Below are positions 1 to 64,000 of a stretch of DNA of 64,000 nt, one piece after another. Origin of the DNA: Prochlorococcus marinus str. MIT 9302. Its GTDB lineage: Bacteria > Cyanobacteriota > Cyanobacteriia > PCC-6307 > Cyanobiaceae. Numbering within the stretch: position 1 is the stretch's first letter; each line of letters starts with the position of its first letter. The notes beneath the pieces are model-generated. The model saw nothing but the letters and a program-made list of their open reading frames with translations, was not told where the DNA came from and did no database searches. The DNA lies in the NCBI RefSeq assembly GCF_000759975.1, contig NZ_JNAM01000010.1, positions 124,001 to 188,000 of the forward strand. The letters are read 5' to 3'. The translations under genes and the position numbers were made by a program.

Positions 1-95
1 TCTTTTTACAATTATTAAAAAAATATTTTAATTAAATGCGTTATTAATGCACTAATTAGTCTATTTAAATATGATTAATTAAAAGAAAAAATTTA

Positions 96-899
96 ATGTC
101 AACATCCTTTAAAAATGTCACACCTACAGGTCCAGGTGGCACAGCAACATTATTGATTGTATTGTCCTTTACGGGCTTTCTTTTGCTCACCCAAGCTCTC
201 TTTGTTGTTCCGTCTGGACAAGTTGCAGTAGTTACAACATTAGGGAAAGTAAGTGGCCCTTCTAGAAGGGCCGGTTTAAACTTTAAACTTCCATTTATTC
301 AGTCTGTATATCCATTTGATATTAAAACTCAAGTTCAACCCGAAAAATTTGAAACTTTAACTAAAGATCTTCAGGTTATTAGGGCTACAGCCACTGTTAA
401 GTATTCAGTGAAACCCAACGAGGCAGGAAGAATTTTTGCAACAATTGCAAGTAGAAATAGCGATGTTTATCAAAAAATTGTTCAGCCATCTTTACTTAAA
501 GCTCTAAAATCAGTCTTTTCTCAATATGAGCTAGAAACAATCGCTACTGAATTTGCAGTAATTTCTGAAAAAGTAGGGGATACTGTTTCTCAAGAACTGA
601 ATTCATTCGATTATGTAGATGTTAAAAGTTTAGATCTTACTGGATTAGAGATTGCTGAAGAATACAGAGCTGCTATTGAACAAAAGCAAATAGCGGGTCA
701 GCAATTACTAAGAGCAAAGACAGAAGTAGAAATTGCTGAACAAGAAGCACTCAGATATGAGACATTAAATAAAAGTCTTGACGATCAAGTACTTTTCAAA
801 TTATTTCTTGACAAATGGGATGGTAGTACACAAGTTGTTCCAGGCCTTCCAGGTTCAAATGGAGGAACTCCTCCGGTAATAGTTGGTGGTAGAAGATAA
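96..899 (+). CDS. SPFH/prohibitin-family membrane protein
   Basis: The 267-residue protein has one N-terminal hydrophobic segment (about residues 14-38), then an SPFH (band 7) domain starting VVPSGQVAVVTTLGKV and a charged helical region rich in Glu, Ala and Gln (about 190-225). This is the layout of prohibitin-type proteins, which form large membrane-anchored rings and often control membrane proteases or photosystem turnover; that role is family knowledge, not visible here. The C-terminus is a flexible Gly/Pro-rich tail (GLPGSNGGTPP). It starts at ATG after an AT-rich leader without an obvious Shine-Dalgarno. It is convergent with hemL, with a hairpin and T-run between them. Confidence 0.85.
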   Translation: MSTSFKNVTPTGPGGTATLLIVLSFTGFLLLTQALFVVPSGQVAVVTTLGKVSGPSRRAGLNFKLPFIQSVYPFDIKTQVQPEKFETLTKDLQVIRATATVKYSVKPNEAGRIFATIASRNSDVYQKIVQPSLLKALKSVFSQYELETIATEFAVISEKVGDTVSQELNSFDYVDVKSLDLTGLEIAEEYRAAIEQKQIAGQQLLRAKTEVEIAEQEALRYETLNKSLDDQVLFKLFLDKWDGSTQVVPGLPGSNGGTPPVIVGGRR

Positions 900-929
900 T
901 TTTTTTAAATTAATATTTCTTTAACAGTT

Positions 930-979
930 AATCATTTACTTTTTTCTTTAAGCAAAGATAAGTAAATGATTATTTTTTT
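930..979 (+). terminator. Rho-independent-type terminator between SPFH gene and hemL
   Basis: A perfect 12-base inverted repeat (AATCATTTACTT at 930-941, AAGTAAATGATT at 960-971) encloses an 18-base loop and is followed by a T-rich run at 973-979. It fits termination of the upstream + strand gene. It overlaps the hemL stop codon (970-972) and could partly serve the opposite strand, though no T-run follows in that direction. Confidence 0.6.
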
Positions 980-2271
980 ATTGCATTAAAAGATTGATCA
1001 AAGGCCTCGATAGTTTTATCAATTTCTTCTTCACTATGAGCTAGTGATGTAAAACCAGCTTCAAAAGGACTTGGCGCTAGGTAAATTCCTCGTTGAAGCA
1101 TCTCTCTGTGCAACTTCCCAAAAAGTTCAGCATCATTTGTTTTTGCTTCATCAAAGTTCCTAACTGGTCCATCACATAAGAAAAATCCAAACATTGCGCT
1201 TACACTTCCACCGTTAATAGCTAAACCATTATTTTCTGCAGACTGAATTATCCCTTCAATTAATCTAGAAGTTGTTGAATCTAGTTTTTCGTATGTACCT
1301 TCTTGTTTGAGTAGTTCAAGAGTTTTTATTCCAGCAGTCATTGCGAGTGGGTTTCCGCTCAATGTACCTGCCTGGTAGACCGGTCCTGAAGGGGCTACCA
1401 TAGACATTATTTCTTTCTTTCCTCCATAGGCTCCAACAGGTAGGCCTCCACCAATTACTTTCCCAAGTGTGGTTAAATCAGGAGTAACTCCAAATTTTTC
1501 TTGAGCGCCTCCATAACTTATTCTGAATCCAGTCATAACTTCATCAAAAACTAATAAGGATCCATTCTCAGTGGTTAATTCTCTTAACCCTTCCAAGAAT
1601 CCAGGTTCTGGAGTAATAAATCCAGCATTCCCAACAATAGGCTCAAGAATTACACCTGAAATGGCATCAGGATTTTCAGAAAATAATTTTTTTACTGCTT
1701 CAAGATCATTGTAGGGGGCAGTAAGTGTGTTGGCAGTTGTTGTTCGTGGAACCCCTGGAGAGTCTGGTAGTCCTAGAGTTGCTACCCCTGATCCTGCTTT
1801 AACTAAAAACATGTCTGCATGACCGTGATAGCAACCGTCAAATTTAATAACTTTATCTCTTCCAGTAAATGCCCTCATAAGCCTCAAAACAGCCATGCAG
1901 GCTTCAGTCCCACTATTGACAAATCTAACCATTTCTACAGATGGGACTGCATCTATTACCATTTCAGCAAGTTTATTCTCTAAAACGCATGGAGCACCAA
2001 AGCTAGTGCCTTTCTCAATTGCTTCCTGTAATGCAGTGGTAACTTCAGGGTGGGCATGTCCACATATAGCTGGCCCCCAACTTCCTATATAGTCAATATA
2101 TCTATTTCCATCAATATCCCAAGCAAAGGGACCTTTGACTCTATCAAAAACAATTGGCTGCCCTCCGACAGACTTAAAAGCTCTTACTGGAGAACTAACT
2201 CCTCCGGGCATTAATTCTTGGGCAGCAGAGAAAATCTGTTCTGATTTGGTGTAATTTAATATGTCAGTCAC
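970..2271 (-). CDS. hemL: glutamate-1-semialdehyde 2,1-aminomutase
   Basis: The 433-residue protein is a full-length PLP-dependent class III aminotransferase that converts glutamate-1-semialdehyde to 5-aminolevulinate, the first committed precursor of haem, chlorophyll and B12. Visible landmarks are the N-terminal [12 protein letters not shown], the cofactor segment NSGTEA (119-124), FDEVMTGFR (242-250) and the Schiff-base lysine K271 in [12 protein letters not shown]. The gene stands alone on the minus strand, but hemC and hemH lie in the same window. Length and motifs are normal for the family. Confidence 0.97.
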
Positions 2272-2497
2272 AATTTAACTAAATGATGTTTTGAGAAAAA
2301 TCTTGTCATGTTCTAAATTAGAAATAAGTAAAAATTTTGTCAATCAGGTTGAAATTCTACATTATGATATTTTTATTACGATAGTTTGGATTGTAAATTA
2401 TTAATTTTTAGGAAATCATGATAGAAATCAAGAGCACCCTAAATAACTCTTTATTAATAAGCGTTTTCGGGCATTAAAAAAAATCAATTTATTTTAT

Positions 2498-3343
2498 TTA
2501 TATTTCGAAAAAATTTTCCTCATCATCAAAAAAATCTACATTTATTTCGTTCAAGTTAAGATCTATCATTACTGGGGCATGATCACTTGGACGTAAATTC
2601 TCTCTAGGTGAGCTGTCTATGACACAACTTTTAAGTTTAGATGACAGTTCTTTGCTGATGTAAATATGGTCTATTCTCCAACCTTTATTTAATTCATATG
2701 CGTTATTACGGTAATCCCACCAACTCCAATGGCCAGTATTTTTTTCAAAAATCCTGAAAGAATCTATTAATCGTTCTTTCAGAACATTATTTAGTGCATT
2801 TCTCTCTATTTCTGATGCCATTATTCCTCCTTCATATTTATTTGGATCATGAATATCCAAGTTAGATGGAGCAACATTAAAATCACCCATAAGACAAATT
2901 AAGTCTCCTTTTTTTTCTTGCTCATCTAAAAATGAAGCTAAACAATTTAACCAATTAATTTTGTATTCGAACTTACTAGATTCTAGAGAAGATCCATTTG
3001 GCACATAGACATTAATAATCTTAAGTCCTTTGATATCAGCAGAAATAAATCTTTTTTGATCTTGGAAAATTTCGATATTTTGATCAAATTCGGTACAACC
3101 GTAGAATCCTTTTTTAACATTTTCTGCTTTTATTTTTGAAATAATAGCAACACCATTGTATGATTTTTGTCCGGAGACCTCCACTGAGTATCCTAATTTT
3201 TCAAAAGGGTCAGCTGGGAAACTATCATCCATCACTTTTGTTTCCTGCAAACATAGAATATCTGGATTGACTTGATTTATCCAATCAATTATTTGTGAAA
3301 GTCTTGTTCTTATAGAGTTAACATTCCAAGTTGCTATTAACAA
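2498..3343 (-). CDS. xth: exodeoxyribonuclease III (AP endonuclease family)
   Basis: This 281-residue protein of the endonuclease/exonuclease/phosphatase fold repairs abasic sites and 3' blocked ends. The catalytic set of E. coli exonuclease III is present: N7 (ATWNVNSIRTR), E34 (LQETKV), D154 and N156 (GDFNVAP), D225 and H255 (PSDHAPV). The start is a TTG, fixed because N7 sits exactly where the family needs it. The C-terminus ends in an acidic tail (DFFDDEENFF). The 226-base gap between it and hemL shows no convincing feature. Confidence 0.94.
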   Translation of the reverse strand: MLIATWNVNSIRTRLSQIIDWINQVNPDILCLQETKVMDDSFPADPFEKLGYSVEVSGQKSYNGVAIISKIKAENVKKGFYGCTEFDQNIEIFQDQKRFISADIKGLKIINVYVPNGSSLESSKFEYKINWLNCLASFLDEQEKKGDLICLMGDFNVAPSNLDIHDPNKYEGGIMASEIERNALNNVLKERLIDSFRIFEKNTGHWSWWDYRNNAYELNKGWRIDHIYISKELSSKLKSCVIDSSPRENLRPSDHAPVMIDLNLNEINVDFFDDEENFFEI

Positions 3344-3414
3344 ATTTCTACCAAATTATGTAAAATTAAATTAGCAAAGAATTTTGGCTTTAAAGAATTT
3401 TGAAATTAAATAAA

Positions 3415-3699
3415 ATGAAAAATTATTTTTGCAAAAGCCTACCTAAATCTATACCTTTATTAATTTTTTTTATTTCCTTAATTTCCTTAAAAGGTAATTT
3501 ACTAAATGCTGAATATTTAGTTGAAGAATTAGAAATCGACTCATCAACTAAAACAGAAGAGAATAATTCAGCTCTGCCAACTAATCCATTTGAACTTGTG
3601 GAGATGATTAGGAGACAAAATAGTATGAATGATGCGACTAATCCATCTGATGCTATTGACAATGCGTTAAAGTCTTTTAATAGTTTGGAGGAGAAATAA
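3415..3699 (+). CDS. small exported protein of unknown function
   Basis: This is a 94-residue protein from the ATG at 3415; an in-frame TTG at 3400 would add five residues. A basic start (MKNYFCKSLPKS) followed by a hydrophobic run (IPLLIFFISLISL) looks like a signal peptide or membrane anchor. The rest is short, acidic and Ser/Asn-rich, with NPFELVEMIRRQNSMNDATNPSDAIDNALKSF suggesting one amphipathic helix in the mature part (written in pieces: NPFELVEMIRRQ then SDAIDNALKSF). I do not recognise a family. It is followed after 39 bases by another unknown gene on the same strand. Confidence 0.6.
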   Translation: MKNYFCKSLPKSIPLLIFFISLISLKGNLLNAEYLVEELEIDSSTKTEENNSALPTNPFELVEMIRRQNSMNDATNPSDAIDNALKSFNSLEEK

Positions 3700-3738
3700 G
3701 AAATTTAATTCGATAAATTGTAATTTCTAATTTTTAAA

Positions 3739-4338
3739 ATGTTAAAAAACCCTATTCCACAAGTTACTAATAAATTACAGTTCAGAGCAATCGGTATTAT
3801 TAATGGTAAATTTATTCCCCATGATATTGAGCAATTAAATAGAGGCTTTTTAATTGATAATAAAGGCGAAAAAATTGAAACAGTAATACTAGGTAAAGCA
3901 TTATCACTTTTAAAAAAGCATATTGATTTAAATAAAAGTTATTATTGGGTTGTTTATCCAAAGAATAAAAATACTCAAAACTTGCATTTACAGGTTGCAG
4001 GTATCTGGGATCCTTATCAATTGAATGATTTCCCAAATGATTCTTCAAAAAATAACTTCTCTAAATTGCTAGAAGAATTAGATTTAAAAGATAATTACTT
4101 TTCTGTTAGAGGAGAATTAGTTTTTGTCAATACTCAAAAAAAAGAAATTGTTATTAAAATCAGCTCTGCTTCAAAGTTAAAGAATTTAAAAAATAAAAAT
4201 TTTAAATTAGTTATAAAAGGCGAGCTTTCTCTTGAACTTCTCAATAGTTTTGTAAGTTTAGATATTAACAGAGATGGAAATGCTTTGAAATTAATTAGGT
4301 ACGAAGTTATTGAAAAAGATCTTTCTGGAAATAACTAG
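3739..4338 (+). CDS. conserved hypothetical protein, likely picocyanobacterial
   Basis: The 199-residue soluble protein has no signal peptide or membrane segment. It is rich in Lys, Asn and beta-prone stretches (FRAIGIINGKFIPH, YYWVVYPK, LHLQVAGIWDP, VRGELVFVNTQKKEIVIKI), suggesting a compact beta fold. I do not recognise a catalytic motif or family. The ATG start is well placed, and the gene sits between a small exported protein and larC on the same strand. Codon use and base composition resemble the neighbours. Function unknown. Confidence 0.7.
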   Translation: MLKNPIPQVTNKLQFRAIGIINGKFIPHDIEQLNRGFLIDNKGEKIETVILGKALSLLKKHIDLNKSYYWVVYPKNKNTQNLHLQVAGIWDPYQLNDFPNDSSKNNFSKLLEELDLKDNYFSVRGELVFVNTQKKEIVIKISSASKLKNLKNKNFKLVIKGELSLELLNSFVSLDINRDGNALKLIRYEVIEKDLSGNN

Positions 4339-4390
4339 AATGAAAGGTTGATTCTCATCGCAATTTTACCAATCAAGAAATCTTAGATTT

Positions 4391-5617
4391 ATGGAAGATA
4401 TTTTAATTGAATGTTCTCCTGGGATCTCTGGAGATATGTTGTTAGGAGCTTTTTATGATTTAGGTGTGCCTAAAAAAGTTATTGAACAACCACTTATTGA
4501 TCTTGGATTAAACGATCAATATCATCTAGAGTTTCAAGAATCAAAAAGTTGTTCGATTAGAGGGGTCAAGGCAAAGGTTGATAATATTTATTGCAGTCCT
4601 ATCAAAAGAACTTGGAGAAGTATTAAAGAACTTATTTCAAATGGGCACTTAGAAGATAAATTAAAGCAAATAATTTATGAAGTATTTGAATCTTTAGCAA
4701 TTGCAGAAGGAATAGTTCATGGCATCAAATCTGAGGATGTTCATTTTCATGAAATTGGAGCGATTGATTCATTAGTGGATATCATAGGAGTATGTGCCTC
4801 ATTGAATTACTTAAACCCAAAGAAGGTTTATTGTAATGAACCGATGTTGGGGACAGGTTTTGTTCAAACTGAACATGGAAAATTATCTGTTCCAGCTCCT
4901 GCTGTAATAGAGCTAATAAGACAAAAAAATATTAAGGTTTTATCAGGCTTTGATTCAATAGAGGGTGAACTATCTACGCCAACTGGTATTGCCTTACTTT
5001 CTAATTTGGCAGATTATCTTGAACCTCCTCCAAAATATTCTATTAACTCTTATGGAGTAGGCATTGGTAACCTAAAATTTTCATTCCCTAATTTGGTAAG
5101 AGTTTATAAAATTATCTCATTTGAGGATTCTTCTATTAATGAACAAATTAATCCGAAGTGTGAAGAGATATCTGTTCAAGAAGCATGGATTGACGACCAA
5201 ACACCTGAAGATGTATCTAATTTTGTAGAGAAACTGAGAATTGAGGGGGCCTACGACGTTTCTTATCAAGCTATCAATATGAAAAAAAATAGAATTGGAT
5301 TTTCTATTCAAGCAATCTTGCCAATAGAAAAAAGAGAATTTTTTAGACGATTATGGTTTGATTATTCTAATACTATTGGAGTTCGTGAAAAGACCCAATC
5401 TAGGTGGATATTGCTTAGAAGGAGAGGCGAATGTTCAACGACTTTTGGAAATATAAAAGTTAAACAGACTTTGAAACCTGATGGATCAATAACTATGAAA
5501 CCAGAAAATGACGAAGTTTTGAGATTAAAACTAGAGTATAAAATTTCAACTTATGAAATAAGAAAAATAATAAAAGAGTCAAGTAGAAACTTTAATGCAT
5601 TTGAAAACTGGAAATGA
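4391..5617 (+). CDS. larC: LarC-type nickel-pincer cofactor protein (DUF111 family)
   Basis: The 408-residue protein starts with IECSPGISGDMLLGAF, the signature opening of LarC (TIGR00299/DUF111). It also has VHFHEIGAIDSLVDIIG and GTPTGIALL-like segments (LSTPTGIALLSNL) typical of the family. In Lactobacillus, LarC inserts nickel into the pincer cofactor of lactate racemase, working after LarB and LarE; that is family knowledge. No larA, larB or larE homologue is in this window, so the real role here is open. The stop overlaps the next start by four bases (ATGA), so the two are probably co-translated. Confidence 0.85.
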   Translation: MEDILIECSPGISGDMLLGAFYDLGVPKKVIEQPLIDLGLNDQYHLEFQESKSCSIRGVKAKVDNIYCSPIKRTWRSIKELISNGHLEDKLKQIIYEVFESLAIAEGIVHGIKSEDVHFHEIGAIDSLVDIIGVCASLNYLNPKKVYCNEPMLGTGFVQTEHGKLSVPAPAVIELIRQKNIKVLSGFDSIEGELSTPTGIALLSNLADYLEPPPKYSINSYGVGIGNLKFSFPNLVRVYKIISFEDSSINEQINPKCEEISVQEAWIDDQTPEDVSNFVEKLRIEGAYDVSYQAINMKKNRIGFSIQAILPIEKREFFRRLWFDYSNTIGVREKTQSRWILLRRRGECSTTFGNIKVKQTLKPDGSITMKPENDEVLRLKLEYKISTYEIRKIIKESSRNFNAFENWK

Positions 5618-6570
5618 CATTTAATATACTTAATAAACCATATTGGAAATTGCTTAAAAAAATTAATTTTGGTGGTTTAAAGAGTATTTTTTTTATTTCA
5701 AGCTTGTTATATTTTTGCATCTATTTTTTTAAAAATATCGATAAAATGTCTTTTGATATAAATTTAGAAAAAAATGGTATTAATCTAATATTATCGTTTT
5801 CATTTTGTGTTTTGAGTATTTACCTTAACGCTTATGCATGGAAAAATATTGTTAAATGGTTTGGTGAAGAATTTAAAAGTAATAATCTAGTTTCTTTTTA
5901 TGTTTTAACCAATATTCTTAAATATGTTCCAGGAGGGATTTGGCATTTTGTTGAAAGATTTAATTTTATAAAAGAAATAAGTAATCCTCAGATTGCCTTG
6001 TATTCGACAGTTATAGAACCTTACTTTATGTTGAGTGGATCTTTTCTATTGGCATCGCTGGGAGTAATTTTTTCACCAATTTACTTTTTTTTAACTTTGC
6101 CTTTAGTATTTTTAAATAGGAAATTAATTTATCTTGTATTAAAACGATTAGGGTCTCTTAAGGGGAAAATATTTGAGGTTTTGAGACTTGCAAATTCAAA
6201 GAATAAATTTGAAAAGAGAATAAATATAATTTCTTTTTTCCCTACCAGAGCGTTATTACTTGAAATTGGTTTTGTTTTATCTAAATTTATTGGATTTTAT
6301 ATTATCCTAAATACTTTTTATACAAGTAATACTCTCAACATCTTATTTTTATTAGTAATCTTTTCTTTGTCATGGTCTTTAGGTTTGGCAGTCCCAGCAG
6401 CTCCAGGAGGGGTTGGGGTTTTTGAAGCCTGCTTCCTTTTTCTTATTGGTAGAAATATTCCACAAAATACAATTCTTGTCAGTTTAATTTATTTTAGGGT
6501 TATGTCTACCTCGGCAGATTTGTTTTTAAGCTTTCCTCTTTTAATTAGAAAACTGTTTAAAAGAATTTAG
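5614..6570 (+). CDS. multi-pass membrane protein of the lysylphosphatidylglycerol synthase TM / UPF0104 type
   Basis: The 318-residue protein is very hydrophobic, with about seven or eight likely transmembrane segments (for example IFFISSLLYFCIYFF, LILSFSFCVLSIYL, LFLLVIFSLSWSLGLA). The C-terminal VPAAPGGVGVFEACFLFL matches the PGGxGxxE motif of the flippase-like domain family (UPF0104, MprF membrane part). This family includes lipid flippases and aminoacyl-phospholipid systems; the substrate is unknown and there is no synthase domain. It overlaps larC by 4 bases at its start and the minus-strand permease by 4 bases at its end. Confidence 0.75.
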   Translation: MTFNILNKPYWKLLKKINFGGLKSIFFISSLLYFCIYFFKNIDKMSFDINLEKNGINLILSFSFCVLSIYLNAYAWKNIVKWFGEEFKSNNLVSFYVLTNILKYVPGGIWHFVERFNFIKEISNPQIALYSTVIEPYFMLSGSFLLASLGVIFSPIYFFLTLPLVFLNRKLIYLVLKRLGSLKGKIFEVLRLANSKNKFEKRINIISFFPTRALLLEIGFVLSKFIGFYIILNTFYTSNTLNILFLLVIFSLSWSLGLAVPAAPGGVGVFEACFLFLIGRNIPQNTILVSLIYFRVMSTSADLFLSFPLLIRKLFKRI

Positions 6571-8105
6571 TTTTTTTTCTCTAAACTTGGTATCAATGTA
6601 ATTGATGCAATAAGCCCTAAAGTCATAATAAGAATAGCTGGTAATATTGCCTCTAAGATTCTTTCATCTCCAGCATATTGATATATTCTTACAGATAATG
6701 TATCGAAATCGAATGGTCTTAAAATAAATGTTATGGGTAATTCTTTTATAGTGTCTACAAAAACTAAAAGTGATCCTACAAATATTGGTCCTTGGAGTAG
6801 AGGTAGATGAATTCTTTTGATGATTCCAAACTTATTCTCTCCTAGTCCAAGTGCAGCTTCATCAAGACTAGGAGAAATTCTCTCAAGGCTTGAATCAATA
6901 GAACCCTTAGAAATAGTTAGAAATCGGACAAGATAACCCCAGATTAGTAAGCAAATAGCAATGAAATTGAATTTTGAAGAAGAAATGCTTATTAAAGATA
7001 AAGCTAATACCGTCCCTGGGATTGCGTAACCTATTCCAGCAAGGTTTGTTATTAGTCCTAATAATAAGCTTTTGTTTGTTCGTCTAGCTAAGGAAATTAT
7101 TAAGGAGAATAGCATCGTTATTAATGCAGTAAAAATTCCTAAACTAATAGTCCTTAGTGATAGGGTAAGTAATTCTATAGATAACCCTTTTTGAATTTGA
7201 TCGATATTTAGCAGAACCCAAAAACATGGAATTCCAAAAGAGAAAATCGGAGGAAATAAGGATATGGTTATTGCCAAAAGAGCTCTAGTTTTTTTTAATT
7301 CCCATCCTTGAGAATCTTGTGATGCAGGATTTTCACTCCACCTCTTTGATTTTCTTCTTGAGAATTTTTCAAAAATAATTAAAGTGAAAATTATTAACAA
7401 GGCTACCAAAGATAATCCAATAGCACTTTTTGGATTACCCTCAATTATCCAATTTTCGGCTATTCCGGTAGAAATACTTGGAATGTTTAATAATGCAAAT
7501 GTACCTAACTCATTCATTACTTCCATACACATTAAACTTATTCCTGTTATTAGTGCAGGTAACGCCATTGGTAAAGCGATTTTAAAGAAGCTACTCCATG
7601 GGCCGACTCCTAATCCTCTACTGGCATTGATTTGATTGATTCCAAATTTATTAAAACTTTCGTTAGCAAGAATGAATACATATGGATAAGTAGAAATTGA
7701 AAGTATTAAAACCCCCCACCAAAAACCAGTTACTTGATACCCAAAAACACTTCCTAAATCCTGCAAAATAGCTGTTATTAGATATGCTGGGGCAGCTAGA
7801 GGGACTAGCTGACAAATACGGAGAACTTTTCTGAACTTAAAATCACAGTTTGAAAGTAGCCAGCCATTCAAGGTTCCTAATCCCCCTCCAAATAAACTTG
7901 TCATTGCTAAAAGTTTTAAAGTTCCTAGTACCTCTTCTCCTCCTGCAATTCCTAATGAAAAATTCCCACCAAAAACATATACAACTCCTTCAAGAAGAAA
8001 ATTAGAAATGGGAATGATTACAAAAAATGCAACAATAATTGAAGCGATATAAAAAGGTTTTAATTCGCTTAATGCTTTTTTTAATCCCTTAATAATTATT
8101 GTCAA
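6567..8105 (-). CDS. futB: ABC transporter permease, ferric iron type (FutB/SfuB-like)
   Basis: The 512-residue protein is a fused two-domain inner-membrane permease, each half with about six transmembrane helices. The two ATPase-coupling EAA loops are visible as INASRGLGVGPWSSFFKIALP in the first half and DEAALGLGENKFGIIKRIHLP in the second. The fused architecture and loop sequences match bacterial Fe(III) permeases (FbpB, SfuB, FutB), which work with a periplasmic binding protein and a separate ATPase. Neither partner is encoded next to it, which is typical in Prochlorococcus. Thiamine transport is an alternative. The symbol is assigned by family resemblance only. Confidence 0.75.
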   Translation of the reverse strand: MTIIIKGLKKALSELKPFYIASIIVAFFVIIPISNFLLEGVVYVFGGNFSLGIAGGEEVLGTLKLLAMTSLFGGGLGTLNGWLLSNCDFKFRKVLRICQLVPLAAPAYLITAILQDLGSVFGYQVTGFWWGVLILSISTYPYVFILANESFNKFGINQINASRGLGVGPWSSFFKIALPMALPALITGISLMCMEVMNELGTFALLNIPSISTGIAENWIIEGNPKSAIGLSLVALLIIFTLIIFEKFSRRKSKRWSENPASQDSQGWELKKTRALLAITISLFPPIFSFGIPCFWVLLNIDQIQKGLSIELLTLSLRTISLGIFTALITMLFSLIISLARRTNKSLLLGLITNLAGIGYAIPGTVLALSLISISSSKFNFIAICLLIWGYLVRFLTISKGSIDSSLERISPSLDEAALGLGENKFGIIKRIHLPLLQGPIFVGSLLVFVDTIKELPITFILRPFDFDTLSVRIYQYAGDERILEAILPAILIMTLGLIASITLIPSLEKKN

Positions 8106-8131
8106 AAATCAATCAAGCCCTATTATGTACT

Positions 8132-9178
8132 CTAATTTGAATTAAATCTACATGATGAAAGTTGATTCTTAATAGTTTGATGATCTAAGTTTTTCCCAAT
8201 TATTACTATCTTGTTAGATTTTTCCTTCGTCCATTCTTGGTCATCTAGAGAAAACCGTTTCCCAGATAGGTGAAAAATGTGTTTTCGCCCACTTTCCATA
8301 AACCATAAGATTCCTTTTGCTCTAAATATATTTTGTGATATTTGATTGTCTAAAAAATATTGAAACTTCCTTAAGGAAAATGGTTCAAATGTCTCATAAG
8401 AAACTGATGTAAACCCTTCGATATTATTAATCAAATCGTGTGAATGAGAAGAGTGATCGTGTGAATGAGAAGAGTGATCGTGTGAATGAGAAGAGTGATC
8501 GTGTGAATGAGAAGAGTGATCGTGTGAATTGTCTTCTACATTTTTCTTTTTTTTCTCGAATTGAAAAGTATCTGTCTCAAAAAGACCAACGCTCATTATA
8601 GTTTGTAAACCAACTTCACTATTTATTGATCTCAAGATTCTGGGTTCTTTTTTTATATTATTTATAAAATTTTCTACTTTCTTTAATTGTTCTTCATTCA
8701 CTAAATCACATTTATTTAGAAGGAGGATATCTCCGTATAAAATTTGAGAATAAGCGACACTTGTATTATTAATTTCAAAATCAAAATTTTCTCCATCAAT
8801 AACAGTGATGATCGAATCTAACCTTACTTTTTCTCTAAGATCACCAGCCGCAAAAGTCATAGCTACTGGTAATGGATCTGCTAGCCCAGTTGTCTCAACA
8901 ATTAAATAGTCTATTTTTTCAGCTTTTTCTAAAACTTTGGAGACTGTATTTAATAATTCGCCATTGATAGAGCAACATATACATCCATTATTTAATTCAA
9001 TCATATCTTCTGAACCTTCTATTATTAAGTCATTATCTATTCCGATCTCTCCAAATTCGTTAACTAAAACAGCTGTTCTAATGCCAACTTGATTTTCTAA
9101 AATATGATTTAAAAGTGTGGTTTTGCCAGAACCTAAAAATCCACTGATAATCGTAACTGGCAATAACTTTTTAGACAT
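8132..9178 (-). CDS. COG0523/CobW-family GTPase with His-rich metal-binding repeat
   Basis: The 348-residue G3E GTPase has a Walker A GFLGSGKT (13-20), the hallmark metal-binding CxCC motif GCICCS (C66, C68, C69), an ETTGLADP switch region, the guanine-specificity NKCD (155-158), and a CobW C-terminal domain. Between the domains (about 218-248) lie four tandem SHDHSSH heptads plus a partial copy, giving nine or more histidines. COG0523 proteins deliver zinc or cobalt; His-rich linkers are common in zinc members. Whether this copy serves zinc homeostasis or B12 metabolism cannot be decided from sequence. The 27 bases to the permease suggest co-transcription. Confidence 0.9.
   Translation of the reverse strand: MSKKLLPVTIISGFLGSGKTTLLNHILENQVGIRTAVLVNEFGEIGIDNDLIIEGSEDMIELNNGCICCSINGELLNTVSKVLEKAEKIDYLIVETTGLADPLPVAMTFAAGDLREKVRLDSIITVIDGENFDFEINNTSVAYSQILYGDILLLNKCDLVNEEQLKKVENFINNIKKEPRILRSINSEVGLQTIMSVGLFETDTFQFEKKKKNVEDNSHDHSSHSHDHSSHSHDHSSHSHDHSSHSHDLINNIEGFTSVSYETFEPFSLRKFQYFLDNQISQNIFRAKGILWFMESGRKHIFHLSGKRFSLDDQEWTKEKSNKIVIIGKNLDHQTIKNQLSSCRFNSN
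8435..8529 (-). repeat. 21-base tandem repeat coding for His-rich heptads
   Basis: Four perfect copies of a 21-base unit lie head to tail at 8435-8455, 8456-8476, 8477-8497 and 8498-8518, with an 11-base partial copy to 8529. Read on the minus strand each unit encodes SHDHSSH. The copies are identical at synonymous positions too, which suggests recent expansion by slippage or unequal exchange and probable copy-number variation between strains. Confidence 0.95.
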
Positions 9179-9205
9179 TTTGATTATTTTAAAAAAATTT
9201 GTATT

Positions 9206-9523
9206 TTATTGATCGAAAATTTTGTTGATTTCCGAAGCTAATGTTTGATCCAGATTTGTAATGCCTCCCAAATCATGTGTATTTAATTTAATTATTACTT
9301 TTGCATAAACATTCTCCCAGTTTGGATGATGGTTATATTTTTCACAGATCAAAGCAACCTTAGTCATAAAAGCGAAGGCTTCAATAAAATTTGCGAAGTT
9401 AAATTCTTTTTGGATTTGTTTAGATTTAATTTCCCATCCTGGTATTTTGACAAATAATTCATTCAATTCTCCTTCTTGCAAAAGGTATGGTTCCATTAAA
9501 AAACTAATCTGACTTGATTCCAT
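9206..9523 (-). CDS. phhB: 4a-hydroxytetrahydrobiopterin dehydratase (pterin carbinolamine dehydratase, DCoH)
   Basis: The 105-residue protein carries the family motif EKYNHHPNWENVYAKV with the catalytic His-His-Pro and the downstream LNTHDLGGIT. These enzymes dehydrate the 4a-carbinolamine of oxidised pterins; in organisms without aromatic amino acid hydroxylases they are often linked to molybdopterin or folate pathways. Length is normal. It lies 27 bases upstream of the COG0523 GTPase and 11 bases downstream of the YjbQ gene, so these genes probably form one minus-strand operon. Confidence 0.9.
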   Translation of the reverse strand: MESSQISFLMEPYLLQEGELNELFVKIPGWEIKSKQIQKEFNFANFIEAFAFMTKVALICEKYNHHPNWENVYAKVIIKLNTHDLGGITNLDQTLASEINKIFDQ

Positions 9524-9534
9524 TATAAATAATT

Positions 9535-9990
9535 TTAATTTTTCTCACCAATTATATGTACATTTATAATTCTTTCCTTTTGATCAAATCTATGTTCCCA
9601 TAAATAAACTGCTTGCCATGTGCCAAGCATGATTTTCCCGTCTTGAAAACTCAAAGATAAACAAGTGTTTGTTAAGGATGTTTTAATATGTGCTGGCATA
9701 TCGTCAGCTCCTTCTTGATAATGTTTATATGATATTTCTTTTCTATCTTTTGATAAGGTTAAGTAGGAATCATAGGGAACTATAGATTGCATATATTTTT
9801 TTAGGTCTCTTAGTACATTTGGATCTGCGTTCTCATTAATAGTTAAGCTGCAACTGGTATGAAGTGAAGTTAAATTAAAAATTCCGGAATGAAAATTATT
9901 TTTTTCAATATATAAATTTAAATCATATGTGATGTCAATAAAACCCTCTCCATTGGTTATGTATTTTAATTTTGAAAATATTTGTTCCAT
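9535..9990 (-). CDS. YjbQ/UPF0047 family protein
   Basis: The 151-residue protein shows the UPF0047 pattern: TSLHTSCSLTINENADP near the middle, DDMPAHIKTSL with a conserved His, and the C-terminal GTWQAVYLWEHR ending the fold. Members have weak thiamine phosphate synthase activity and bind metal through conserved His and Glu residues, but their physiological role is unsettled. The full-length domain is present with no extra parts. It heads a probable minus-strand operon with phhB and the COG0523 GTPase. Confidence 0.88.
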   Translation of the reverse strand: MEQIFSKLKYITNGEGFIDITYDLNLYIEKNNFHSGIFNLTSLHTSCSLTINENADPNVLRDLKKYMQSIVPYDSYLTLSKDRKEISYKHYQEGADDMPAHIKTSLTNTCLSLSFQDGKIMLGTWQAVYLWEHRFDQKERIINVHIIGEKN

Positions 9991-10100
9991 ATAAATTAAA
10001 AAACTTAATTAATCAATATTCTATTATGGATAAATATTTATGTTTTTATGCAGACATTATAATTTTTATCTTAAAATAAATTTATTTAAAATTTAAATTT

Positions 10101-11606
10101 TTGGCCGAAACTCAATGGAATAAGCTGGGTGCTTATCTTAAAGAAACTCAAATATTAGGTTCAATCCAAAATACACTTTATTGGGATCAGAATACTGGGA
10201 TGCCAAAGAAAGGAGCTTCTTGGAGGTCTGAACAACTTACTTATATTGCAAAAGTATTGCATAAAAGAAATTCTTCAGAAGAATTTTCTAATTTAATACA
10301 ATCTGCTAAAAATGAACTATTAGATATTGATAGAAATTCCGATAATCAACTTTTTATCAAAGATAAAGAAAGAAATATTAATCTTTTATTGAAGGAATTT
10401 AATAGAGAAAGAAATTTAGATCCTAAATTAGTTGAGTCTTTGGCAAAGGCAAAATCTAAAGGGTATGAAAGCTGGCAAGAAGCTAAGAAAAAATCAGATT
10501 TTAAAATTTTTCTTCCATTATTTAAAGAATTACTCAAATTGCGGATTGAAGAGGCAAAACAAATATCTGATCAATATTCACCTTGGGAGACATTAGCCCA
10601 ACCCTTTGAACCAGAATTAACTTTGAAATGGTTGAAAAAAATGTTTCAACCATTAAAAGAAACTATCCCAGCCTTGATTAAAGGAATTAATAAATCAAAA
10701 AAAAATCATTGGGATTTAAGTCCAGAATCTCAACAAAATTTATGTTCTAAATTACTTGATGAGTTTGGGAGAGATAAAGATCTCGTTGTTGTTGGTAAAT
10801 CTCCTCATCCTTTCTCGATTACATTAGGACCTAATGATTATAGGATTACTACAAGGATTGTTGAAGGTGAACCATTATCAAGTTTCCTAGCAACTGCGCA
10901 TGAGTGGGGACATTCAATTTATGAGCAGGGTTTGCCATCTCAAAGTCATCAATGGTTTGCTTGGCCTTTAGGTCAAGCAACTTCTATGGGGATTCATGAA
11001 AGTCAATCTTTATTTTGGGAAAATAGAATAGTTAAATCCCAATCTTTTTCAAAAAGATTTTTCAAAAAATTTGTTTCGGCTGGATGTTCGCTAAATAATT
11101 ATTTAGAACTCTGGAAATCTATTAATCATTTGGAAGCAGGCTTAAATAGGGTTGAAGCAGATGAATTGACTTATGGCTTACACATATTAATAAGAACCGA
11201 ACTCGAAATAGATTTAATTGAAAGAGGGTTACCTGCTGAAGATATTCCAACAGAATGGAATAAAAGATATGATGAACTTCTAGGAATAAAACCATCTAAT
11301 GATTCAGAAGGTTGTCTTCAAGATGTTCATTGGAGCGAAGGTGCGTTTGGCTATTTCCCCTCATATTTGTTAGGACATCTTATAAGTGCACAAATTTCAA
11401 ATCAAATGGAAAGAGACATTGGTTTGATTGATAACTTAATTGAAAATGGTGAATATCAAAAGATCATCGTTTGGTTAAAAAATAATATACACAAATATGG
11501 CAGATCCGTTAATTCTATGGAGTTGGTAAGAGCTGTAACTAATGAAGAATTATCGCCAAACTATTTTATTAATCATTTAAGGTCTAAACTAGATGATTTT
11601 TGCTGA
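10101..11606 (+). CDS. carboxypeptidase Taq (M32) family metallopeptidase
   Basis: The 501-residue protein has the zinc site HEWGH (267-271) and the downstream HESQS motif (299-303) that defines M32 carboxypeptidases, plus GKSPHPFSIT and the C-terminal GAFGYFPSYLLGH typical of the family. It would remove C-terminal residues from peptides in the cytoplasm. The start is TTG at 10101: no upstream ATG is in frame, and the family N-terminus (LYWDQNTGMPKKGASWRSEQL) begins too early for the first internal ATG to be right. It is divergent from the YjbQ gene across about 110 bases. Confidence 0.93.
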   Translation: MAETQWNKLGAYLKETQILGSIQNTLYWDQNTGMPKKGASWRSEQLTYIAKVLHKRNSSEEFSNLIQSAKNELLDIDRNSDNQLFIKDKERNINLLLKEFNRERNLDPKLVESLAKAKSKGYESWQEAKKKSDFKIFLPLFKELLKLRIEEAKQISDQYSPWETLAQPFEPELTLKWLKKMFQPLKETIPALIKGINKSKKNHWDLSPESQQNLCSKLLDEFGRDKDLVVVGKSPHPFSITLGPNDYRITTRIVEGEPLSSFLATAHEWGHSIYEQGLPSQSHQWFAWPLGQATSMGIHESQSLFWENRIVKSQSFSKRFFKKFVSAGCSLNNYLELWKSINHLEAGLNRVEADELTYGLHILIRTELEIDLIERGLPAEDIPTEWNKRYDELLGIKPSNDSEGCLQDVHWSEGAFGYFPSYLLGHLISAQISNQMERDIGLIDNLIENGEYQKIIVWLKNNIHKYGRSVNSMELVRAVTNEELSPNYFINHLRSKLDDFC

Positions 11607-11669
11607 AACATTACTTTTAAAGAATTTGGTTGGGTGTGAGGATGTAATATAAACAAAAATAATTTCTTG

Positions 11670-12257
11670 ATGGCTAATCTTAATCAACCCCCAAGTAGGG
11701 TTACACCAAATCTATTACATATACTAAATGCTTTCACTGATAGCTCAAATTCAATAGTTAACACTATTGTTGAATTGAATTCTAATACGATAAATAAATA
11801 TGAATTAATTACAGAAACGGGTCATCTTAAACTTGATAGGGTGGGTTATTCTTCACTTGCTTATCCCTTTGCTTATGGTTGTATACCAAGGACTTGGGAT
11901 GAAGATGGTGATCCACTTGATATAGAAATTGTTGGAGTTGCTGAGCCATTGATTCCTGGTTCTATTGTCGAGGCTAGGATTATTGGTGTAATGAAATTTG
12001 ATGATGGTGGAGAGGTAGATGATAAGGTAATAGCAGTTCTGGCTGATGATAAAAGAATGGGACATATCTCAAGTTTTAAAGACCTTGGAGAGCATTGGCT
12101 AAAAGAAACGAAGTATTATTGGGAACACTACAAAGATCTAAAAAAACCAGGAACATGTACTGTGAATGGTTTTTTTGGGATAGAAGAAGCTGTTGAAGTA
12201 ATTAAAGATTGTGAAGATAGATATAAAAAAGAAATTGATCCTAAATTAGTAAATTAA
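11670..12257 (+). CDS. ppa: family I inorganic pyrophosphatase, catalytic residues intact
   Basis: The 195-residue soluble pyrophosphatase hydrolyses the PPi made by biosynthesis. The start is the ATG at 11670; an in-frame TTG immediately before it is less likely. Catalytic residues equivalent to the E. coli set are present: KYE at 43-45, R57, D79/D81/D84 in EDGDPLD, the Asp-rich FDDGGEVDDK (110-119), and Y154-K155 in EHYKDL. It has about 25 extra N-terminal residues over the E. coli enzyme. A second, altered paralogue lies at 27006-27560. It is convergent with hemC, six bases apart. Confidence 0.93.
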   Translation: MANLNQPPSRVTPNLLHILNAFTDSSNSIVNTIVELNSNTINKYELITETGHLKLDRVGYSSLAYPFAYGCIPRTWDEDGDPLDIEIVGVAEPLIPGSIVEARIIGVMKFDDGGEVDDKVIAVLADDKRMGHISSFKDLGEHWLKETKYYWEHYKDLKKPGTCTVNGFFGIEEAVEVIKDCEDRYKKEIDPKLVN

Positions 12258-12263
12258 CTAATT

Positions 12264-13214
12264 CTATTTTTCTCTAAATTGTTCAAATATTTCGCTCAGT
12301 ATTTCGTCTGCACCTTGGAGCTTTAGTTTTTTAGCGAGTTCTTTGCCTACTTCTTCAGGATCATTAATATTGCCAATATATTGATCTTTAATTAGTCTTT
12401 CTCCATCGAGAGATGCAACCATACCAGTAAGACAAAGTTGATCATTCTGAATTTTACTATTCACACCTATTGGCACTTGGCATCCCCCTTCAAGTTCTCT
12501 TAAAAAAGCCCTCTCTGCTAGACATCTTTGACTAGAGGGTTTATGTTCTAAGACATTTATAATTTCTAAAACCTTTTTATCATCAGATTTACATTCAATA
12601 CCTAGTGCTCCTTGACCAACAGCATGAAGGGAAATTTCATTTGGAATAATCTGGTGAATTCTTGATTCAAATCCCAATCTCTTTAAACCAGCTGCAGCAA
12701 GAATTATGCAATCAAATTCACCGGCATCTAATTTTTCTATTCTTGTAATTACATTTCCCCTGATATCTTTAAATACAAGATGAGGATACTTATTTCTTAA
12801 TTGTGCAAGTCTTCTCAGAGAGCTTGTCCCCACAATTGAACCTGCTGGTAAAGTTTCTAATTTATAACAATCATTTTTTTTGTTTACAACTAAAGCATCA
12901 GCAGGATCTTCTCTTTTTGTTATGCATCCTAATTTAAGGCCACTAGGTAAATTAGTTGGTAAATCTTTTAGAGAATGTACTGCTATATCTGCCTGGCCTA
13001 CAAGCATTTGTGCTTCAAGTTCTTTTGTAAATAAACCTTTGTCACCGATTTTTGCTAAAGCTACATCAAGGATTTTGTCACCTTGAGTTGCCATAGCCTC
13101 AACGGATACCTCTAAATTGGGAATATTCCTTTCTAGTTGATCTTTAACCCATAAAGTTTGAACCATTGCTAGTTTACTTCTTCTACTAGCTATTTTCAGC
13201 TTAAAATTAGTCAT
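12264..13214 (-). CDS. hemC: porphobilinogen deaminase (hydroxymethylbilane synthase)
   Basis: The 316-residue enzyme polymerises four porphobilinogens into hydroxymethylbilane, upstream of both haem and chlorophyll. Motifs seen are [12 protein letters not shown] at the start, HSLKDLP (80-86), GTSSLRR (129-135), and the cofactor-attachment cysteine C245 in [10 protein letters not shown], which binds the dipyrromethane primer. Length is normal. It lies downstream of the sigma factor gene on the same strand with a 97-base gap, so linkage of transcription is uncertain. Confidence 0.97.
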
Positions 13215-13311
13215 TAAATATTATTTTGAGTTTGAATTAAAAATTAAGTCGAATTTATTTTAAGCTATTCTTTTGCAAGTTTCTAAAGCTGAAAATTATA
13301 TTTAACTTTTT

Positions 13312-14493
13312 TTATTTTATATATTCTTTTAAAACTCCATTTCGATTTGGATGTCTAAGCTTTCTAAGAGCTTTTGCTTCTATTTGCCTGATTCTTTCTC
13401 TTGTTACATCAAAAATCTGTCCGATTTCTTCAAGAGTTTTCATTCGTCCGTCATCAATTCCATATCTCAACCTAAGCACATCTCTTTCTCTTGGACTGAG
13501 AGTCGCTAAAACTCCTTCTAAATCTTCTCTTAATAAGGTTTTAGAAACATCCTGCTCTGGATTTTCTATATCAGCTTCTATAAAGTCTCCAAGTCTTGAG
13601 TCTTCTTCTTTACCTATTGGAGTTTCTAAAGAAATAGGCAGCTGAGCACTTTTAGCTATAAATCTTAATTTTTCAATTGTCATTTCCATACTCTCAGCTA
13701 TCTCTTCTTCACTTGGTTTTCTCCCAAATTCTTGGCTGAGAACTTTTGTGGTTTTTTTGATTCTGGATATTGTCTCGTATAAATGAACTGGCAATCTAAT
13801 AGTCCTACTTTGATCTGCGATTGCTCTAGTAATGGCTTGGCGAATCCACCAAGTAGCATAAGTAGAGAATTTATAACCTTTTTCATGGTCAAATTTTTCT
13901 GCTGCCCTTATTAGACCCAAACTTCCTTCTTGTATTAAATCTTGAAATGATAAACCTCTATTCATATATTTTTTAGCAATAGAGACAACTAATCTTAAAT
14001 TTGATTGCACCATTTTTTCTTTAGCTCTTCTTCCTAAAAGCAGTCTTCTTCTGAATTTGGAAAGAGGCATATCTATTAATTCGGCCCATTCTCTAACAGA
14101 AGGGAAATGGCCTTTTTCTGACTCATATTGAGTTGCCAGTTCTTCTAATTGGAGTAAATCAGCAATTTTTCTTGCGAGTTCAATTTCTTCATCTGGTCTT
14201 AAAAGTCTAATTCTTCCAATTTCTTGCAGGTAAACTCTGATTGAATCTTCAGTGTATATGCCTTTTGGTCCAAGCTTTATGTTCCCAAGACCTTTGTCTT
14301 CGTCTTCAGAATCACTAAACTCATTATTGGTTTCTAAGCTGCTTTCGTTTGAATCAGAAGATCCCTGTAAATTTTGACTATTAATATTACTATCTTCTTC
14401 AGCTACTGTTTCTAAATTAGTATTAATTTTTTTGTTAATCTTTTTTTTTGAACTAGGCTTGGAATTCTTCGATTCTGCTGCTACTGGACACAT
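13312..14493 (-). CDS. rpoD: principal (group 1) sigma-70 factor
   Basis: The 393-residue protein has a Ser/Asn/acidic-rich N-terminal tail (1-75), region 1.2 ([16 protein letters not shown]), the core region 2 with [20 protein letters not shown] and [14 protein letters not shown], region 3, and region 4.2 helix-turn-helix [27 protein letters not shown] (in two halves: [14 protein letters not shown] and [13 protein letters not shown]). The completeness of 1.2-4.2 and match to the housekeeping consensus mark it as the principal cyanobacterial sigma rather than an alternative group 2 factor, though those are close. It has an unusually good ribosome binding site for this genome. Confidence 0.93.
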
Positions 14494-14498
14494 GATTT

Positions 14499-14506
14499 AC
14501 TCCTTT
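14499..14506 (-). promoter_or_regulatory. strong Shine-Dalgarno of the sigma factor gene
   Basis: On the minus strand AAAGGAGT lies five bases before the ATG at 14493. Most genes here lack a recognisable Shine-Dalgarno, so this near-perfect site supports the chosen start and suggests efficient translation. Confidence 0.6.
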
Positions 14507-14626
14507 CTACGGTGAATTTAACTAGATAAAATTTTATTTAGGGCTAATTTGTACATTTAGTAGTAAAGTACCCCTTAATTTGTAAAAGAACTTTTTCAGG
14601 AATGTTAAAAAAAAAAGTTTTTTAAA

Positions 14627-14655
14627 TTGTTGAAAAATTTAAATAGTGCTATAGA
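14627..14655 (+). promoter_or_regulatory. candidate sigma-70 promoter for priA
   Basis: TTGTTG (14627-14632) and TATAGA (14650-14655) are separated by 17 bases, close to a housekeeping promoter. Transcription would begin near 14662, giving a leader of about 155 bases. In such AT-rich DNA chance matches are frequent. Confidence 0.4.
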
Positions 14656-14733
14656 TTACCTAAAGTAAAAAGTCTTGGGATTTCTCAGACAGGCAGATCA
14701 GGTTTTGAATTTTCACTCAATGATCAAAGCTTC

Positions 14734-14820
14734 ATGTCTCCCTTAAGAGCAGGATACTTACAATGTGAAAAAAACACTTTGTGGAATGTTCAACAATCCA
14801 ATACTAAGAAAAAGTTTTGA
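14734..14820 (+). CDS. possible 28-codon upstream ORF overlapping the priA start
   Basis: An ATG at 14734 opens a frame of 28 codons beginning MSPLRAGYLQCEKNT and ending with TGA at 14818-14820. The stop overlaps the priA TTG start (14817-14819), an arrangement that can couple translation. The frame also contains the 15-base repeat segment at 14780-14794. No family is recognised, no Shine-Dalgarno precedes it, and it may be a chance frame. Confidence 0.25.
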   Translation: MSPLRAGYLQCEKNTLWNVQQSNTKKKF

Positions 14821-17093
14821 AGCCGGCAAGTAATCAATTATTAAATATCTCCTATAAATTAGAAATATTGCTTGATATAGGTAGTAGTAATAATAGCTTT
14901 TACTATTTAGATGGAAATAATCTTGGGGTAGAAGTTGGGGATATTGTAATTGTGAAACTAAGAGGGAGATTATTGAATGGGTTGGTGATCTCCAAAGAGA
15001 ACTTTTCGAAAATTAATCAAGATGAAGCAAATATTACTGCAGGAAGAAGTATAAGATATTTGTTTGTTGAAGGAATTTTGCAGAAAAGAATAATTGATAA
15101 TTGTTGGAGAGAATGGATAGAGTCTCTAGCTTCTTTTTATATGGTTAGTAATTTAAAAATGTTTAAAACAGCATTTCCTCCAGGTTGGATTGGTAAATAT
15201 AAAAAAAATTCACAAGGAATGAAAACTCAAATATGGATTGAAACCAAAAAAGGATTTGATATAAAAAAAAATGAATTGACCAATAAAGAATTTTTATTAA
15301 TAAATACTTTGCCCGAAAAAGGTGATTGGCAAAGTGAATTAATAAAGTCTGGTTTTAATTACACTCTCATTAACTCAATGGTAAGTAAAAATTACCTGGT
15401 TAAATCTAAAAGAAAAAAGACAATAATTACTAAATTAAATTCCTTTTTAAATGATCATATTGCAACAAAAAAACCAAATCTTACATATGAGCAAAAAATT
15501 GCATTTCAAGAATTTCAAACAATGAAACCTGGAGATGCTTTACTTTTATGGGGTGAGACGGGTTCAGGGAAAACAGAAGTTTATATGAGAATTTCTGAAT
15601 ATCAATTATTTAAGAAAAAAAGTTGTTTGATACTTGCCCCAGAAATTGGCCTAATTCCGCAACTTGTTGATAGATTTAGTCGGCGATTTAATAATGTTGT
15701 TTACGAATATCATAGTAATTGTTCTTCTGGTCATAGAACGTTAGTTTGGAAGAAAATTATTAATGCTAATGAGCCTCTAATAGTTATAGGAACAAGGTCT
15801 GCAGTTTTTCTCCCAATTAAAAATCTAGGATTAATAATAATGGATGAAGAACATGATGTTTCATATAAGCAAGATAGCCCTATGCCTTGTTATGACGCAA
15901 GAGAGATTGCTATTGAAATTGTAAAAAGGAACTCTGCAAAGCTTATCTTTGGGAGTGCAACTCCATCAATGAAGACTTGGAAAAAGTGTTTTTTTGAAAA
16001 GGATTTTAAGTTGGTAAGAATGATTCAAAGGATATCAAGTAAAGAGGTGCCTGAAATAAGAATTATTGATATGCGTGATGAATTTAAGAAGGGAAATATG
16101 AAAATCTTATCCGATGAATTATTACAATTGCTACCTCAACTACGATTTAAGAATGAGCAGGCAATAATTTTGATCCCTAGAAGGGGGCATAGTGGGTTTT
16201 TAAGTTGTAGAAATTGCGGATATTTAATAAATTGTCCCAATTGTGACGTTCCTTTATCGGTTCATCTCGGTTCACAAGGAACAAAATGGTTAAGATGTCA
16301 CTGGTGTGAGCATAAATCAAGACTGATCAATCGTTGCCCAGATTGTAATTCAAATGCCTTCAAACCTTTTGGAATAGGGACTCAAAGAGTTATTGAGTTT
16401 TTAAATGAAGAATTTCCAGACTTAAGAGTACTTCGCTTTGATCGAGATACAACCTCAGGAAAGGATGGTCATAGAGATATTCTTTCAAAGTTTTCTAGAG
16501 GTGATGCCGATATTCTTGTAGGGACTCAAATGTTAGCAAAAGGTATTGACATCCCCAATATCACTCTTTCAGTAGTTTTAGCAGCAGATGGATTGCTTCA
16601 TCGTCCCGATATTTCGGCAGAAGAAAAATCATTACAATTGTTTTTACAATTAGCTGGCAGGGCAGGCAGGGCTCAAAAAAAAGGAAAAGTCATTTTTCAA
16701 ACATATAAACCAAGCCATCCTGTAATTTCATATCTTCAAAATAGAGATTACGAAAGATTTTTAATTGAAAATTCGAAATTGAGAAAAGATGCAAATTTGT
16801 TCCCATTTTGCAAAATTTGCCTTCTTAAATTATCAGGTGAAAACTATGAATTAACTGAATCAATTGCAATAAAATTAGCAAAATATCTACTAAATCTTTG
16901 TGAGAAAAGGAATTGGAAATTAATTGGTCCTGCTCCAAGTTTAATTGCGAAAGTTGGGAAAAAATTTAGGTGGCAGATATTAATCCATGGTCCTGAAGGC
17001 TCAAAGATCCCTTTGCCAGATAGGTCATTATTATGGAAACTTATTCCAAAAAATGTTTTTTTAACAATTGACGTTAATCCAGTAGAGTTGTAA
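14817..17093 (+). CDS. priA: primosomal replication restart helicase PriA
   Basis: The 758-residue superfamily 2 helicase restarts stalled forks by loading the replicative helicase. It has an N-terminal 3' DNA-binding domain (1-110), Walker A GETGSGKT (246-253), the DEEH box (343-346), TRSAVFLP, and a zinc-binding insertion of paired cysteines (CRNCGYLINCPNC and CHWCEHKSRLINRCPDC). Motifs V/VI (GTQMLAKGID, LAGRAGRAQKKG) follow. The start is TTG at 14817; homology to the PriA N-terminus (VGDIVIVKLRGR at about 40) fits this start. The gene is followed without a gap by a convergent membrane protein gene. Confidence 0.95.
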   Translation: MKPASNQLLNISYKLEILLDIGSSNNSFYYLDGNNLGVEVGDIVIVKLRGRLLNGLVISKENFSKINQDEANITAGRSIRYLFVEGILQKRIIDNCWREWIESLASFYMVSNLKMFKTAFPPGWIGKYKKNSQGMKTQIWIETKKGFDIKKNELTNKEFLLINTLPEKGDWQSELIKSGFNYTLINSMVSKNYLVKSKRKKTIITKLNSFLNDHIATKKPNLTYEQKIAFQEFQTMKPGDALLLWGETGSGKTEVYMRISEYQLFKKKSCLILAPEIGLIPQLVDRFSRRFNNVVYEYHSNCSSGHRTLVWKKIINANEPLIVIGTRSAVFLPIKNLGLIIMDEEHDVSYKQDSPMPCYDAREIAIEIVKRNSAKLIFGSATPSMKTWKKCFFEKDFKLVRMIQRISSKEVPEIRIIDMRDEFKKGNMKILSDELLQLLPQLRFKNEQAIILIPRRGHSGFLSCRNCGYLINCPNCDVPLSVHLGSQGTKWLRCHWCEHKSRLINRCPDCNSNAFKPFGIGTQRVIEFLNEEFPDLRVLRFDRDTTSGKDGHRDILSKFSRGDADILVGTQMLAKGIDIPNITLSVVLAADGLLHRPDISAEEKSLQLFLQLAGRAGRAQKKGKVIFQTYKPSHPVISYLQNRDYERFLIENSKLRKDANLFPFCKICLLKLSGENYELTESIAIKLAKYLLNLCEKRNWKLIGPAPSLIAKVGKKFRWQILIHGPEGSKIPLPDRSLLWKLIPKNVFLTIDVNPVEL

Positions 17094-18203
17094 TTACTTA
17101 GAAGGAAGTTGAGGTAAATCCGTACCTAACTTAAATCTATAGAATCTTAATAAATAAGCCAATATTATTATTATTAAAATAATAGTTATGCCAATCAACA
17201 ATTTGTTCCAGCTCCAAAAAGAAAATTCTAGACTATTCATCTGACCCAGATTTAAATTCCAAATTATTAGATTTTTTGTGATTTCTAAGTTTGAATTATT
17301 TTTAAGAGTAAGGGAAGCTTTATTTGGGTGAATGATTTTCAAAATGAATTCTAAATCATCAACATTTTGAATAGAGCTGAGATCTAAATCCATTCTGTAA
17401 AAGTATTTTTTAAAAAAAATGAAGTTTTTTTGAGTAGTAATTATTTCTATATTTGTTGGTCCTCCCGCTAACTCTCCTGCAGTATTTTGGATTATTTTAA
17501 GAACTTGATTTGTATTTTCTAGATTAAGATTTTTATTTTTCAGAGAAAAAGTAGATGCATCTTGAGCAATTTCTGCATCAGGAAAAATATCTTTAATTTT
17601 CTCTTCAAATTTTATCTGCCAAGGTAATTTTTTAATGTATTTACTCTCTATCACTAAATTATTAGTTATTGAATCAAGTTCACTAATATCTAGAGTATTC
17701 TCAATTTTAACGCAGCCACTCAAGAGTGGAATTAATAATAATAATATTAAAAAAATGATCAGTGAAAAGCCCTTCTTAAAGGGTTTTGTTTCACCAGTTG
17801 GGGTATCAGTAACATTGATAAATTTCTTTTTCTCAACTACTACTTTTTTTTTGCCCAGTGAGTTAAGAGATTTTTTATTTAGTGATGGGTCGCTTTCAAA
17901 CTGAACGTTCCAATTTTCTGGTTTTTTAATTTCAGGAGAATCTATAACTTCCATCAAATATTTTGCATTTTCTCTAGTCTTATTATCGTAGGATTTTAGA
18001 AGCTCTTTACAAAATCTTTTTGCCTCCTCCTTTTTATTGATACCACAAAGAGCAGTAATTAAAATGGTTCTTAAATTTACTCCCTCTTTACTTGATAAAG
18101 GAAATGATTCTATTATCGGTAAAAGAAATTCAATGCAATAATGATACTCACCTTTAGCTAAAGCAAGTTCCACGGTCTCTAAAACTTGCTCATAAGTTTT
18201 CAT
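17094..18203 (-). CDS. membrane protein resembling cyanobacterial DUF3153, with N-terminal helical repeat
   Basis: The 369-residue protein has a TPR-like helical N-terminus (about 1-105), a Lys/Ser linker, a transmembrane segment near 145-160 ending LIPLLSGCVKIENTLDIS, an extracytoplasmic domain (about 170-325), and a second transmembrane segment near 335-355. The LLSGC stretch looks like a lipobox but is internal, so lipidation is doubtful. The C-terminal part resembles DUF3153, a cyanobacterial family of unknown function; this is from memory of the family. It lies four bases from argB on the same strand, suggesting co-transcription. Confidence 0.65.
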   Translation of the reverse strand: MKTYEQVLETVELALAKGEYHYCIEFLLPIIESFPLSSKEGVNLRTILITALCGINKKEEAKRFCKELLKSYDNKTRENAKYLMEVIDSPEIKKPENWNVQFESDPSLNKKSLNSLGKKKVVVEKKKFINVTDTPTGETKPFKKGFSLIIFLILLLLIPLLSGCVKIENTLDISELDSITNNLVIESKYIKKLPWQIKFEEKIKDIFPDAEIAQDASTFSLKNKNLNLENTNQVLKIIQNTAGELAGGPTNIEIITTQKNFIFFKKYFYRMDLDLSSIQNVDDLEFILKIIHPNKASLTLKNNSNLEITKNLIIWNLNLGQMNSLEFSFWSWNKLLIGITIILIIIILAYLLRFYRFKLGTDLPQLPSK

Positions 18204-18206
18204 AAT

Positions 18207-19058
18207 TTAGGCAACTATCATTGTACCTATCCCAGAATTTGTAAAAATCTCAAGAAGTAATGAATGTTCTATTCGTCCATCGATTATGTGAGCTGCTTTG
18301 ACTCCTTGTGCTAAAGCTCTTATGCAACATTCTGTTTTTGGAATCATACCTTCAGTGACAATTTTTTTATCAATAAAATCTCTTGCCTCTTTAAGATTCA
18401 TTTTTTCAACAAGACTATTTTTGTTATCTTTTTCTTTTAAAATACCTTGAGTATCAGTAAGAAGTATAAGTTTTTCTGCATTTATTGAGGCAGCAATTTC
18501 CCCAGCTACAAAATCTGCATTAATATTATGCGAGATACCCTCCATGGTTGATCCTATACTAGAAATAATAGGGATATACCCTTTAGTAATAAGAGGATCT
18601 AAAATTTCAGGGTTTATTTTTGTGACCTCTCCGACTAGCCCATGGCTCCCATCCCCTAATTCTCTGGATTGAATTAAGTTCCCATCAAGACCTGATATTC
18701 CCACAGCTAGGGATCCAGTTTTATTAATGCCTCTAACAATTTGTTTATTGACCCTACCCATTAGAACCATCTCGACAATATCCATTGTTTTTTGATCAGT
18801 AATTCTTAATCCATTTTCAAATTTAGGAGATATTTCTAATTTCTTTAACCAATTATTAATCTCGGGCCCTCCTCCATGAATTACTATTGGGCAAACTCCT
18901 ACGCTTGATAAAAGAGCTATATCTCTAAAAAAAGCCTTTTTTAAATCATCCTCCTCCATGACAGAACCACCATATTTGATAACAATTTTTCTACCTGAGA
19001 AACTTTGTATATATGGAAGTGCTTCGCTTAATATTGATACTCTTTGAGAATCATTCAT
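18207..19058 (-). CDS. argB: N-acetylglutamate kinase
   Basis: The 283-residue amino acid kinase phosphorylates N-acetylglutamate in arginine synthesis. Visible are the N-terminal [20 protein letters not shown] for substrate binding, [20 protein letters not shown] and the C-terminal GGMIPK-type [10 protein letters not shown]. In cyanobacteria this enzyme is relieved of arginine inhibition by PII; the C-terminal loop for that is present by position but not proven. It is followed after three bases by the DUF3153-like gene. Confidence 0.97.
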
Positions 19059-19122
19059 TATTGAAAATTATTAAAACTTTATTGAATTAAGAAATTAGGT
19101 TTTTACAAATATATCCCTATAT

Positions 19123-19653
19123 TTAATAAAAGAGAATAAGATCAAATTCTTTTTTATTATCGTCGATAATAAATTCTGATTCAAGGCCTTTTACGAAAAA
19201 CCTGTTTAATCTTTCTTGCTTCTCAATCCATTTTTCTAGAGGAACAGCATTTAATTCGAAACGCATTCTGAGACCATTTTTTTCGTCCTTTGTAATTTCT
19301 TCTATTTCTCTGAGTTGAGGGGGATTATCCTCGTCCCACAAATTTAAAGATTCTAATGACGATTCAAGATGAGCTTTTATCCCATACCTCCATCTCGTAA
19401 CATCTTTAACAAGTGCTGTTAATTCTTTTGGTCTGTTAAATCTATTTGACGCAAAAATTGTTTTGTCAAACAACTCTACAGGAGGAATTTCGGAAGTCTT
19501 TAAACCTAATCCTATTAGAAAAATAGGTACTCCATAAAAAAAAGTAGGTACACTTAAATTTACTGAGTCTGTAAAGTAAGCAGTCATTCCAACAAAAGCT
19601 AATATACCCCCAGCGGTTACGATTAAGTTTCCAGGCGATAAGTATTTCTTCAT
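19123..19653 (-). CDS. membrane protein resembling DUF2854
   Basis: The 176-residue protein begins with two hydrophobic hairpin segments (LIVTAGGILAFVGMTAYF and PTFFYGVPIFLIGLGL), then SEIPPVELF and a soluble C-terminal domain of about 120 residues rich in Arg and Glu (DVTRWRYGIKAHLESSLESL). This matches my recollection of DUF2854, a family found in cyanobacteria and chloroplasts with no known function. It is divergent from a small gene starting within about 45 bases. Confidence 0.6.
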   Translation of the reverse strand: MKKYLSPGNLIVTAGGILAFVGMTAYFTDSVNLSVPTFFYGVPIFLIGLGLKTSEIPPVELFDKTIFASNRFNRPKELTALVKDVTRWRYGIKAHLESSLESLNLWDEDNPPQLREIEEITKDEKNGLRMRFELNAVPLEKWIEKQERLNRFFVKGLESEFIIDDNKKEFDLILFY

Positions 19654-19697
19654 TTTGATTTAGTAGAATGAGTTTTAAATGGACTAACAAGAGTATT

Positions 19698-19880
19698 ATG
19701 CAAGATCCTAATACTGCAAATCAAGGAGATTTAATTTTTAAACTTGATCAAGATAGAGCATGGCTATTAGAAAATCTTGATAAGGGTAAATGGCCAGAAA
19801 TCAGAAGTGAACTTGCTGCTCTTGAAAGAAAAATAAGCAAATTTATTATAATTGTTCAAGAAAATAATGTTGATATTTGA
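19698..19880 (+). CDS. small conserved-type hypothetical protein
   Basis: This is a 60-residue helical protein from the ATG at 19698; an in-frame ATG at 19668 would add ten residues but leave only 14 bases to the divergent gene, so the shorter form is preferred. The sequence is charged and amphipathic (FKLDQDRAWLLENLDKGKW, LAALERKISKFIIIVQ), suggesting two helices. No signal peptide and no known domain. It is convergent with ssb, one base between stops. Confidence 0.5.
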   Translation: MQDPNTANQGDLIFKLDQDRAWLLENLDKGKWPEIRSELAALERKISKFIIIVQENNVDI

Positions 19881-19881
19881 T

Positions 19882-20307
19882 TTAAAAAGGTATTTCGTCA
19901 ACTTCGGGAACCAAAGGTGAGCTATCCCAACTGGTACTTTTAGTGATATCTTTTTTATCAATTGACCCATTATTTTCTTTTTGATCAGACTTGTTAACAT
20001 CAACTGGCAATATTTGATGAATCTTTGAAGCTGTAAGTTCTGGTTGCTTTTCTTTTGTTCCGTCTTTTCTAGTAACAGAATTCATCTTGAGACGTCCCTC
20101 AATAACAATATTTTGCCCCTCCTTTAGTTCATCTACCATTTCTTGGGCAATATTTCCCCATCCTATGATCTTGAGATCTCTGGTTGGATCTTCAGTACGT
20201 AATCCTTTAAAATTAACAATCATTTCTGCAATTGGAGTTTGGTTTTCTTTGGTATACCTCATTTGGGGAGTGCTATTAATTACCGCCTGAATTAAACAAT
20301 GATTCAT
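19882..20307 (-). CDS. ssb: single-stranded DNA-binding protein
   Basis: The 141-residue protein has an OB fold (about 1-100: MNHCLIQAVINS, MIVNFKGL, DLKIIGWGNIAQEM, GQNIVIEGRLKM) followed by a disordered Lys/Asp/Ser linker and the acidic tail VDEIPF, which in SSB proteins docks repair and replication partners. It coats single-stranded DNA in replication and repair. It is short for SSB but complete. It is divergent from cobK across 28 bases. Confidence 0.88.
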   Translation of the reverse strand: MNHCLIQAVINSTPQMRYTKENQTPIAEMIVNFKGLRTEDPTRDLKIIGWGNIAQEMVDELKEGQNIVIEGRLKMNSVTRKDGTKEKQPELTASKIHQILPVDVNKSDQKENNGSIDKKDITKSTSWDSSPLVPEVDEIPF

Positions 20308-20335
20308 TACTTTCTATTTAATTAAAGACATACTG

Positions 20336-21142
20336 ATGCAGAATCAAGGAAATTGCTATAAAAATGTTTGGATCCTATCAGGAACCTCTGATGGACCTGT
20401 AATAGCTAATAGGCTTCTTGAACTTAATTATTCAGTTTTTGCAAGTGTTTTAACTTATAAAGCAGGGCAAGCTTATATTGAAGATCCAAAGTTACATATC
20501 ATTACGGGTAAATTAAATAACAAAGATGAAATAATTAATTTCATAAAAAAAAATAAAATCAAATGCGTTGTCGATGCTACTCATCCGTTTGCTGTTATAA
20601 TTTCTAAAAATCTGAATAATGCATGTAAAGAGATTCATACACCTCTCTTACTATTTGAAAGAAAATCTCTAATAAATAACACTAAGAATTTTTTTTATAT
20701 TGATGATTTAAAGGGTATAAATAAAGTTGATCTAGAAAATAAGAACATTCTTCTGGCAATAGGATCAAGATTTCTTAACGATACAGCTAATTATTATATC
20801 AATTGTAAAGCAAATGTATTTACAAGGGTTCTCCCAACGTATGAGAGTATAACTAAAGCTTTTGGATCATGTATTAAAAATTCAAATATAGCGATACTTG
20901 AACCGAGTAAAAATAATGAAAGCATTTTAGAAAAAAAACTTTGTGATTTTTGGGAGATAGATTATGTTCTATGCAGAGAATCTGGAAGTTATTCTCAGAA
21001 GAACTGGGAGAGTATAGTTTCTGGAAGTAAAATGAAGTTATTTTTGGTTAAAAGGCCAAAAGTTAAAAATGATTATTCTCACTCTTTCAATCAATACCAG
21101 AATTTGATAAATCAGATAAATAAAACAAATATTGATGTTTAA
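20336..21142 (+). CDS. cobK: precorrin-6A reductase (CobK/CbiJ)
   Basis: The 268-residue protein starts with a nucleotide-binding segment (VWILSGTSDGPVIANRLLE) and has the family motif VVDATHPFAVIISKN, then LAIGSRFLN and a C-terminal VLCRESGSY. CobK reduces precorrin-6A with NADPH in the corrin ring pathway of vitamin B12. A few bases separate it from cutA downstream. cobO, another B12 gene, lies at 37381-38073, so the organism makes its own corrinoids. Confidence 0.85.
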   Translation: MQNQGNCYKNVWILSGTSDGPVIANRLLELNYSVFASVLTYKAGQAYIEDPKLHIITGKLNNKDEIINFIKKNKIKCVVDATHPFAVIISKNLNNACKEIHTPLLLFERKSLINNTKNFFYIDDLKGINKVDLENKNILLAIGSRFLNDTANYYINCKANVFTRVLPTYESITKAFGSCIKNSNIAILEPSKNNESILEKKLCDFWEIDYVLCRESGSYSQKNWESIVSGSKMKLFLVKRPKVKNDYSHSFNQYQNLINQINKTNIDV

Positions 21143-21148
21143 TTCATT

Positions 21149-21454
21149 ATGGAAGTACTAGTTATGATCACAACTGAGTCAAGTAAAACAAATGCTTTGC
21201 GAATGGCTAAATTACTAATCCAAAATAAACTTGCAGCTTGTGTTTCGATAAAGCAAATCTTTTCAATTTATGAGTGGGATAATGATATTGAAGAAACTAA
21301 AGAGTTTGAAATTACAATAAAAAGTAAACCTGAATTTAAAGATGACTTAATTGATTTCTTAAATAAAATTTCCACATATAATGTTCCACAAATTATTTAC
21401 AAAAAATACTATTCTGAGATGAAATATTATGATTGGATAAATAAGACTATTTGA
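21149..21454 (+). CDS. cutA: CutA-type divalent ion tolerance protein
   Basis: The 101-residue protein has the CutA1 features: TTESSKTNALRMAKLLIQNKLAACVSI (in parts TTESSKTNA and LAACVSI), IYEWDNDIEETKEFEITIKSK-like strand with YEW and EE, and YNVPQIIYKKY. CutA1 forms a trimer with a ferredoxin-like fold similar to PII; it was linked to copper tolerance but its role in cyanobacteria is unclear. It abuts the convergent sugar kinase gene with no gap. Confidence 0.9.
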   Translation: MEVLVMITTESSKTNALRMAKLLIQNKLAACVSIKQIFSIYEWDNDIEETKEFEITIKSKPEFKDDLIDFLNKISTYNVPQIIYKKYYSEMKYYDWINKTI

Positions 21455-22465
21455 TTAAATTTCTCTTAATAACTCTTTAAGAACCATATTAGATCTAGAT
21501 CCTAATTGTGTAATTATATGCCCAGCACAAATTGAACCTATCTCTCCGCATTTTTTTAGGGAATAATTATTTATTAATCCATGAATAAATCCTCCTGCAT
21601 AAATATCTCCAGCTCCTGTAGTATCAATAACTTTCCCCTTATTCGTTGACTTGATTACTTCAATATCATTTTTGTTAATTATAAGAGAACCATTGCTACC
21701 TTGAGTTACTACAACTAATTCACAAAGGGAAGAGAGCTGTCCTTTGCAGGTTTCTAATTTATCCTTTTTAAATAAACTTAACACCTCGGATTCATTACAA
21801 AAAACAATATCTACATATTCATCAATTAAGTCCAAGAAACTCTCTCGATGTCTATCTACACAAAATGAATCAGACAATGAAAGGATTATTTTTGTATTAG
21901 ATTGTTTTGCTATTTGGGCGGCTTTAAGAAAAGCATTTTTAGCTAATTCGCTGTCCCATAAATACCCTTCTAGATATAAGTATTTACTTTCCTTGAGTAA
22001 ACTAAAATCAATGTCTTTTGGTTCAAATTCTATAGATGCTCCTAGGTAAGTGCACATAGTTCTTTGAGCATCAGGTGTAATAAAAATAATTGAATGAGCT
22101 GTTGCGGCACCTTCATTAGTGGGTGGAGTATTAAATATAGTTTTACTTTTTTTTATATCAGAAGAAAAGAAATTCCCAAATTGATCATTTTTCACCCTTC
22201 CAATAAACTGCACATCATTACCTAATTCTGCTAAACATACAACAGTATTTGCTGAGGATCCCCCTGATATTTGTTTGATCACTTTGCAATTTTCTAACAA
22301 TCTCTGAGATTCATCAGAATTAATGAGATTCATTGATCCTTTATCCAGATTATTTATCTCAAGAAATTCATCCTCAATATTTACAATAATATCTACTATT
22401 GCGTTGCCTAGACCAATGAGATCAACCTTTTTATTATTTTTAAAATGTCTAAAGGATTCTTTCAT
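21455..22465 (-). CDS. PfkB-family carbohydrate/nucleoside kinase
   Basis: The 336-residue protein has the PfkB signatures: N-terminal GLGNAIVDIIVNIE, GGSSANTVVCLAELG (signature 1) and DTTGAGDIYAGGFIHG (signature 2) with the catalytic Asp. Sequence near the start (NLDKGSMNLI) resembles the adenosine kinase/ribokinase-like subgroup. The substrate cannot be decided; adenosine or a sugar are candidates. It lies downstream of purA by 15 bases on the same strand, which mildly favours a purine nucleoside. Confidence 0.85.
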   Translation of the reverse strand: MKESFRHFKNNKKVDLIGLGNAIVDIIVNIEDEFLEINNLDKGSMNLINSDESQRLLENCKVIKQISGGSSANTVVCLAELGNDVQFIGRVKNDQFGNFFSSDIKKSKTIFNTPPTNEGAATAHSIIFITPDAQRTMCTYLGASIEFEPKDIDFSLLKESKYLYLEGYLWDSELAKNAFLKAAQIAKQSNTKIILSLSDSFCVDRHRESFLDLIDEYVDIVFCNESEVLSLFKKDKLETCKGQLSSLCELVVVTQGSNGSLIINKNDIEVIKSTNKGKVIDTTGAGDIYAGGFIHGLINNYSLKKCGEIGSICAGHIITQLGSRSNMVLKELLREI

Positions 22466-22480
22466 TAATTTGGAAATAAA

Positions 22481-23845
<1,365 letters not shown>

Positions 23846-23872
23846 TTACTTTTAAAAAGTAAATGAATTGTA

Positions 23873-24310
23873 TCAACTTTCTCTTAGAACCATTTTTTCA
23901 GCAAGAGAAAATTCTTTGGTTAAACGCTCCTTAAGTTTATCTGGTAAAGGTCTACTTGCAAAGTTTTTGTAATGACCTGCCATAGCATTTAATGCTGTTT
24001 GCATGGTGGTAAATGATTGAGTTTTATTCACCATCCCTCTATTCCTATATCTGGAAATATAGTCAGTTATAAGTGTAAGAGACTCACTTCTTACTTCATC
24101 TTTATTTGGAGAATCTTTTGGAGTATCAACAGCTGTCTGTAATGTTTTAACAACTGAAATTGTATCTTTTGTATAATCACCTGTCATAGAGGTTTTTGCA
24201 GCTATGGAGGGAGAAATAAATATTGTAAAAACAACAATTAAGGATATTGAAAAAGATATACCTTTGGTAAAATTTTTAAAAAATAATTTTGATGTCCATT
24301 TCAGTAACAT
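23873..24310 (-). CDS. psb27: photosystem II assembly protein Psb27, apparently not a lipoprotein
   Basis: The 145-residue protein has a signal peptide (hydrophobic run ISFSISLIVVFTIFIS ending PSIAAK) and a mature four-helix domain with TGDYTKDTISVVKTLQ, ISRYRNRG and FTTMQTALNAMAGHY, the Psb27 pattern. Psb27 binds CP43 lumenally during photosystem II assembly and repair. In many cyanobacteria it is lipid-anchored at an N-terminal Cys; no cysteine is present here, so the mature protein is expected to be cut by signal peptidase I. It is 26 bases upstream-side of the proS stop on the same strand. Confidence 0.88.
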   Translation of the reverse strand: MLLKWTSKLFFKNFTKGISFSISLIVVFTIFISPSIAAKTSMTGDYTKDTISVVKTLQTAVDTPKDSPNKDEVRSESLTLITDYISRYRNRGMVNKTQSFTTMQTALNAMAGHYKNFASRPLPDKLKERLTKEFSLAEKMVLRES

Positions 24311-24335
24311 AACTTAGCTCCCAAAAAAATAAGCC

Positions 24336-26138
24336 TTAAGACTTTTTATTGTACATTATTTCTGATTCGGAAATAAATGTTTCCAACAATTTATCAGTAC
24401 TAATTTTAAACTTATTATTATTTGTTCTGCATAAAAGTTCTACTTCTTTGTTAACAGAATCTCTGCCAATAATTATCTGAAAAGGAATACCAATTAATTC
24501 CGCATCTTTAAATTTCACTCCAGCTCTATCGTTTCTATCATCAAGAAGGACATCAATTTTATTAATTAAAAAGTTGTTATAGATTTGCTCAGTAAGGTCA
24601 CTTTGAATAGGATCTTTTAGATTTGTTGGAATAATAATAACTTCAAAAGGAGAAATCTGGATAGGCCAACAAATTCCCTTTTGATCATGATTCTGTTCGA
24701 TAGCAGCTTGAGCTATTCTTGTAACTCCAATTCCATAACAGCCCATCCATAAATTTTTTAACTGACCATCCTTATCAGAGAACTTTGCATTTAATTTTTC
24801 GCTATATTTTTGACCTAGTTGGAAAATATGTCCAATCTCGATACCTTTTTTTTCTTTAAGTTCTTCATTATCATCAATACTTATTTTATCTCCTTTTTTG
24901 GCATTCCTGATATCCCCAACTTGATAATCTTTCGAAGCAAAAGAAAATTCTTGGAAAACCTTATGGAAATTAATTTTATTCCCACCACTTATAAACTTTG
25001 AGAGGCTACTTGCAGAATGGTCAATTATTCTGGTCCATTTTTTATCCCAATTAGAACTAGCTTTAATAGTTTTATTATCTAAATCTGGCCCGATAAAACC
25101 TAAGGGAAAATTAACTAAATTTTTTTCGATAGTATTTTTATCTTCAATCTTTTTAAGATTAAGGAGATTAAAATTATGAAGTTTATTTATTAAGTTAAAA
25201 AGCTTTACTTCATTAATGTGTTGATCGCCTCTTATGCAGGCAAGAATTGGGACCTCAAATTTACCTTCGAACTGTGCAAGGAATACTACTACTTTAATAA
25301 TTTGACTAGGGTCTAAATTATTATTATCGCAAACTTCGAGGATTGTTTTTTGTTGAGGTGTTTCCAACCACTCTGTAATGTTATCTTTTAGTGGAATAGC
25401 TTGAGAGGGTAGAGAAACAGCTTTTTCAATATTTGCAGCATAAGAACCACTTTGAGTAAATAAAATGGAATCTTCCCCAGCATCAGCAGTGACCATGAAT
25501 TCTTTAGAGGAGGCACCGCCAATTGCTCCACTATCAGCTTCAACCCCTACTGTCTGAAGTCCACAAGACTTAAAAATATTTTCATAAGCATTTCCCACCT
25601 TTTCATAGAAAGAAGCCAGATCGTTTTCTGAAGAATGAAAAGAATAACCATCTTTCATTATAAATTCTCTACTTCTCATTAATCCAAACCTTGGCCTTAT
25701 TTCATCTCTAAATTTTGTCTGAATTTGGTAAAAACATTGAGGTAATTGTTTATAGGAGTTAATGATCTCTGATGCAATACTTGTGATAACTTCTTCGTGA
25801 GTTGGAGCTAAACCGAATTCTTTCCCTTGTCTGTCTTTGAGGTTAAACATTATTCCTTCCCCTGCAGTATATCCTTCCCACCTTTCACTTTTTTTCCATA
25901 AGTCTGCCGGATGAAGTTGAGGTAATAGTAACTTAGTGCAGCCAATAGAATTAAGTTCTTTTTCTATTACTGCGGATATTTTTTCAATAACTCTTAGCAT
26001 TATTGGCATGTATGCATAAATACCACTGTTAACTCTTCGAATATAACCAGCTTTTAAAAGTAATTGATGTGAGATAATCTCAGCTTCAGAAGGTGTGTCA
26101 CGAAGTGTCCCCAGAGGAAATGAGGTGGTCACGCGCAT
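24336..26138 (-). CDS. proS: prolyl-tRNA synthetase, bacterial type
   Basis: The 600-residue class II enzyme has motif 1 around SGIYAYMPIMLRV, motif 2 with FRDEIRPRFGLMRSREFIMKDGYSF (in parts: FRDEIRPRFG and REFIMKDGYSF), and motif 3 GCYGIGVTRIAQAAIEQ. The insertion between motifs 2 and 3 (about 220-390) is the Ala-Pro editing domain of the bacterial form, and the C-terminal anticodon-binding domain follows (ISPFEVIIIPTN). The start MRVTTSFPLGTLRDTP is well supported by homology. Confidence 0.97.
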   Translation of the reverse strand: MRVTTSFPLGTLRDTPSEAEIISHQLLLKAGYIRRVNSGIYAYMPIMLRVIEKISAVIEKELNSIGCTKLLLPQLHPADLWKKSERWEGYTAGEGIMFNLKDRQGKEFGLAPTHEEVITSIASEIINSYKQLPQCFYQIQTKFRDEIRPRFGLMRSREFIMKDGYSFHSSENDLASFYEKVGNAYENIFKSCGLQTVGVEADSGAIGGASSKEFMVTADAGEDSILFTQSGSYAANIEKAVSLPSQAIPLKDNITEWLETPQQKTILEVCDNNNLDPSQIIKVVVFLAQFEGKFEVPILACIRGDQHINEVKLFNLINKLHNFNLLNLKKIEDKNTIEKNLVNFPLGFIGPDLDNKTIKASSNWDKKWTRIIDHSASSLSKFISGGNKINFHKVFQEFSFASKDYQVGDIRNAKKGDKISIDDNEELKEKKGIEIGHIFQLGQKYSEKLNAKFSDKDGQLKNLWMGCYGIGVTRIAQAAIEQNHDQKGICWPIQISPFEVIIIPTNLKDPIQSDLTEQIYNNFLINKIDVLLDDRNDRAGVKFKDAELIGIPFQIIIGRDSVNKEVELLCRTNNNKFKISTDKLLETFISESEIMYNKKS

Positions 26139-26313
26139 ACAAAAAAATCCTTAATAATATTTAATTTTATCAATTATGATAAAAAAAAAATTTAAAGTGT
26201 CTTGAGTCCCTCAACGCGAATAGTCTAGATATATTCTTTTTGCTAGCTTTTTCAGTAATGAATTCTAAATATTTAACAAAGTTCATTATTTCTAAAAACA
26301 TTTTCTTAAAGTT

Positions 26314-26664
26314 ATGGAACATATAGATTCCAATATTTCTAGCGAAGAAGAATTAGTAGGTATTGATGAAGTTCAAAAATTCCTAAATAGATCAAGGGCT
26401 TCTGTTTATAGATATACTAATACTGATTTAAGAAATCTAAACCCTAGCTTTAACCCAAGAAAATTAAATCCCGAATTTAGAACTGATCAAAAAGATCCTT
26501 TGAAATTCCACCCTAATGAAGTAGCAAGATTTGCAAAAGACATTTTAAGAATTAAGGAAGTGACTGTAGAGGTATTTAATACACCTTCCTCTGCTACTCA
26601 AAACGTACTACTACAGATTTTAGACGAATTAAAATCTATAAGGACGTTACTAGAAAAAGAATAA
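26314..26664 (+). CDS. small HTH (MerR/excisionase-like) protein
   Basis: The 116-residue protein has a helix-turn-helix-like segment GIDEVQKFLNRSRASVYRYTNTD (about 17-40; in parts GIDEVQKFLNRS and RASVYRYTNTD) resembling the DNA-recognition part of excisionase/AlpA-type domains. A proline/asparagine-rich wing (LNPSFNPRKLNPEFR) follows, then a helix LQILDELKSIRTLLEKE that may dimerise. It is too short to be a recombinase. The gene is divergent from proS with a 175-base gap. A transcription factor or nucleoid-associated function is plausible but unproven. Confidence 0.6.
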   Translation: MEHIDSNISSEEELVGIDEVQKFLNRSRASVYRYTNTDLRNLNPSFNPRKLNPEFRTDQKDPLKFHPNEVARFAKDILRIKEVTVEVFNTPSSATQNVLLQILDELKSIRTLLEKE

Positions 26665-26761
26665 TTAAAAAGTTAATATATAATGTTTTGATTTATTGAC
26701 ATTTAGTATGTAGGATAATGATGTTCAATTACTTTCTTAATCCTTTACCAATTAAGATTTC

Positions 26762-27016
26762 TTGAGTTATACGAAATCAAAGCACTTTATAAAAAGTAAA
26801 TTAAGAGAAGAATCTTCTCTTGATTCCTCTCAAAGTGATTTTGAAAAAGATGATGATGACCCCTTAAGCATAAGGAGTTTATCCATAACATCTTTAGGTA
26901 TTATTTTTGCCTTTTTGACATTTTTATTACCTTCAATCAGTATTTTAATTGGAAGACCTTTCTCTCAAGGAAACGAGGTAATTTTTAATCACGATTTTAA
27001 AAAAGATGGATCTTAG
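26762..27016 (+). CDS. small single-pass membrane protein, unknown function
   Basis: The 84-residue protein starts at TTG (26762); no ATG exists in the frame. An acidic/Ser cytoplasmic part (SSLDSSQSDFEKDDDD) precedes one hydrophobic segment (LGIIFAFLTFLLPSISILIG), then a short tail with RPFSQGNEV. I do not recognise the family with certainty. Its end overlaps the start of the second pyrophosphatase by 11 bases, so they are likely co-transcribed. Confidence 0.6.
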   Translation: MSYTKSKHFIKSKLREESSLDSSQSDFEKDDDDPLSIRSLSITSLGIIFAFLTFLLPSISILIGRPFSQGNEVIFNHDFKKDGS

Positions 27017-27560
27017 TTCAATACCTCCATCTCCAATGAAGGGAATAGTAAATATAGTTGTTGAAATACCTGCAGGTAGTAGGAATAAGTACGAATATTG
27101 TTCTGATGCAGGGATAATGGCATTAGATAGAGTACTGCACTCTTCAGTGAGGTACCCTTTTGATTATGGTTTCATTCCCAATACCCTTGCAGATGATGGT
27201 GCTCCTCTTGACGCAATGGTGATAATGGATGAGCCTACTTTCGCTGGGTGTCTAATAAAAGCTAGACCTATTGGAGTTTTAGATATGCATGATTGTGGTG
27301 CATATGACGGAAAACTTTTATGTGTGCCTATGGCTAATCCTAGACAAGCCAATATAGTAAGTATTAATCAAATTGCTCCGAATCAGCTCGAGGATGTTGC
27401 TGAATTTTTTAGAACTAGTAAAGGACTTGATGGAAGAAAAGTTCAAATTGATGGTTGGAGGGATTTTGATGTAGTGGAAAATCTATTGAAAAATTGCACT
27501 CCTCTAAAAAAGAAAAACTTTAAAGTGCTTAAGAAATCAATCATTAGTAAAGTAAATTGA
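27006..27560 (+). CDS. family I pyrophosphatase paralogue with altered active site
   Basis: The 184-residue protein keeps the fold and much of the signature of soluble pyrophosphatase (VVEIPAGSRNKYE, DRVLHSSVRYPFDYGFIPNT). Aligned by eye to E. coli PPase, three active-site residues differ: D67 becomes A66 (DGAPLD instead of DGDPLD), E98 becomes C97, and Y141 becomes S138 (FRTSKG instead of FEHYKD). D67 acts as general base and helps bind metal, so activity is probably weak or lost. The intact enzyme is at 11670-12257. It overlaps its neighbours at both ends (11 and 4 bases). Confidence 0.85.
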   Translation: MDLSSIPPSPMKGIVNIVVEIPAGSRNKYEYCSDAGIMALDRVLHSSVRYPFDYGFIPNTLADDGAPLDAMVIMDEPTFAGCLIKARPIGVLDMHDCGAYDGKLLCVPMANPRQANIVSINQIAPNQLEDVAEFFRTSKGLDGRKVQIDGWRDFDVVENLLKNCTPLKKKNFKVLKKSIISKVN

Positions 27561-27913
27561 AAAAAATAATTTTCTATAGTTATTTAAAATGCTCTACTTG
27601 CCGAAAAGCGGCAAAATGGCTTGATAAAAAAGATTTCGAATACCAATTAATTGATATTGTAAATGAACCACCATTATTAGATTATTTAAGCCTAGCTTTA
27701 GAACAATATTCTGCAGAAAAAAAAAAGATTTTTAATACGAGAGGAAAAGCCTTTAAATCGATTAATCTTGATATTTACTCTTTATCGAGAGAGGAAATTA
27801 TCCAACTTCTTTTAAGTGATGGAAAATTAATAAAAAGACCATTTTTGGTTTATGAAGGTAAAAGAGTAATCTTAGGGTTTAACGAAATTGAATATGCTAA
27901 ACAATTTATATAA
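27557..27913 (+). CDS. ArsC/Spx-family thioredoxin-fold protein
   Basis: The 118-residue protein has YSYLKCSTCRKAAKWLDKK with the CxxC motif at the N-terminus, then the ArsC-family strand VNEPPLLDYL and a C-terminal IKRPFLVYEGKRVILGFNEIEY (in parts IKRPFLVYEG and ILGFNEIEY). The CxxC and overall length are closer to Spx/YffB-like members than to classical glutaredoxin-coupled arsenate reductase (CxxxxxR with one Cys). It may be an arsenate reductase or a redox protein; sequence alone does not decide. The TTG start overlaps the upstream stop (TTGA), indicating coupling. Confidence 0.8.
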   Translation: MKKIIFYSYLKCSTCRKAAKWLDKKDFEYQLIDIVNEPPLLDYLSLALEQYSAEKKKIFNTRGKAFKSINLDIYSLSREEIIQLLLSDGKLIKRPFLVYEGKRVILGFNEIEYAKQFI

Positions 27914-27942
27914 GTTTAAAAAATCAAGACTTTATTAATTTT

Positions 27943-28602
27943 ATGCCTGCTTCTATTAAAAGTTTTTTAAAAGAATGGGGTCTCCTAATTCTATTAACCT
28001 TTTTTGTATCTTCTTGTAGATCTTTTTTAGCAGAACCTCGTTATATCCCCTCCGGATCAATGCTCCCAGAATTACAAATAAACGATAGGTTAATTATTGA
28101 AAAGTTCTCCCTGAGGAACTCCTTACCAAAAAGAGGAGATATTGTAGTTTTTAATTCTCCTTACTCATTTGATGAACAACTAATTTCATCGAGATCTAAT
28201 CCTTTACCAAATAAAAGATATTGTTTTTTAATGAGTTTTCCTCCAATGTCTTTTATTCCTGGCTTGAGAGATCAAGCTTGCGATGCCTATATTAAGAGAG
28301 TAGTCGCACTTCCTGGAGAAATTGTTAGTGTTAATCATAAAGGTGAAGTAAGAATAAACAATAAATTAATTCCTGAACCTTATGTATCTTATAACTGCTC
28401 ATTATCCCCTTTTAATAGATGTGGTGAATTTGAGAATATAAAAGTACCTAAAGATCATTTTTTAGTTTTAGGCGATAATAGGTCAAATAGCTGGGATGGA
28501 AGATATTGGCCTGGAAGTAAATTTCTTAACAAAAAGGAGATTATTGGAAAGGCTTATTTAAGATTTTGGCCTCTTAGTCAAGTTGGCTTTTTCAATAAAT
28601 AA
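27943..28602 (+). CDS. lepB: signal peptidase I
   Basis: The 219-residue membrane protease removes signal peptides from exported proteins. A single N-terminal hydrophobic segment (about 10-25) precedes the catalytic Ser39 in YIPSGSMLP; the general-base lysine is K118 in DAYIKRVVALPGE, and the C-terminal LGDNRSNSWDGRYWP is the third family box. An insertion between the Ser and Lys boxes (about 75-115) carries extra cysteines (RYCFLM, DQACDA, YNCSL, NRCGEF). Cyanobacteria often have two such enzymes; this one likely has a lumenal or periplasmic active site. Confidence 0.95.
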   Translation: MPASIKSFLKEWGLLILLTFFVSSCRSFLAEPRYIPSGSMLPELQINDRLIIEKFSLRNSLPKRGDIVVFNSPYSFDEQLISSRSNPLPNKRYCFLMSFPPMSFIPGLRDQACDAYIKRVVALPGEIVSVNHKGEVRINNKLIPEPYVSYNCSLSPFNRCGEFENIKVPKDHFLVLGDNRSNSWDGRYWPGSKFLNKKEIIGKAYLRFWPLSQVGFFNK

Positions 28603-28657
28603 AGCCTTTCTTCTGAATCTGACTTCATCAAAATAAATTTTTAAAAATGGTTTTAAT

Positions 28658-29986
28658 TTAAAGTGCTCCGGAAGCAGTTGAATCAATTATTCCTCCTAGA
28701 TGTGTTGTAATGTTTAGAGCGCTAATCACAGGGGGCTTATTGGGATCTTTAAAAAGATCTATTATAGTTATGCCGCCATTACCTTGTTTTATCATCCAAA
28801 TATTTGAATAATTAATCCCAAGGATATTGCAAATTAGAGTTTTATTAACTGCATCATGAGCAACCAGAAGGCTTAGATCATTATCCTTTTGAGATAAACA
28901 AATTTTGTCAAAAGCTTCTAGGGACCTTTCTGATACATCTTTTATAGATTCTCCTTCGGGCATTATTACTTCTTCAGGTTTATCATGCCAATTTTTTAAT
29001 AAAGCAGGCCACTGTTCTCTGATTTCTGCTTCCAGTTTACCCTCCCATAATCCGTGACTAATTTCTACAAGTGCATCTATTCTTTCTATTTTTAAATCTT
29101 TGCTATTTTTAAGGATTATTTGTGCAGTCTCATAAGGCCTATGCATTGAACTTGAGAATGCCTTATTGAAAGAAATATTTCTCAAATATTCAGAAGTCTT
29201 TTTAGCTTGATCCTTTCCGTTTTCATTTAAAGGTATATCAATTTGGCCTTGGAATCTACCTTCTTTGTTCCAGTTAGTTTCACCATGCCTTATTAGAAAT
29301 ATTCTGGAATCTCCAATTTGATTTGGAATATTTTTATTCAGATGGGAAGTTTGATTTAAGCATTCAATTTGGGTCTTAAAAGTGTTATCTTTCTTTGAAA
29401 TATTGAGTATAGATAAAGAAGCATTTTCTAATCTTATTTTCCTGAAACCTTGCTTAGGCTTTCCTAATAACAAGAGGATTAAACATCTGAGAATCGCATT
29501 ATGTCCTACAACTAAAATATTTACATCATCTTTGTCTAGATAAGTTTTCAAAATATCTTCTACAAAATTTGTTGCTTGAAAAAATAACTCTTGAATTGGT
29601 TTATAAGTTTTATTATCATTTCTTTTTAAGATTAGATTTTCTGGATCATTTTTCCATATAGGGTAAATTTCTGGAAATTTCTTTTTTATATCATCAATTT
29701 TTAGACCAGACCATTCACTAAGATCTACCTCTAGCAAATTATCATCAAATAAAATATTTTGTTCTTTATCAAAGGTCTTTTTAATTGTTTTTGCAGTCTC
29801 TGCCGCTCTCACAAGTGGGGAGGAATAGATTTTATCGAAGTTTATTTTTGATAATGCTTTTCCTGCTTTTCGGGCTTGTTCGTATCCTTCATCAGTTAAT
29901 AATGAATCATCTGTTCTTCCTTGAATTAATCCTTTTGCATTGAAACTGCTTAGTCCATGCCTAACTAAAACTAATCGTATAGTCAT
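28658..29986 (-). CDS. tandem histidine-phosphatase (phosphoglycerate mutase-like) protein
   Basis: The 442-residue protein holds two consecutive histidine phosphatase domains. Domain 1 has VRHGLSSFN (R9-H10-G11), SSPLVRAAETA and VVGHNAILR (H162). Domain 2 has IRHGETNWN (R233-H234-G235), SSSMHRPYETA and LLVAHDAVN. Both keep the catalytic RHG and the second His, so both may be active. Related cyanobacterial proteins have been shown to act as phosphoserine phosphatases, but cofactor-dependent mutase annotation is common; the substrate is undetermined. It is convergent with lepB. Confidence 0.85.
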   Translation of the reverse strand: MTIRLVLVRHGLSSFNAKGLIQGRTDDSLLTDEGYEQARKAGKALSKINFDKIYSSPLVRAAETAKTIKKTFDKEQNILFDDNLLEVDLSEWSGLKIDDIKKKFPEIYPIWKNDPENLILKRNDNKTYKPIQELFFQATNFVEDILKTYLDKDDVNILVVGHNAILRCLILLLLGKPKQGFRKIRLENASLSILNISKKDNTFKTQIECLNQTSHLNKNIPNQIGDSRIFLIRHGETNWNKEGRFQGQIDIPLNENGKDQAKKTSEYLRNISFNKAFSSSMHRPYETAQIILKNSKDLKIERIDALVEISHGLWEGKLEAEIREQWPALLKNWHDKPEEVIMPEGESIKDVSERSLEAFDKICLSQKDNDLSLLVAHDAVNKTLICNILGINYSNIWMIKQGNGGITIIDLFKDPNKPPVISALNITTHLGGIIDSTASGAL

Positions 29987-30102
29987 TATATAAATTTGAA
30001 AATTAAGATAATTTAATCATCTCATGGCGTGATTAAAATAGATATATAAATATTAGGAACTTCAATGATAACTAAGTATGGTTTTCAACAATATAATAAG
30101 TT

Positions 30103-31464
30103 ATGATCTTTAAAAATATTTCTAAGTCAAAACTCTCTTTAGCTTTTATTTCTATAGTCATAACTTTTTTTGTATGGCAGCAAGGCTTAAGAGATAGTTT
30201 AAATAGACCATCTGTTTCATTTGATATAAGTCAAAAAGAGCAAGAAATTGCTGAATTATCTGTCCAATCAATACCTGTAAATCTTAAAAAATTTTTTATC
30301 ATAAATGATCCTGTTGATCAAATAAATAAATCACTAGCTGAGGTCTCATTTGATGAACTAACAGAAAGAAATAAATTAATTAGAATAATTTCTTCAGAAT
30401 CAGATGATCCTATAATCTATAAAAATATATCCAAAGATTTTGAAAATAAAAACTTTAAATTACTGATTGATGAGATAGAAAAAAAATCCAATAATAATTC
30501 ATATAAACCAAATTCTGATAAATTTGATTTTTTTAAAGGAGATAGATTTTTATATCACCTATTAAGCCAGAAATTTGATTTTGACGATAGTTTATTAATA
30601 ACAAAATCATTTTCAAGCAAAATGTTTTTAAAAATATTAGCCATAAGATTAATACCACTTTTAACAATACTTCTTGGCTCGATGTTGGCTTTAAAAACAT
30701 TATGGAGAGCTATATCTTTGAAGAGCTTTGGGTGGAAAGAAATTAAACCCTTAGACTTAGAATTGATAGATATGGTTTTATTAATTGCAGGTGGATTTGT
30801 TGTTTTAGGAGAAGTAGTGTCCCCTTTATTCTCAATAAGTTTAGTTGAACTTTTTTCTAAAAATATCTCGACAGAGTTGTCTCAAGCTTTGAAAATATTT
30901 TTTGGATATCTTTTTATGGCTTTCCCACCATTACTGATAGTTTTTTATCAAATAAAATCTTTGAATGGTGAATTTACTTTTAAGAAAGATTATTTGCAGT
31001 TCAATTTCTTGCCAATAAAAGATGCAATAATTCAAGGAATTAATGGTTGGTTAACTATAGTCCCTTTTGTCTTATTAGTTTCTTTAATTATGAACAGTTT
31101 GATCGATAATCAGAATGGTAGTAACCCTTTGCTGGAAATTGTTCTCAATAATAATAATTTCTTATCATTTATTCTTTTATTCATAACAACAACTCTTTTA
31201 GCTCCTTTATTTGAAGAGATTATATTTCGCGGTATTTTACTCCCAACTCTTTCAAGAGATTTTGGAATAATTTTGGGTATCATAGTTTCAGCCTTTATCT
31301 TTGCTTTAGCTCATTTAAGTTTAGGAGAAATGCTCCCATTATTTGTTCTTGGAATAGGACTAGGAATTACAAGAATTGCTTCAGGTAGTTTGCTGTCTTC
31401 AGTGATTATGCATTCTTTATGGAATGGATTGACCTTCTTAAATTTATTCTTATTAAGAACATAA
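30103..31464 (+). CDS. CPBP-family intramembrane metalloprotease
   Basis: The 453-residue membrane protein has an N-terminal transmembrane anchor, a soluble loop (about 35-165), then seven or so further membrane segments. The CPBP (CAAX protease/bacteriocin-processing, Abi) motifs are EEIIFRG near residue 371, FALAHLSLGE, and HSLWNGLTF near the end, supplying the Glu-Glu, His and His/Asn metal-site residues. The family includes Rce1-type proteases and cyanobacterial/plant homologues linked to light acclimation; the substrate is unknown. It precedes the division genes on the same strand with an 86-base gap. Confidence 0.85.
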   Translation: MIFKNISKSKLSLAFISIVITFFVWQQGLRDSLNRPSVSFDISQKEQEIAELSVQSIPVNLKKFFIINDPVDQINKSLAEVSFDELTERNKLIRIISSESDDPIIYKNISKDFENKNFKLLIDEIEKKSNNNSYKPNSDKFDFFKGDRFLYHLLSQKFDFDDSLLITKSFSSKMFLKILAIRLIPLLTILLGSMLALKTLWRAISLKSFGWKEIKPLDLELIDMVLLIAGGFVVLGEVVSPLFSISLVELFSKNISTELSQALKIFFGYLFMAFPPLLIVFYQIKSLNGEFTFKKDYLQFNFLPIKDAIIQGINGWLTIVPFVLLVSLIMNSLIDNQNGSNPLLEIVLNNNNFLSFILLFITTTLLAPLFEEIIFRGILLPTLSRDFGIILGIIVSAFIFALAHLSLGEMLPLFVLGIGLGITRIASGSLLSSVIMHSLWNGLTFLNLFLLRT

Positions 31465-31550
31465 ATAATTTAAATTTATTACTTGCGAATCAAACTAAAA
31501 GATGTTTATTTAATTAATAACACTCCTTTCATTTAAAAAATACATCATAG

Positions 31551-31979
31551 ATGAAATCTTATGGGAATCAATTTAATTTAAAAAAAAATTTTTCATACCA
31601 AAGTCAAAAAAAATCTGAAAAAATTTCCCTAGTTCATATCAAATTAATACATCAAATATTTGACACAATTAATATCTCTCTTTTGGTATTAATCTTTACA
31701 TTATTTTTCTTATCATTTGATAGCCAAAGGAAATGGTCTAATACATATAAAGCTTTATCTAAAACAAGATCTATCAATAATAATCTCATTGACTATATTT
31801 CTAAAACAGAAGAAATTTATATTAGCGAACTTGAGTCTCTCAATACATATAGAAAAACTAAACCTGAAGATTTAATCTATCTAGATAAAATTGCAGAAAA
31901 AAAAGAAAGTTTATTTAAGAAATCTTTTAGTAGTTTCATTGAAGGTTTTAGTGATAGCAAATATCAAAGGGGATATTGA
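31551..31979 (+). CDS. bitopic membrane protein, candidate FtsL-like division protein
   Basis: The 142-residue protein has a basic cytoplasmic N-terminus (about 1-42, KKSEKISLVHIKLIHQ), one transmembrane segment (ISLLVLIFTLFFLSF, about 46-60), then an extracytoplasmic helical segment with heptad-like spacing (NTYKALSKTRSINNNLIDYISKTEEIY; in parts). Its stop overlaps the ATG of ftsI (TGATG). This size, topology and position directly before ftsI match FtsL of other bacteria, which is too divergent for reliable recognition by sequence. The assignment is an inference from context. Confidence 0.5.
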   Translation: MKSYGNQFNLKKNFSYQSQKKSEKISLVHIKLIHQIFDTINISLLVLIFTLFFLSFDSQRKWSNTYKALSKTRSINNNLIDYISKTEEIYISELESLNTYRKTKPEDLIYLDKIAEKKESLFKKSFSSFIEGFSDSKYQRGY

Positions 31980-33730
31980 TGAAAAAATACAAAAGAATTT
32001 CTCGTCTAATACCCCTTGATAAAGGGAGATTTAAATTTCTCTATATTTTTAGCTTGCTATTAATATTTTGTTTGTTTGGTAGGTTAGTTAAATTGCAAGT
32101 CTTTAACGCCTCTGATCTGCGAAGGAAAGCTAGATTAATACAATCTTCTAAAATTAACTCCTTAGAAAAAAGGAGATCAATTGTCGATAGAAATAATAGA
32201 CTAATTGCTTACGATAAAACACTTTATAAATTATGGGCTCATCCAAAATATTTTAATTTTCCTGGGGATTCAAATAACAAAGTTCGCAGTATTGGAGAAG
32301 TTGCCAAAAAATTGTCACCTATCTTGGATATAAAAGATGAAATACTCTTGGAAAAATTTAATAACAAAAATAGCGGCATCAAGCTTTTGGATAAAATTTC
32401 TAAAGATAAGGCAGAAAAGATTAAAAACCTTCAAATAAGTGGACTCGATTTGTTTAAATATTCGCAAAGATATTATCCACAAGGGGAGCTTTACTCTAAT
32501 CTTGTCGGTTTTGTTAATGATGAGAATAAAGGGTCAGCAGGTTTAGAGCTTCATTTAGATAATCAAATTAAAGTTTTTAATAAAAGTAACTTGATAAAAA
32601 TAGGAGGAGATGGAACACCTTTACCTGATAATTCAGCCCCAGGTGATTTTATTTCAGATTACAAGAGTTTAGGCCTAACTATTGATTCAAAATTACAGTA
32701 CGCGTCATTCAATGCATTATCAAATCAAGTAAACAAATGGAAAGCAAAAAAGGGATTTGCAATAGTTATGGATGTTAATAATGGACAGATTCTTTCCCTG
32801 GTTACAGTTCCTTCATATGATCCGAATAAATTTTGGCAGTATGATTCTGAACTCTTTAGAGGTTGGTATTCCCAAGATTTATTTGAGCCTGGATCAACTT
32901 TTAAACCTATTAATCTTGCTTTAGCTTTAGAAGAAAAAGTAATTCAGAAAGATGGTTTAGTTGAAGATAATGGAAAGATTAATGTTGGAGGATGGACACT
33001 TTCTAATTGGGATAAAAAAGGTAATGGATACATAGATTATCCAAAAGTATTGCAGGTTTCAAGTAATGTTGGGATGGTAAAAATAATGCAGAATTTAGAC
33101 CCCACAATTTATTGGGATTGGCTGAAAAATTTAGGTTTAAATAAAAATTTAGAGACTGACTTATATGAATCAACTGCAGGCCAAATAAAGAGAAAAGATT
33201 TATTTGTAAATCAATCAATTGAGCCAGCAGTGACTTCTTTTGGTAAAGGGTTCTCAATCTCGCCACTTAAATTGGTTCAACTGCATGCGGCTCTTGCAAA
33301 TGGCGGTTTTGAAGTAACTCCTCATGTAACCTCAACTTTTAAAGCAAGAGTTAATGAAAATCCAAAAAAACAATTTTTTTCACATAGTGTCTCTAAAACA
33401 GTTCTTGAATGGATGGAGAGCGTAGTTGATAAAGGTAGTGGATCTGGAGTCAAAATTGAGGGTTATAGAATAGCTGGTAAAACGGGTACTTCTCAAAAAG
33501 CTTTAAATGGTTCGTATACAAGTAAAAAAGTTTGTAGTTTTGTAGCGACATTACCAGTTAATGATCCGAAATATGTTGTCCTTGTGGTCGTTGATGAGCC
33601 ATCTAAACCATATGCATATGGTTCAACTGTTGCAGTACCCGTTGCTAAAGAAATTATCGAGAGCTTAATAGTAATTGAAAAAATTCCTCCTGCGATTAAA
33701 GATCACAGAATGATTGTTAAAAAACCCTAA
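31979..33730 (+). CDS. ftsI: peptidoglycan transpeptidase FtsI (class B penicillin-binding protein)
   Basis: The 583-residue class B PBP builds septal cross-links with FtsW. It has one N-terminal transmembrane segment (about 20-36), a dimerisation/pedestal domain with RRSIVDRNNRLIA, and the transpeptidase domain with SxxK at S306-K309 (GSTFKP), SxN at S361-N363 (SSN) and KTG at K501 (AGKTGTSQ). The start is the ATG at 31979 overlapping the upstream stop by one base; a TTG one codon earlier is possible. Expected partners FtsW, FtsQ and FtsZ are not in the window. Confidence 0.95.
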   Translation: MKKYKRISRLIPLDKGRFKFLYIFSLLLIFCLFGRLVKLQVFNASDLRRKARLIQSSKINSLEKRRSIVDRNNRLIAYDKTLYKLWAHPKYFNFPGDSNNKVRSIGEVAKKLSPILDIKDEILLEKFNNKNSGIKLLDKISKDKAEKIKNLQISGLDLFKYSQRYYPQGELYSNLVGFVNDENKGSAGLELHLDNQIKVFNKSNLIKIGGDGTPLPDNSAPGDFISDYKSLGLTIDSKLQYASFNALSNQVNKWKAKKGFAIVMDVNNGQILSLVTVPSYDPNKFWQYDSELFRGWYSQDLFEPGSTFKPINLALALEEKVIQKDGLVEDNGKINVGGWTLSNWDKKGNGYIDYPKVLQVSSNVGMVKIMQNLDPTIYWDWLKNLGLNKNLETDLYESTAGQIKRKDLFVNQSIEPAVTSFGKGFSISPLKLVQLHAALANGGFEVTPHVTSTFKARVNENPKKQFFSHSVSKTVLEWMESVVDKGSGSGVKIEGYRIAGKTGTSQKALNGSYTSKKVCSFVATLPVNDPKYVVLVVVDEPSKPYAYGSTVAVPVAKEIIESLIVIEKIPPAIKDHRMIVKKP

Positions 33731-33820
33731 AATTTTCCAACTTTATAAATATTTAGTTCATTATTTGATGATTTCATAAGGAATAAAAGCTATTTTATAT
33801 ATATATATGATTATTTGGAT

Positions 33821-34825
33821 ATGAAATCAATTTTAGAACAATTGTCCTCAATGACTGTTGTTGTGGCGGATACTGGAGATTTAGATTCGATAAAGAAATT
33901 TCAACCAAGGGACGCTACTACCAATCCATCATTAATACTAGCTGCGGCTAAGAATCCTGATTATGTGAAATTAATTGATAAAGCTTTAGAAAGTTCAGAA
34001 AATGCATTGCCCCAGGGATTTTCTGAAGTTGAATTAATTAAAGAAACTATTGACCAAGTTTCAGTATTTTTTGGAAAAGAAATATTGAAAATTATTTCAG
34101 GGCGTGTATCTACAGAAGTTGACGCAAGACTAAGCTTTGACACTGAAGCTACGGTAAAAAAAGCAAGAAAATTAATCAATCTTTATAAAAACTTTGGAAT
34201 AGAAAAGGAAAGAATCTTAATTAAGATTGCCGCTACTTGGGAAGGAATTAAAGCAGCTGAAATTTTGGAAAAAGAGGGTATTAAATGCAACTTAACTTTA
34301 CTTTTTAACTTCTGCCAAGCGGTAACTTGTGCAAATTCAAAGATAACCTTAATCTCTCCGTTCGTTGGTCGTATATTGGATTGGCATAAAGCAAAAACTG
34401 GTAAAACTAGTTTTATAGGTGCTGAAGACCCTGGTGTTATTTCGGTTACACAAATTTATAACTACTTTAAAGAAAAAGGATTCAAGACAGAAGTAATGGG
34501 AGCGAGTTTTAGAAATCTTGATGAAATAAAAGAATTAGCAGGTTGCGATCTTCTAACAATTGCACCAAAATTTCTAGAGGAACTAAAAAAAGAAAAAGGA
34601 GTTTTAATTAAAAAATTAGATGCCACCAGTACCCTAATAAATAATTCTATAGACTACAAATTTGAAGAAAAAGATTTTAGATTAAGTATGTTAGAAGATC
34701 AAATGGCGAGCGAGAAGCTTAGTGAAGGGATAACAGGATTCAGTAAGGCTATAGAAGAATTAGAAGAGCTCTTATTAGAGAGATTCTCAGAAATTAAAAA
34801 TCATAAATTAATTTCTGCCAACTAA
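33821..34825 (+). CDS. tal: transaldolase
   Basis: The 334-residue enzyme moves a three-carbon unit between sugar phosphates in the pentose phosphate pathway, which Prochlorococcus uses heavily at night. Seen are [14 protein letters not shown] and DATTNPSLI at the start (family signature), the Schiff-base lysine in [13 protein letters not shown], and [22 protein letters not shown]. The start is the ATG at 33821; a TTG two codons upstream is possible. The promoter region is a run of TATATA repeats (33797-33808). Confidence 0.95.
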
Positions 34826-34848
34826 ATTTAAGCTTTAATTAAAAAAAA

Positions 34849-35982
34849 TTAAATTTCACTTTTTGTTAAAAGTCTTCTGATAACTCTTTTTGCGATGTCT
34901 TCATAACTCATTTCCCCTGATAATATCTGAGCGATACGTTTAGGTGCCGTTTTTCTTTTAACACCCAATTGATACCCAGTTCTCGGAAATCTATAAAATA
35001 CCTGTGCAATTCTCCTCCCCCAAGCCATTGATTTACCCCAATTGTGGTTAATTTTTTTTGTGTAAAGATTTAAATCATCTGCTTTACCTGATAGGCATTG
35101 ATCAATGGATTCTGCAGCATAAAAACTGCTAATTAAAGAAGGTCTAATTCCTTCAGCTAAGAATGGATCGCATAGAGAGGCTGCATCTCCAACCGCTAAA
35201 ACTTTATCACTATTAATTGGGTGGATGCCATTCCATATTCTCAGTTTTTTATTGATTGTTTTGTAAGAAAAATCATCAAATCCGAAGCTTCTAATAACTT
35301 CATTATTTATAGTCTGATTTTCCAGAAGACCATTATTTATAAAAGTACCTAAACCAATATTTAGGCTCTCTTTTAATGGGAATGCCCATGCAAATCCATA
35401 TTTTATAAATCCAAACTCAAATCTAACTGAATTTCTAGGAATTTCACCTAAACCTTTCAATCTTAGTGAGATTGTGTTTGCGAATTTAGGTTTTCTTGGC
35501 CCTAATTTGAAATATCCCGCCCATTTGGATTGGGAACCGTCTGCAATAACAAGAAATTCAGATATATATATTCTTTTGTTATTACATGTAATTTCCCATT
35601 TATCATTTTTTTTTGTGATTTTTTCTACTAATGCTGGTCTTATTATTTGAACTCCATTTCTCAAGGATTCTTCTTGTAATAATTGATCAAGTTTCTCTCT
35701 TTTAATAACCCAAAAAGGCGATTCACCAGTTAGATCAGCGATAACATTATCTGAAGCCTTCCATCTGAATTCAACATTCTTAATTTTTGATTCTATGGAA
35801 TCTTTTATGTCTAAAGAGAGAAATTTTTGCATTGAGGATGCCATCCCCCCCGCACATGGTATGTAATCTTGGAATTTTTCTTTTTCAATAATTAGAACTG
35901 AATATCCTTTTTTTGATAGGTTAAGAGCTGTGGAGGATCCAGATAAACCTCCACCAATTATTATGACGTCAAATCCTTTCAA
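34849..35982 (-). CDS. FAD-dependent geranylgeranyl reductase-family oxidoreductase
   Basis: The 377-residue protein has the dinucleotide-binding [20 protein letters not shown] at the N-terminus, CAGGMASS after the first FAD-contact strand (a hallmark of the geranylgeranyl reductase family), and [19 protein letters not shown] in the C-terminal FAD motif. It is related to ChlP but shorter than that enzyme and lacks the ChlP-specific ends, so the substrate is probably a different isoprenoid or lipid. Its start overlaps the frr stop by four bases, and the third gene upstream is pyrH. Confidence 0.78.
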
Positions 35983-36527
35983 ACTTTTAGAATTTCCTTC
36001 TCTTTCTCAGACAATTTAGTTTCTATTAAATTAATAAATTTATCAGTAATTTTTTGAATTTCAGATTGATTATCTCTCGATTCGTCAATAGAAATAAGAC
36101 CATCTTTTTCCTCTTTTTTTTCTTTATCAACAGCATCTCTTCTAATATTCCTCAAAGCTACTTTTCCTTCTTCTGCATATTTAGAGGCTAATTTACAAAA
36201 TTCCTTTCTTCTTTCCTCTGTTAAAGGAGGAACATTTATTCTTATTACTTTCCCATCATTATTTGGAGTAATACCTAAATCACTCATCGAAATGGATTTT
36301 TCTATGGCTTGTAAACATGAAATATCGAAGGGTTGTATTGAAATTGTTTGTGAATCAACAGTACTTATCGTGGCAAGTGATTTGATTGGTGTTTCTGCAC
36401 CGTAGTACTCAACACTTATTCTGTCTAACAATGAAGCATTAGCTCTACCAGTTCTTATAGTATTGAAGTTTCTTTGCGTGGCTTCAATACTTTTATTCAT
36501 ATTTTCTTGAATTTCTTTTTCTTTCAT
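35979..36527 (-). CDS. frr: ribosome recycling factor
   Basis: The 182-residue protein has the tRNA-mimicking two-domain fold: [19 protein letters not shown] near the N-terminus, [10 protein letters not shown] in the hinge and helical C-terminal domain with [10 protein letters not shown]. It splits post-termination ribosomes with EF-G. It lies between pyrH (22 bases upstream) and the GGR-family gene (4-base overlap). The pyrH-frr pair is common across bacteria. Confidence 0.97.
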
Positions 36528-36549
36528 AATAAAAAAAATTAAATAAGCT

Positions 36550-37254
36550 TTAACTAATTAATGAACCTATAGGCTCACCAGCAACAGCTTTAGATATGTT
36601 CCCTTTTTTGAATATATCAAATACCATAATAGGGATATTATTGTCTTTGCAAAGCGCAATCGCAGTACTGTCCATTACTGCTATTTCATCACTAAGAACT
36701 TGTTGATAATTGAGTGTAGAATATTTTTTTGCGTCTTTAAATTTATTAGGATCACAATTATATACTCCATCGACTTTGGTAGCCTTCATAACAACTTCAG
36801 CGTTTATCTCGGCTGCTCTAAGAGCAGCTGTAGTGTCAGTTGTGAAAAATGGATTTCCACATCCACCTCCGAAAACAACAACTCTACCTTTTTCTAGGTG
36901 TCTCATAGCTCTTCTTCTAATATAAGGCTCTGCAATTTCCTGCATTTCTATTGCGGTTTGAACTCTGGTTGCTACTCCTACTCTTTCCAAGCCATCTTGA
37001 AGTGAAATCGCATTCATTACTGTTGCTAGCATCCCTACATAATCAGCAGTAGCTCTATCCATACCATCTGCAGACCCTTTAAGCCCCCTAAAAATGTTCC
37101 CGCCGCCAACAACTATTGCAAGTTGTACATTATTTTCGACTACTTTTGAAACGTCTTCTGCAATTGACTGAACTATAGCAGGATCAATCCCATAAGGTTT
37201 TTCACCCATTAGTGCTTCACCACTAAGTTTTAAGAGAACTCTTTTGTAAGTCAT
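36550..37254 (-). CDS. pyrH: UMP kinase
   Basis: The 234-residue hexameric amino-acid-kinase-fold enzyme makes UDP from UMP. Seen are [46 protein letters not shown] and [14 protein letters not shown]. Length and order are normal. It is the first gene of the pyrH-frr-GGR operon; the 126 bases upstream, toward cobO, should hold the promoter but no clear -35/-10 pair was chosen. Confidence 0.98.
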
Positions 37255-37380
37255 TCAACAATCATACTTTTAAGACCTTAGCAAGTAAATGTACCGAATT
37301 TATTTTTTGTTTTGATATTGCTTGCGTCTTTAAACATTTCTAAACTTGTCTAGAGAAAATATAATATAAATTTGTTTTAA

Positions 37381-38073
37381 CTAGAATTCAATGCACTTTT
37401 GTGCTTTTATTCCTTGTTCTTTGAAAGGATGTCTTATTAGCTTCATTTCTGTAACTAGATCAGCGTAATTGATAATAGAATCAGATGCTCCCCTTCCAGT
37501 TAAAACAACATGATTTTTTCTATTATTTAAACTTTTTAAAAAGGTGATTATTTCTTCTGAAGCAAGATAGCCAAGTTTTGTAGCTATATTAATTTCATCA
37601 AGGATTATAAGTTTGTAGGATTCATTCTTAATATATTTTTTTGCAAGTTGCCATGCTTCTCGAACTAATTTTTCGTCCCTAATTCTATCTTGTGTTTCCC
37701 AAGTAAAACCCTCTCCTAGTGAATGCCAAGATATTTTTGAAGACAAATTTTTAAGTGCTTTTTCTTCTCCAGTTGCCCAGCCCCCTTTAATAAATTGAAT
37801 GATTGCTACTTTATAACCGTGCCCTATGGTCCTTAAGGCCATCCCTAAAGATGCTGTTGTTTTACCCTTACCATTCCCAGTAAAAACAATCAATAATCCT
37901 TTTTTTGTTTTTCTAATTTGTAGTCTTTCAGCTTGAATATTTTTTCTTTGCTGCATTCTTTTTTTATATGAGCTCTCATCGCTATCTGGCGATATTTTGC
38001 CTCCCATACCAAGTTCTTTGGCTTGATTATCTAGGTTGAATATTTTCTCGGAAGATAAAGTTTCTTCTTTCAT
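37381..38073 (-). CDS. cobO: corrinoid adenosyltransferase (CobO/BtuR type)
   Basis: The 230-residue protein has an N-terminal extension (about 1-55) before the P-loop LIVFTGNGKGKTTASLGMAL, then IQFIKGGWATGEE, and LIILDEINIATKLGYL. It transfers the adenosyl group of ATP to the cobalt of cob(I)yrinic acid a,c-diamide in B12 synthesis, and can salvage corrinoids. Both cobK and a COG0523 GTPase lie in the same window but not in one operon. Confidence 0.93.
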   Translation of the reverse strand: MKEETLSSEKIFNLDNQAKELGMGGKISPDSDESSYKKRMQQRKNIQAERLQIRKTKKGLLIVFTGNGKGKTTASLGMALRTIGHGYKVAIIQFIKGGWATGEEKALKNLSSKISWHSLGEGFTWETQDRIRDEKLVREAWQLAKKYIKNESYKLIILDEINIATKLGYLASEEIITFLKSLNNRKNHVVLTGRGASDSIINYADLVTEMKLIRHPFKEQGIKAQKCIEF

Positions 38074-38106
38074 GTAACTCTAATTTCATTTAGTGATTAT
38101 AAATCT

Positions 38107-39276
38107 TTAAATACTTTTATCTCTCTTAATTTTTAAAAGTGCATTATTAACTGCCTTTTGTTGATCTCTTTTAGTAATCCAGTGGTGATAAGTTTGAGTA
38201 TGTAGGCTAACTGAATGTCCCATCATTCTGGCAGCCACAGTATCAGGTAAATCATAAAAAATTGTTCTTACTGCCCAAGCATGACGTAGATCATAAGGTT
38301 TTATATGTAAAGAATAACGCTTAAACTGGTCTGTAGTTTTCTTGCCAATATTTTGTAAGGTTGTAATTTTAAGGTCTCTATTAATATTTGGAAGAAGTTC
38401 GGGGTCTTCACCAAGTTTTAATAATTCGAACTTTTCTACCCATTCAGGATGGAATGGCCAAACTTGATGTTCCCCTGTTTTCGTTGTTGGTAAAACTCTA
38501 ATGATTTTGTCTCCAAAATTTGTTAAGGAGCTTAAATCACAAAAAAACACTTCATGATTTCTTAAGCCATATGTAGCCATCAGACCAAAAACAAATTTCC
38601 AAGATTTGTTTGGTATCTTCTCCCAAAGTTTTTCTATTAACTCGTCTGTGGGGAGGTCTCTAAACCCTGCTTTATTTAGACCATATCCCTTAGAATTTAA
38701 TTTCCAGTCTTCTGGAAGTTTAATATTCAGAAACTTAGCTAAAACACTTAGTGAGGTGGCGCATTGTTTTCTACTCCTACTCCCCTCCTTGTAACTTTCA
38801 AGAGTTTTTTTAAATATGTATTCCAATTCCTTATTGTCATAATCATTATAAAAATGAAGAATTCTTTTGAGATAGGGCTTGTAAGAACTTCTCCAAGTAG
38901 TTTTTCTAGTGCTGCTTAAATAATCATTTTTTCTTTCTTTAAAAAAAAATTCCTCAAATTGATTTAATCTATTTGGAAATGCAAAATCATTTTTTATTTC
39001 CTTTTTATTAGGGTTACTTATCCAATTAATCCAGTCAAATTGATTTAATTCCAGTTGCAAATTGATTAATTGTAATTTTTTTTTAGCCTCCTCTAATCCA
39101 TAAATATCAGCCTTTATACCGAGAGATATTCTTTGAATTTTAAAGTTGTTTTTATCTTCTTTCGTGGGAAGTGAACCTCTAATATTTAATTTTTCTCCCC
39201 TTTTTTCAATTCTAAGCTTGCTTCCTTGAGTAGCAAATTTATCATTCACATTATTAATTTCCTGAATTACGTTCAT
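38107..39276 (-). CDS. tyrosine recombinase / phage-integrase family protein
   Basis: The 389-residue protein has the catalytic residues of the tyrosine recombinases: Arg in TYGLRNHEVFF, a Lys in the TTKTGEHQVWP hairpin, YDLRHAWAV (box II, with Tyr replacing the usual His), MMGHS, and the nucleophile candidate in QTYHHW. The N-terminal part (about 75-200) would be the core-binding domain. No tRNA, att-like direct repeats or other phage genes accompany it. A stable chromosomal role or an old integrase are both possible. It is divergent from hemH. Confidence 0.85.
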   Translation of the reverse strand: MNVIQEINNVNDKFATQGSKLRIEKRGEKLNIRGSLPTKEDKNNFKIQRISLGIKADIYGLEEAKKKLQLINLQLELNQFDWINWISNPNKKEIKNDFAFPNRLNQFEEFFFKERKNDYLSSTRKTTWRSSYKPYLKRILHFYNDYDNKELEYIFKKTLESYKEGSRSRKQCATSLSVLAKFLNIKLPEDWKLNSKGYGLNKAGFRDLPTDELIEKLWEKIPNKSWKFVFGLMATYGLRNHEVFFCDLSSLTNFGDKIIRVLPTTKTGEHQVWPFHPEWVEKFELLKLGEDPELLPNINRDLKITTLQNIGKKTTDQFKRYSLHIKPYDLRHAWAVRTIFYDLPDTVAARMMGHSVSLHTQTYHHWITKRDQQKAVNNALLKIKRDKSI

Positions 39277-39295
39277 TTACTTCTATAATTGTACA

Positions 39296-39301
39296 TATAA
39301 T
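39296..39301 (+). promoter_or_regulatory. candidate -10 element of hemH
   Basis: A perfect TATAAT at 39296-39301 would start transcription about 34 bases before hemH. A second TATAAT lies at 39284-39289. No clear -35 is seen, which is common in Prochlorococcus. Confidence 0.35.
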
Positions 39302-39341
39302 GACGTTTTTAATGTTTTTTTTCAATCTCCATAAATTTTAA

Positions 39342-40517
39342 ATGGATAAAATAGGCGTCTTACTAATGAATTTAGGAGGGCCTGAACGCATTACAGATGT
39401 TGGCCCATTCTTATATAATCTTTTTTCTGATCCAGAAATAATCAGGACACCTTTTCCTGCTTTTCAAAAACCTTTAGCTTGGTTAATTAGTACGCTTAGG
39501 AGTACTACTTCACAGCAGGCTTATCTTTCTATAGGTGGAGGATCACCCATCAGAAGGATAACTGAACAACAAGCAAGAGAATTGCAATCTAAATTAAGGG
39601 ATAATGGTGTAAATGCTACTACTTATATAGCTATGAGGTATTGGCATCCTTTTACCGAATCAGCAATTGCAGATATGAAAGCAGATGATGTAGATCAAAT
39701 TGTTGTATTACCTTTGTATCCTCATTTTTCAATAAGTACAAGTGGTTCAAGCTTTAGGGAATTAAAAAAATTGCGAGATTCAGATAATGACTTTAAGAAA
39801 ATCCCAATGAGATGTGTAAGAAGTTGGTTCAGTCAATCAGGATATTTAAATTCAATGGTTGAATTAATTTCCGAACAAGTCTCACTTTGTGAATCACCTT
39901 CAAATGCGCATATATTTTTTACTGCGCATGGAGTTCCTAAGAGTTATGTAGAGGAAGCTGGAGACCCTTATAAACAACAAATTGAAGATTGTTCATTATT
40001 GATAATAAATGAGTTAGAAAAATATTTAGGGCATAGTAATCCGCATACACTCTCTTATCAAAGTAGAGTTGGTCCAGTTGAATGGTTGAAGCCTTATACA
40101 GAAGAAGTTTTAGCTGATCTTGGGAGGTCAAATGTTAATGATCTCATTGTCGTTCCCATAAGTTTTGTTGGAGAGCATATTGAAACATTGCAAGAAATTG
40201 ACATTGAGTATAAAGAAATTGCCGAAAAAGCTGGTATCAAAAACTTTCGAAGAGTAAAGGCTCTAAATACTCATCCTACTTTTATTAAGGGTCTTAGTGA
40301 TCTAGTAGTTTCTTGCTTGGAAGGACCTTTAATTGATATAGAGGAAGCTTCTCAGTTGCCTGAAAAAGTTAAACTTTACCCCCAAGAGAAATGGCAATGG
40401 GGTTGGAATAATAGTTCAGAGGTTTGGAATGGAAGGGTTGCTATGATTGTTTTTTTGGTACTTTTTATTGAACTTATTTCAGGTTCTGGACCATTACATA
40501 GGCTAGGAATTCTATAA
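39342..40517 (+). CDS. hemH: ferrochelatase with C-terminal chlorophyll-binding-like helix
   Basis: The 391-residue enzyme inserts Fe2+ into protoporphyrin IX. Seen are [44 protein letters not shown] with the catalytic His, and [17 protein letters not shown] with the conserved Glu. After the ferrochelatase domain (about 1-320) comes a linker and the helix [19 protein letters not shown] (about 358-378), a chlorophyll a/b-binding motif found in cyanobacterial and plant ferrochelatases. That helix anchors the enzyme and may tie haem supply to chlorophyll status. Confidence 0.97.
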
Positions 40518-40652
40518 AGATCAATTTGAATTTACTTATAAAATTTAAATTTATTAATTAATTTTTTGAATAGTATTCTGACATTACATTTCTAAATGAG
40601 GCAAAAGTATTTAATTAAGTTTAAAATTTATAGTAAATATTGAATTTCTTTA

Positions 40653-42416
40653 GTGACTCTTACTTCGAGATCCTTGTCAAAGGGTAGTTCAAAAAATGAA
40701 AATCCCGTTTGGATAACTGGTGCAGATGCACTAATGGATTCTTTAAAAATTCATGGGGTAAAGGTAATATTTGGTTATCCTGGAGGCGCCATACTACCAA
40801 TATATGATGCTGTTCATAAAGCAGAACATGATGGTTGGCTAAAGCACTACATGGTAAGACATGAACAAGGAGGTTCTCATGCGGCTGATGGATATGCTAG
40901 ATCTACTGGTGAAGTAGGGGTATGTTTTGGAACCTCAGGTCCAGGTGCAACAAATTTAGTGACTGGAATTGCCACTGCTCAAATGGATTCTGTTCCTTTA
41001 GTAGTAGTTACAGGTCAAGTTCCAAGACCTGCTATAGGGACAGATGCTTTTCAAGAAACTGATATTTTTGGCATAACTCTTCCAATAGTTAAACATTCAT
41101 GGGTAATAAGAGATCCTTCAGATATCGCGAAAGTAGTTTCTGAAGCTTTTTTTATAGCCTCTTCTGGAAGACCTGGCCCTGTTTTAATTGATATACCAAA
41201 AGATGTAGGTCAAGAATTCTTTAATTACAAAAGAGTTTTGCCTGGTGAGATTATTCCAAAAGGATTTAAGAGGAATGGAGATATTAATGACTGCGATATC
41301 AAAAAAGCAATTAAATTAATAGAAGATTCTGAAAGACCTCTTCTATATGTTGGAGGTGGGGCAATATCTTCAGGGGCTCATGATGAAATAAGAACTTTGG
41401 CAAAGAATTATCAAATACCAGTTACAACAACCTTAATGGGCAAAGGTGCTTTTGATGAAAAAGACAATTTATCAGTTGGGATGTTAGGAATGCACGGAAC
41501 TGCTTACGCAAACTTTGCAGTTACAGAATGTGATCTTTTAATTGCTATTGGAGCTAGATTCGATGATAGGGTTACGGGGAAATTAGATACTTTTGCACCT
41601 AATGCAAAGGTAATTCATATAGATATTGACCCAGCAGAAGTTAATAAAAATAGACGAGTAGATGTGGCAATTGTCTCTGACGTTTCAAAAGCTGTTCTCA
41701 AAATTAATGAAAAATATCTTAATAACAAATTTACTTGTCATACGAAGAGCTGGTTAGAAAAAATTGATTTTTGGAAAAATAAACACCCTTTATATGACCC
41801 GCCTAAAGAAGGCGAAATTTATCCTCAGGAAGTTCTTTTAAAAGTTAGGGAACTTTCACCTGAATCTTATGTAACTACAGATGTAGGACAACATCAGATG
41901 TGGGCTGCTCAATATCTTAGGAATTCTCCAAGAAAATGGATTAGTAGTGCAGGCTTAGGAACTATGGGTTTTGGATTACCAGCCGCAATTGGAGTGAAAG
42001 CAGCCTTACCTCATTCAGATGTAATTTGTATTGCTGGAGATGCAAGTGTCTTAATGAATATTCAAGAATTAGGGACTTTATCTCAATATGGTTTGAAGGT
42101 GAAATTGATCATTATAAATAATCGCTGGCAAGGGATGGTAAGACAATGGCAGGAAAGTTTCTATGATGAAAGGTATTCCTCATCTGATATGAGTTGTGGT
42201 GAACCTGACTTTGTAAAACTTGCTGAGTCTTTTGGAGTTAAAGGATACTTAATTTCTGATAGAAAACAACTACATAATGAATTTAAAAATGCGCTTGATC
42301 ATGACGGACCTGCCTTGATTAATATTCTTGTCAGAAGAGGTGAAAATTGCTATCCAATGGTTCCTCCTGGGAAAAGTAACGCTCAAATGGTTGGATATGT
42401 TAATTGTGAAGACTAA
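40653..42416 (+). CDS. ilvB: acetolactate synthase, large subunit
   Basis: The 587-residue ThDP enzyme condenses pyruvate in branched-chain amino acid synthesis. It has the catalytic Glu in [32 protein letters not shown], the central FAD-type domain, and the ThDP motif [12 protein letters not shown]...NNRWQGMV. The start is GTG at 40653; the N-terminal 20 residues (Ser-rich) are family-variable. The regulatory small subunit ilvN is not adjacent. A 135-base gap with no clear feature separates it from hemH. Confidence 0.96.
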
Positions 42417-42481
42417 TTATTTAAGTACCTTATTTAAAAAATTAACTATTAATATGAATCAAAAAGTTAAATTTTTCTGAA

Positions 42482-42832
42482 TTGAAAAAATTATCAAAAT
42501 ATTTAATAATAATCTTCTTGATTATTATTAATCCTCTAGTAGTAGACTCGGCTGAAATACTTCAAATTAAAAGTTCAAATACTATTTTGGTAGGAGATCA
42601 AAATAGGAATTTAACAATTGGATTATTTTGTGTAGATGTAGATAAAAATGATGAGCTTGAAGCAATGAATTTACTTAAAAGTGAATTTCCAAGGGGAAGT
42701 AAAGTGAAAATAAAACCTTTTGGTTTTAAAGAGAATGTTTTGTTAGCAAAAGTTTTCAATATTAAAGGTACTAAGGAGATGGCCGAATTATTAGTTGCTA
42801 AAGACTTAACAAGAAAAAATTGTCCAAATTAA
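42482..42832 (+). CDS. exported small protein with SNase-like fold, probably degenerate
   Basis: The 116-residue protein starts at TTG with a signal peptide (KKLSKYLIIIFLIIINPLVV, cleavage after VDSA). The mature part has strands and helices in the order of staphylococcal nuclease (TILVGDQNRNLTIGLFCVDV, then EAMNLLKSEFPRGSKVKIKP, then LLAKVFNIKGTKEMAELLVAKDL; in parts). The usual catalytic Arg/Glu/Arg and Asp residues are not clearly kept, so it may bind rather than cut. This fold call is by eye and low certainty. It is convergent with the PgeF-like gene. Confidence 0.45.
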   Translation: MKKLSKYLIIIFLIIINPLVVDSAEILQIKSSNTILVGDQNRNLTIGLFCVDVDKNDELEAMNLLKSEFPRGSKVKIKPFGFKENVLLAKVFNIKGTKEMAELLVAKDLTRKNCPN

Positions 42833-42838
42833 ATATCT

Positions 42839-43621
42839 CTATGAATGAATAAAATTCCATTGTCTCGAGATTGTCTTGTTCCTTCTCCAGGAATTAAATT
42901 CATTTTTTGATTCGTATGTGCATATATTTGAGATATCGATATTTGTATTAGGAATATTTTCATTCAAAAGTTGTCTATAAGCAAACCTCCTAAGATCAAG
43001 TTGATTTAAGTTTTGCTCTTTTAAGTTATTTGAATCATTAAAATAAAAATTTTTTTTAGTTTCACTCAAATTGACTGTTAATTTTTTATTTTCGGCCTTT
43101 TTATAAAATTCTTTCAATGTCTTTTTATCAACTAGATAATGTTCCTTCGATATCGCTGGCCCTATTGCTACAAGCAAGTCATCTCTGGAAGTCCCAAAAT
43201 TATCGAAGATTTTAACTAGATTTTTTATTATTTTTTTTTCTAAGCCTTTTCTCCCACAATGCAAGGCGGCTACATTTCTTGTTCTTTTATCTGCAAAAAA
43301 TATTGGCATGCAATCAGCTGTGTAAACCCATAAGTTTTGATTGCATTTATTACCAATAAGACCATCTGCATCAGTCTTACTCCCTTTTTGCGAATTTGAT
43401 CCAAAAGTCAATATATTACTGTGAATTTGATTAGATAAACAATTTACGGAATTTTCATTAAAGTGATTTCCTAATAATTGAAGAAATTTCTCAGAGCTAG
43501 ACTTTGTAAAGTATGCATGTTGAAAATTATATTGACTAAGAATTGGTGATGAATAGTACTCAAAATTTTTGTTTTGAATAAAAATTTTAGTTTTTGAGAA
43601 ATATACTTCTTTGTAAGGAAT
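42839..43621 (-). CDS. PgeF/YfiH-type laccase-domain protein, apparent ATT start
   Basis: The protein is read as 260 residues from an ATT codon at 43621-43619, with AGGAGG five bases upstream. The family (purine nucleoside phosphorylase/adenosine deaminase-like, formerly polyphenol oxidase, YfiH) binds zinc through a His in a QxH motif, a Cys in ADC and a His in HCG. Here these are NQIHS (residues about 67-71), YTADCMP and ALHCGRKG. The first lies upstream of the first TTG at 43411, so a protein starting there would lack a metal ligand. No ATG, GTG or TTG exists between the in-frame stop (43631-43633) and 43411. A sequencing error or unusual start are the alternatives. Confidence 0.7.
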   Translation of the reverse strand: MPYKEVYFSKTKIFIQNKNFEYYSSPILSQYNFQHAYFTKSSSEKFLQLLGNHFNENSVNCLSNQIHSNILTFGSNSQKGSKTDADGLIGNKCNQNLWVYTADCMPIFFADKRTRNVAALHCGRKGLEKKIIKNLVKIFDNFGTSRDDLLVAIGPAISKEHYLVDKKTLKEFYKKAENKKLTVNLSETKKNFYFNDSNNLKEQNLNQLDLRRFAYRQLLNENIPNTNIDISNICTYESKNEFNSWRRNKTISRQWNFIHS

Positions 43622-43626
43622 AGCTC

Positions 43627-43632
43627 CCTCCT
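43627..43632 (-). promoter_or_regulatory. perfect Shine-Dalgarno AGGAGG before the PgeF-like ATT start
   Basis: AGGAGG at 43627-43632 on the minus strand precedes the ATT at 43621-43619 by five bases, ideal spacing. It lies just after the Tab2-like gene (stop at 43642), so it is in the right place to begin the next cistron. Confidence 0.65.
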
Positions 43633-43641
43633 AACTTAAAA

Positions 43642-44547
43642 TTATGAAATTAATTCAATATCTCTCAAGATCCAGAACCCTGCAAATTTTTCAATGTATG
43701 GCGTTGACTGTATGGAAATAAATTGATAGCCAAAAGAATTTTTTTTATTCTCTAAAAACTTTGTACTTAAAATTTTTGCATCTTTTTCTGGCAAATCTGT
43801 TACTAGCCACTTATCGTCTTCCGAAGCTTCAAGAATGAGTTGGTTCTTATTTATATTTAGTTTAATAGGTTCTAAACAACTGAACCATGCAGAAAGTGCT
43901 AATGATCTATCTTTGCTAAAAAGTCTTAATCCAGGTACTAAATTATTAGTATTCAATTTTTGGTGAATTGGGAAAATATCTCCAAATTCCATAGGCCAAT
44001 TTTCTGCTGATTTTAATTCTTCAATTGATATTTCAGCGATAGTTAAAGCATCCCCCCTCACTGCTTCTGGTAAAGGTTTAGGTGAGGTTTCCATTGTAGA
44101 AGTGAAAGTTGGCGCTAGCACACCTCTTACATAGCCATTTTCATTTGGATAAATCTCTTTTTCAAGAAATTCGATTCTATCGAACAAATCGTAAGTTCTT
44201 CTACTAACGAGAGCCTCAATACTGGCGGCCTCCAGAGATTTCTTAATGATGGATTTCATTGACGTCCTCCAGAATCTAACTATTGAGGGCTTTGCCCACC
44301 CTTCTTTTTTTGCATCATTAATTGCTTCATTTAGTGCCTTTGTAAGCCATACCGAATTAACTTCATTGGCAGGGCATTTTTTATTCCAAAGAAAAATATC
44401 TTCAGTCTTATAACTTCTTTTGGAGCAAATAATTAACTCCCACCTTTTTTTTCCATTTGATTCAATAATTGGTCTTGAGTAAAAGTCTAATTCCCAATCT
44501 GAAATTTTAAATTCAAGACTTTGTTCTGTTTTTTTATTTATGTTCAT
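43642..44547 (-). CDS. Tab2/Atab2-family RNA-binding protein (DUF1092)
   Basis: The 301-residue protein contains ISDWELDFYSRPIIESNGKKRWELIIC (in parts WELDFYSRPI and KRWELIIC), the hallmark opening of the Tab2 family. It also has IVRFWRTSM, SRRTYDLFDRIE and YEREIYP-like EKEIYPNENGY. In Chlamydomonas and Arabidopsis, Tab2/Atab2 activates translation of photosystem I psaB mRNA; cyanobacterial homologues are presumed to act on photosystem mRNAs. It overlaps the upstream S1 gene by four bases, which joins two RNA-binding translation factors in one operon. Confidence 0.85.
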   Translation of the reverse strand: MNINKKTEQSLEFKISDWELDFYSRPIIESNGKKRWELIICSKRSYKTEDIFLWNKKCPANEVNSVWLTKALNEAINDAKKEGWAKPSIVRFWRTSMKSIIKKSLEAASIEALVSRRTYDLFDRIEFLEKEIYPNENGYVRGVLAPTFTSTMETSPKPLPEAVRGDALTIAEISIEELKSAENWPMEFGDIFPIHQKLNTNNLVPGLRLFSKDRSLALSAWFSCLEPIKLNINKNQLILEASEDDKWLVTDLPEKDAKILSTKFLENKKNSFGYQFISIQSTPYIEKFAGFWILRDIELIS

Positions 44548-45758
44548 TTGTCTTGTTCTTTTTTATCGAAGAGTGCTTTAGTTTTTAGTGCTCTCTCATT
44601 GGCTTCTTGCATAACTTTTTGTTTATCAATTATTAATTCTCCCGCTGAGTTCTCTAAGAGTGCTGTATTAAGACCAATTCGCCCTTTTTTAAGATCAATT
44701 TCAGATATTAAAGCTTTTATAATTTCCCCTTCTCTAAAAATTTCTCTTAAAGAACGAATCGATCCGTTTGTTAGTGATGATTGATGAAGAAGTCCACTAG
44801 CTCCACCTAAATCAATAAAGAAGCCATATGGTTTTACTGCTAAAACTTCTCCTTCAATTAATTGACCTAATTCTAGACTTGTAAGTTTAGAGACTAATGA
44901 TGCTTTCTTTTCAGAGAGAACTAATTTTCTGGATTCTGGATTCACCTCAAGAAACGCTACTTTTAGAGTTTTGCCAACAAAAGATTGATAATCTTGACCA
45001 TCTTCAAGCTGGGATCTTGGGATGAATCCTCTCAATCCATCTACATCACACGTAAGTCCGCCTCTGTTAAATCCATTAATTAAAACTTCAATTAATTCTC
45101 CATTTTTAGCGGAATTTGAAACTTTCTCCCAACTTTGCCTGAGAATTAATGCCCTAGCGCTCACTGTTACCATCCCATCAGCATTTTGTTCTTTTATAAC
45201 CAAAACTTCCATTTCAAGGCCTATGGAGAATTTTTCTTTAAAGTTAGTTATAACGCCCAACCCACATTCTTTTTTTGGCATATAACCAGGTGCTTTCCCA
45301 CCAATATCAACATATAGCCCATCACTTTCGATTGCTATGACCTTCCCTGAAATTGTTTCTCCTGTAGCCCCAATTGGCTCATTTTCATTTAAAGCCTCCA
45401 AAAAAGCACTTTCATCAAAATCGAATTCATCAACTGTTCTTTCTAATTGAAAATCTGTGTTTTGCTCAGAAAAATTAAGGGGTCTATTTAAGTCTTGTTG
45501 AGAACTCTCAAAAGCTTTAGTGTTTTTATTACTGTCCTCAATTTCTTTTACTGATTCACCTTTAATTATTTGAGGTTTGATTGCGATATTTTCTTTTTTA
45601 ATTTCTTCTTGCGAATCGTTTCGCTCATTCTGTATTTCTTGAGATTTTTTTTGAGTATCCTTCTTGCTTATGTGAAGTACCTGAAGAGGTTTTTTAAAAT
45701 CTTTTTTAATGCCCTTTGGTTGGATATTATCTTGGGCATTTTTATTACTGACTCCCAT
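44544..45758 (-). CDS. ribosomal protein S1-type protein with S1 RNA-binding repeats
   Basis: The 404-residue protein has a long Lys/Gln/Glu-rich unstructured N-terminus (about 1-125) and three S1 domains: GETISGKVIAIESDGLYVDIGGKAPGYMP (first; in parts), GELIEVLINGFNRGGLTCDVDGLRGFIPRSQ (second; in parts), and GQLIEGEVLAVKPYGFFIDLGGASGLLH (third; in parts). Cyanobacterial S1 proteins usually have three repeats and bind AU-rich mRNA leaders at initiation. Prochlorococcus has two such paralogues; this one, with the long acidic/basic lead, is probably the second (rps1b-like). It heads an operon with the Tab2-like and PgeF-like genes. Confidence 0.85.
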   Translation of the reverse strand: MGVSNKNAQDNIQPKGIKKDFKKPLQVLHISKKDTQKKSQEIQNERNDSQEEIKKENIAIKPQIIKGESVKEIEDSNKNTKAFESSQQDLNRPLNFSEQNTDFQLERTVDEFDFDESAFLEALNENEPIGATGETISGKVIAIESDGLYVDIGGKAPGYMPKKECGLGVITNFKEKFSIGLEMEVLVIKEQNADGMVTVSARALILRQSWEKVSNSAKNGELIEVLINGFNRGGLTCDVDGLRGFIPRSQLEDGQDYQSFVGKTLKVAFLEVNPESRKLVLSEKKASLVSKLTSLELGQLIEGEVLAVKPYGFFIDLGGASGLLHQSSLTNGSIRSLREIFREGEIIKALISEIDLKKGRIGLNTALLENSAGELIIDKQKVMQEANERALKTKALFDKKEQDK

Positions 45759-45824
45759 CGTAGGTAAAATAAGAATAATTAATTAATAACATACTCTAAA
45801 TGTTAGTACTCAAAATTAAAATTA

Positions 45825-46619
45825 ATGAACTTTAAACCAATACCTAATAAATTTGAATATTTAAATTGGCAAGAAATTGAGAGTATTGCAAAAGACAAAA
45901 GATCAACAGTGATTTGGCCATTCGGCGCTGTTGAGCAACATGGGCCACATTTGCCCCTTGCTACAGATAGTATTTTTGTTGATGAAATCATTAGCGAAGT
46001 TTTTAAATTATTCTCTTCCGATATTCCATTAAAAAAACTTCCAACACAATATATTGGGTTTTCTCCAGAACATAAGGGTTTTGCTGGGACAATTTCACTT
46101 TCCTCAAATTTAATAACCTCAATGATTAAGGAAGTCGGAGGACAATTATCTGAAATGGGTTTTAAAAGATTGATATTGATTAATGGACATGGAGGACAAA
46201 TCTCACTACTAAATACAGCTGCAAGAGAGCTAAGAAGTTTTGCACCTGGGATAGCTGTATTCCCTTGTTTCTTATGGAGTGGTGTTAATGGATTAAGTGA
46301 ATTGTTAACAAAAACTGAGATGGAGGATGGGCTTCATGCTTCTTTAGCTGAAACAAGTTTGATGCTCGCTTTAAAGCCAGAATTAGTAGGTGATGAACGT
46401 CCTAATGAGGTTATTAAAGGACAGATCCCAGAAGGTTGGAGTCTAGAGGGTAATGCGCCTACTGCTTGGCTTACTGACGACTTCAGTAAATCAGGCGTTA
46501 TAGGGGATAGCAGAGGAGCAAATGAGTCTTTAGGAAAAAATTTAAAGGAATTATTGATTAATCATTGGTTTAAATTGATAATGAATCTGATGCAATCAGA
46601 TTGGCCAAACAATTCTTAA
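45825..46619 (+). CDS. creatininase/creatinine amidohydrolase-family protein
   Basis: The 264-residue metal-dependent amidohydrolase has WPFGAVEQHGPHLPLATD with the Glu, His and Asp metal ligands, PEHKGFAGTISLSSN, LINGHGGQISLL and LHASLAETSL. Family members include creatininase and formamide hydrolases of pterin and flavin pathways (ArfB, MftE). The substrate is unknown. It begins on the opposite strand from the S1 operon with a 66-base divergent gap and lies upstream of ado on the same strand. Confidence 0.85.
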   Translation: MNFKPIPNKFEYLNWQEIESIAKDKRSTVIWPFGAVEQHGPHLPLATDSIFVDEIISEVFKLFSSDIPLKKLPTQYIGFSPEHKGFAGTISLSSNLITSMIKEVGGQLSEMGFKRLILINGHGGQISLLNTAARELRSFAPGIAVFPCFLWSGVNGLSELLTKTEMEDGLHASLAETSLMLALKPELVGDERPNEVIKGQIPEGWSLEGNAPTAWLTDDFSKSGVIGDSRGANESLGKNLKELLINHWFKLIMNLMQSDWPNNS

Positions 46620-46684
46620 ATATATTTAAGTAAAAATGGCACTTAACAATTGAAACTATTTTCATGATATTTAAATAAACTCAC

Positions 46685-46690
46685 TATAAT
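46685..46690 (+). promoter_or_regulatory. candidate -10 element of ado
   Basis: A perfect TATAAT at 46685-46690 would give a leader of about 33 bases before the ATG at 46730. The -35 position (46661-46666, TTCATG) is a poor match. The position supports the start at 46730, since the in-frame ATG at 46703 would leave a leader of only about six bases. Confidence 0.45.
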
Positions 46691-46729
46691 CATGTAATAT
46701 TCATGCATAATGAGCTAAAGATTACTGAC

Positions 46730-47458
46730 ATGCAAACTCTAGAATCAAATAAAAAAACTACTGAAGAAACCACTAATACGATTTCTTTAAATTTGCCGGA
46801 CTTTACTACAGATTCTTATAAGGATGCATATAGCAGAATAAATGCAATTGTTATAGAGGGAGAGCAAGAGGCTCATGATAATTACATTTCCATAGCAACT
46901 TTATTACCAAATGAGTTAGAAGAGTTAACTAAATTGGCGAGAATGGAAATGAAACATAAAAAAGGCTTTACTGCATGTGGGAGAAATTTAGGAGTTGAAG
47001 CTGATATGGAATTTGCTAAAAAATTCTTTTCTAAATTACATGGTAATTTTCAAATTGCTCTAGAAAAAGGAAACATAACAACATGTCTTTTAATTCAAGC
47101 TATTTTAATCGAAGCATTTGCAATCTCTGCTTATAACGTCTACATACGAGTTGCAGATCCTTTTGCAAAAAAAATAACAGAGGGAGTGGTTAAAGATGAA
47201 TATCTTCATTTAAATTATGGTCAAGAGTGGCTTAAAGAGAACCTGTCTACATGTAAAGAGGAATTAATGGAAGCTAATAAGGTTAACCTTCCTTTAATTA
47301 AAAAGATGTTAGATGAAGTAGCAGATGATGCATCAGTTTTAGCTATGGACAGAGAAGAATTAATGGAAGAATTTATGATTGCTTACCAAGATACTCTTAT
47401 GGAAATAGGTCTAGATAATAGAGAAATTGCAAGAATGGCTATGGCAGCCATCGTTTAA
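46730..47458 (+). CDS. ado: aldehyde deformylating oxygenase
   Basis: The 242-residue ferritin-like di-iron enzyme turns fatty aldehydes into alkanes plus formate. Iron ligands match the Prochlorococcus enzyme: E45 (EGEQEAHDN), E73 and H76 (RMEMKH), E128 (LIEAFA), E157 and H160 (KDEYLH). The family start (MQTLESNKK) maps to the ATG at 46730 rather than the upstream ATG at 46703. It is followed after 107 bases by aar, its partner that supplies the aldehyde. Confidence 0.95.
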   Translation: MQTLESNKKTTEETTNTISLNLPDFTTDSYKDAYSRINAIVIEGEQEAHDNYISIATLLPNELEELTKLARMEMKHKKGFTACGRNLGVEADMEFAKKFFSKLHGNFQIALEKGNITTCLLIQAILIEAFAISAYNVYIRVADPFAKKITEGVVKDEYLHLNYGQEWLKENLSTCKEELMEANKVNLPLIKKMLDEVADDASVLAMDREELMEEFMIAYQDTLMEIGLDNREIARMAMAAIV

Positions 47459-47565
47459 TTATACTTCTACTTAATTAAGCATTTTAATAATTAATCTTTC
47501 TATTTAAGTAGTTACCTCTGTGCTATTCTTCATTACATCGTATAGAAACCATTTATAAATTTTAA

Positions 47566-48606
47566 ATGTTTGGGTTAATAGGCCACTCAACTAGTTTTGA
47601 AGATGCAAAAAGAAAAGCTTCTTTACTAGGATTTGATCATATTGCAGATGGCGACCTGGATGTTTGGTGTACAGCTCCTCCTCAATTGGTTGAGAATGTA
47701 GAAGTTAAGAGTGCTACTGGAATATCTATTGAAGGTTCTTACATAGATTCTTGCTTTGTTCCTGAAATGCTTTCTAGGTTTAAAACGGCTAGAAGAAAAG
47801 TATTAAATGCTATGGAACTAGCTCAGAAAAAAGGGATTAACATTACGGCTTTAGGGGGATTTACTTCTATTATTTTTGAGAATTTTAATCTTCTTCAGCA
47901 TAAACAAATCAGAAATACTTCATTAGAGTGGGAAAGGTTTACTACTGGTAATACTCATACAGCATGGGTTATTTGTAAGCAATTAGAAATAAATGCTCCT
48001 CGCATCGGGATAGACCTGAAAAAAGCAACTGTTGCTGTAATTGGTGCTACAGGGGATATTGGTAGCGCTGTTTGTAGATGGCTTATCAATAAAACTGGGA
48101 TTTCAGAACTTCTTATGGTGGCTAGACAACAACAACCGTTAACTCTATTACAAAAAGAATTAGATGGTGGCACTATAAAAAGTTTAGATGAAGCATTGCC
48201 TCAAGCGGATATTGTTGTATGGGTTGCAAGTATGCCTAAAACTATTGAAATTGAAGTTGATAACTTAAAAAAACCATGTTTAATGATTGACGGTGGATAC
48301 CCTAAAAATCTTGATGAGAAATTTCAGGGTGAAAATATTCATGTTTTAAAAGGCGGTATAGTAGAGTTTTTCAATGATATTGGCTGGAACATGATGGAAC
48401 TTGCGGAAATGCAAAACCCTCAGAGAGAGATGTTTGCTTGCTTTGCAGAAGCTATGATTTTAGAATTTGAAAAGTGTCATACCAACTTTAGTTGGGGAAG
48501 AAATAATATTTCTCTTGAAAAAATGGAGTTTATTGGAGCAGCTTCTTTGAAACATGGTTTTTCTGCGATTGGACTTGATAAACAGCCTAAAGTATTAACT
48601 GTCTAA
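47566..48606 (+). CDS. aar: acyl-ACP reductase (long-chain, aldehyde-forming)
   Basis: The 346-residue NADPH-dependent enzyme reduces acyl-ACP to the fatty aldehyde used by ado. It has the N-terminal [18 protein letters not shown], the catalytic Cys segment [10 protein letters not shown], and a Rossmann motif [14 protein letters not shown] near the middle. Length matches homologues. It lies three bases upstream of accA, so the aldehyde step and malonyl-CoA supply are likely co-expressed. Confidence 0.95.
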
Positions 48607-48609
48607 ATT

Positions 48610-49617
48610 ATGGCTAAACGTTACCTCCTAGATTTTGAAAAGCCTCTTGTTGAGCTTGAGAAACAGATAGAGCAAATTAAAGAATTAGCTCGAGATTCAG
48701 AAGTAGATGTTAGTCAACAGCTCCTGCAGCTTGAAACCTTAGCTGCAAGGAGAAGAGAAGAAATATTTAAATCACTCACGCCTGCACAAAAGATTCAGGT
48801 GGCTAGACATCCTCAAAGACCTAGCACTTTGGACTTTGTTCAAATGTTTTGTGATGACTGGATTGAATTACATGGAGATAGAAATGGAGGGGATGATATG
48901 GCCCTTATTGGAGGGATAGGCTCTATAAATAATCGACCGGTGTTGATGTTGGGGCATCAAAAAGGAAGAGATACAAAAGAAAATGTTATTAGAAACTTTG
49001 GAATGGCAAAGCCAGGAGGTTATAGAAAAGCGCTTAGATTAATGCAGCATGCTAATAGATTTTCTTTGCCAATTCTTACATTTATTGATACTCCTGGAGC
49101 CTATGCAGGTTTAACCGCTGAAGAACAGGGGCAAGGGGAAGCGATAGCAAGAAACTTGAGGGAGATGTTTGGTTTGACAGTCCCTATAGTGGCTACTGTT
49201 ATTGGAGAAGGTGGTTCTGGTGGCGCACTTGGAATAGGTGTTGCTGATAGGTTACTAATGTTTGAACACAGTGTTTATACAGTTGCGAGTCCAGAAGCAT
49301 GTGCATCAATTTTGTGGAGAGATGCAGCAAAAGCTCCTGAAGCTGCATCAGCACTTAAAATTACGGGTAAAGATTTACTTAAATTGGGAATAATAGATGA
49401 AGTATTGCCAGAGCCTTCGGGTGGAAACAATTGGGCTCCTTTAGATGCTGGTAATACACTAAAGGAGGCTATTGAAAAACACCTTAATGCTTTACTTCAA
49501 ATGACTAAAGATGAACTCATTGAGGAAAGATATAAAAAGTTTAGGGTTTTAGGTAAATTTATTGAAGCAAATAATATTGAAGAAATTTATAGTGAAATTC
49601 CCCAAAAAACTGAATAA
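48610..49617 (+). CDS. accA: acetyl-CoA carboxylase carboxyltransferase subunit alpha
   Basis: The 335-residue subunit carries [17 protein letters not shown] at the start, the acyl-CoA-binding [11 protein letters not shown] and HGDRNGGDD, and [22 protein letters not shown] and [21 protein letters not shown]. With AccD it transfers the carboxyl group to acetyl-CoA, the first step of fatty acid synthesis. Its partner accD is not in the window. The end is tightly followed by the SDR gene. Confidence 0.97.
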
Positions 49618-49618
49618 A

Positions 49619-50326
49619 TTGAAACTAGCTTTTATAACAGGTGCTACGAAAGGTATTGGTAGATCTACCGCAATTACTTTTGCTAATGCTGGCTGGGATT
49701 TAATTTTACTTTCTAGAAACATGGATTTATTGGAGAAACTAAAGAGTGAATTATTGACTACTAAATCAAAAATTAACCTAGTTAAATGTGATTTATCTAA
49801 TCCTCTTGGAATAGAGAATTGTGTTAGAGAAGCAATTGATAAATATGGGTGCCCTTCAGTCTTGATAAATAATGCCGGTTGCGCATTTAATGGTTCTTTA
49901 GTTGAAATGGATTTTGAGCAATGGGAACAAACTATTCAAACAAACCTCACAAGTGTTTTTCAAATTTGTAGCTCAATAATCCCTCAAATGAGAAAAAATG
50001 GTGGTTTAGTTATTAATGTCAGTAGTCATGCGTCTTATAATGCTTTCCCTCAATGGGGAGCATATTGTATTTCAAAATCTGCACTCACTATGTTTACTAA
50101 ATGCTTGAGGGAAGAGGAGAGATCTAATTCAATTCGAGCATGCACAATAACTTTAGGTTCAGTAAATACTCCTCTTTGGGACTCCAAATCAATTAAGTCT
50201 GATTTTGATAGAACTTCTATGCTCTGCTCAAATAAGGTATCAGATACTATACTTTATATGGCACAACAACCCGAATCGCAATTGATTGAGGACTTAACTT
50301 TGATGCCTTCTGGAGGGGCTTTTTAA
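49619..50326 (+). CDS. short-chain dehydrogenase/reductase
   Basis: The 235-residue SDR starts at TTG (49619) directly after the accA stop; the longer frame from 49562 overlaps accA and is unlikely. It has the nucleotide motif TGATKGIGRS, NNAGCAF, and the catalytic Ser plus YxxxK (SSHASYNAFPQWGAYCISKSA). It ends ALTLMPSGGAF-like (LTLMPSGGAF), similar to small soluble SDRs. The substrate is unknown. Its position after accA suggests a link to lipid metabolism, but this is only context. Confidence 0.85.
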   Translation: MKLAFITGATKGIGRSTAITFANAGWDLILLSRNMDLLEKLKSELLTTKSKINLVKCDLSNPLGIENCVREAIDKYGCPSVLINNAGCAFNGSLVEMDFEQWEQTIQTNLTSVFQICSSIIPQMRKNGGLVINVSSHASYNAFPQWGAYCISKSALTMFTKCLREEERSNSIRACTITLGSVNTPLWDSKSIKSDFDRTSMLCSNKVSDTILYMAQQPESQLIEDLTLMPSGGAF

Positions 50327-50478
50327 AAATTCTGTTTCTCTTTTTGTTCTTTAAAAGGTGATTTTTTCAGGACTATTTGAACCCGATTTAACAATAGAAT
50401 GTGATATAGTGTATAAGCAATTAAGCCTTTAGAAGATACAGTAAATTAAGTTGCATACAATTTTCTGTTTAAAATTTT

Positions 50479-51219
50479 ATGACCTCTACATTACCCAACG
50501 ATAATATTAAAAACTTTGATGACCAGATTACTAATAAACTAATCTCTGAAATCATCAGAGACAGAATTAAAAATGCCGGGATAAGATTCAGTGCAAATGA
50601 TAACATTGCAGATTTTATAAATCATGGCGAATTAGAAATTCTAGAAAAAGAAGTTGCTTCAAGAGTTAAAGACTTACTTAAGTCCTTAGTAATTGATGTT
50701 GAAAATGACCATAATACTCAAGAGACTGCAGAAAGAGTCTCCAAGATGTATTTAAATGAAGTTTTTAAGGGGAGATATCATGAACAACCTAAAGTTACTA
50801 GTTTCCCAAATGATAAGAATCTTGATGAGATTTATACTGTTGGCCCTATTTCTGTAAGATCTGCATGTTCACATCATTTAGTCCCAATTTTAGGCGAATG
50901 TTGGATAGGTATTAAACCTGGAAATAAGGTTATAGGACTCTCAAAATTTGCCAGAGTTGCCGATTGGGTTTTTTCAAGACCTCATATTCAAGAAGAAGCT
51001 GTAATGATACTTGCAGATGAAATTGAAAAATTGTGTGAACCTAAAGGTTTAGGCATTATTGTGAAGGCTCAACATTATTGTATGAAATGGAGGGGAGTTA
51101 AAGAGCCAAATACAAGTATGATTAATTCTATAGTAAGAGGGGATTTTAGACATGATTTAAGTTTAAAACAAGAATTTTTTGAGCTTGTAAAACAGCAATC
51201 TGCAACCAATAATTATTAA
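50479..51219 (+). CDS. folE: GTP cyclohydrolase I
   Basis: The 246-residue enzyme makes dihydroneopterin triphosphate from GTP for folates and pterins. It has a long N-terminal extension (about 1-60), then TAERVSKMYLNE, the zinc site SACSHHLVPILGECW (Cys and His), KVIGLSKFARV and HYCMKWRGV with the second Cys. Prochlorococcus FolE is longer than the E. coli protein. A phhB-like gene is in the same window. It ends in a 4-base overlap with the convergent trpF. Confidence 0.95.
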   Translation: MTSTLPNDNIKNFDDQITNKLISEIIRDRIKNAGIRFSANDNIADFINHGELEILEKEVASRVKDLLKSLVIDVENDHNTQETAERVSKMYLNEVFKGRYHEQPKVTSFPNDKNLDEIYTVGPISVRSACSHHLVPILGECWIGIKPGNKVIGLSKFARVADWVFSRPHIQEEAVMILADEIEKLCEPKGLGIIVKAQHYCMKWRGVKEPNTSMINSIVRGDFRHDLSLKQEFFELVKQQSATNNY

Positions 51220-51872
51220 TTCTTTTTTAAAAACTTAATTAGATCTCTTGTTTTTTCTAGATCTTTTAATCCTGGAGATATTTCAATACTGCTTGAAATG
51301 TCTAGGCCATATGGTTTGATGTCTGTTAAAATTTCATCAATCCATTCAATTGATATTCCACCTGCTAACCACCAAGGTTTGCTGAATTTCAGATTCTTTA
51401 GATAAATAGGATTTATTTTTTTCCCTGAACCCCCATAAGTTTCTTTATTCCAAGAATCAAGTAGAATCGCATCTACAAAATCTTCAAAAGGTTTTATTTT
51501 ATCAAAGTCATTTTTCGTTTTTATTCTGAAAGCCTTCCATAGGCCAATATTTGGAATTTCTCCCCTTATTCTTTTGCAGTAATCAATATCTTCATCTCCA
51601 TGTAATTGAATGATAGTTTCACTTGGATTGCCTAAGAAATTTTTAATAATTAAATCTATAGGACAATTTTTTACAACAGATACTCTCTCGATTTTTGGAT
51701 ACAAACTTTCTAAGGTTTTGAAAATTTGTTTCTTAAGTTCAGCTGGTATATACCTTGGTGATTCTTCAACAGAAATAATGCCTATTGCATGGGCTCCTAA
51801 TTTAGCGACTTGAAGAGCTTGTTCTTCGGACGTTAGTCCACAAATTTTTACTAAAGTTTTAGTCTTGGGCAT
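51216..51872 (-). CDS. trpF: phosphoribosylanthranilate isomerase
   Basis: The 218-residue TIM-barrel enzyme performs step three of tryptophan synthesis. Seen are VKICGLTSEEQA with the catalytic Cys, QLHGDED, ILLDSWNKETYGGSGKKI (in parts) with the Asp, and LAGGISIEWI, GLDISSSIE. It is a stand-alone gene here, with its 3' end overlapping folE by four bases on the other strand. Confidence 0.95.
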   Translation of the reverse strand: MPKTKTLVKICGLTSEEQALQVAKLGAHAIGIISVEESPRYIPAELKKQIFKTLESLYPKIERVSVVKNCPIDLIIKNFLGNPSETIIQLHGDEDIDYCKRIRGEIPNIGLWKAFRIKTKNDFDKIKPFEDFVDAILLDSWNKETYGGSGKKINPIYLKNLKFSKPWWLAGGISIEWIDEILTDIKPYGLDISSSIEISPGLKDLEKTRDLIKFLKKN

Positions 51873-51927
51873 ATGATTATCCTGTATGTAAAATTAATAT
51901 TATTGATAAATATAGCGGAGATTATTT

Positions 51928-53151
51928 TTGAGAAGTTGGCAAATTTTTAAAATATGGGGAATTCCCTTCAAAATTCATCTTTATTGGTTTGCGTTTCTTT
52001 TTTTATTCTCATGGAGTATTAGTAATCAGGTTAATTTAACCTTAGGTGATATCTATAATACTAAAGAGTCTTGGATTATAGGATTTTTAACTTCTTTTTT
52101 CTTATTATCTTCAATTATTTCTCATGAGGTTTTACATACTTTTGTTTCCCTTACTCAGGGTGTAAAAATAAAAAAAGTTACTTTTTATTTTCTAGGAGCA
52201 ATTTTACAAATAGAAAAGTATTGTCAAACTGCTTTAGGTAATATAAAAATTGCAGTTGTTAGACCTCTATTATGTTTTTCTACAGCATCTATTCTACTTT
52301 TAATTAGTAATTCCGGTTCCTCTAAAGAACTAATGGCCATCAATATAATTTCTAGAGTAGGTATATTAAATTTATTTTTAGGCTTCTTAAATTTGATTCC
52401 AATTAGTTCTTTAGATGGAGGAAATTTATTAAAAAGTATTATTTGGCATTTTTCAGGGAGTAAAAACAAAGGAAGAAATTTACTCAATAAAGTAAATTTA
52501 TCTTTATCTTTTTTAGTTCTAATATTTGGGATAATTTGTTTATTTAGATTTAACTTTTACTATGGTTTTATTCTTTCTTTTTTAGGTTTGTTTGGAGTGA
52601 ATTCTTCAAAATCAGAAAGTCAATTTTTTAAAATTGAAAACATACTTAAATTTAGTAAAGTTTCTGAGCTTAAATTAAAGCCTTTGAGAAAAATTGAATT
52701 CGATTCTAATTTCTCAGAATTTAATAAATTAATAAAAAACAAAAAGGATACAGCAGATAAATATTTTTTTGTTGCGAATAATGGTAGATGGACTGGTGTT
52801 GTTGATGAAAATATTTTGAAAACTGTCTCCATAAAAAAATGGGAACGGAGCTTTGTTGGAGATTTCAAGAAACCAATTAATAGTTTTGTGACTGTATATA
52901 GTAATAACAAATTATGGGAAACTATAGAAAGACTTGAAAAAACTAGTGAAGGTTTTATATTGGTACTCAACGCTTCAGATATCCCTTTGGGGATAATTGA
53001 TAGGTCTAAAATTGGAAACTTTGTGTTGAATAAATTAGGTTTTAATTTACCTTCACAGATTGTCAATAAATTTAATTATAAAAATCAGTATCCTTTGGGA
53101 ATTGAATTGCCTAGAATAATTAAATCAATGAAGCAGAAAGGAGATCTTTAA
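51928..53151 (+). CDS. site-2-type (M50) membrane metalloprotease with C-terminal CBS-like domains
   Basis: The 407-residue protein starts at TTG with WQIFKIWGIPFKIH, the M50 SREBPS-type opening. The zinc motif HEVLH lies near residue 66 (ISHEVLHTF), and the second ligand Asp is in ISSLDGGNLL near residue 168. About six membrane segments fill the first 220 residues. The C-terminal half (about 225-400) resembles paired CBS domains (LKLKPLRKIEFDSNFSEF, LGIIDRSKIG), which bind adenine nucleotides in other proteins. It would cleave transmembrane substrates in the plane of the membrane. It ends convergent with the lipoate ligase-like gene, nine bases apart. Confidence 0.85.
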   Translation: MRSWQIFKIWGIPFKIHLYWFAFLFLFSWSISNQVNLTLGDIYNTKESWIIGFLTSFFLLSSIISHEVLHTFVSLTQGVKIKKVTFYFLGAILQIEKYCQTALGNIKIAVVRPLLCFSTASILLLISNSGSSKELMAINIISRVGILNLFLGFLNLIPISSLDGGNLLKSIIWHFSGSKNKGRNLLNKVNLSLSFLVLIFGIICLFRFNFYYGFILSFLGLFGVNSSKSESQFFKIENILKFSKVSELKLKPLRKIEFDSNFSEFNKLIKNKKDTADKYFFVANNGRWTGVVDENILKTVSIKKWERSFVGDFKKPINSFVTVYSNNKLWETIERLEKTSEGFILVLNASDIPLGIIDRSKIGNFVLNKLGFNLPSQIVNKFNYKNQYPLGIELPRIIKSMKQKGDL

Positions 53152-53160
53152 GAATTCTTA

Positions 53161-53904
53161 TCATGAAAAATTTTCAATGTTTTTATTATCTATGACAACA
53201 TTTTTGAACCTTATATTTGATTTATTCTTTAGGAATGAATTTCTTAAATGTTCAACTATTTCATCATTTGTGAGGTCTAGATTTACTTTGGGTGGAGCTT
53301 CTTCTTTAAATAATTTGAACCACAAATCTTTTGAAGGATTTGTTTGTATTTCTCCATGTAGAAGAAATCCATCTTTTTTGCGATATTGTGCACTTCCTAT
53401 TCTCTTGAACCCATCTTGATCAATCAAATCAGAAATTAATGAAGTCCCAAAACAATTAGTTTTTATGGGTGATTTTTGTAAATTACCATTCTGCAAGTTT
53501 AGACCTAATTCTTTGAAACTTTTAATTAACCAATCGTTAACCATCCTATAACTTAGGGTTTTGTAATGACTTTTTTTAAAAGTTAATGCATATGTTATGC
53601 CACCTGAATGTAAAACAGCTCCCCCGCCAGAGGGACGTCTTATAACATTAATTTCCCCATTAAATAATAATTGTTCCCAATGCGGAGGCATTTCTTTTTG
53701 GTGATAGCCAATTGAAAGCCAATCTCCAGACCAATAGTAGAACCTCAATGTGAGAATTATTTCAGAATTTGAAATTGTCTGATCTAAAGAATTTAAATCT
53801 AAAGCCATTTGATCAAATCCAGGTAAACTATTTGTCGAAAAAATTAAAGCTTGATTTTTAATTCCCAAAATTAACTTTGTAGGTTTATTTATGATAATTT
53901 CCAA
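53161..53904 (-). CDS. lipoate/biotin-protein ligase-family (LplA-like) protein
   Basis: The 247-residue protein has the BPL/LplA fold: RFYYWSGDWLSIGYHQ, IRRPSGGGAVLHSGGITYAL with the ligand-binding Gly-rich loop and Arg/Lys, and RIGSAQYRKKDGFLLHGEI with the conserved Lys. It is shorter than E. coli LplA and lacks its C-terminal domain, so it could be an octanoyl- or lipoyl-transferase or LipM-like enzyme. The exact role is undecided. The divergent gap toward psaM is about 100 bases. Confidence 0.8.
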   Translation of the reverse strand: MEIIINKPTKLILGIKNQALIFSTNSLPGFDQMALDLNSLDQTISNSEIILTLRFYYWSGDWLSIGYHQKEMPPHWEQLLFNGEINVIRRPSGGGAVLHSGGITYALTFKKSHYKTLSYRMVNDWLIKSFKELGLNLQNGNLQKSPIKTNCFGTSLISDLIDQDGFKRIGSAQYRKKDGFLLHGEIQTNPSKDLWFKLFKEEAPPKVNLDLTNDEIVEHLRNSFLKNKSNIRFKNVVIDNKNIENFS

Positions 53905-54006
53905 TAAATTTTTTCTTTCAATTTATTAATTTCGTAACATCATTTTGTAATAGTGTGTCAAATCACCTCTTTTAGGTGGAGAATATAGGAAATATTATTT
54001 TTAAAC

Positions 54007-54111
54007 ATGGAGCCAACTCAAACAATAAATTTAATTGCATTAAGCCTCATAGTAGTTATGCATGCAGGAGTTTTAGCACTAAGGCTAGGAATTAGTTTAG
54101 GTAGAAACTAA
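54007..54111 (+). CDS. psaM: photosystem I reaction centre subunit XII
   Basis: A 34-codon frame from ATG at 54007 encodes [20 protein letters not shown] followed by [14 protein letters not shown], matching PsaM, a one-helix subunit at the trimer interface of photosystem I. The hydrophobic helix covers about residues 8-26. A 5-base-stem hairpin (53964-53978) lies in its leader about 30 bases before the start. Confidence 0.9.
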
Positions 54112-54195
54112 AATTTATTAGAAAATATATATTTTTAAGGTAATAATATAACAAGACTGAATTGACTTATTCAGTACAATTACCAAGCACTGAAT

Positions 54196-54543
54196 TTGTC
54201 AAAATCTTTTTATAAAAATAGAATTTTTTACAAAAAATATCTAGGCTCAGCATTTAAAATTAAGCACCAGAAGCAGGAGCATTTTGTATCTTTGTTTTTT
54301 TTAAGTTTAAAAATGTGCTTTTCCCTTTTGGCGATAATAAGCTTGATTAAACTTGGCTATAGTTCCAAAGTTAGGTTAATCAGATTAAGGGAAATTCAAG
54401 ACTCATTTTTATACGAAAAAAATCGATTCAATGTTTTGACAAGTAGGTTTGATGATTTATTTTCTTCTGAAGGTGAGCAAAGATTTATGAAGGATCAGGA
54501 TCAAATGATTTCTAGAGGCATTATCAGAGTAATATGGCGTTGA
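54196..54543 (+). CDS. small bitopic coiled-coil membrane protein, unknown; candidate FtsB/DivIC-like
   Basis: The 115-residue protein starts at TTG (54196). A basic N-terminus (about 1-30) precedes one membrane segment (FSLLAIISLIKLG, about 42-54), then a helix with heptad character (SKVRLIRLREIQDSFLYEKN, in parts) and a conserved-looking end, EQRFMKDQDQMISRGIIRVIW. The order TM, coiled coil, then a short terminal motif is that of FtsB/DivIC, whose end usually reads YIEKxAREKxGMVKPGE; the resemblance is loose. No family was recognised with confidence. It lies between psaM and por on the same strand. Confidence 0.5.
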   Translation: MSKSFYKNRIFYKKYLGSAFKIKHQKQEHFVSLFFLSLKMCFSLLAIISLIKLGYSSKVRLIRLREIQDSFLYEKNRFNVLTSRFDDLFSSEGEQRFMKDQDQMISRGIIRVIWR

Positions 54544-54597
54544 TAAGGATGACCTAGAATCATCTTACTTATCATTTTTCTATTAACTTTTTTGCTA

Positions 54598-55602
54598 GTG
54601 AGTAAGAACATTAAGGGTTTAGTCCTAATAACAGGAACAACTTCAGGAGTTGGATTAAATACTCTAAAACCTCTATTGAGATTTGGATGGGAAGTTATAG
54701 CCGTCAATCGATCAAATAAAAGAGCGATTGCAATAGCTGAGGAATTTTTGACAAAAGACGAAATTAAAAATGTTCACTTTATAGAAATAGATCTTTCTAA
54801 CTTGGATGATATAAGAAAAGGTTGCGATGAAATATTGGGAAGATTTAAAAATCCAATAAATTCCCTTATTTGTAATGCGGCAGTTTATAAGCCGAGATTA
54901 AAGAGACCTGAAAGATCTCCTCAAGGTTTTGAAAATTCTATGGCAGTTAATCATTTTGGACACTTTCTTATGATAAACCTGCTTATGGACAATATTTTAT
55001 CTTCAGAAAGAGAAATTTTCTTAAATGGTAAATCTACTTTATTTAAGCCAAGAATAACAGTATTAGGAACTGTTACAGCTAATTATTCAGAACTGGGAGG
55101 GAGAATACCAATCCCTGCTCCAGCGGATCTAGGAGATTTATCTGGATTTAAAAATGGTTTTTTATCTCCAATAAGTATGGCGAATGGAAAGAAATTCAAA
55201 CCTGGTAAGGCTTATAAGGATAGTAAACTTTGCAATATGGTGACTGTTCAGGAATTATCAAAAAGATATCCTGCAGAGAAAATCATCATTAATTCTTTAT
55301 ATCCTGGATGTGTTGCTGACACTAAACTTTTTAGAGACACACCTTGGATATTTAGATTTCTTTTCCCTATATTTCAAAAATTCATAACAAGAGGATATGT
55401 GTCTCAAAGATTGGCAGGAGAGAGGGTCGCTCAAATTGCAACCTATAAAGAATTTGCTAAACCATCAGTACATTGGAGCTGGGGAAATCGTCAAAAAACT
55501 GGCAGAAAAGCTTTTTCTCAAAAGTTGTCAAAAAGAATAATTGATAAGCAGACCTCTAAACAAACTTATGATCTAACAAGAAAATTGGTTGGATTAGATT
55601 AA
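54598..55602 (+). CDS. por: light-dependent protochlorophyllide oxidoreductase
   Basis: The 334-residue SDR-fold enzyme reduces protochlorophyllide using light and NADPH. Motifs are TGTTSGVGLNTL (cofactor), NAAVYKPRLKRPERSPQG (POR-specific), and GKAYKDSKLC with catalytic Tyr and Lys. The start is GTG at 54598; a TTG two codons earlier is an alternative. It is convergent with chlL, six bases apart, placing both chlorophyll reduction systems back to back. Confidence 0.93.
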   Translation: MSKNIKGLVLITGTTSGVGLNTLKPLLRFGWEVIAVNRSNKRAIAIAEEFLTKDEIKNVHFIEIDLSNLDDIRKGCDEILGRFKNPINSLICNAAVYKPRLKRPERSPQGFENSMAVNHFGHFLMINLLMDNILSSEREIFLNGKSTLFKPRITVLGTVTANYSELGGRIPIPAPADLGDLSGFKNGFLSPISMANGKKFKPGKAYKDSKLCNMVTVQELSKRYPAEKIIINSLYPGCVADTKLFRDTPWIFRFLFPIFQKFITRGYVSQRLAGERVAQIATYKEFAKPSVHWSWGNRQKTGRKAFSQKLSKRIIDKQTSKQTYDLTRKLVGLD

Positions 55603-55608
55603 TTAAAA

Positions 55609-56496
<888 letters not shown>

Positions 56497-56688
56497 TTAA
56501 AGCTGGAATTTACACGTTAATACTTATATTCTTGCAGGTATATGCCTCCTAGAATGCATTTCTCAACAAATAGTTATTTATTAAGATTAAAGATACAAGA
56601 TATATGTTTATAACTAAATATTCTAGACTTTTTTATTTGTTTCCTGAGTGAAAATACTCATGCCTAAATAACATTTTATTTGTAAGAA

Positions 56689-58269
56689 TCAACCAAAAAA
56701 AGCTTTTGCGTCGTAGAGGGTCTCATCATTAATTTCAGGAAGACCTTTTGATAGAGCATATTTTTCTGTATTTGATTTAACTTTACCTCTCACAAAAAAT
56801 GGTACTTTTGTAAGTTCTGCTTTTCCAGATTCTGTCCAAAGAATACTTTTTTCTTCTTGAATACTTATATTACTTTGATCGTGCTTAGTTTCTTTATTAT
56901 CAGGAGCATTAGTCGCAGTATGTCCTAGATGACTTTGATGACCGTCAACAAACTCAAAATCATGTTTGAACATATCAATAAGATGCTCTTCTAATCCCAT
57001 CATTAGAGGATGAACCCAATCGTCAAAAATCACATTTGCTCCTTCCCATCCCATTTGAGGACTATATCTAGCTGGGACATCCTGGACATGCATTGGGGTA
57101 CTTATCACTGCACATGGAATACCAAGTCTTTTTGCGCTATGCCTTTCCATTTGAGTACCTAAAACCAATTCAGGGGATGCTTTTTTCATGGCATCTTCAA
57201 CTTCTAGGTAGCTATTAGTTATTAGTGCTTCTATATTTAAATCCTTAGCTGCAGCTCTTACTTGTCTTGCCATTTCTCTACTGTAGGTTCCTAGGCCTAC
57301 AACTTCAAAGCCTAATTCATCTTTGGCAATTTTGGCAGCTGCGATTGCATGAGTACCGTCACCAAATATAAAAACCCTTTTCCCCGTCAAATAATTTGAA
57401 TCAACTGACTTTGAATACCATGGGAGCTTTGACTTGTGCTCTAGTTCTTCTTTATTCGTTAAAGGGAGGTCAAGCTTTTCATGTACTTCATGAATAAAAT
57501 TAATTGTATTTTTTATACCAATTGGAATAGTAGTGGTATATTCCATTCCGCAATTACGCTTAAGCCATTCACAAGAAATCTCAGCAATCTCATGATATAG
57601 GCAAACATTAATATCAGCATCAGTTAATCTCTCAATATCTTCTGGGCTTGAACCGAGTGGTGCAACAACATTAGTATCAATACCTTGCTCTGAAAGTATA
57701 CGTTGAATCTCGATTACATCATCTCTGCATCTAAATCCTAATAATGTAGGGCCTAATATATTAACTTTAGGTCTTCGACCTAAAGACTTCCATCTTTGAG
57801 GGTTGATTTTATCAATTTCATTTACCTTATCTTTTAATAGAGTTCTAATTATTTGATAAAAGGTTTCTGAAGCTCCCCAGTTTTCTTTTTTGCTGTAGGC
57901 AGGAAGTTCAAGGTTAACAATTGGAATATCAAAACCCATACCCTTAGCAAGAGCACCTGGCTGATCTTGTATTAGTTCAGCAGTACAACTTTCTCCTACT
58001 AAAAGGGTTTTTGGTTTAAATCTTTCAACTGCCTCAGTAATATTCCTTTTAACTAATTCGGCGGTATCTCCTCCTAAATCTCTAGCTTGAAACGTTGTAT
58101 AAGTTACAGGAGGTCTCTGACCTCTTCTCTCAATCATTGTAAAAAGGAGATCTGCATAAGTATCTCCTTGAGGAGCATGAAGTACGTAATGAATGTCTTT
58201 CATTGATGAAGCCACTCTCATTGCACCTACATGAGGAGGGCCTTCATATGTCCAAAGAGTTAATTCCAT
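56689..58269 (-). CDS. chlB: light-independent protochlorophyllide reductase subunit B
   Basis: The 526-residue catalytic subunit pairs with ChlN. It has [33 protein letters not shown] with the cluster cysteine, VVAPLGSS and a long C-terminal part with the helical tail ([18 protein letters not shown]) typical of the protein. It is separated from chlN by three bases, so both are surely co-transcribed. The C-terminus (about 440-475) has a variable, charged linker. Confidence 0.97.
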
Positions 58270-58272
58270 AAT

Positions 58273-59538
<1,266 letters not shown>

Positions 59539-59686
59539 TTAGAGCTTATCCTTTAAGCTTGCATAAACTTTTTAATTTAAGAAAGTAATTAATAAGTTCT
59601 CTTACAAAATGCACACATTTAAAAAACTTATATGAATGTTTAAATACTTAAATGAGAATTATTAAATAGATTTTTTACAAGTGTTG

Positions 59687-60055
59687 TTAATTTCTGTAGA
59701 AGGAATTCCCTTGACTTGTTTTTGAAATCCTCCATACATTTCTAGCTATTTTTGTAGCTAATAATCCTGCTCTTTCTAACTTAGATTTCCCGGGCTTTGC
59801 TCCAATTAAAGCTGTAACTTCTGAAGTCGATAAGGGTGCTCCGGTATCAATAGCTAATTGCGTTAATTCCAATCTATCCCTAAGGTTCTTAAGATTTACT
59901 TTCTCTATTTTATCTTCTTCTAACCAACTAAAAGATGGGTCTTTCTGAGATAGTTTTTGCATCAAGCTTAAACTTACTAATCCAAGAGTTTGATCAGGAG
60001 TTAATTCTTTTTCAATACCAGAAATATTTGGTTCTTTTTTTTGAGATGTTCCCAT
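59687..60055 (-). CDS. small hypothetical protein upstream of the chl genes
   Basis: The 122-residue soluble protein is helical and basic, with no signal peptide or membrane segment. Segments such as LTPDQTLGLVSLSLMQKL, NLRDRLELTQLAIDTGAPLSTSEVTALIGA (in parts) and AGLLATKIARNVWRI suggest a helical, possibly winged-helix-like domain. I do not recognise the family. It is divergent from csoS1D and shares direction with chlN. A regulatory or DNA-binding role is possible but only suggested by the helix pattern. Confidence 0.65.
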   Translation of the reverse strand: MGTSQKKEPNISGIEKELTPDQTLGLVSLSLMQKLSQKDPSFSWLEEDKIEKVNLKNLRDRLELTQLAIDTGAPLSTSEVTALIGAKPGKSKLERAGLLATKIARNVWRISKTSQGNSFYRN

Positions 60056-60139
60056 AAAAATGCATATCTTTTACTTGAAGTTATCGTTTTGTGGGAAGCA
60101 TGCAAGTAAATTTAATAGAAAAAATGAACCATTATCCGT

Positions 60140-60145
60140 TATAGT
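60140..60145 (+). promoter_or_regulatory. candidate -10 element adjacent to the csoS1D start
   Basis: TATAGT at 60140-60145 ends only seven bases before the csoS1D ATG (60153). Transcription would begin at or next to the ATG, so the mRNA could be leaderless. No -35 is obvious. Confidence 0.35.
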
Positions 60146-60152
60146 CGCGTGA

Positions 60153-60923
60153 ATGGAACCAACTTCTAGCTTTAACAGAGGGGAACGGAAAAGATCGAGT
60201 TCTCTTGTCACAGGATCTGAGGTGCAATCTCAGGCCAGTGGCGCGAGCTGTTTTATTACTACTGATTCAGAAAAGTCTTTGGTATCCAGACAAGCAAGTC
60301 AAGTTGAGCAAATCGAGTTAAGAACATATGTTTTTTTAGATTCTCTGCAACCTCAATTAGCTGCATACATGGGAACTGTTAGTAGAGGTTTTTTACCTAT
60401 TCCAGGTGATTCATGTCTTTGGATGGAAGTTTCTCCTGGGATGGCAGTTCATAGAGTCACTGATATTGCATTAAAAGCAAGTAATGTAAGACTTGGTCAG
60501 ATGATTGTTGAAAGAGCATTTGGATCTCTTGCTCTTTACCATAAAGATCAAAGTACAGTTTTACATTCTGGAGATGTTGTTCTAGATGCTATTGGAAGTG
60601 AAGTTCGAAAAAGAACAAAACCTTCAACAAGTTGGACTGAAGTTATTCGAGCTATTACTCCAGATCATGCCGTTTTAATAAATAGACAAAACAGAAGTGG
60701 ATCAATGATTCAATCTGGAATGAGCATGTTCATATTAGAAACCGAACCAGCTGGTTATGTTTTAAAAGCAGCAAATGAAGCTGAAAAAGCATCTAATATA
60801 ACCGTTGTTGATGTTAAAGCAGTTGGAGCTTTTGGTAGGTTAACTCTTGCTGGGAAAGAAGGGGATGTAGAAGAAGCCGCAGCTGCTGCTATAAGAGCAA
60901 TTGAAGAAATTTCAAATTATTGA
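60153..60923 (+). CDS. csoS1D: carboxysome shell protein CsoS1D (tandem BMC)
   Basis: The 256-residue protein has a Ser/Gly-rich N-terminal extension (about 1-50) then two consecutive BMC domains. Domain 1 (about 55-150) includes [21 protein letters not shown] and [20 protein letters not shown] (in parts); domain 2 (about 155-256) includes [20 protein letters not shown] and [20 protein letters not shown] (in parts). CsoS1D forms double-stacked pseudohexamers with a large gated pore. It lies upstream of the main carboxysome operon on the same strand, separated from csoS1 by the rdgB gene. Confidence 0.95.
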
Positions 60924-60930
60924 AAATTTT

Positions 60931-61515
60931 TTAATTTAAACCAATTTCTTTTTTTAAAAAAGGCGACATCATTTTTGCAGCTTTACCCCTACTACCTAAT
61001 TTACTTAGTTGTGATTGTGAAAGATCTCCATAAACACAGTTAGCTTCTTTAACCCAAAAAATAGATTCGAATTCCCCATTTGGGTATTTTGGATTTTTAA
61101 GAATTTCTCCCCAGCATATTCCAGTTGTATCCTTAACTAAGTTTCCTGAGGGATCGCACAAAACCATACAACTTATAAATCTTGCGCTTCTATAAGGACT
61201 ATCGGAAAGTTCCTTAATCAATTTTTTAATTTTTTCAGCGTTGTTTTTGGCATACCTAGCAGAATATATCCCTGGTCGACCATCTAAAATATCTACTTCA
61301 AGACCAGAGTCATCAGCTAATGCCCAAGTTTTTGTCTCTAAGGAAGCTGCCTTGGCTTTTAGTAGTGCATTCTCAAAATATGTGTTTCCAGTCTCTTCGA
61401 CATTTAAATATTCTGGTTGCTTATTTACCTTTAAAGACAGGACGTCTAGCATTTCCGAAATTTCAGAAACCTTTTTTTGGTTGCCACTTGCAATGGTGAG
61501 AACTGGAAGGTTCAA
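60931..61515 (-). CDS. rdgB: XTP/dITP pyrophosphatase (Ham1/RdgB)
   Basis: The 194-residue enzyme removes non-canonical purine nucleotides from the pool. It has LTIASGNQKKVSEI, the ADDSGLEVD metal-binding motif, GRPGIYSARYA and RGKAAKMMSPFLK. The gene is on the minus strand, between two carboxysome genes, so it interrupts the cso region. Its 3' end is eight bases from the csoS1D stop. The start is ATG at 61515, and the 326-base intergenic upstream of it holds the csoS1 leader. Confidence 0.95.
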   Translation of the reverse strand: MNLPVLTIASGNQKKVSEISEMLDVLSLKVNKQPEYLNVEETGNTYFENALLKAKAASLETKTWALADDSGLEVDILDGRPGIYSARYAKNNAEKIKKLIKELSDSPYRSARFISCMVLCDPSGNLVKDTTGICWGEILKNPKYPNGEFESIFWVKEANCVYGDLSQSQLSKLGSRGKAAKMMSPFLKKEIGLN

Positions 61516-61560
61516 AACAGAATAAATTTATTGTGAATATTATCTTACTTCAAAGGTTGA

Positions 61561-61617
61561 TACGGAGACAGGAAAGGTTGAACATTCCACACCTGTGTAG
61601 ACAGGGCCCGTCTCGTA
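61561..61617 (+). ncRNA. candidate structured RNA element upstream of csoS1
   Basis: An outer stem forms between TAC-G-GAGAC (61561-61569) and GTCTC-GTA (61610-61617), extended by GG (61571-61572) with CC (61608-61609). Inside is the hairpin CCTGT-GTAG-ACAGG (61592-61605). The segment between them, 61577-61591, stays single-stranded and is the 15-base sequence complementary to the priA leader. The GC content is far above the surroundings. It may be a small RNA or part of the csoS1 5' leader. I cannot match it to a named Yfr RNA from sequence alone. Confidence 0.45.
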
Positions 61618-61688
61618 CGGAAATAACATAATGTAAATTTTTTATTAACACAACAGTATGTTTTGATGTACTAACTAATTTCTATAAG

Positions 61689-61704
61689 TATTGATATATC
61701 AATA
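61689..61704. promoter_or_regulatory. perfect 16-base palindrome upstream of csoS1
   Basis: TATTGATATATCAATA reads identically on both strands. Its place 138 bases before csoS1 and its length suggest an operator for a dimeric regulator. LysR-type regulators such as CbbR/RbcR control Rubisco genes elsewhere. AT-rich DNA makes palindromes commoner by chance, so this is only a candidate. Confidence 0.35.
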
Positions 61705-61841
61705 GTACCAAGGGTCATAAGTTTATCTTATGAATGATAGAAAAAACATTAATGGAGATTTTATCGAAAATGCTTGACTTATAACTACTAAATGAAGCAT
61801 TCTTCGGATTGAACATTCCACATTTAGTAATTTAGTAGGCA

Positions 61842-62153
61842 ATGGCTACAGAAACAATGGGTATCGCTCTCGGCATGATCGAGACACGCGGACTTGTACC
61901 TGCAATTGAAGCAGCAGACGCAATGACCAAGGCAGCAGAAGTTCGCCTTATTGGTCGTGAATTCGTTGGTGGCGGTTATGTCACAGTATTAGTTAGAGGC
62001 GAAACAGGCGCAGTTAACGCAGCTGTAAGAGCTGGTGCTGATGCTTGTGAAAGAGTTGGTGACGGTTTAGTCGCAGCTCACATTATTGCTCGTCCTCATA
62101 GAGAAGTTGAACCTGCTCTTGGTAATGGTGAATTTCTTGGTCAAAAGGACTAA
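61842..62153 (+). CDS. csoS1: alpha-carboxysome major shell protein CsoS1
   Basis: The 103-residue single BMC-domain protein (MGIALGMIETRGLVPAIEAADAMTKAA in parts, then VRLIGREFVGGGYVTVLVRGETGAV, then HIIARPHREVEPAL) forms hexamers that tile the carboxysome facets; the central pore residues lie in the loop around KAAEVRLIG/FVGGG. Its base composition is clearly richer in G+C than the surrounding genes. It starts the run csoS1-cbbL-cbbS, 69 bases before cbbL. Confidence 0.97.
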   Translation: MATETMGIALGMIETRGLVPAIEAADAMTKAAEVRLIGREFVGGGYVTVLVRGETGAVNAAVRAGADACERVGDGLVAAHIIARPHREVEPALGNGEFLGQKD

Positions 62154-62222
62154 TTAAGTAAAGCAAGATTTATGAATTTTGCACAATAATTATTTTCCCT
62201 ACACAGACCTAAATTTATCCTT

Positions 62223-63638
62223 ATGAGTAAGAAGTATGATGCAGGGGTAAAGGAGTACAGAGATACCTACTGGACTCCTGAGTATGTACCCCTAGACACC
62301 GATTTACTAGCCTGTTTCAAATGTACAGGCCAAGAAGGTGTTCCAAGAGAAGAAGTTGCAGCGGCTGTTGCGGCTGAATCTTCAACAGGTACTTGGTCAA
62401 CAGTTTGGTCCGAGTTACTTACAGACTTAGAATTTTATAAAGGACGTTGTTATCGAATAGAAGACGTTCCTGGAGATCCTGAAGCTTTTTATGCTTTTAT
62501 TGCATATCCTTTAGATCTTTTTGAAGAAGGTTCTATCACAAACGTATTAACATCTCTAGTTGGAAACGTTTTTGGATTTAAAGCTTTAAGACATTTACGT
62601 CTAGAAGATATAAGATTCCCAATCGCTTTCATTAAGACTTGCGGTGGTCCACCAAATGGAATCGTAGTTGAGAGAGATCGTTTAAACAAATACGGAAGAC
62701 CTCTTCTTGGTTGTACCATTAAACCTAAATTAGGATTATCTGGTAAAAACTATGGTCGAGTTGTATATGAGTGTCTTAGAGGCGGTCTTGATTTAACGAA
62801 GGATGATGAGAATATTAATTCTCAACCATTCCAGCGTTGGAGAGAAAGATTTGAGTTTGTTGCAGAGGCGGTTAAGCTTGCTCAGCAAGAAACTGGAGAA
62901 GTTAAAGGTCACTATTTAAACTGTACTGCTAACACTCCTGAAGAACTCTATGAAAGAGCCGAATTTGCAAAAGAACTAGATATGCCAATCATCATGCATG
63001 ATTACATAACTGGTGGTTTTACTGCAAATACTGGATTAGCAAACTGGTGTCGTAAAAATGGCATGCTTCTGCATATTCATAGAGCTATGCATGCTGTTAT
63101 AGATAGACATCCAAAGCATGGTATCCACTTCAGAGTTCTAGCAAAATGTTTGAGACTCTCCGGAGGAGATCAATTACATACTGGAACTGTTGTTGGAAAA
63201 CTAGAAGGTGATCGTCAAACAACTCTTGGTTACATCGATAACTTAAGAGAGTCATTTGTTCCTGAAGATAGGTCAAGAGGTAACTTCTTTGATCAAGATT
63301 GGGGTTCAATGCCTGGAGTGTTTGCCGTCGCATCAGGTGGTATTCACGTTTGGCATATGCCTGCACTTTTAGCGATTTTTGGAGATGATTCTTGTCTTCA
63401 GTTTGGTGGAGGAACACATGGTCATCCATGGGGTTCAGCTGCTGGAGCTGCAGCTAACAGAGTCGCTTTAGAAGCTTGTGTTAAAGCACGTAATGCAGGT
63501 CGCGAAATTGAAAAAGAGAGTAGAGACATTCTTATGGAAGCTGCTAAGCATAGTCCTGAATTAGCTATTGCTCTTGAAACTTGGAAGGAAATCAAGTTTG
63601 AGTTTGATACCGTCGACAAGCTTGACGTTCAAGGTTAA
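62223..63638 (+). CDS. cbbL: Rubisco large subunit, form IA
   Basis: The 471-residue catalytic subunit fixes CO2 onto ribulose bisphosphate in the carboxysome. The carbamylated lysine is K193 in [11 protein letters not shown], with the metal ligands D195 and E196; [35 protein letters not shown] (in parts) and the loop-6 GKLEGDR are intact. Form IA identity follows from the neighbouring cso genes and from sequence character. The gene is flanked by csoS1 and cbbS in the standard carboxysome order. Confidence 0.98.
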
Positions 63639-63652
63639 ACCAAATTTCAAAA

Positions 63653-63677
63653 TTGAGGAGATTCTTTTTCTCCTCAA
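63653..63677 (+). terminator. hairpin between cbbL and cbbS
   Basis: A perfect 9-base stem (TTGAGGAGA at 63653-63661, TCTCCTCAA at 63669-63677) with a seven-base T-rich loop lies in the 94-base gap. No long T-run follows, so full termination is unlikely; a processing or partial attenuation site is more plausible, protecting cbbL mRNA 3' ends. Confidence 0.5.
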
Positions 63678-63732
63678 ACTTCTATAAATCTCGTACTATT
63701 TCGAGTAATTTTCATTCACATTTAGATTAATT

Positions 63733-64000
63733 ATGCCTTTCCAGAGCACAGTAGGCGACTATCAAACAGTTGCAACCCTGGAAACATTCGGTTTCTTACC
63801 ACCGATGACCCAGGAAGAAATATATGATCAAATTGCATACATAATTGCTCAAGGTTGGAGTCCTGTTATTGAGCATGTTCACCCTAGTGGAAGTATGCAA
63901 ACTTATTGGTCTTATTGGAAACTCCCATTCTTTGGGGAAAAAGATCTTAACTTGGTTGTAAGTGAATTAGAGGCATGTCATAGAGCATACCCTGATCATC
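63733..64000 (+). CDS. cbbS: Rubisco small subunit, form IA (partial, cut by window end)
   Basis: The frame from ATG at 63733 reads MPFQSTVGDYQTVATLETFG and continues through FLPPMTQEEIYDQIAYIIAQ and WSPVIEHVHPSG, clearly RbcS/CbbS. The stop lies beyond 64000. The small subunits cap the large-subunit octamer. csoS2 and further shell genes are expected downstream but are not in the window. Confidence 0.95.
   Translation, partial: MPFQSTVGDYQTVATLETFGFLPPMTQEEIYDQIAYIIAQGWSPVIEHVHPSGSMQTYWSYWKLPFFGEKDLNLVVSELEACHRAYPDH

Follow-up and report, generated by a model that had tools for sequence, protein, structure and literature searches.

What keeps one 15-base sequence in two intergenic regions is the question raised by the DNA analysed here, a 64,000-nucleotide stretch of the Prochlorococcus marinus str. 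MIT 9302 genome (the window). As a preliminary description had observed, TGTGGAATGTTCAAC at 14780-14794 (+), before priA, has its exact reverse complement at 61577-61591, upstream of csoS1. That description held such a match to be unlikely by chance in 64 kb, an argument that fails on length, since the AT-rich window contains 36 such exact inverted matches of 15 bases at separations above 100 bp, many of which overlap; the 14780/61577 pair has the highest G+C count among them. Chance is excluded instead because the match is conserved: the exact 14-mer TGTGGAATGTTCAA occurs in 247 of 266 genus genomes, including all 87 of good quality, and a reversed control occurs in none.

Within its own genome the exact 15-mer is found at these two positions only, and the 14-mer four times, as three window copies and one coding copy. 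The third window copy (14 of 15 bases), absent from the preliminary description, lies at 61808-61822 (-), 231 bp from the copy at 61577-61591. The fourth (G000:C12:22510-22523) encodes the C-terminus (..LWNVQV) of what we take to be an ABC-transporter-like protein, and further genomes of the genus have this coding match too (L041, L055). Dozens of genomic copies had been named as the result that would speak against a functional pairing; a count of four leaves the idea standing and rules out a repetitive element, one copy being coding. Allowing up to three mismatches, the matches listed for this genome include 25 further loci (L006-L030, one of them the coding 14-mer), 22 of which lie inside reading frames of at least 100 aa, with L026, L028, and L029 outside.

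Features of the window discussed in the text (positions in the window; evidence as recorded for each feature)
Feature	Position	Strand	Evidence or remark
rpoD, principal-type sigma factor	13312..14493	-	Pfam sigma-70 r1.2, r2, r3, r4
15-base match TGTGGAATGTTCAAC	14780-14794	+	exact match
Second target site GUUGAACAUUCCACA, predicted rpoD mRNA 5´ end	14780..14794	-	direct sequence; conserved in genus alignment
Predicted rpoD promoter TTGCCG-N17-TAGTAT	14801..14829	-	puts 14780 site at predicted rpoD +1
priA, divergent neighbour of rpoD	14817..17093	+	Pfam PriA_C, DEAD, Zn_ribbon_PriA
rdgB/Ham1-like NTP pyrophosphatase	60931..61515	-	Pfam Ham1p_like; start TTG per ORF tool
Structured RNA element, three-way junction (putative)	61565..61614	-	covariation, strand tests, covariance model R1
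Element helix P1	61607-61614/61565-61572	-	
P2 loop GUGGAAUGUUCAAC, contact 1	61577..61591	-	exact match; csoS1-upstream 15-mer of the preliminary description
Element helix P3	61601-61605/61592-61596	-	
P3 loop UGUCUAC, contact 2	61597..61603	-	complement of csoS1 leader GUAGGCA, 61835-61841, one G.U
CATAAG-N5-CTTATG palindrome upstream of csoS1 promoter	61716..61732	+	direct sequence
Predicted csoS1 promoter TTGACT-N18-CATTCT	61774..61803	+	conserved across distinct upstreams
csoS1 target site UUGAACAUUCCACA	61809..61822	+	direct sequence
csoS1 (BMC shell protein), adjoins rbcL	61842..62153	+	Pfam BMC
rbcL	62223..63638	+	Pfam RuBisCO_large

The site before priA had been described as part of the priA leader. 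It does precede priA, and this is only half of its setting: because Pfam finds sigma-70 regions in the neighbouring minus-strand frame, the site is common to the divergent rpoD/priA pair. In the rpoD direction its sequence is GTTGAACATTCCACA, which matches the csoS1 site in sense, and promoters similar to the one predicted for rpoD were seen by eye at the corresponding position in other genera. The csoS1 site likewise falls at a predicted mRNA 5´ end, 19 nt before the start codon, so that the GAACAUUCC sites mark the predicted 5´ ends of both the csoS1 and the rpoD mRNA. Among 98 distinct csoS1 upstream sequences, TTGAC is present in every one, 93 have [CT]AnnnT at 18 nt downstream of the -35 hexamer, and GAAC (or GGAC/CAAC) begins 37 nt from TTGAC, at the predicted +1, in 91. 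The sequence at that +1 is mostly GAACATTCCA[CT]CC, antisense to the P2 loop as read on the minus strand. Palindromes similar to the one upstream of the csoS1 promoter, which we presume to resemble a LysR-type RbcR/CbbR operator, were seen by eye in other genera.

The csoS1-upstream copy lies within a candidate structured RNA, and the case for it is comparative, because the window sequence alone folds no better than its shuffles (z -0.93 on the minus strand, -1.49 on the plus) and single-sequence folding energies do not tell the strands apart. Near rdgB, the arms of the element change together across the family (GAGACAGG/CCTGTCTC, GGGGCAGG/CCTGCCCC, and others), with further covarying pairs in AAGCGTGC/GCACGCTT and GGAACCGG/CCGGTTCC. 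Among 22 selected examples, each of the eight positions of P1 shows two to four Watson-Crick pair types, and the P2 loop columns are near-invariant in alignments A1 and A2. Over 14 positions of this loop, the predicted unpaired probability in the window sequence ranges from 0.15 to 0.99.

Non-Watson-Crick pairs bear on the strand. Pairs were scored by Watson-Crick matches only, so that neither strand was favoured. We used 43 curated sequences, that is, 42 of 50 element rows plus L131, leaving out the near-duplicates L051, L077, L090, L116, and L138 together with L073, L211, and L218. Read as minus-strand RNA, these give 325 Watson-Crick, 13 G.U, 2 A.C, and 4 other pairs in P1 (338 of 344 cells paired) and 249, 28, 5, and 31 in P3. 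For 78 distinct script-found sequences the corresponding counts are 573, 23, 12, and 16 in P1 (596 of 624 paired) and 457, 43, 10, and 57 in P3, a total of 66 G.U against 22 A.C. P1 of this larger set is less one-sided (23 against 12), and some of its A.C cases derive from an outer T.G pair, which would point to the plus strand. On balance, the G.U pairs favour an RNA of the minus strand.

A promoter-like signal points the same way. TAnnnT occurs on the minus strand 5-8 nt before P1 in 41 of 53 sequences, a set that includes two coding false positives (L041, L055), compared with a mean of 6.1 and a maximum of 11 in shuffles, and in several genomes a -35 starting with TTG was seen by eye a further 17 nt upstream. 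In the window's own genus, high-light (HL) Prochlorococcus, the minus-strand -10 is less clear and off the usual spacing. A generic scan of 61480-61860 returned neither promoter nor terminator-like site, and it also missed the predicted csoS1 promoter.

Together, covariation and the promoter-like signal place the candidate element on the minus strand, contrary to the plus-strand reading of the preliminary description, and a minus-strand element has a loop antisense to the csoS1 mRNA, not to that of priA. The 14780 site, for its part, sits at the predicted 5´ end of the minus-strand rpoD mRNA. The earlier proposal, in which the element is transcribed on the plus strand and its RNA pairs with the leader of the priA mRNA, thus keeps its central idea of RNA-RNA pairing and loses its strand and its target. 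It does account for a perfect 15-base complement, with a predicted energy of -27.4 kcal/mol for the plus-strand element and priA; the strand tests and promoter-like signal weigh against it, as does the restricted occurrence of the site before priA (below), and we regard it as very improbable.

Predicted duplexes of the minus-strand element reach -36.9 kcal/mol with csoS1, -32.4 with rpoD, and -21.6 with priA; shuffled controls of the csoS1 duplex average -17.3, the best of 500 reaching -31.7. C-to-U changes in the target are compatible with G.U pairing and carry no weight, because AT-biased mutation would explain them too. A second contact may be made by the P3 loop, which complements the csoS1 Shine-Dalgarno or start codon with a lineage-specific sequence: CAUUGCC/GGCAAUG in genus g20, GCUAUGUC/GACAUGGC in g35, CCUGAAGG/CCUUCAGG in g14, CCUGGAG/CUCCAGG in g6, g8, and g27, and UGUCUAC/GUAGACA in several HL genomes. 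Taken alone, contact 2 of the window is weak, ranking 54 among 200 shuffles.

Comparison with swapped partners is more telling. With each genus limited to one pair (26 genera, 65 pairs), cognate partners bind better than swapped ones at a median z of -4.77 for contact 1 and -4.17 for contact 2, and a smaller run of 23 genera gives -4.45 and -4.17. For 53 distinct loop/target pairs, none of 5000 permutations binds as well as the cognate pairing. L211, L218, and some others were absent from the 53-pair and 23-genus tests, and the 53-pair test also skipped L073, L166, and L164, where the script found no element; the 26-genus test adds g3, g12, g18, L211, L073, and a few more, with nothing skipped. 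Contact 2 weakens once freshwater-type genera are removed, to a median p of 0.014 (worst 0.17) over 18 genera and, in the smaller run, of 0.026 (worst 0.29) over 16. As is characteristic of a base-pairing RNA, the element has a conserved complement to csoS1 mRNA that is preferentially cognate. These comparisons, like those of structure and of linked loss, account only partly for phylogeny.

The layout in other genomes bears on how the two sequences relate. Among 30 genomes, most of them selected because they held a near match, 28 carry exactly two same-orientation copies of GAACATTCCA[CT]CC (controls 0); one copy lies just before csoS1 in all 15 genomes where csoS1 was also located, and in 26 of the 28 the copies are 1.6-1.9 kb apart. 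Many freshwater-type genomes (L075-L090, L136-L140) have an sbtA-type bicarbonate transporter between element and csoS1, confirmed by Pfam Sbt_1 for one locus (L084). With this spacing and sbtA in between, the predicted RNAs do not overlap, so that the complement would be maintained between separate transcripts; rdgB, the element, sbtA, and csoS1 would thus form one inorganic-carbon locus.

Where the element is lost, its partner tends to be lost too. An intact csoS1 10-mer GAACATTCCA is present in 54 of 58 genomes in which covariance model R1 finds the element and in 5 of 17 in which it does not (Fisher 3e-7), in a sample of 75 genomes chosen by element status and not by target, with HL genomes and G290 (no csoS1 match) set aside. 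Among the five exceptions, G286 and G349 have an element visible by eye, G282 has a decayed and G276 a half element, and none was found in G294; of the two remnants (L244 in G282, L233 in G276), one keeps P1 with the loop destroyed and the other keeps only the P3 half of the element. Genera g37, g27, and g19 hold both states, and their element-less member has the damaged csoS1 site. The same contrast shows no difference within g12 and g22, and runs in the opposite direction within g18.

Could the shared sequence instead be a double-stranded operator, with a dimeric regulator bound to TGTnGAAnnTTCnACA at the csoS1 and rpoD starts and to the distal site, possibly by DNA looping? In favour of this, the sequence reads as an imperfect palindrome and coincides with the predicted +1 of two promoters; the copies 231-232 bp apart in this genus are separated by close to 22 helical turns; and an operator, too, would be expected to show linked loss. 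The reading has no place, however, for a distal copy that forms a hairpin loop of RNA type, its G.U pairs biased toward one strand, nor for the second complementarity, both of which it must treat as coincidence, and near-integral spacing gives way to the kilobase distances of other genomes. We judge an operator unlikely.

The element might also be a cis-acting leader of rdgB and nothing more, with GAACATTCC at csoS1 being simply the initially transcribed sequence, or with the csoS1 mRNA acting on rdgB. It lies 49 nt upstream of rdgB on the minus strand in the window, with no terminator-like site between the two, and a short distance before rdgB in all loci read where both are present. GAAC, moreover, persists at csoS1 in most genomes that lack the element. 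Most genomes without a model hit nonetheless show damage in the remainder of the csoS1 site, the cognate pairing is specific, and in HL Prochlorococcus rpoD provides a second message with the same complement, which suggests the element as the shared regulator. A purely cis-acting leader therefore appears to us quite unlikely. A small regulatory RNA of the minus strand, conserved in marine and freshwater picocyanobacteria, that pairs with csoS1 mRNA, and in HL strains with rpoD mRNA, is in our estimation the probable explanation of the whole, and pairing between RNAs is the best-supported account of the match with the csoS1-upstream element, as far as sequence comparison can take it.

Covariance model R1 was built from 29 minus-strand sequences; it recovers 61565-61614 at an E of 1.6e-9, the window element being one of the 29. 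Its P1 is blurred, since four g5 rows (L128, L133, L134, L135) of alignment A2 were trimmed by 2-3 nt per end. Run with the stricter filters of Infernal, R1 matches 122 of 200 family genomes in 26 of 37 genera (two genomes with two matches, the rest with one), and in a class sample 13 of 146 genomes, all within the family Cyanobiaceae. An 18-base loop pattern occurs in at least 119 stretches of genome contigs; its holders among the 80 matches listed include Prochlorococcus marinus MIT 9314, Synechococcus sp. UW105 and UW140, and Cyanobium strains. Five out-of-family holders among these matches (Burkholderiaceae, Ruminococcus, Prevotella, Thermodesulfovibrio, and Coleofasciculus) are taken as chance, because R1 aligns only 14-16 loop bases (at most 20.9 bits) and leaves the helices unmatched. 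The pattern was not found in IMG/VR viral contigs, a search for phage-borne copies. Nor does the element match a known RNA family: at the gathering cut-off, Rfam 15 has no match in the window, a local search returned mir-144 only (17 bits against a cut-off of 60), and there was no match in L296, L304, L308, L289, L066, or L084, or at rpoD.

The rpoD site has a narrower distribution. Of 22 genomes searched, 20 rpoD-priA loci of other genera were read, all from R1-positive genomes, and none had a site within two mismatches; the g8 locus holds TTGAACAGTCCA, and the predicted rpoD 5´ end starts with GTTGGACAGCC or similar in many of these loci. In view of these 20 loci, the rpoD target looks like an acquisition of high-light Prochlorococcus, with the element older as a partner of csoS1. 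The available part of one expression study of MED4 places the rbcL peak at dawn and that of rpoD two hours after dark (PMC2663038), and the two targets are therefore not simply co-expressed.

The rpoD-priA gap (14494-14800, minus strand) contains, as a separate observation, a conserved leader-like block, GTTGGACAGCC..GGCTGTTGTCGGAAC..GTTCCGTCCAGAGGGAAGAC..GGTCTGAGAAAGCCCCTGACAGC toward rpoD, in the genera read (L289-L308). It had no Rfam match in the loci scanned and is probably a structured rpoD leader RNA that has diverged in HL.

Minus-strand structure, the promoter-like signal, conserved complementarity, and linked loss are all supported by comparison of genomes, and they suggest a mechanism. 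Transcription of the element would begin at P1 on the minus strand and proceed in the direction of rdgB, and the resulting RNA would be the rdgB 5´ leader or a product processed from it; no terminator, as would be expected of a stand-alone sRNA, follows the structured part in 61480-61860 of the window. The P2 loop would pair with the first ~15 nt of the csoS1 mRNA and the P3 loop with its Shine-Dalgarno/start-codon region. If contact 2 is real, the geometry is one that blocks ribosomes, and the most likely effect would be to bar ribosome entry on the carboxysome-Rubisco operon, repressing csoS1; alternatively, a covered 5´ end might stabilise or destabilise the message. In high-light Prochlorococcus a second target would be the rpoD mRNA, which has the same complement of the loop at its 5´ end. 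To the full proposal, of an RNA family not previously listed, at the 5´ end of the rdgB transcript, that controls alpha-carboxysome/Rubisco translation family-wide by two-point pairing and has captured rpoD in HL strains, we would give an even chance of being right.

The nearest known mechanism is RNA-OUT/RNA-IN of Tn10/IS10, in which the loop of a stable antisense RNA pairs with its target mRNA at the 5´-terminal nucleotides and in the start region. Loop-to-5´-end antisense pairing is what we propose for the element. RNA-OUT and RNA-IN overlap as true antisense RNAs, whereas the element uses a duplicated complement 0.2-1.9 kb away and is a three-way junction heading another gene, with no transposon. 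Rfam also holds models of the Yfr1, Yfr2, and Yfr10 families, which have a shared motif; the element matched none of them in the window, in the local search, or in the selected loci. Yfr1 and Yfr10 are base-pairing sRNAs of Prochlorococcus MED4, and csoS1 and csoS2 are Yfr10-specific targets, according to the available part of PMC6778093, where nothing appears on a csoS1-upstream RNA. Yfr10 and the element thus share organisms and the csoS1 target and are different RNAs. RblR of Synechocystis PCC 6803 also acts on Rubisco expression; in the accessible text of PMC5306279 it is a 113 nt antisense RNA, and it differs from the element in being fully complementary to rbcL and a positive regulator.

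Already in print is cluster 87 of Axmann et al. (2005), a high-scoring region upstream of rbcLS in MIT9313 and WH8102 (336 columns, Z -4.24, reverse -3.64). The portion of that paper at hand (PMC1242208) comments that the region contains a conserved promoter and marks it as not tested, and the row names no element, strand, target, or pairing. The parts available of PMC2518516, PMC7368042, PMC2662882, PMC5607370, PMC13249358, and PMC9692554 contain nothing on the element. Judged by title and opening of the abstract among the matches listed, we found no report of it, and it may have been detected before as an unnamed transcript; by title, none of the matches listed prints the motif in a relevant setting.

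Apart from a CbbR-type regulator and the targets obtained by sRNA pull-down, little is known, to our knowledge, of how Calvin-cycle genes are controlled in Prochlorococcus. If the proposal is true, the element would place a large part of ocean carbon fixation under a control that is family-wide and open to direct test, and the capture of rpoD in HL strains would couple carbon fixation with the capacity for transcription among the most abundant phototrophs, whose Calvin-cycle genes cycle daily according to the available part of PMC2663038. R1 provides a covariance model with which the element can be found.

Elsewhere in the window, the reading frame at 8132-9178 (-) includes a tandem array at 8434-8520, its period being 21 bp (ATCGTGTGAATGAGA...).
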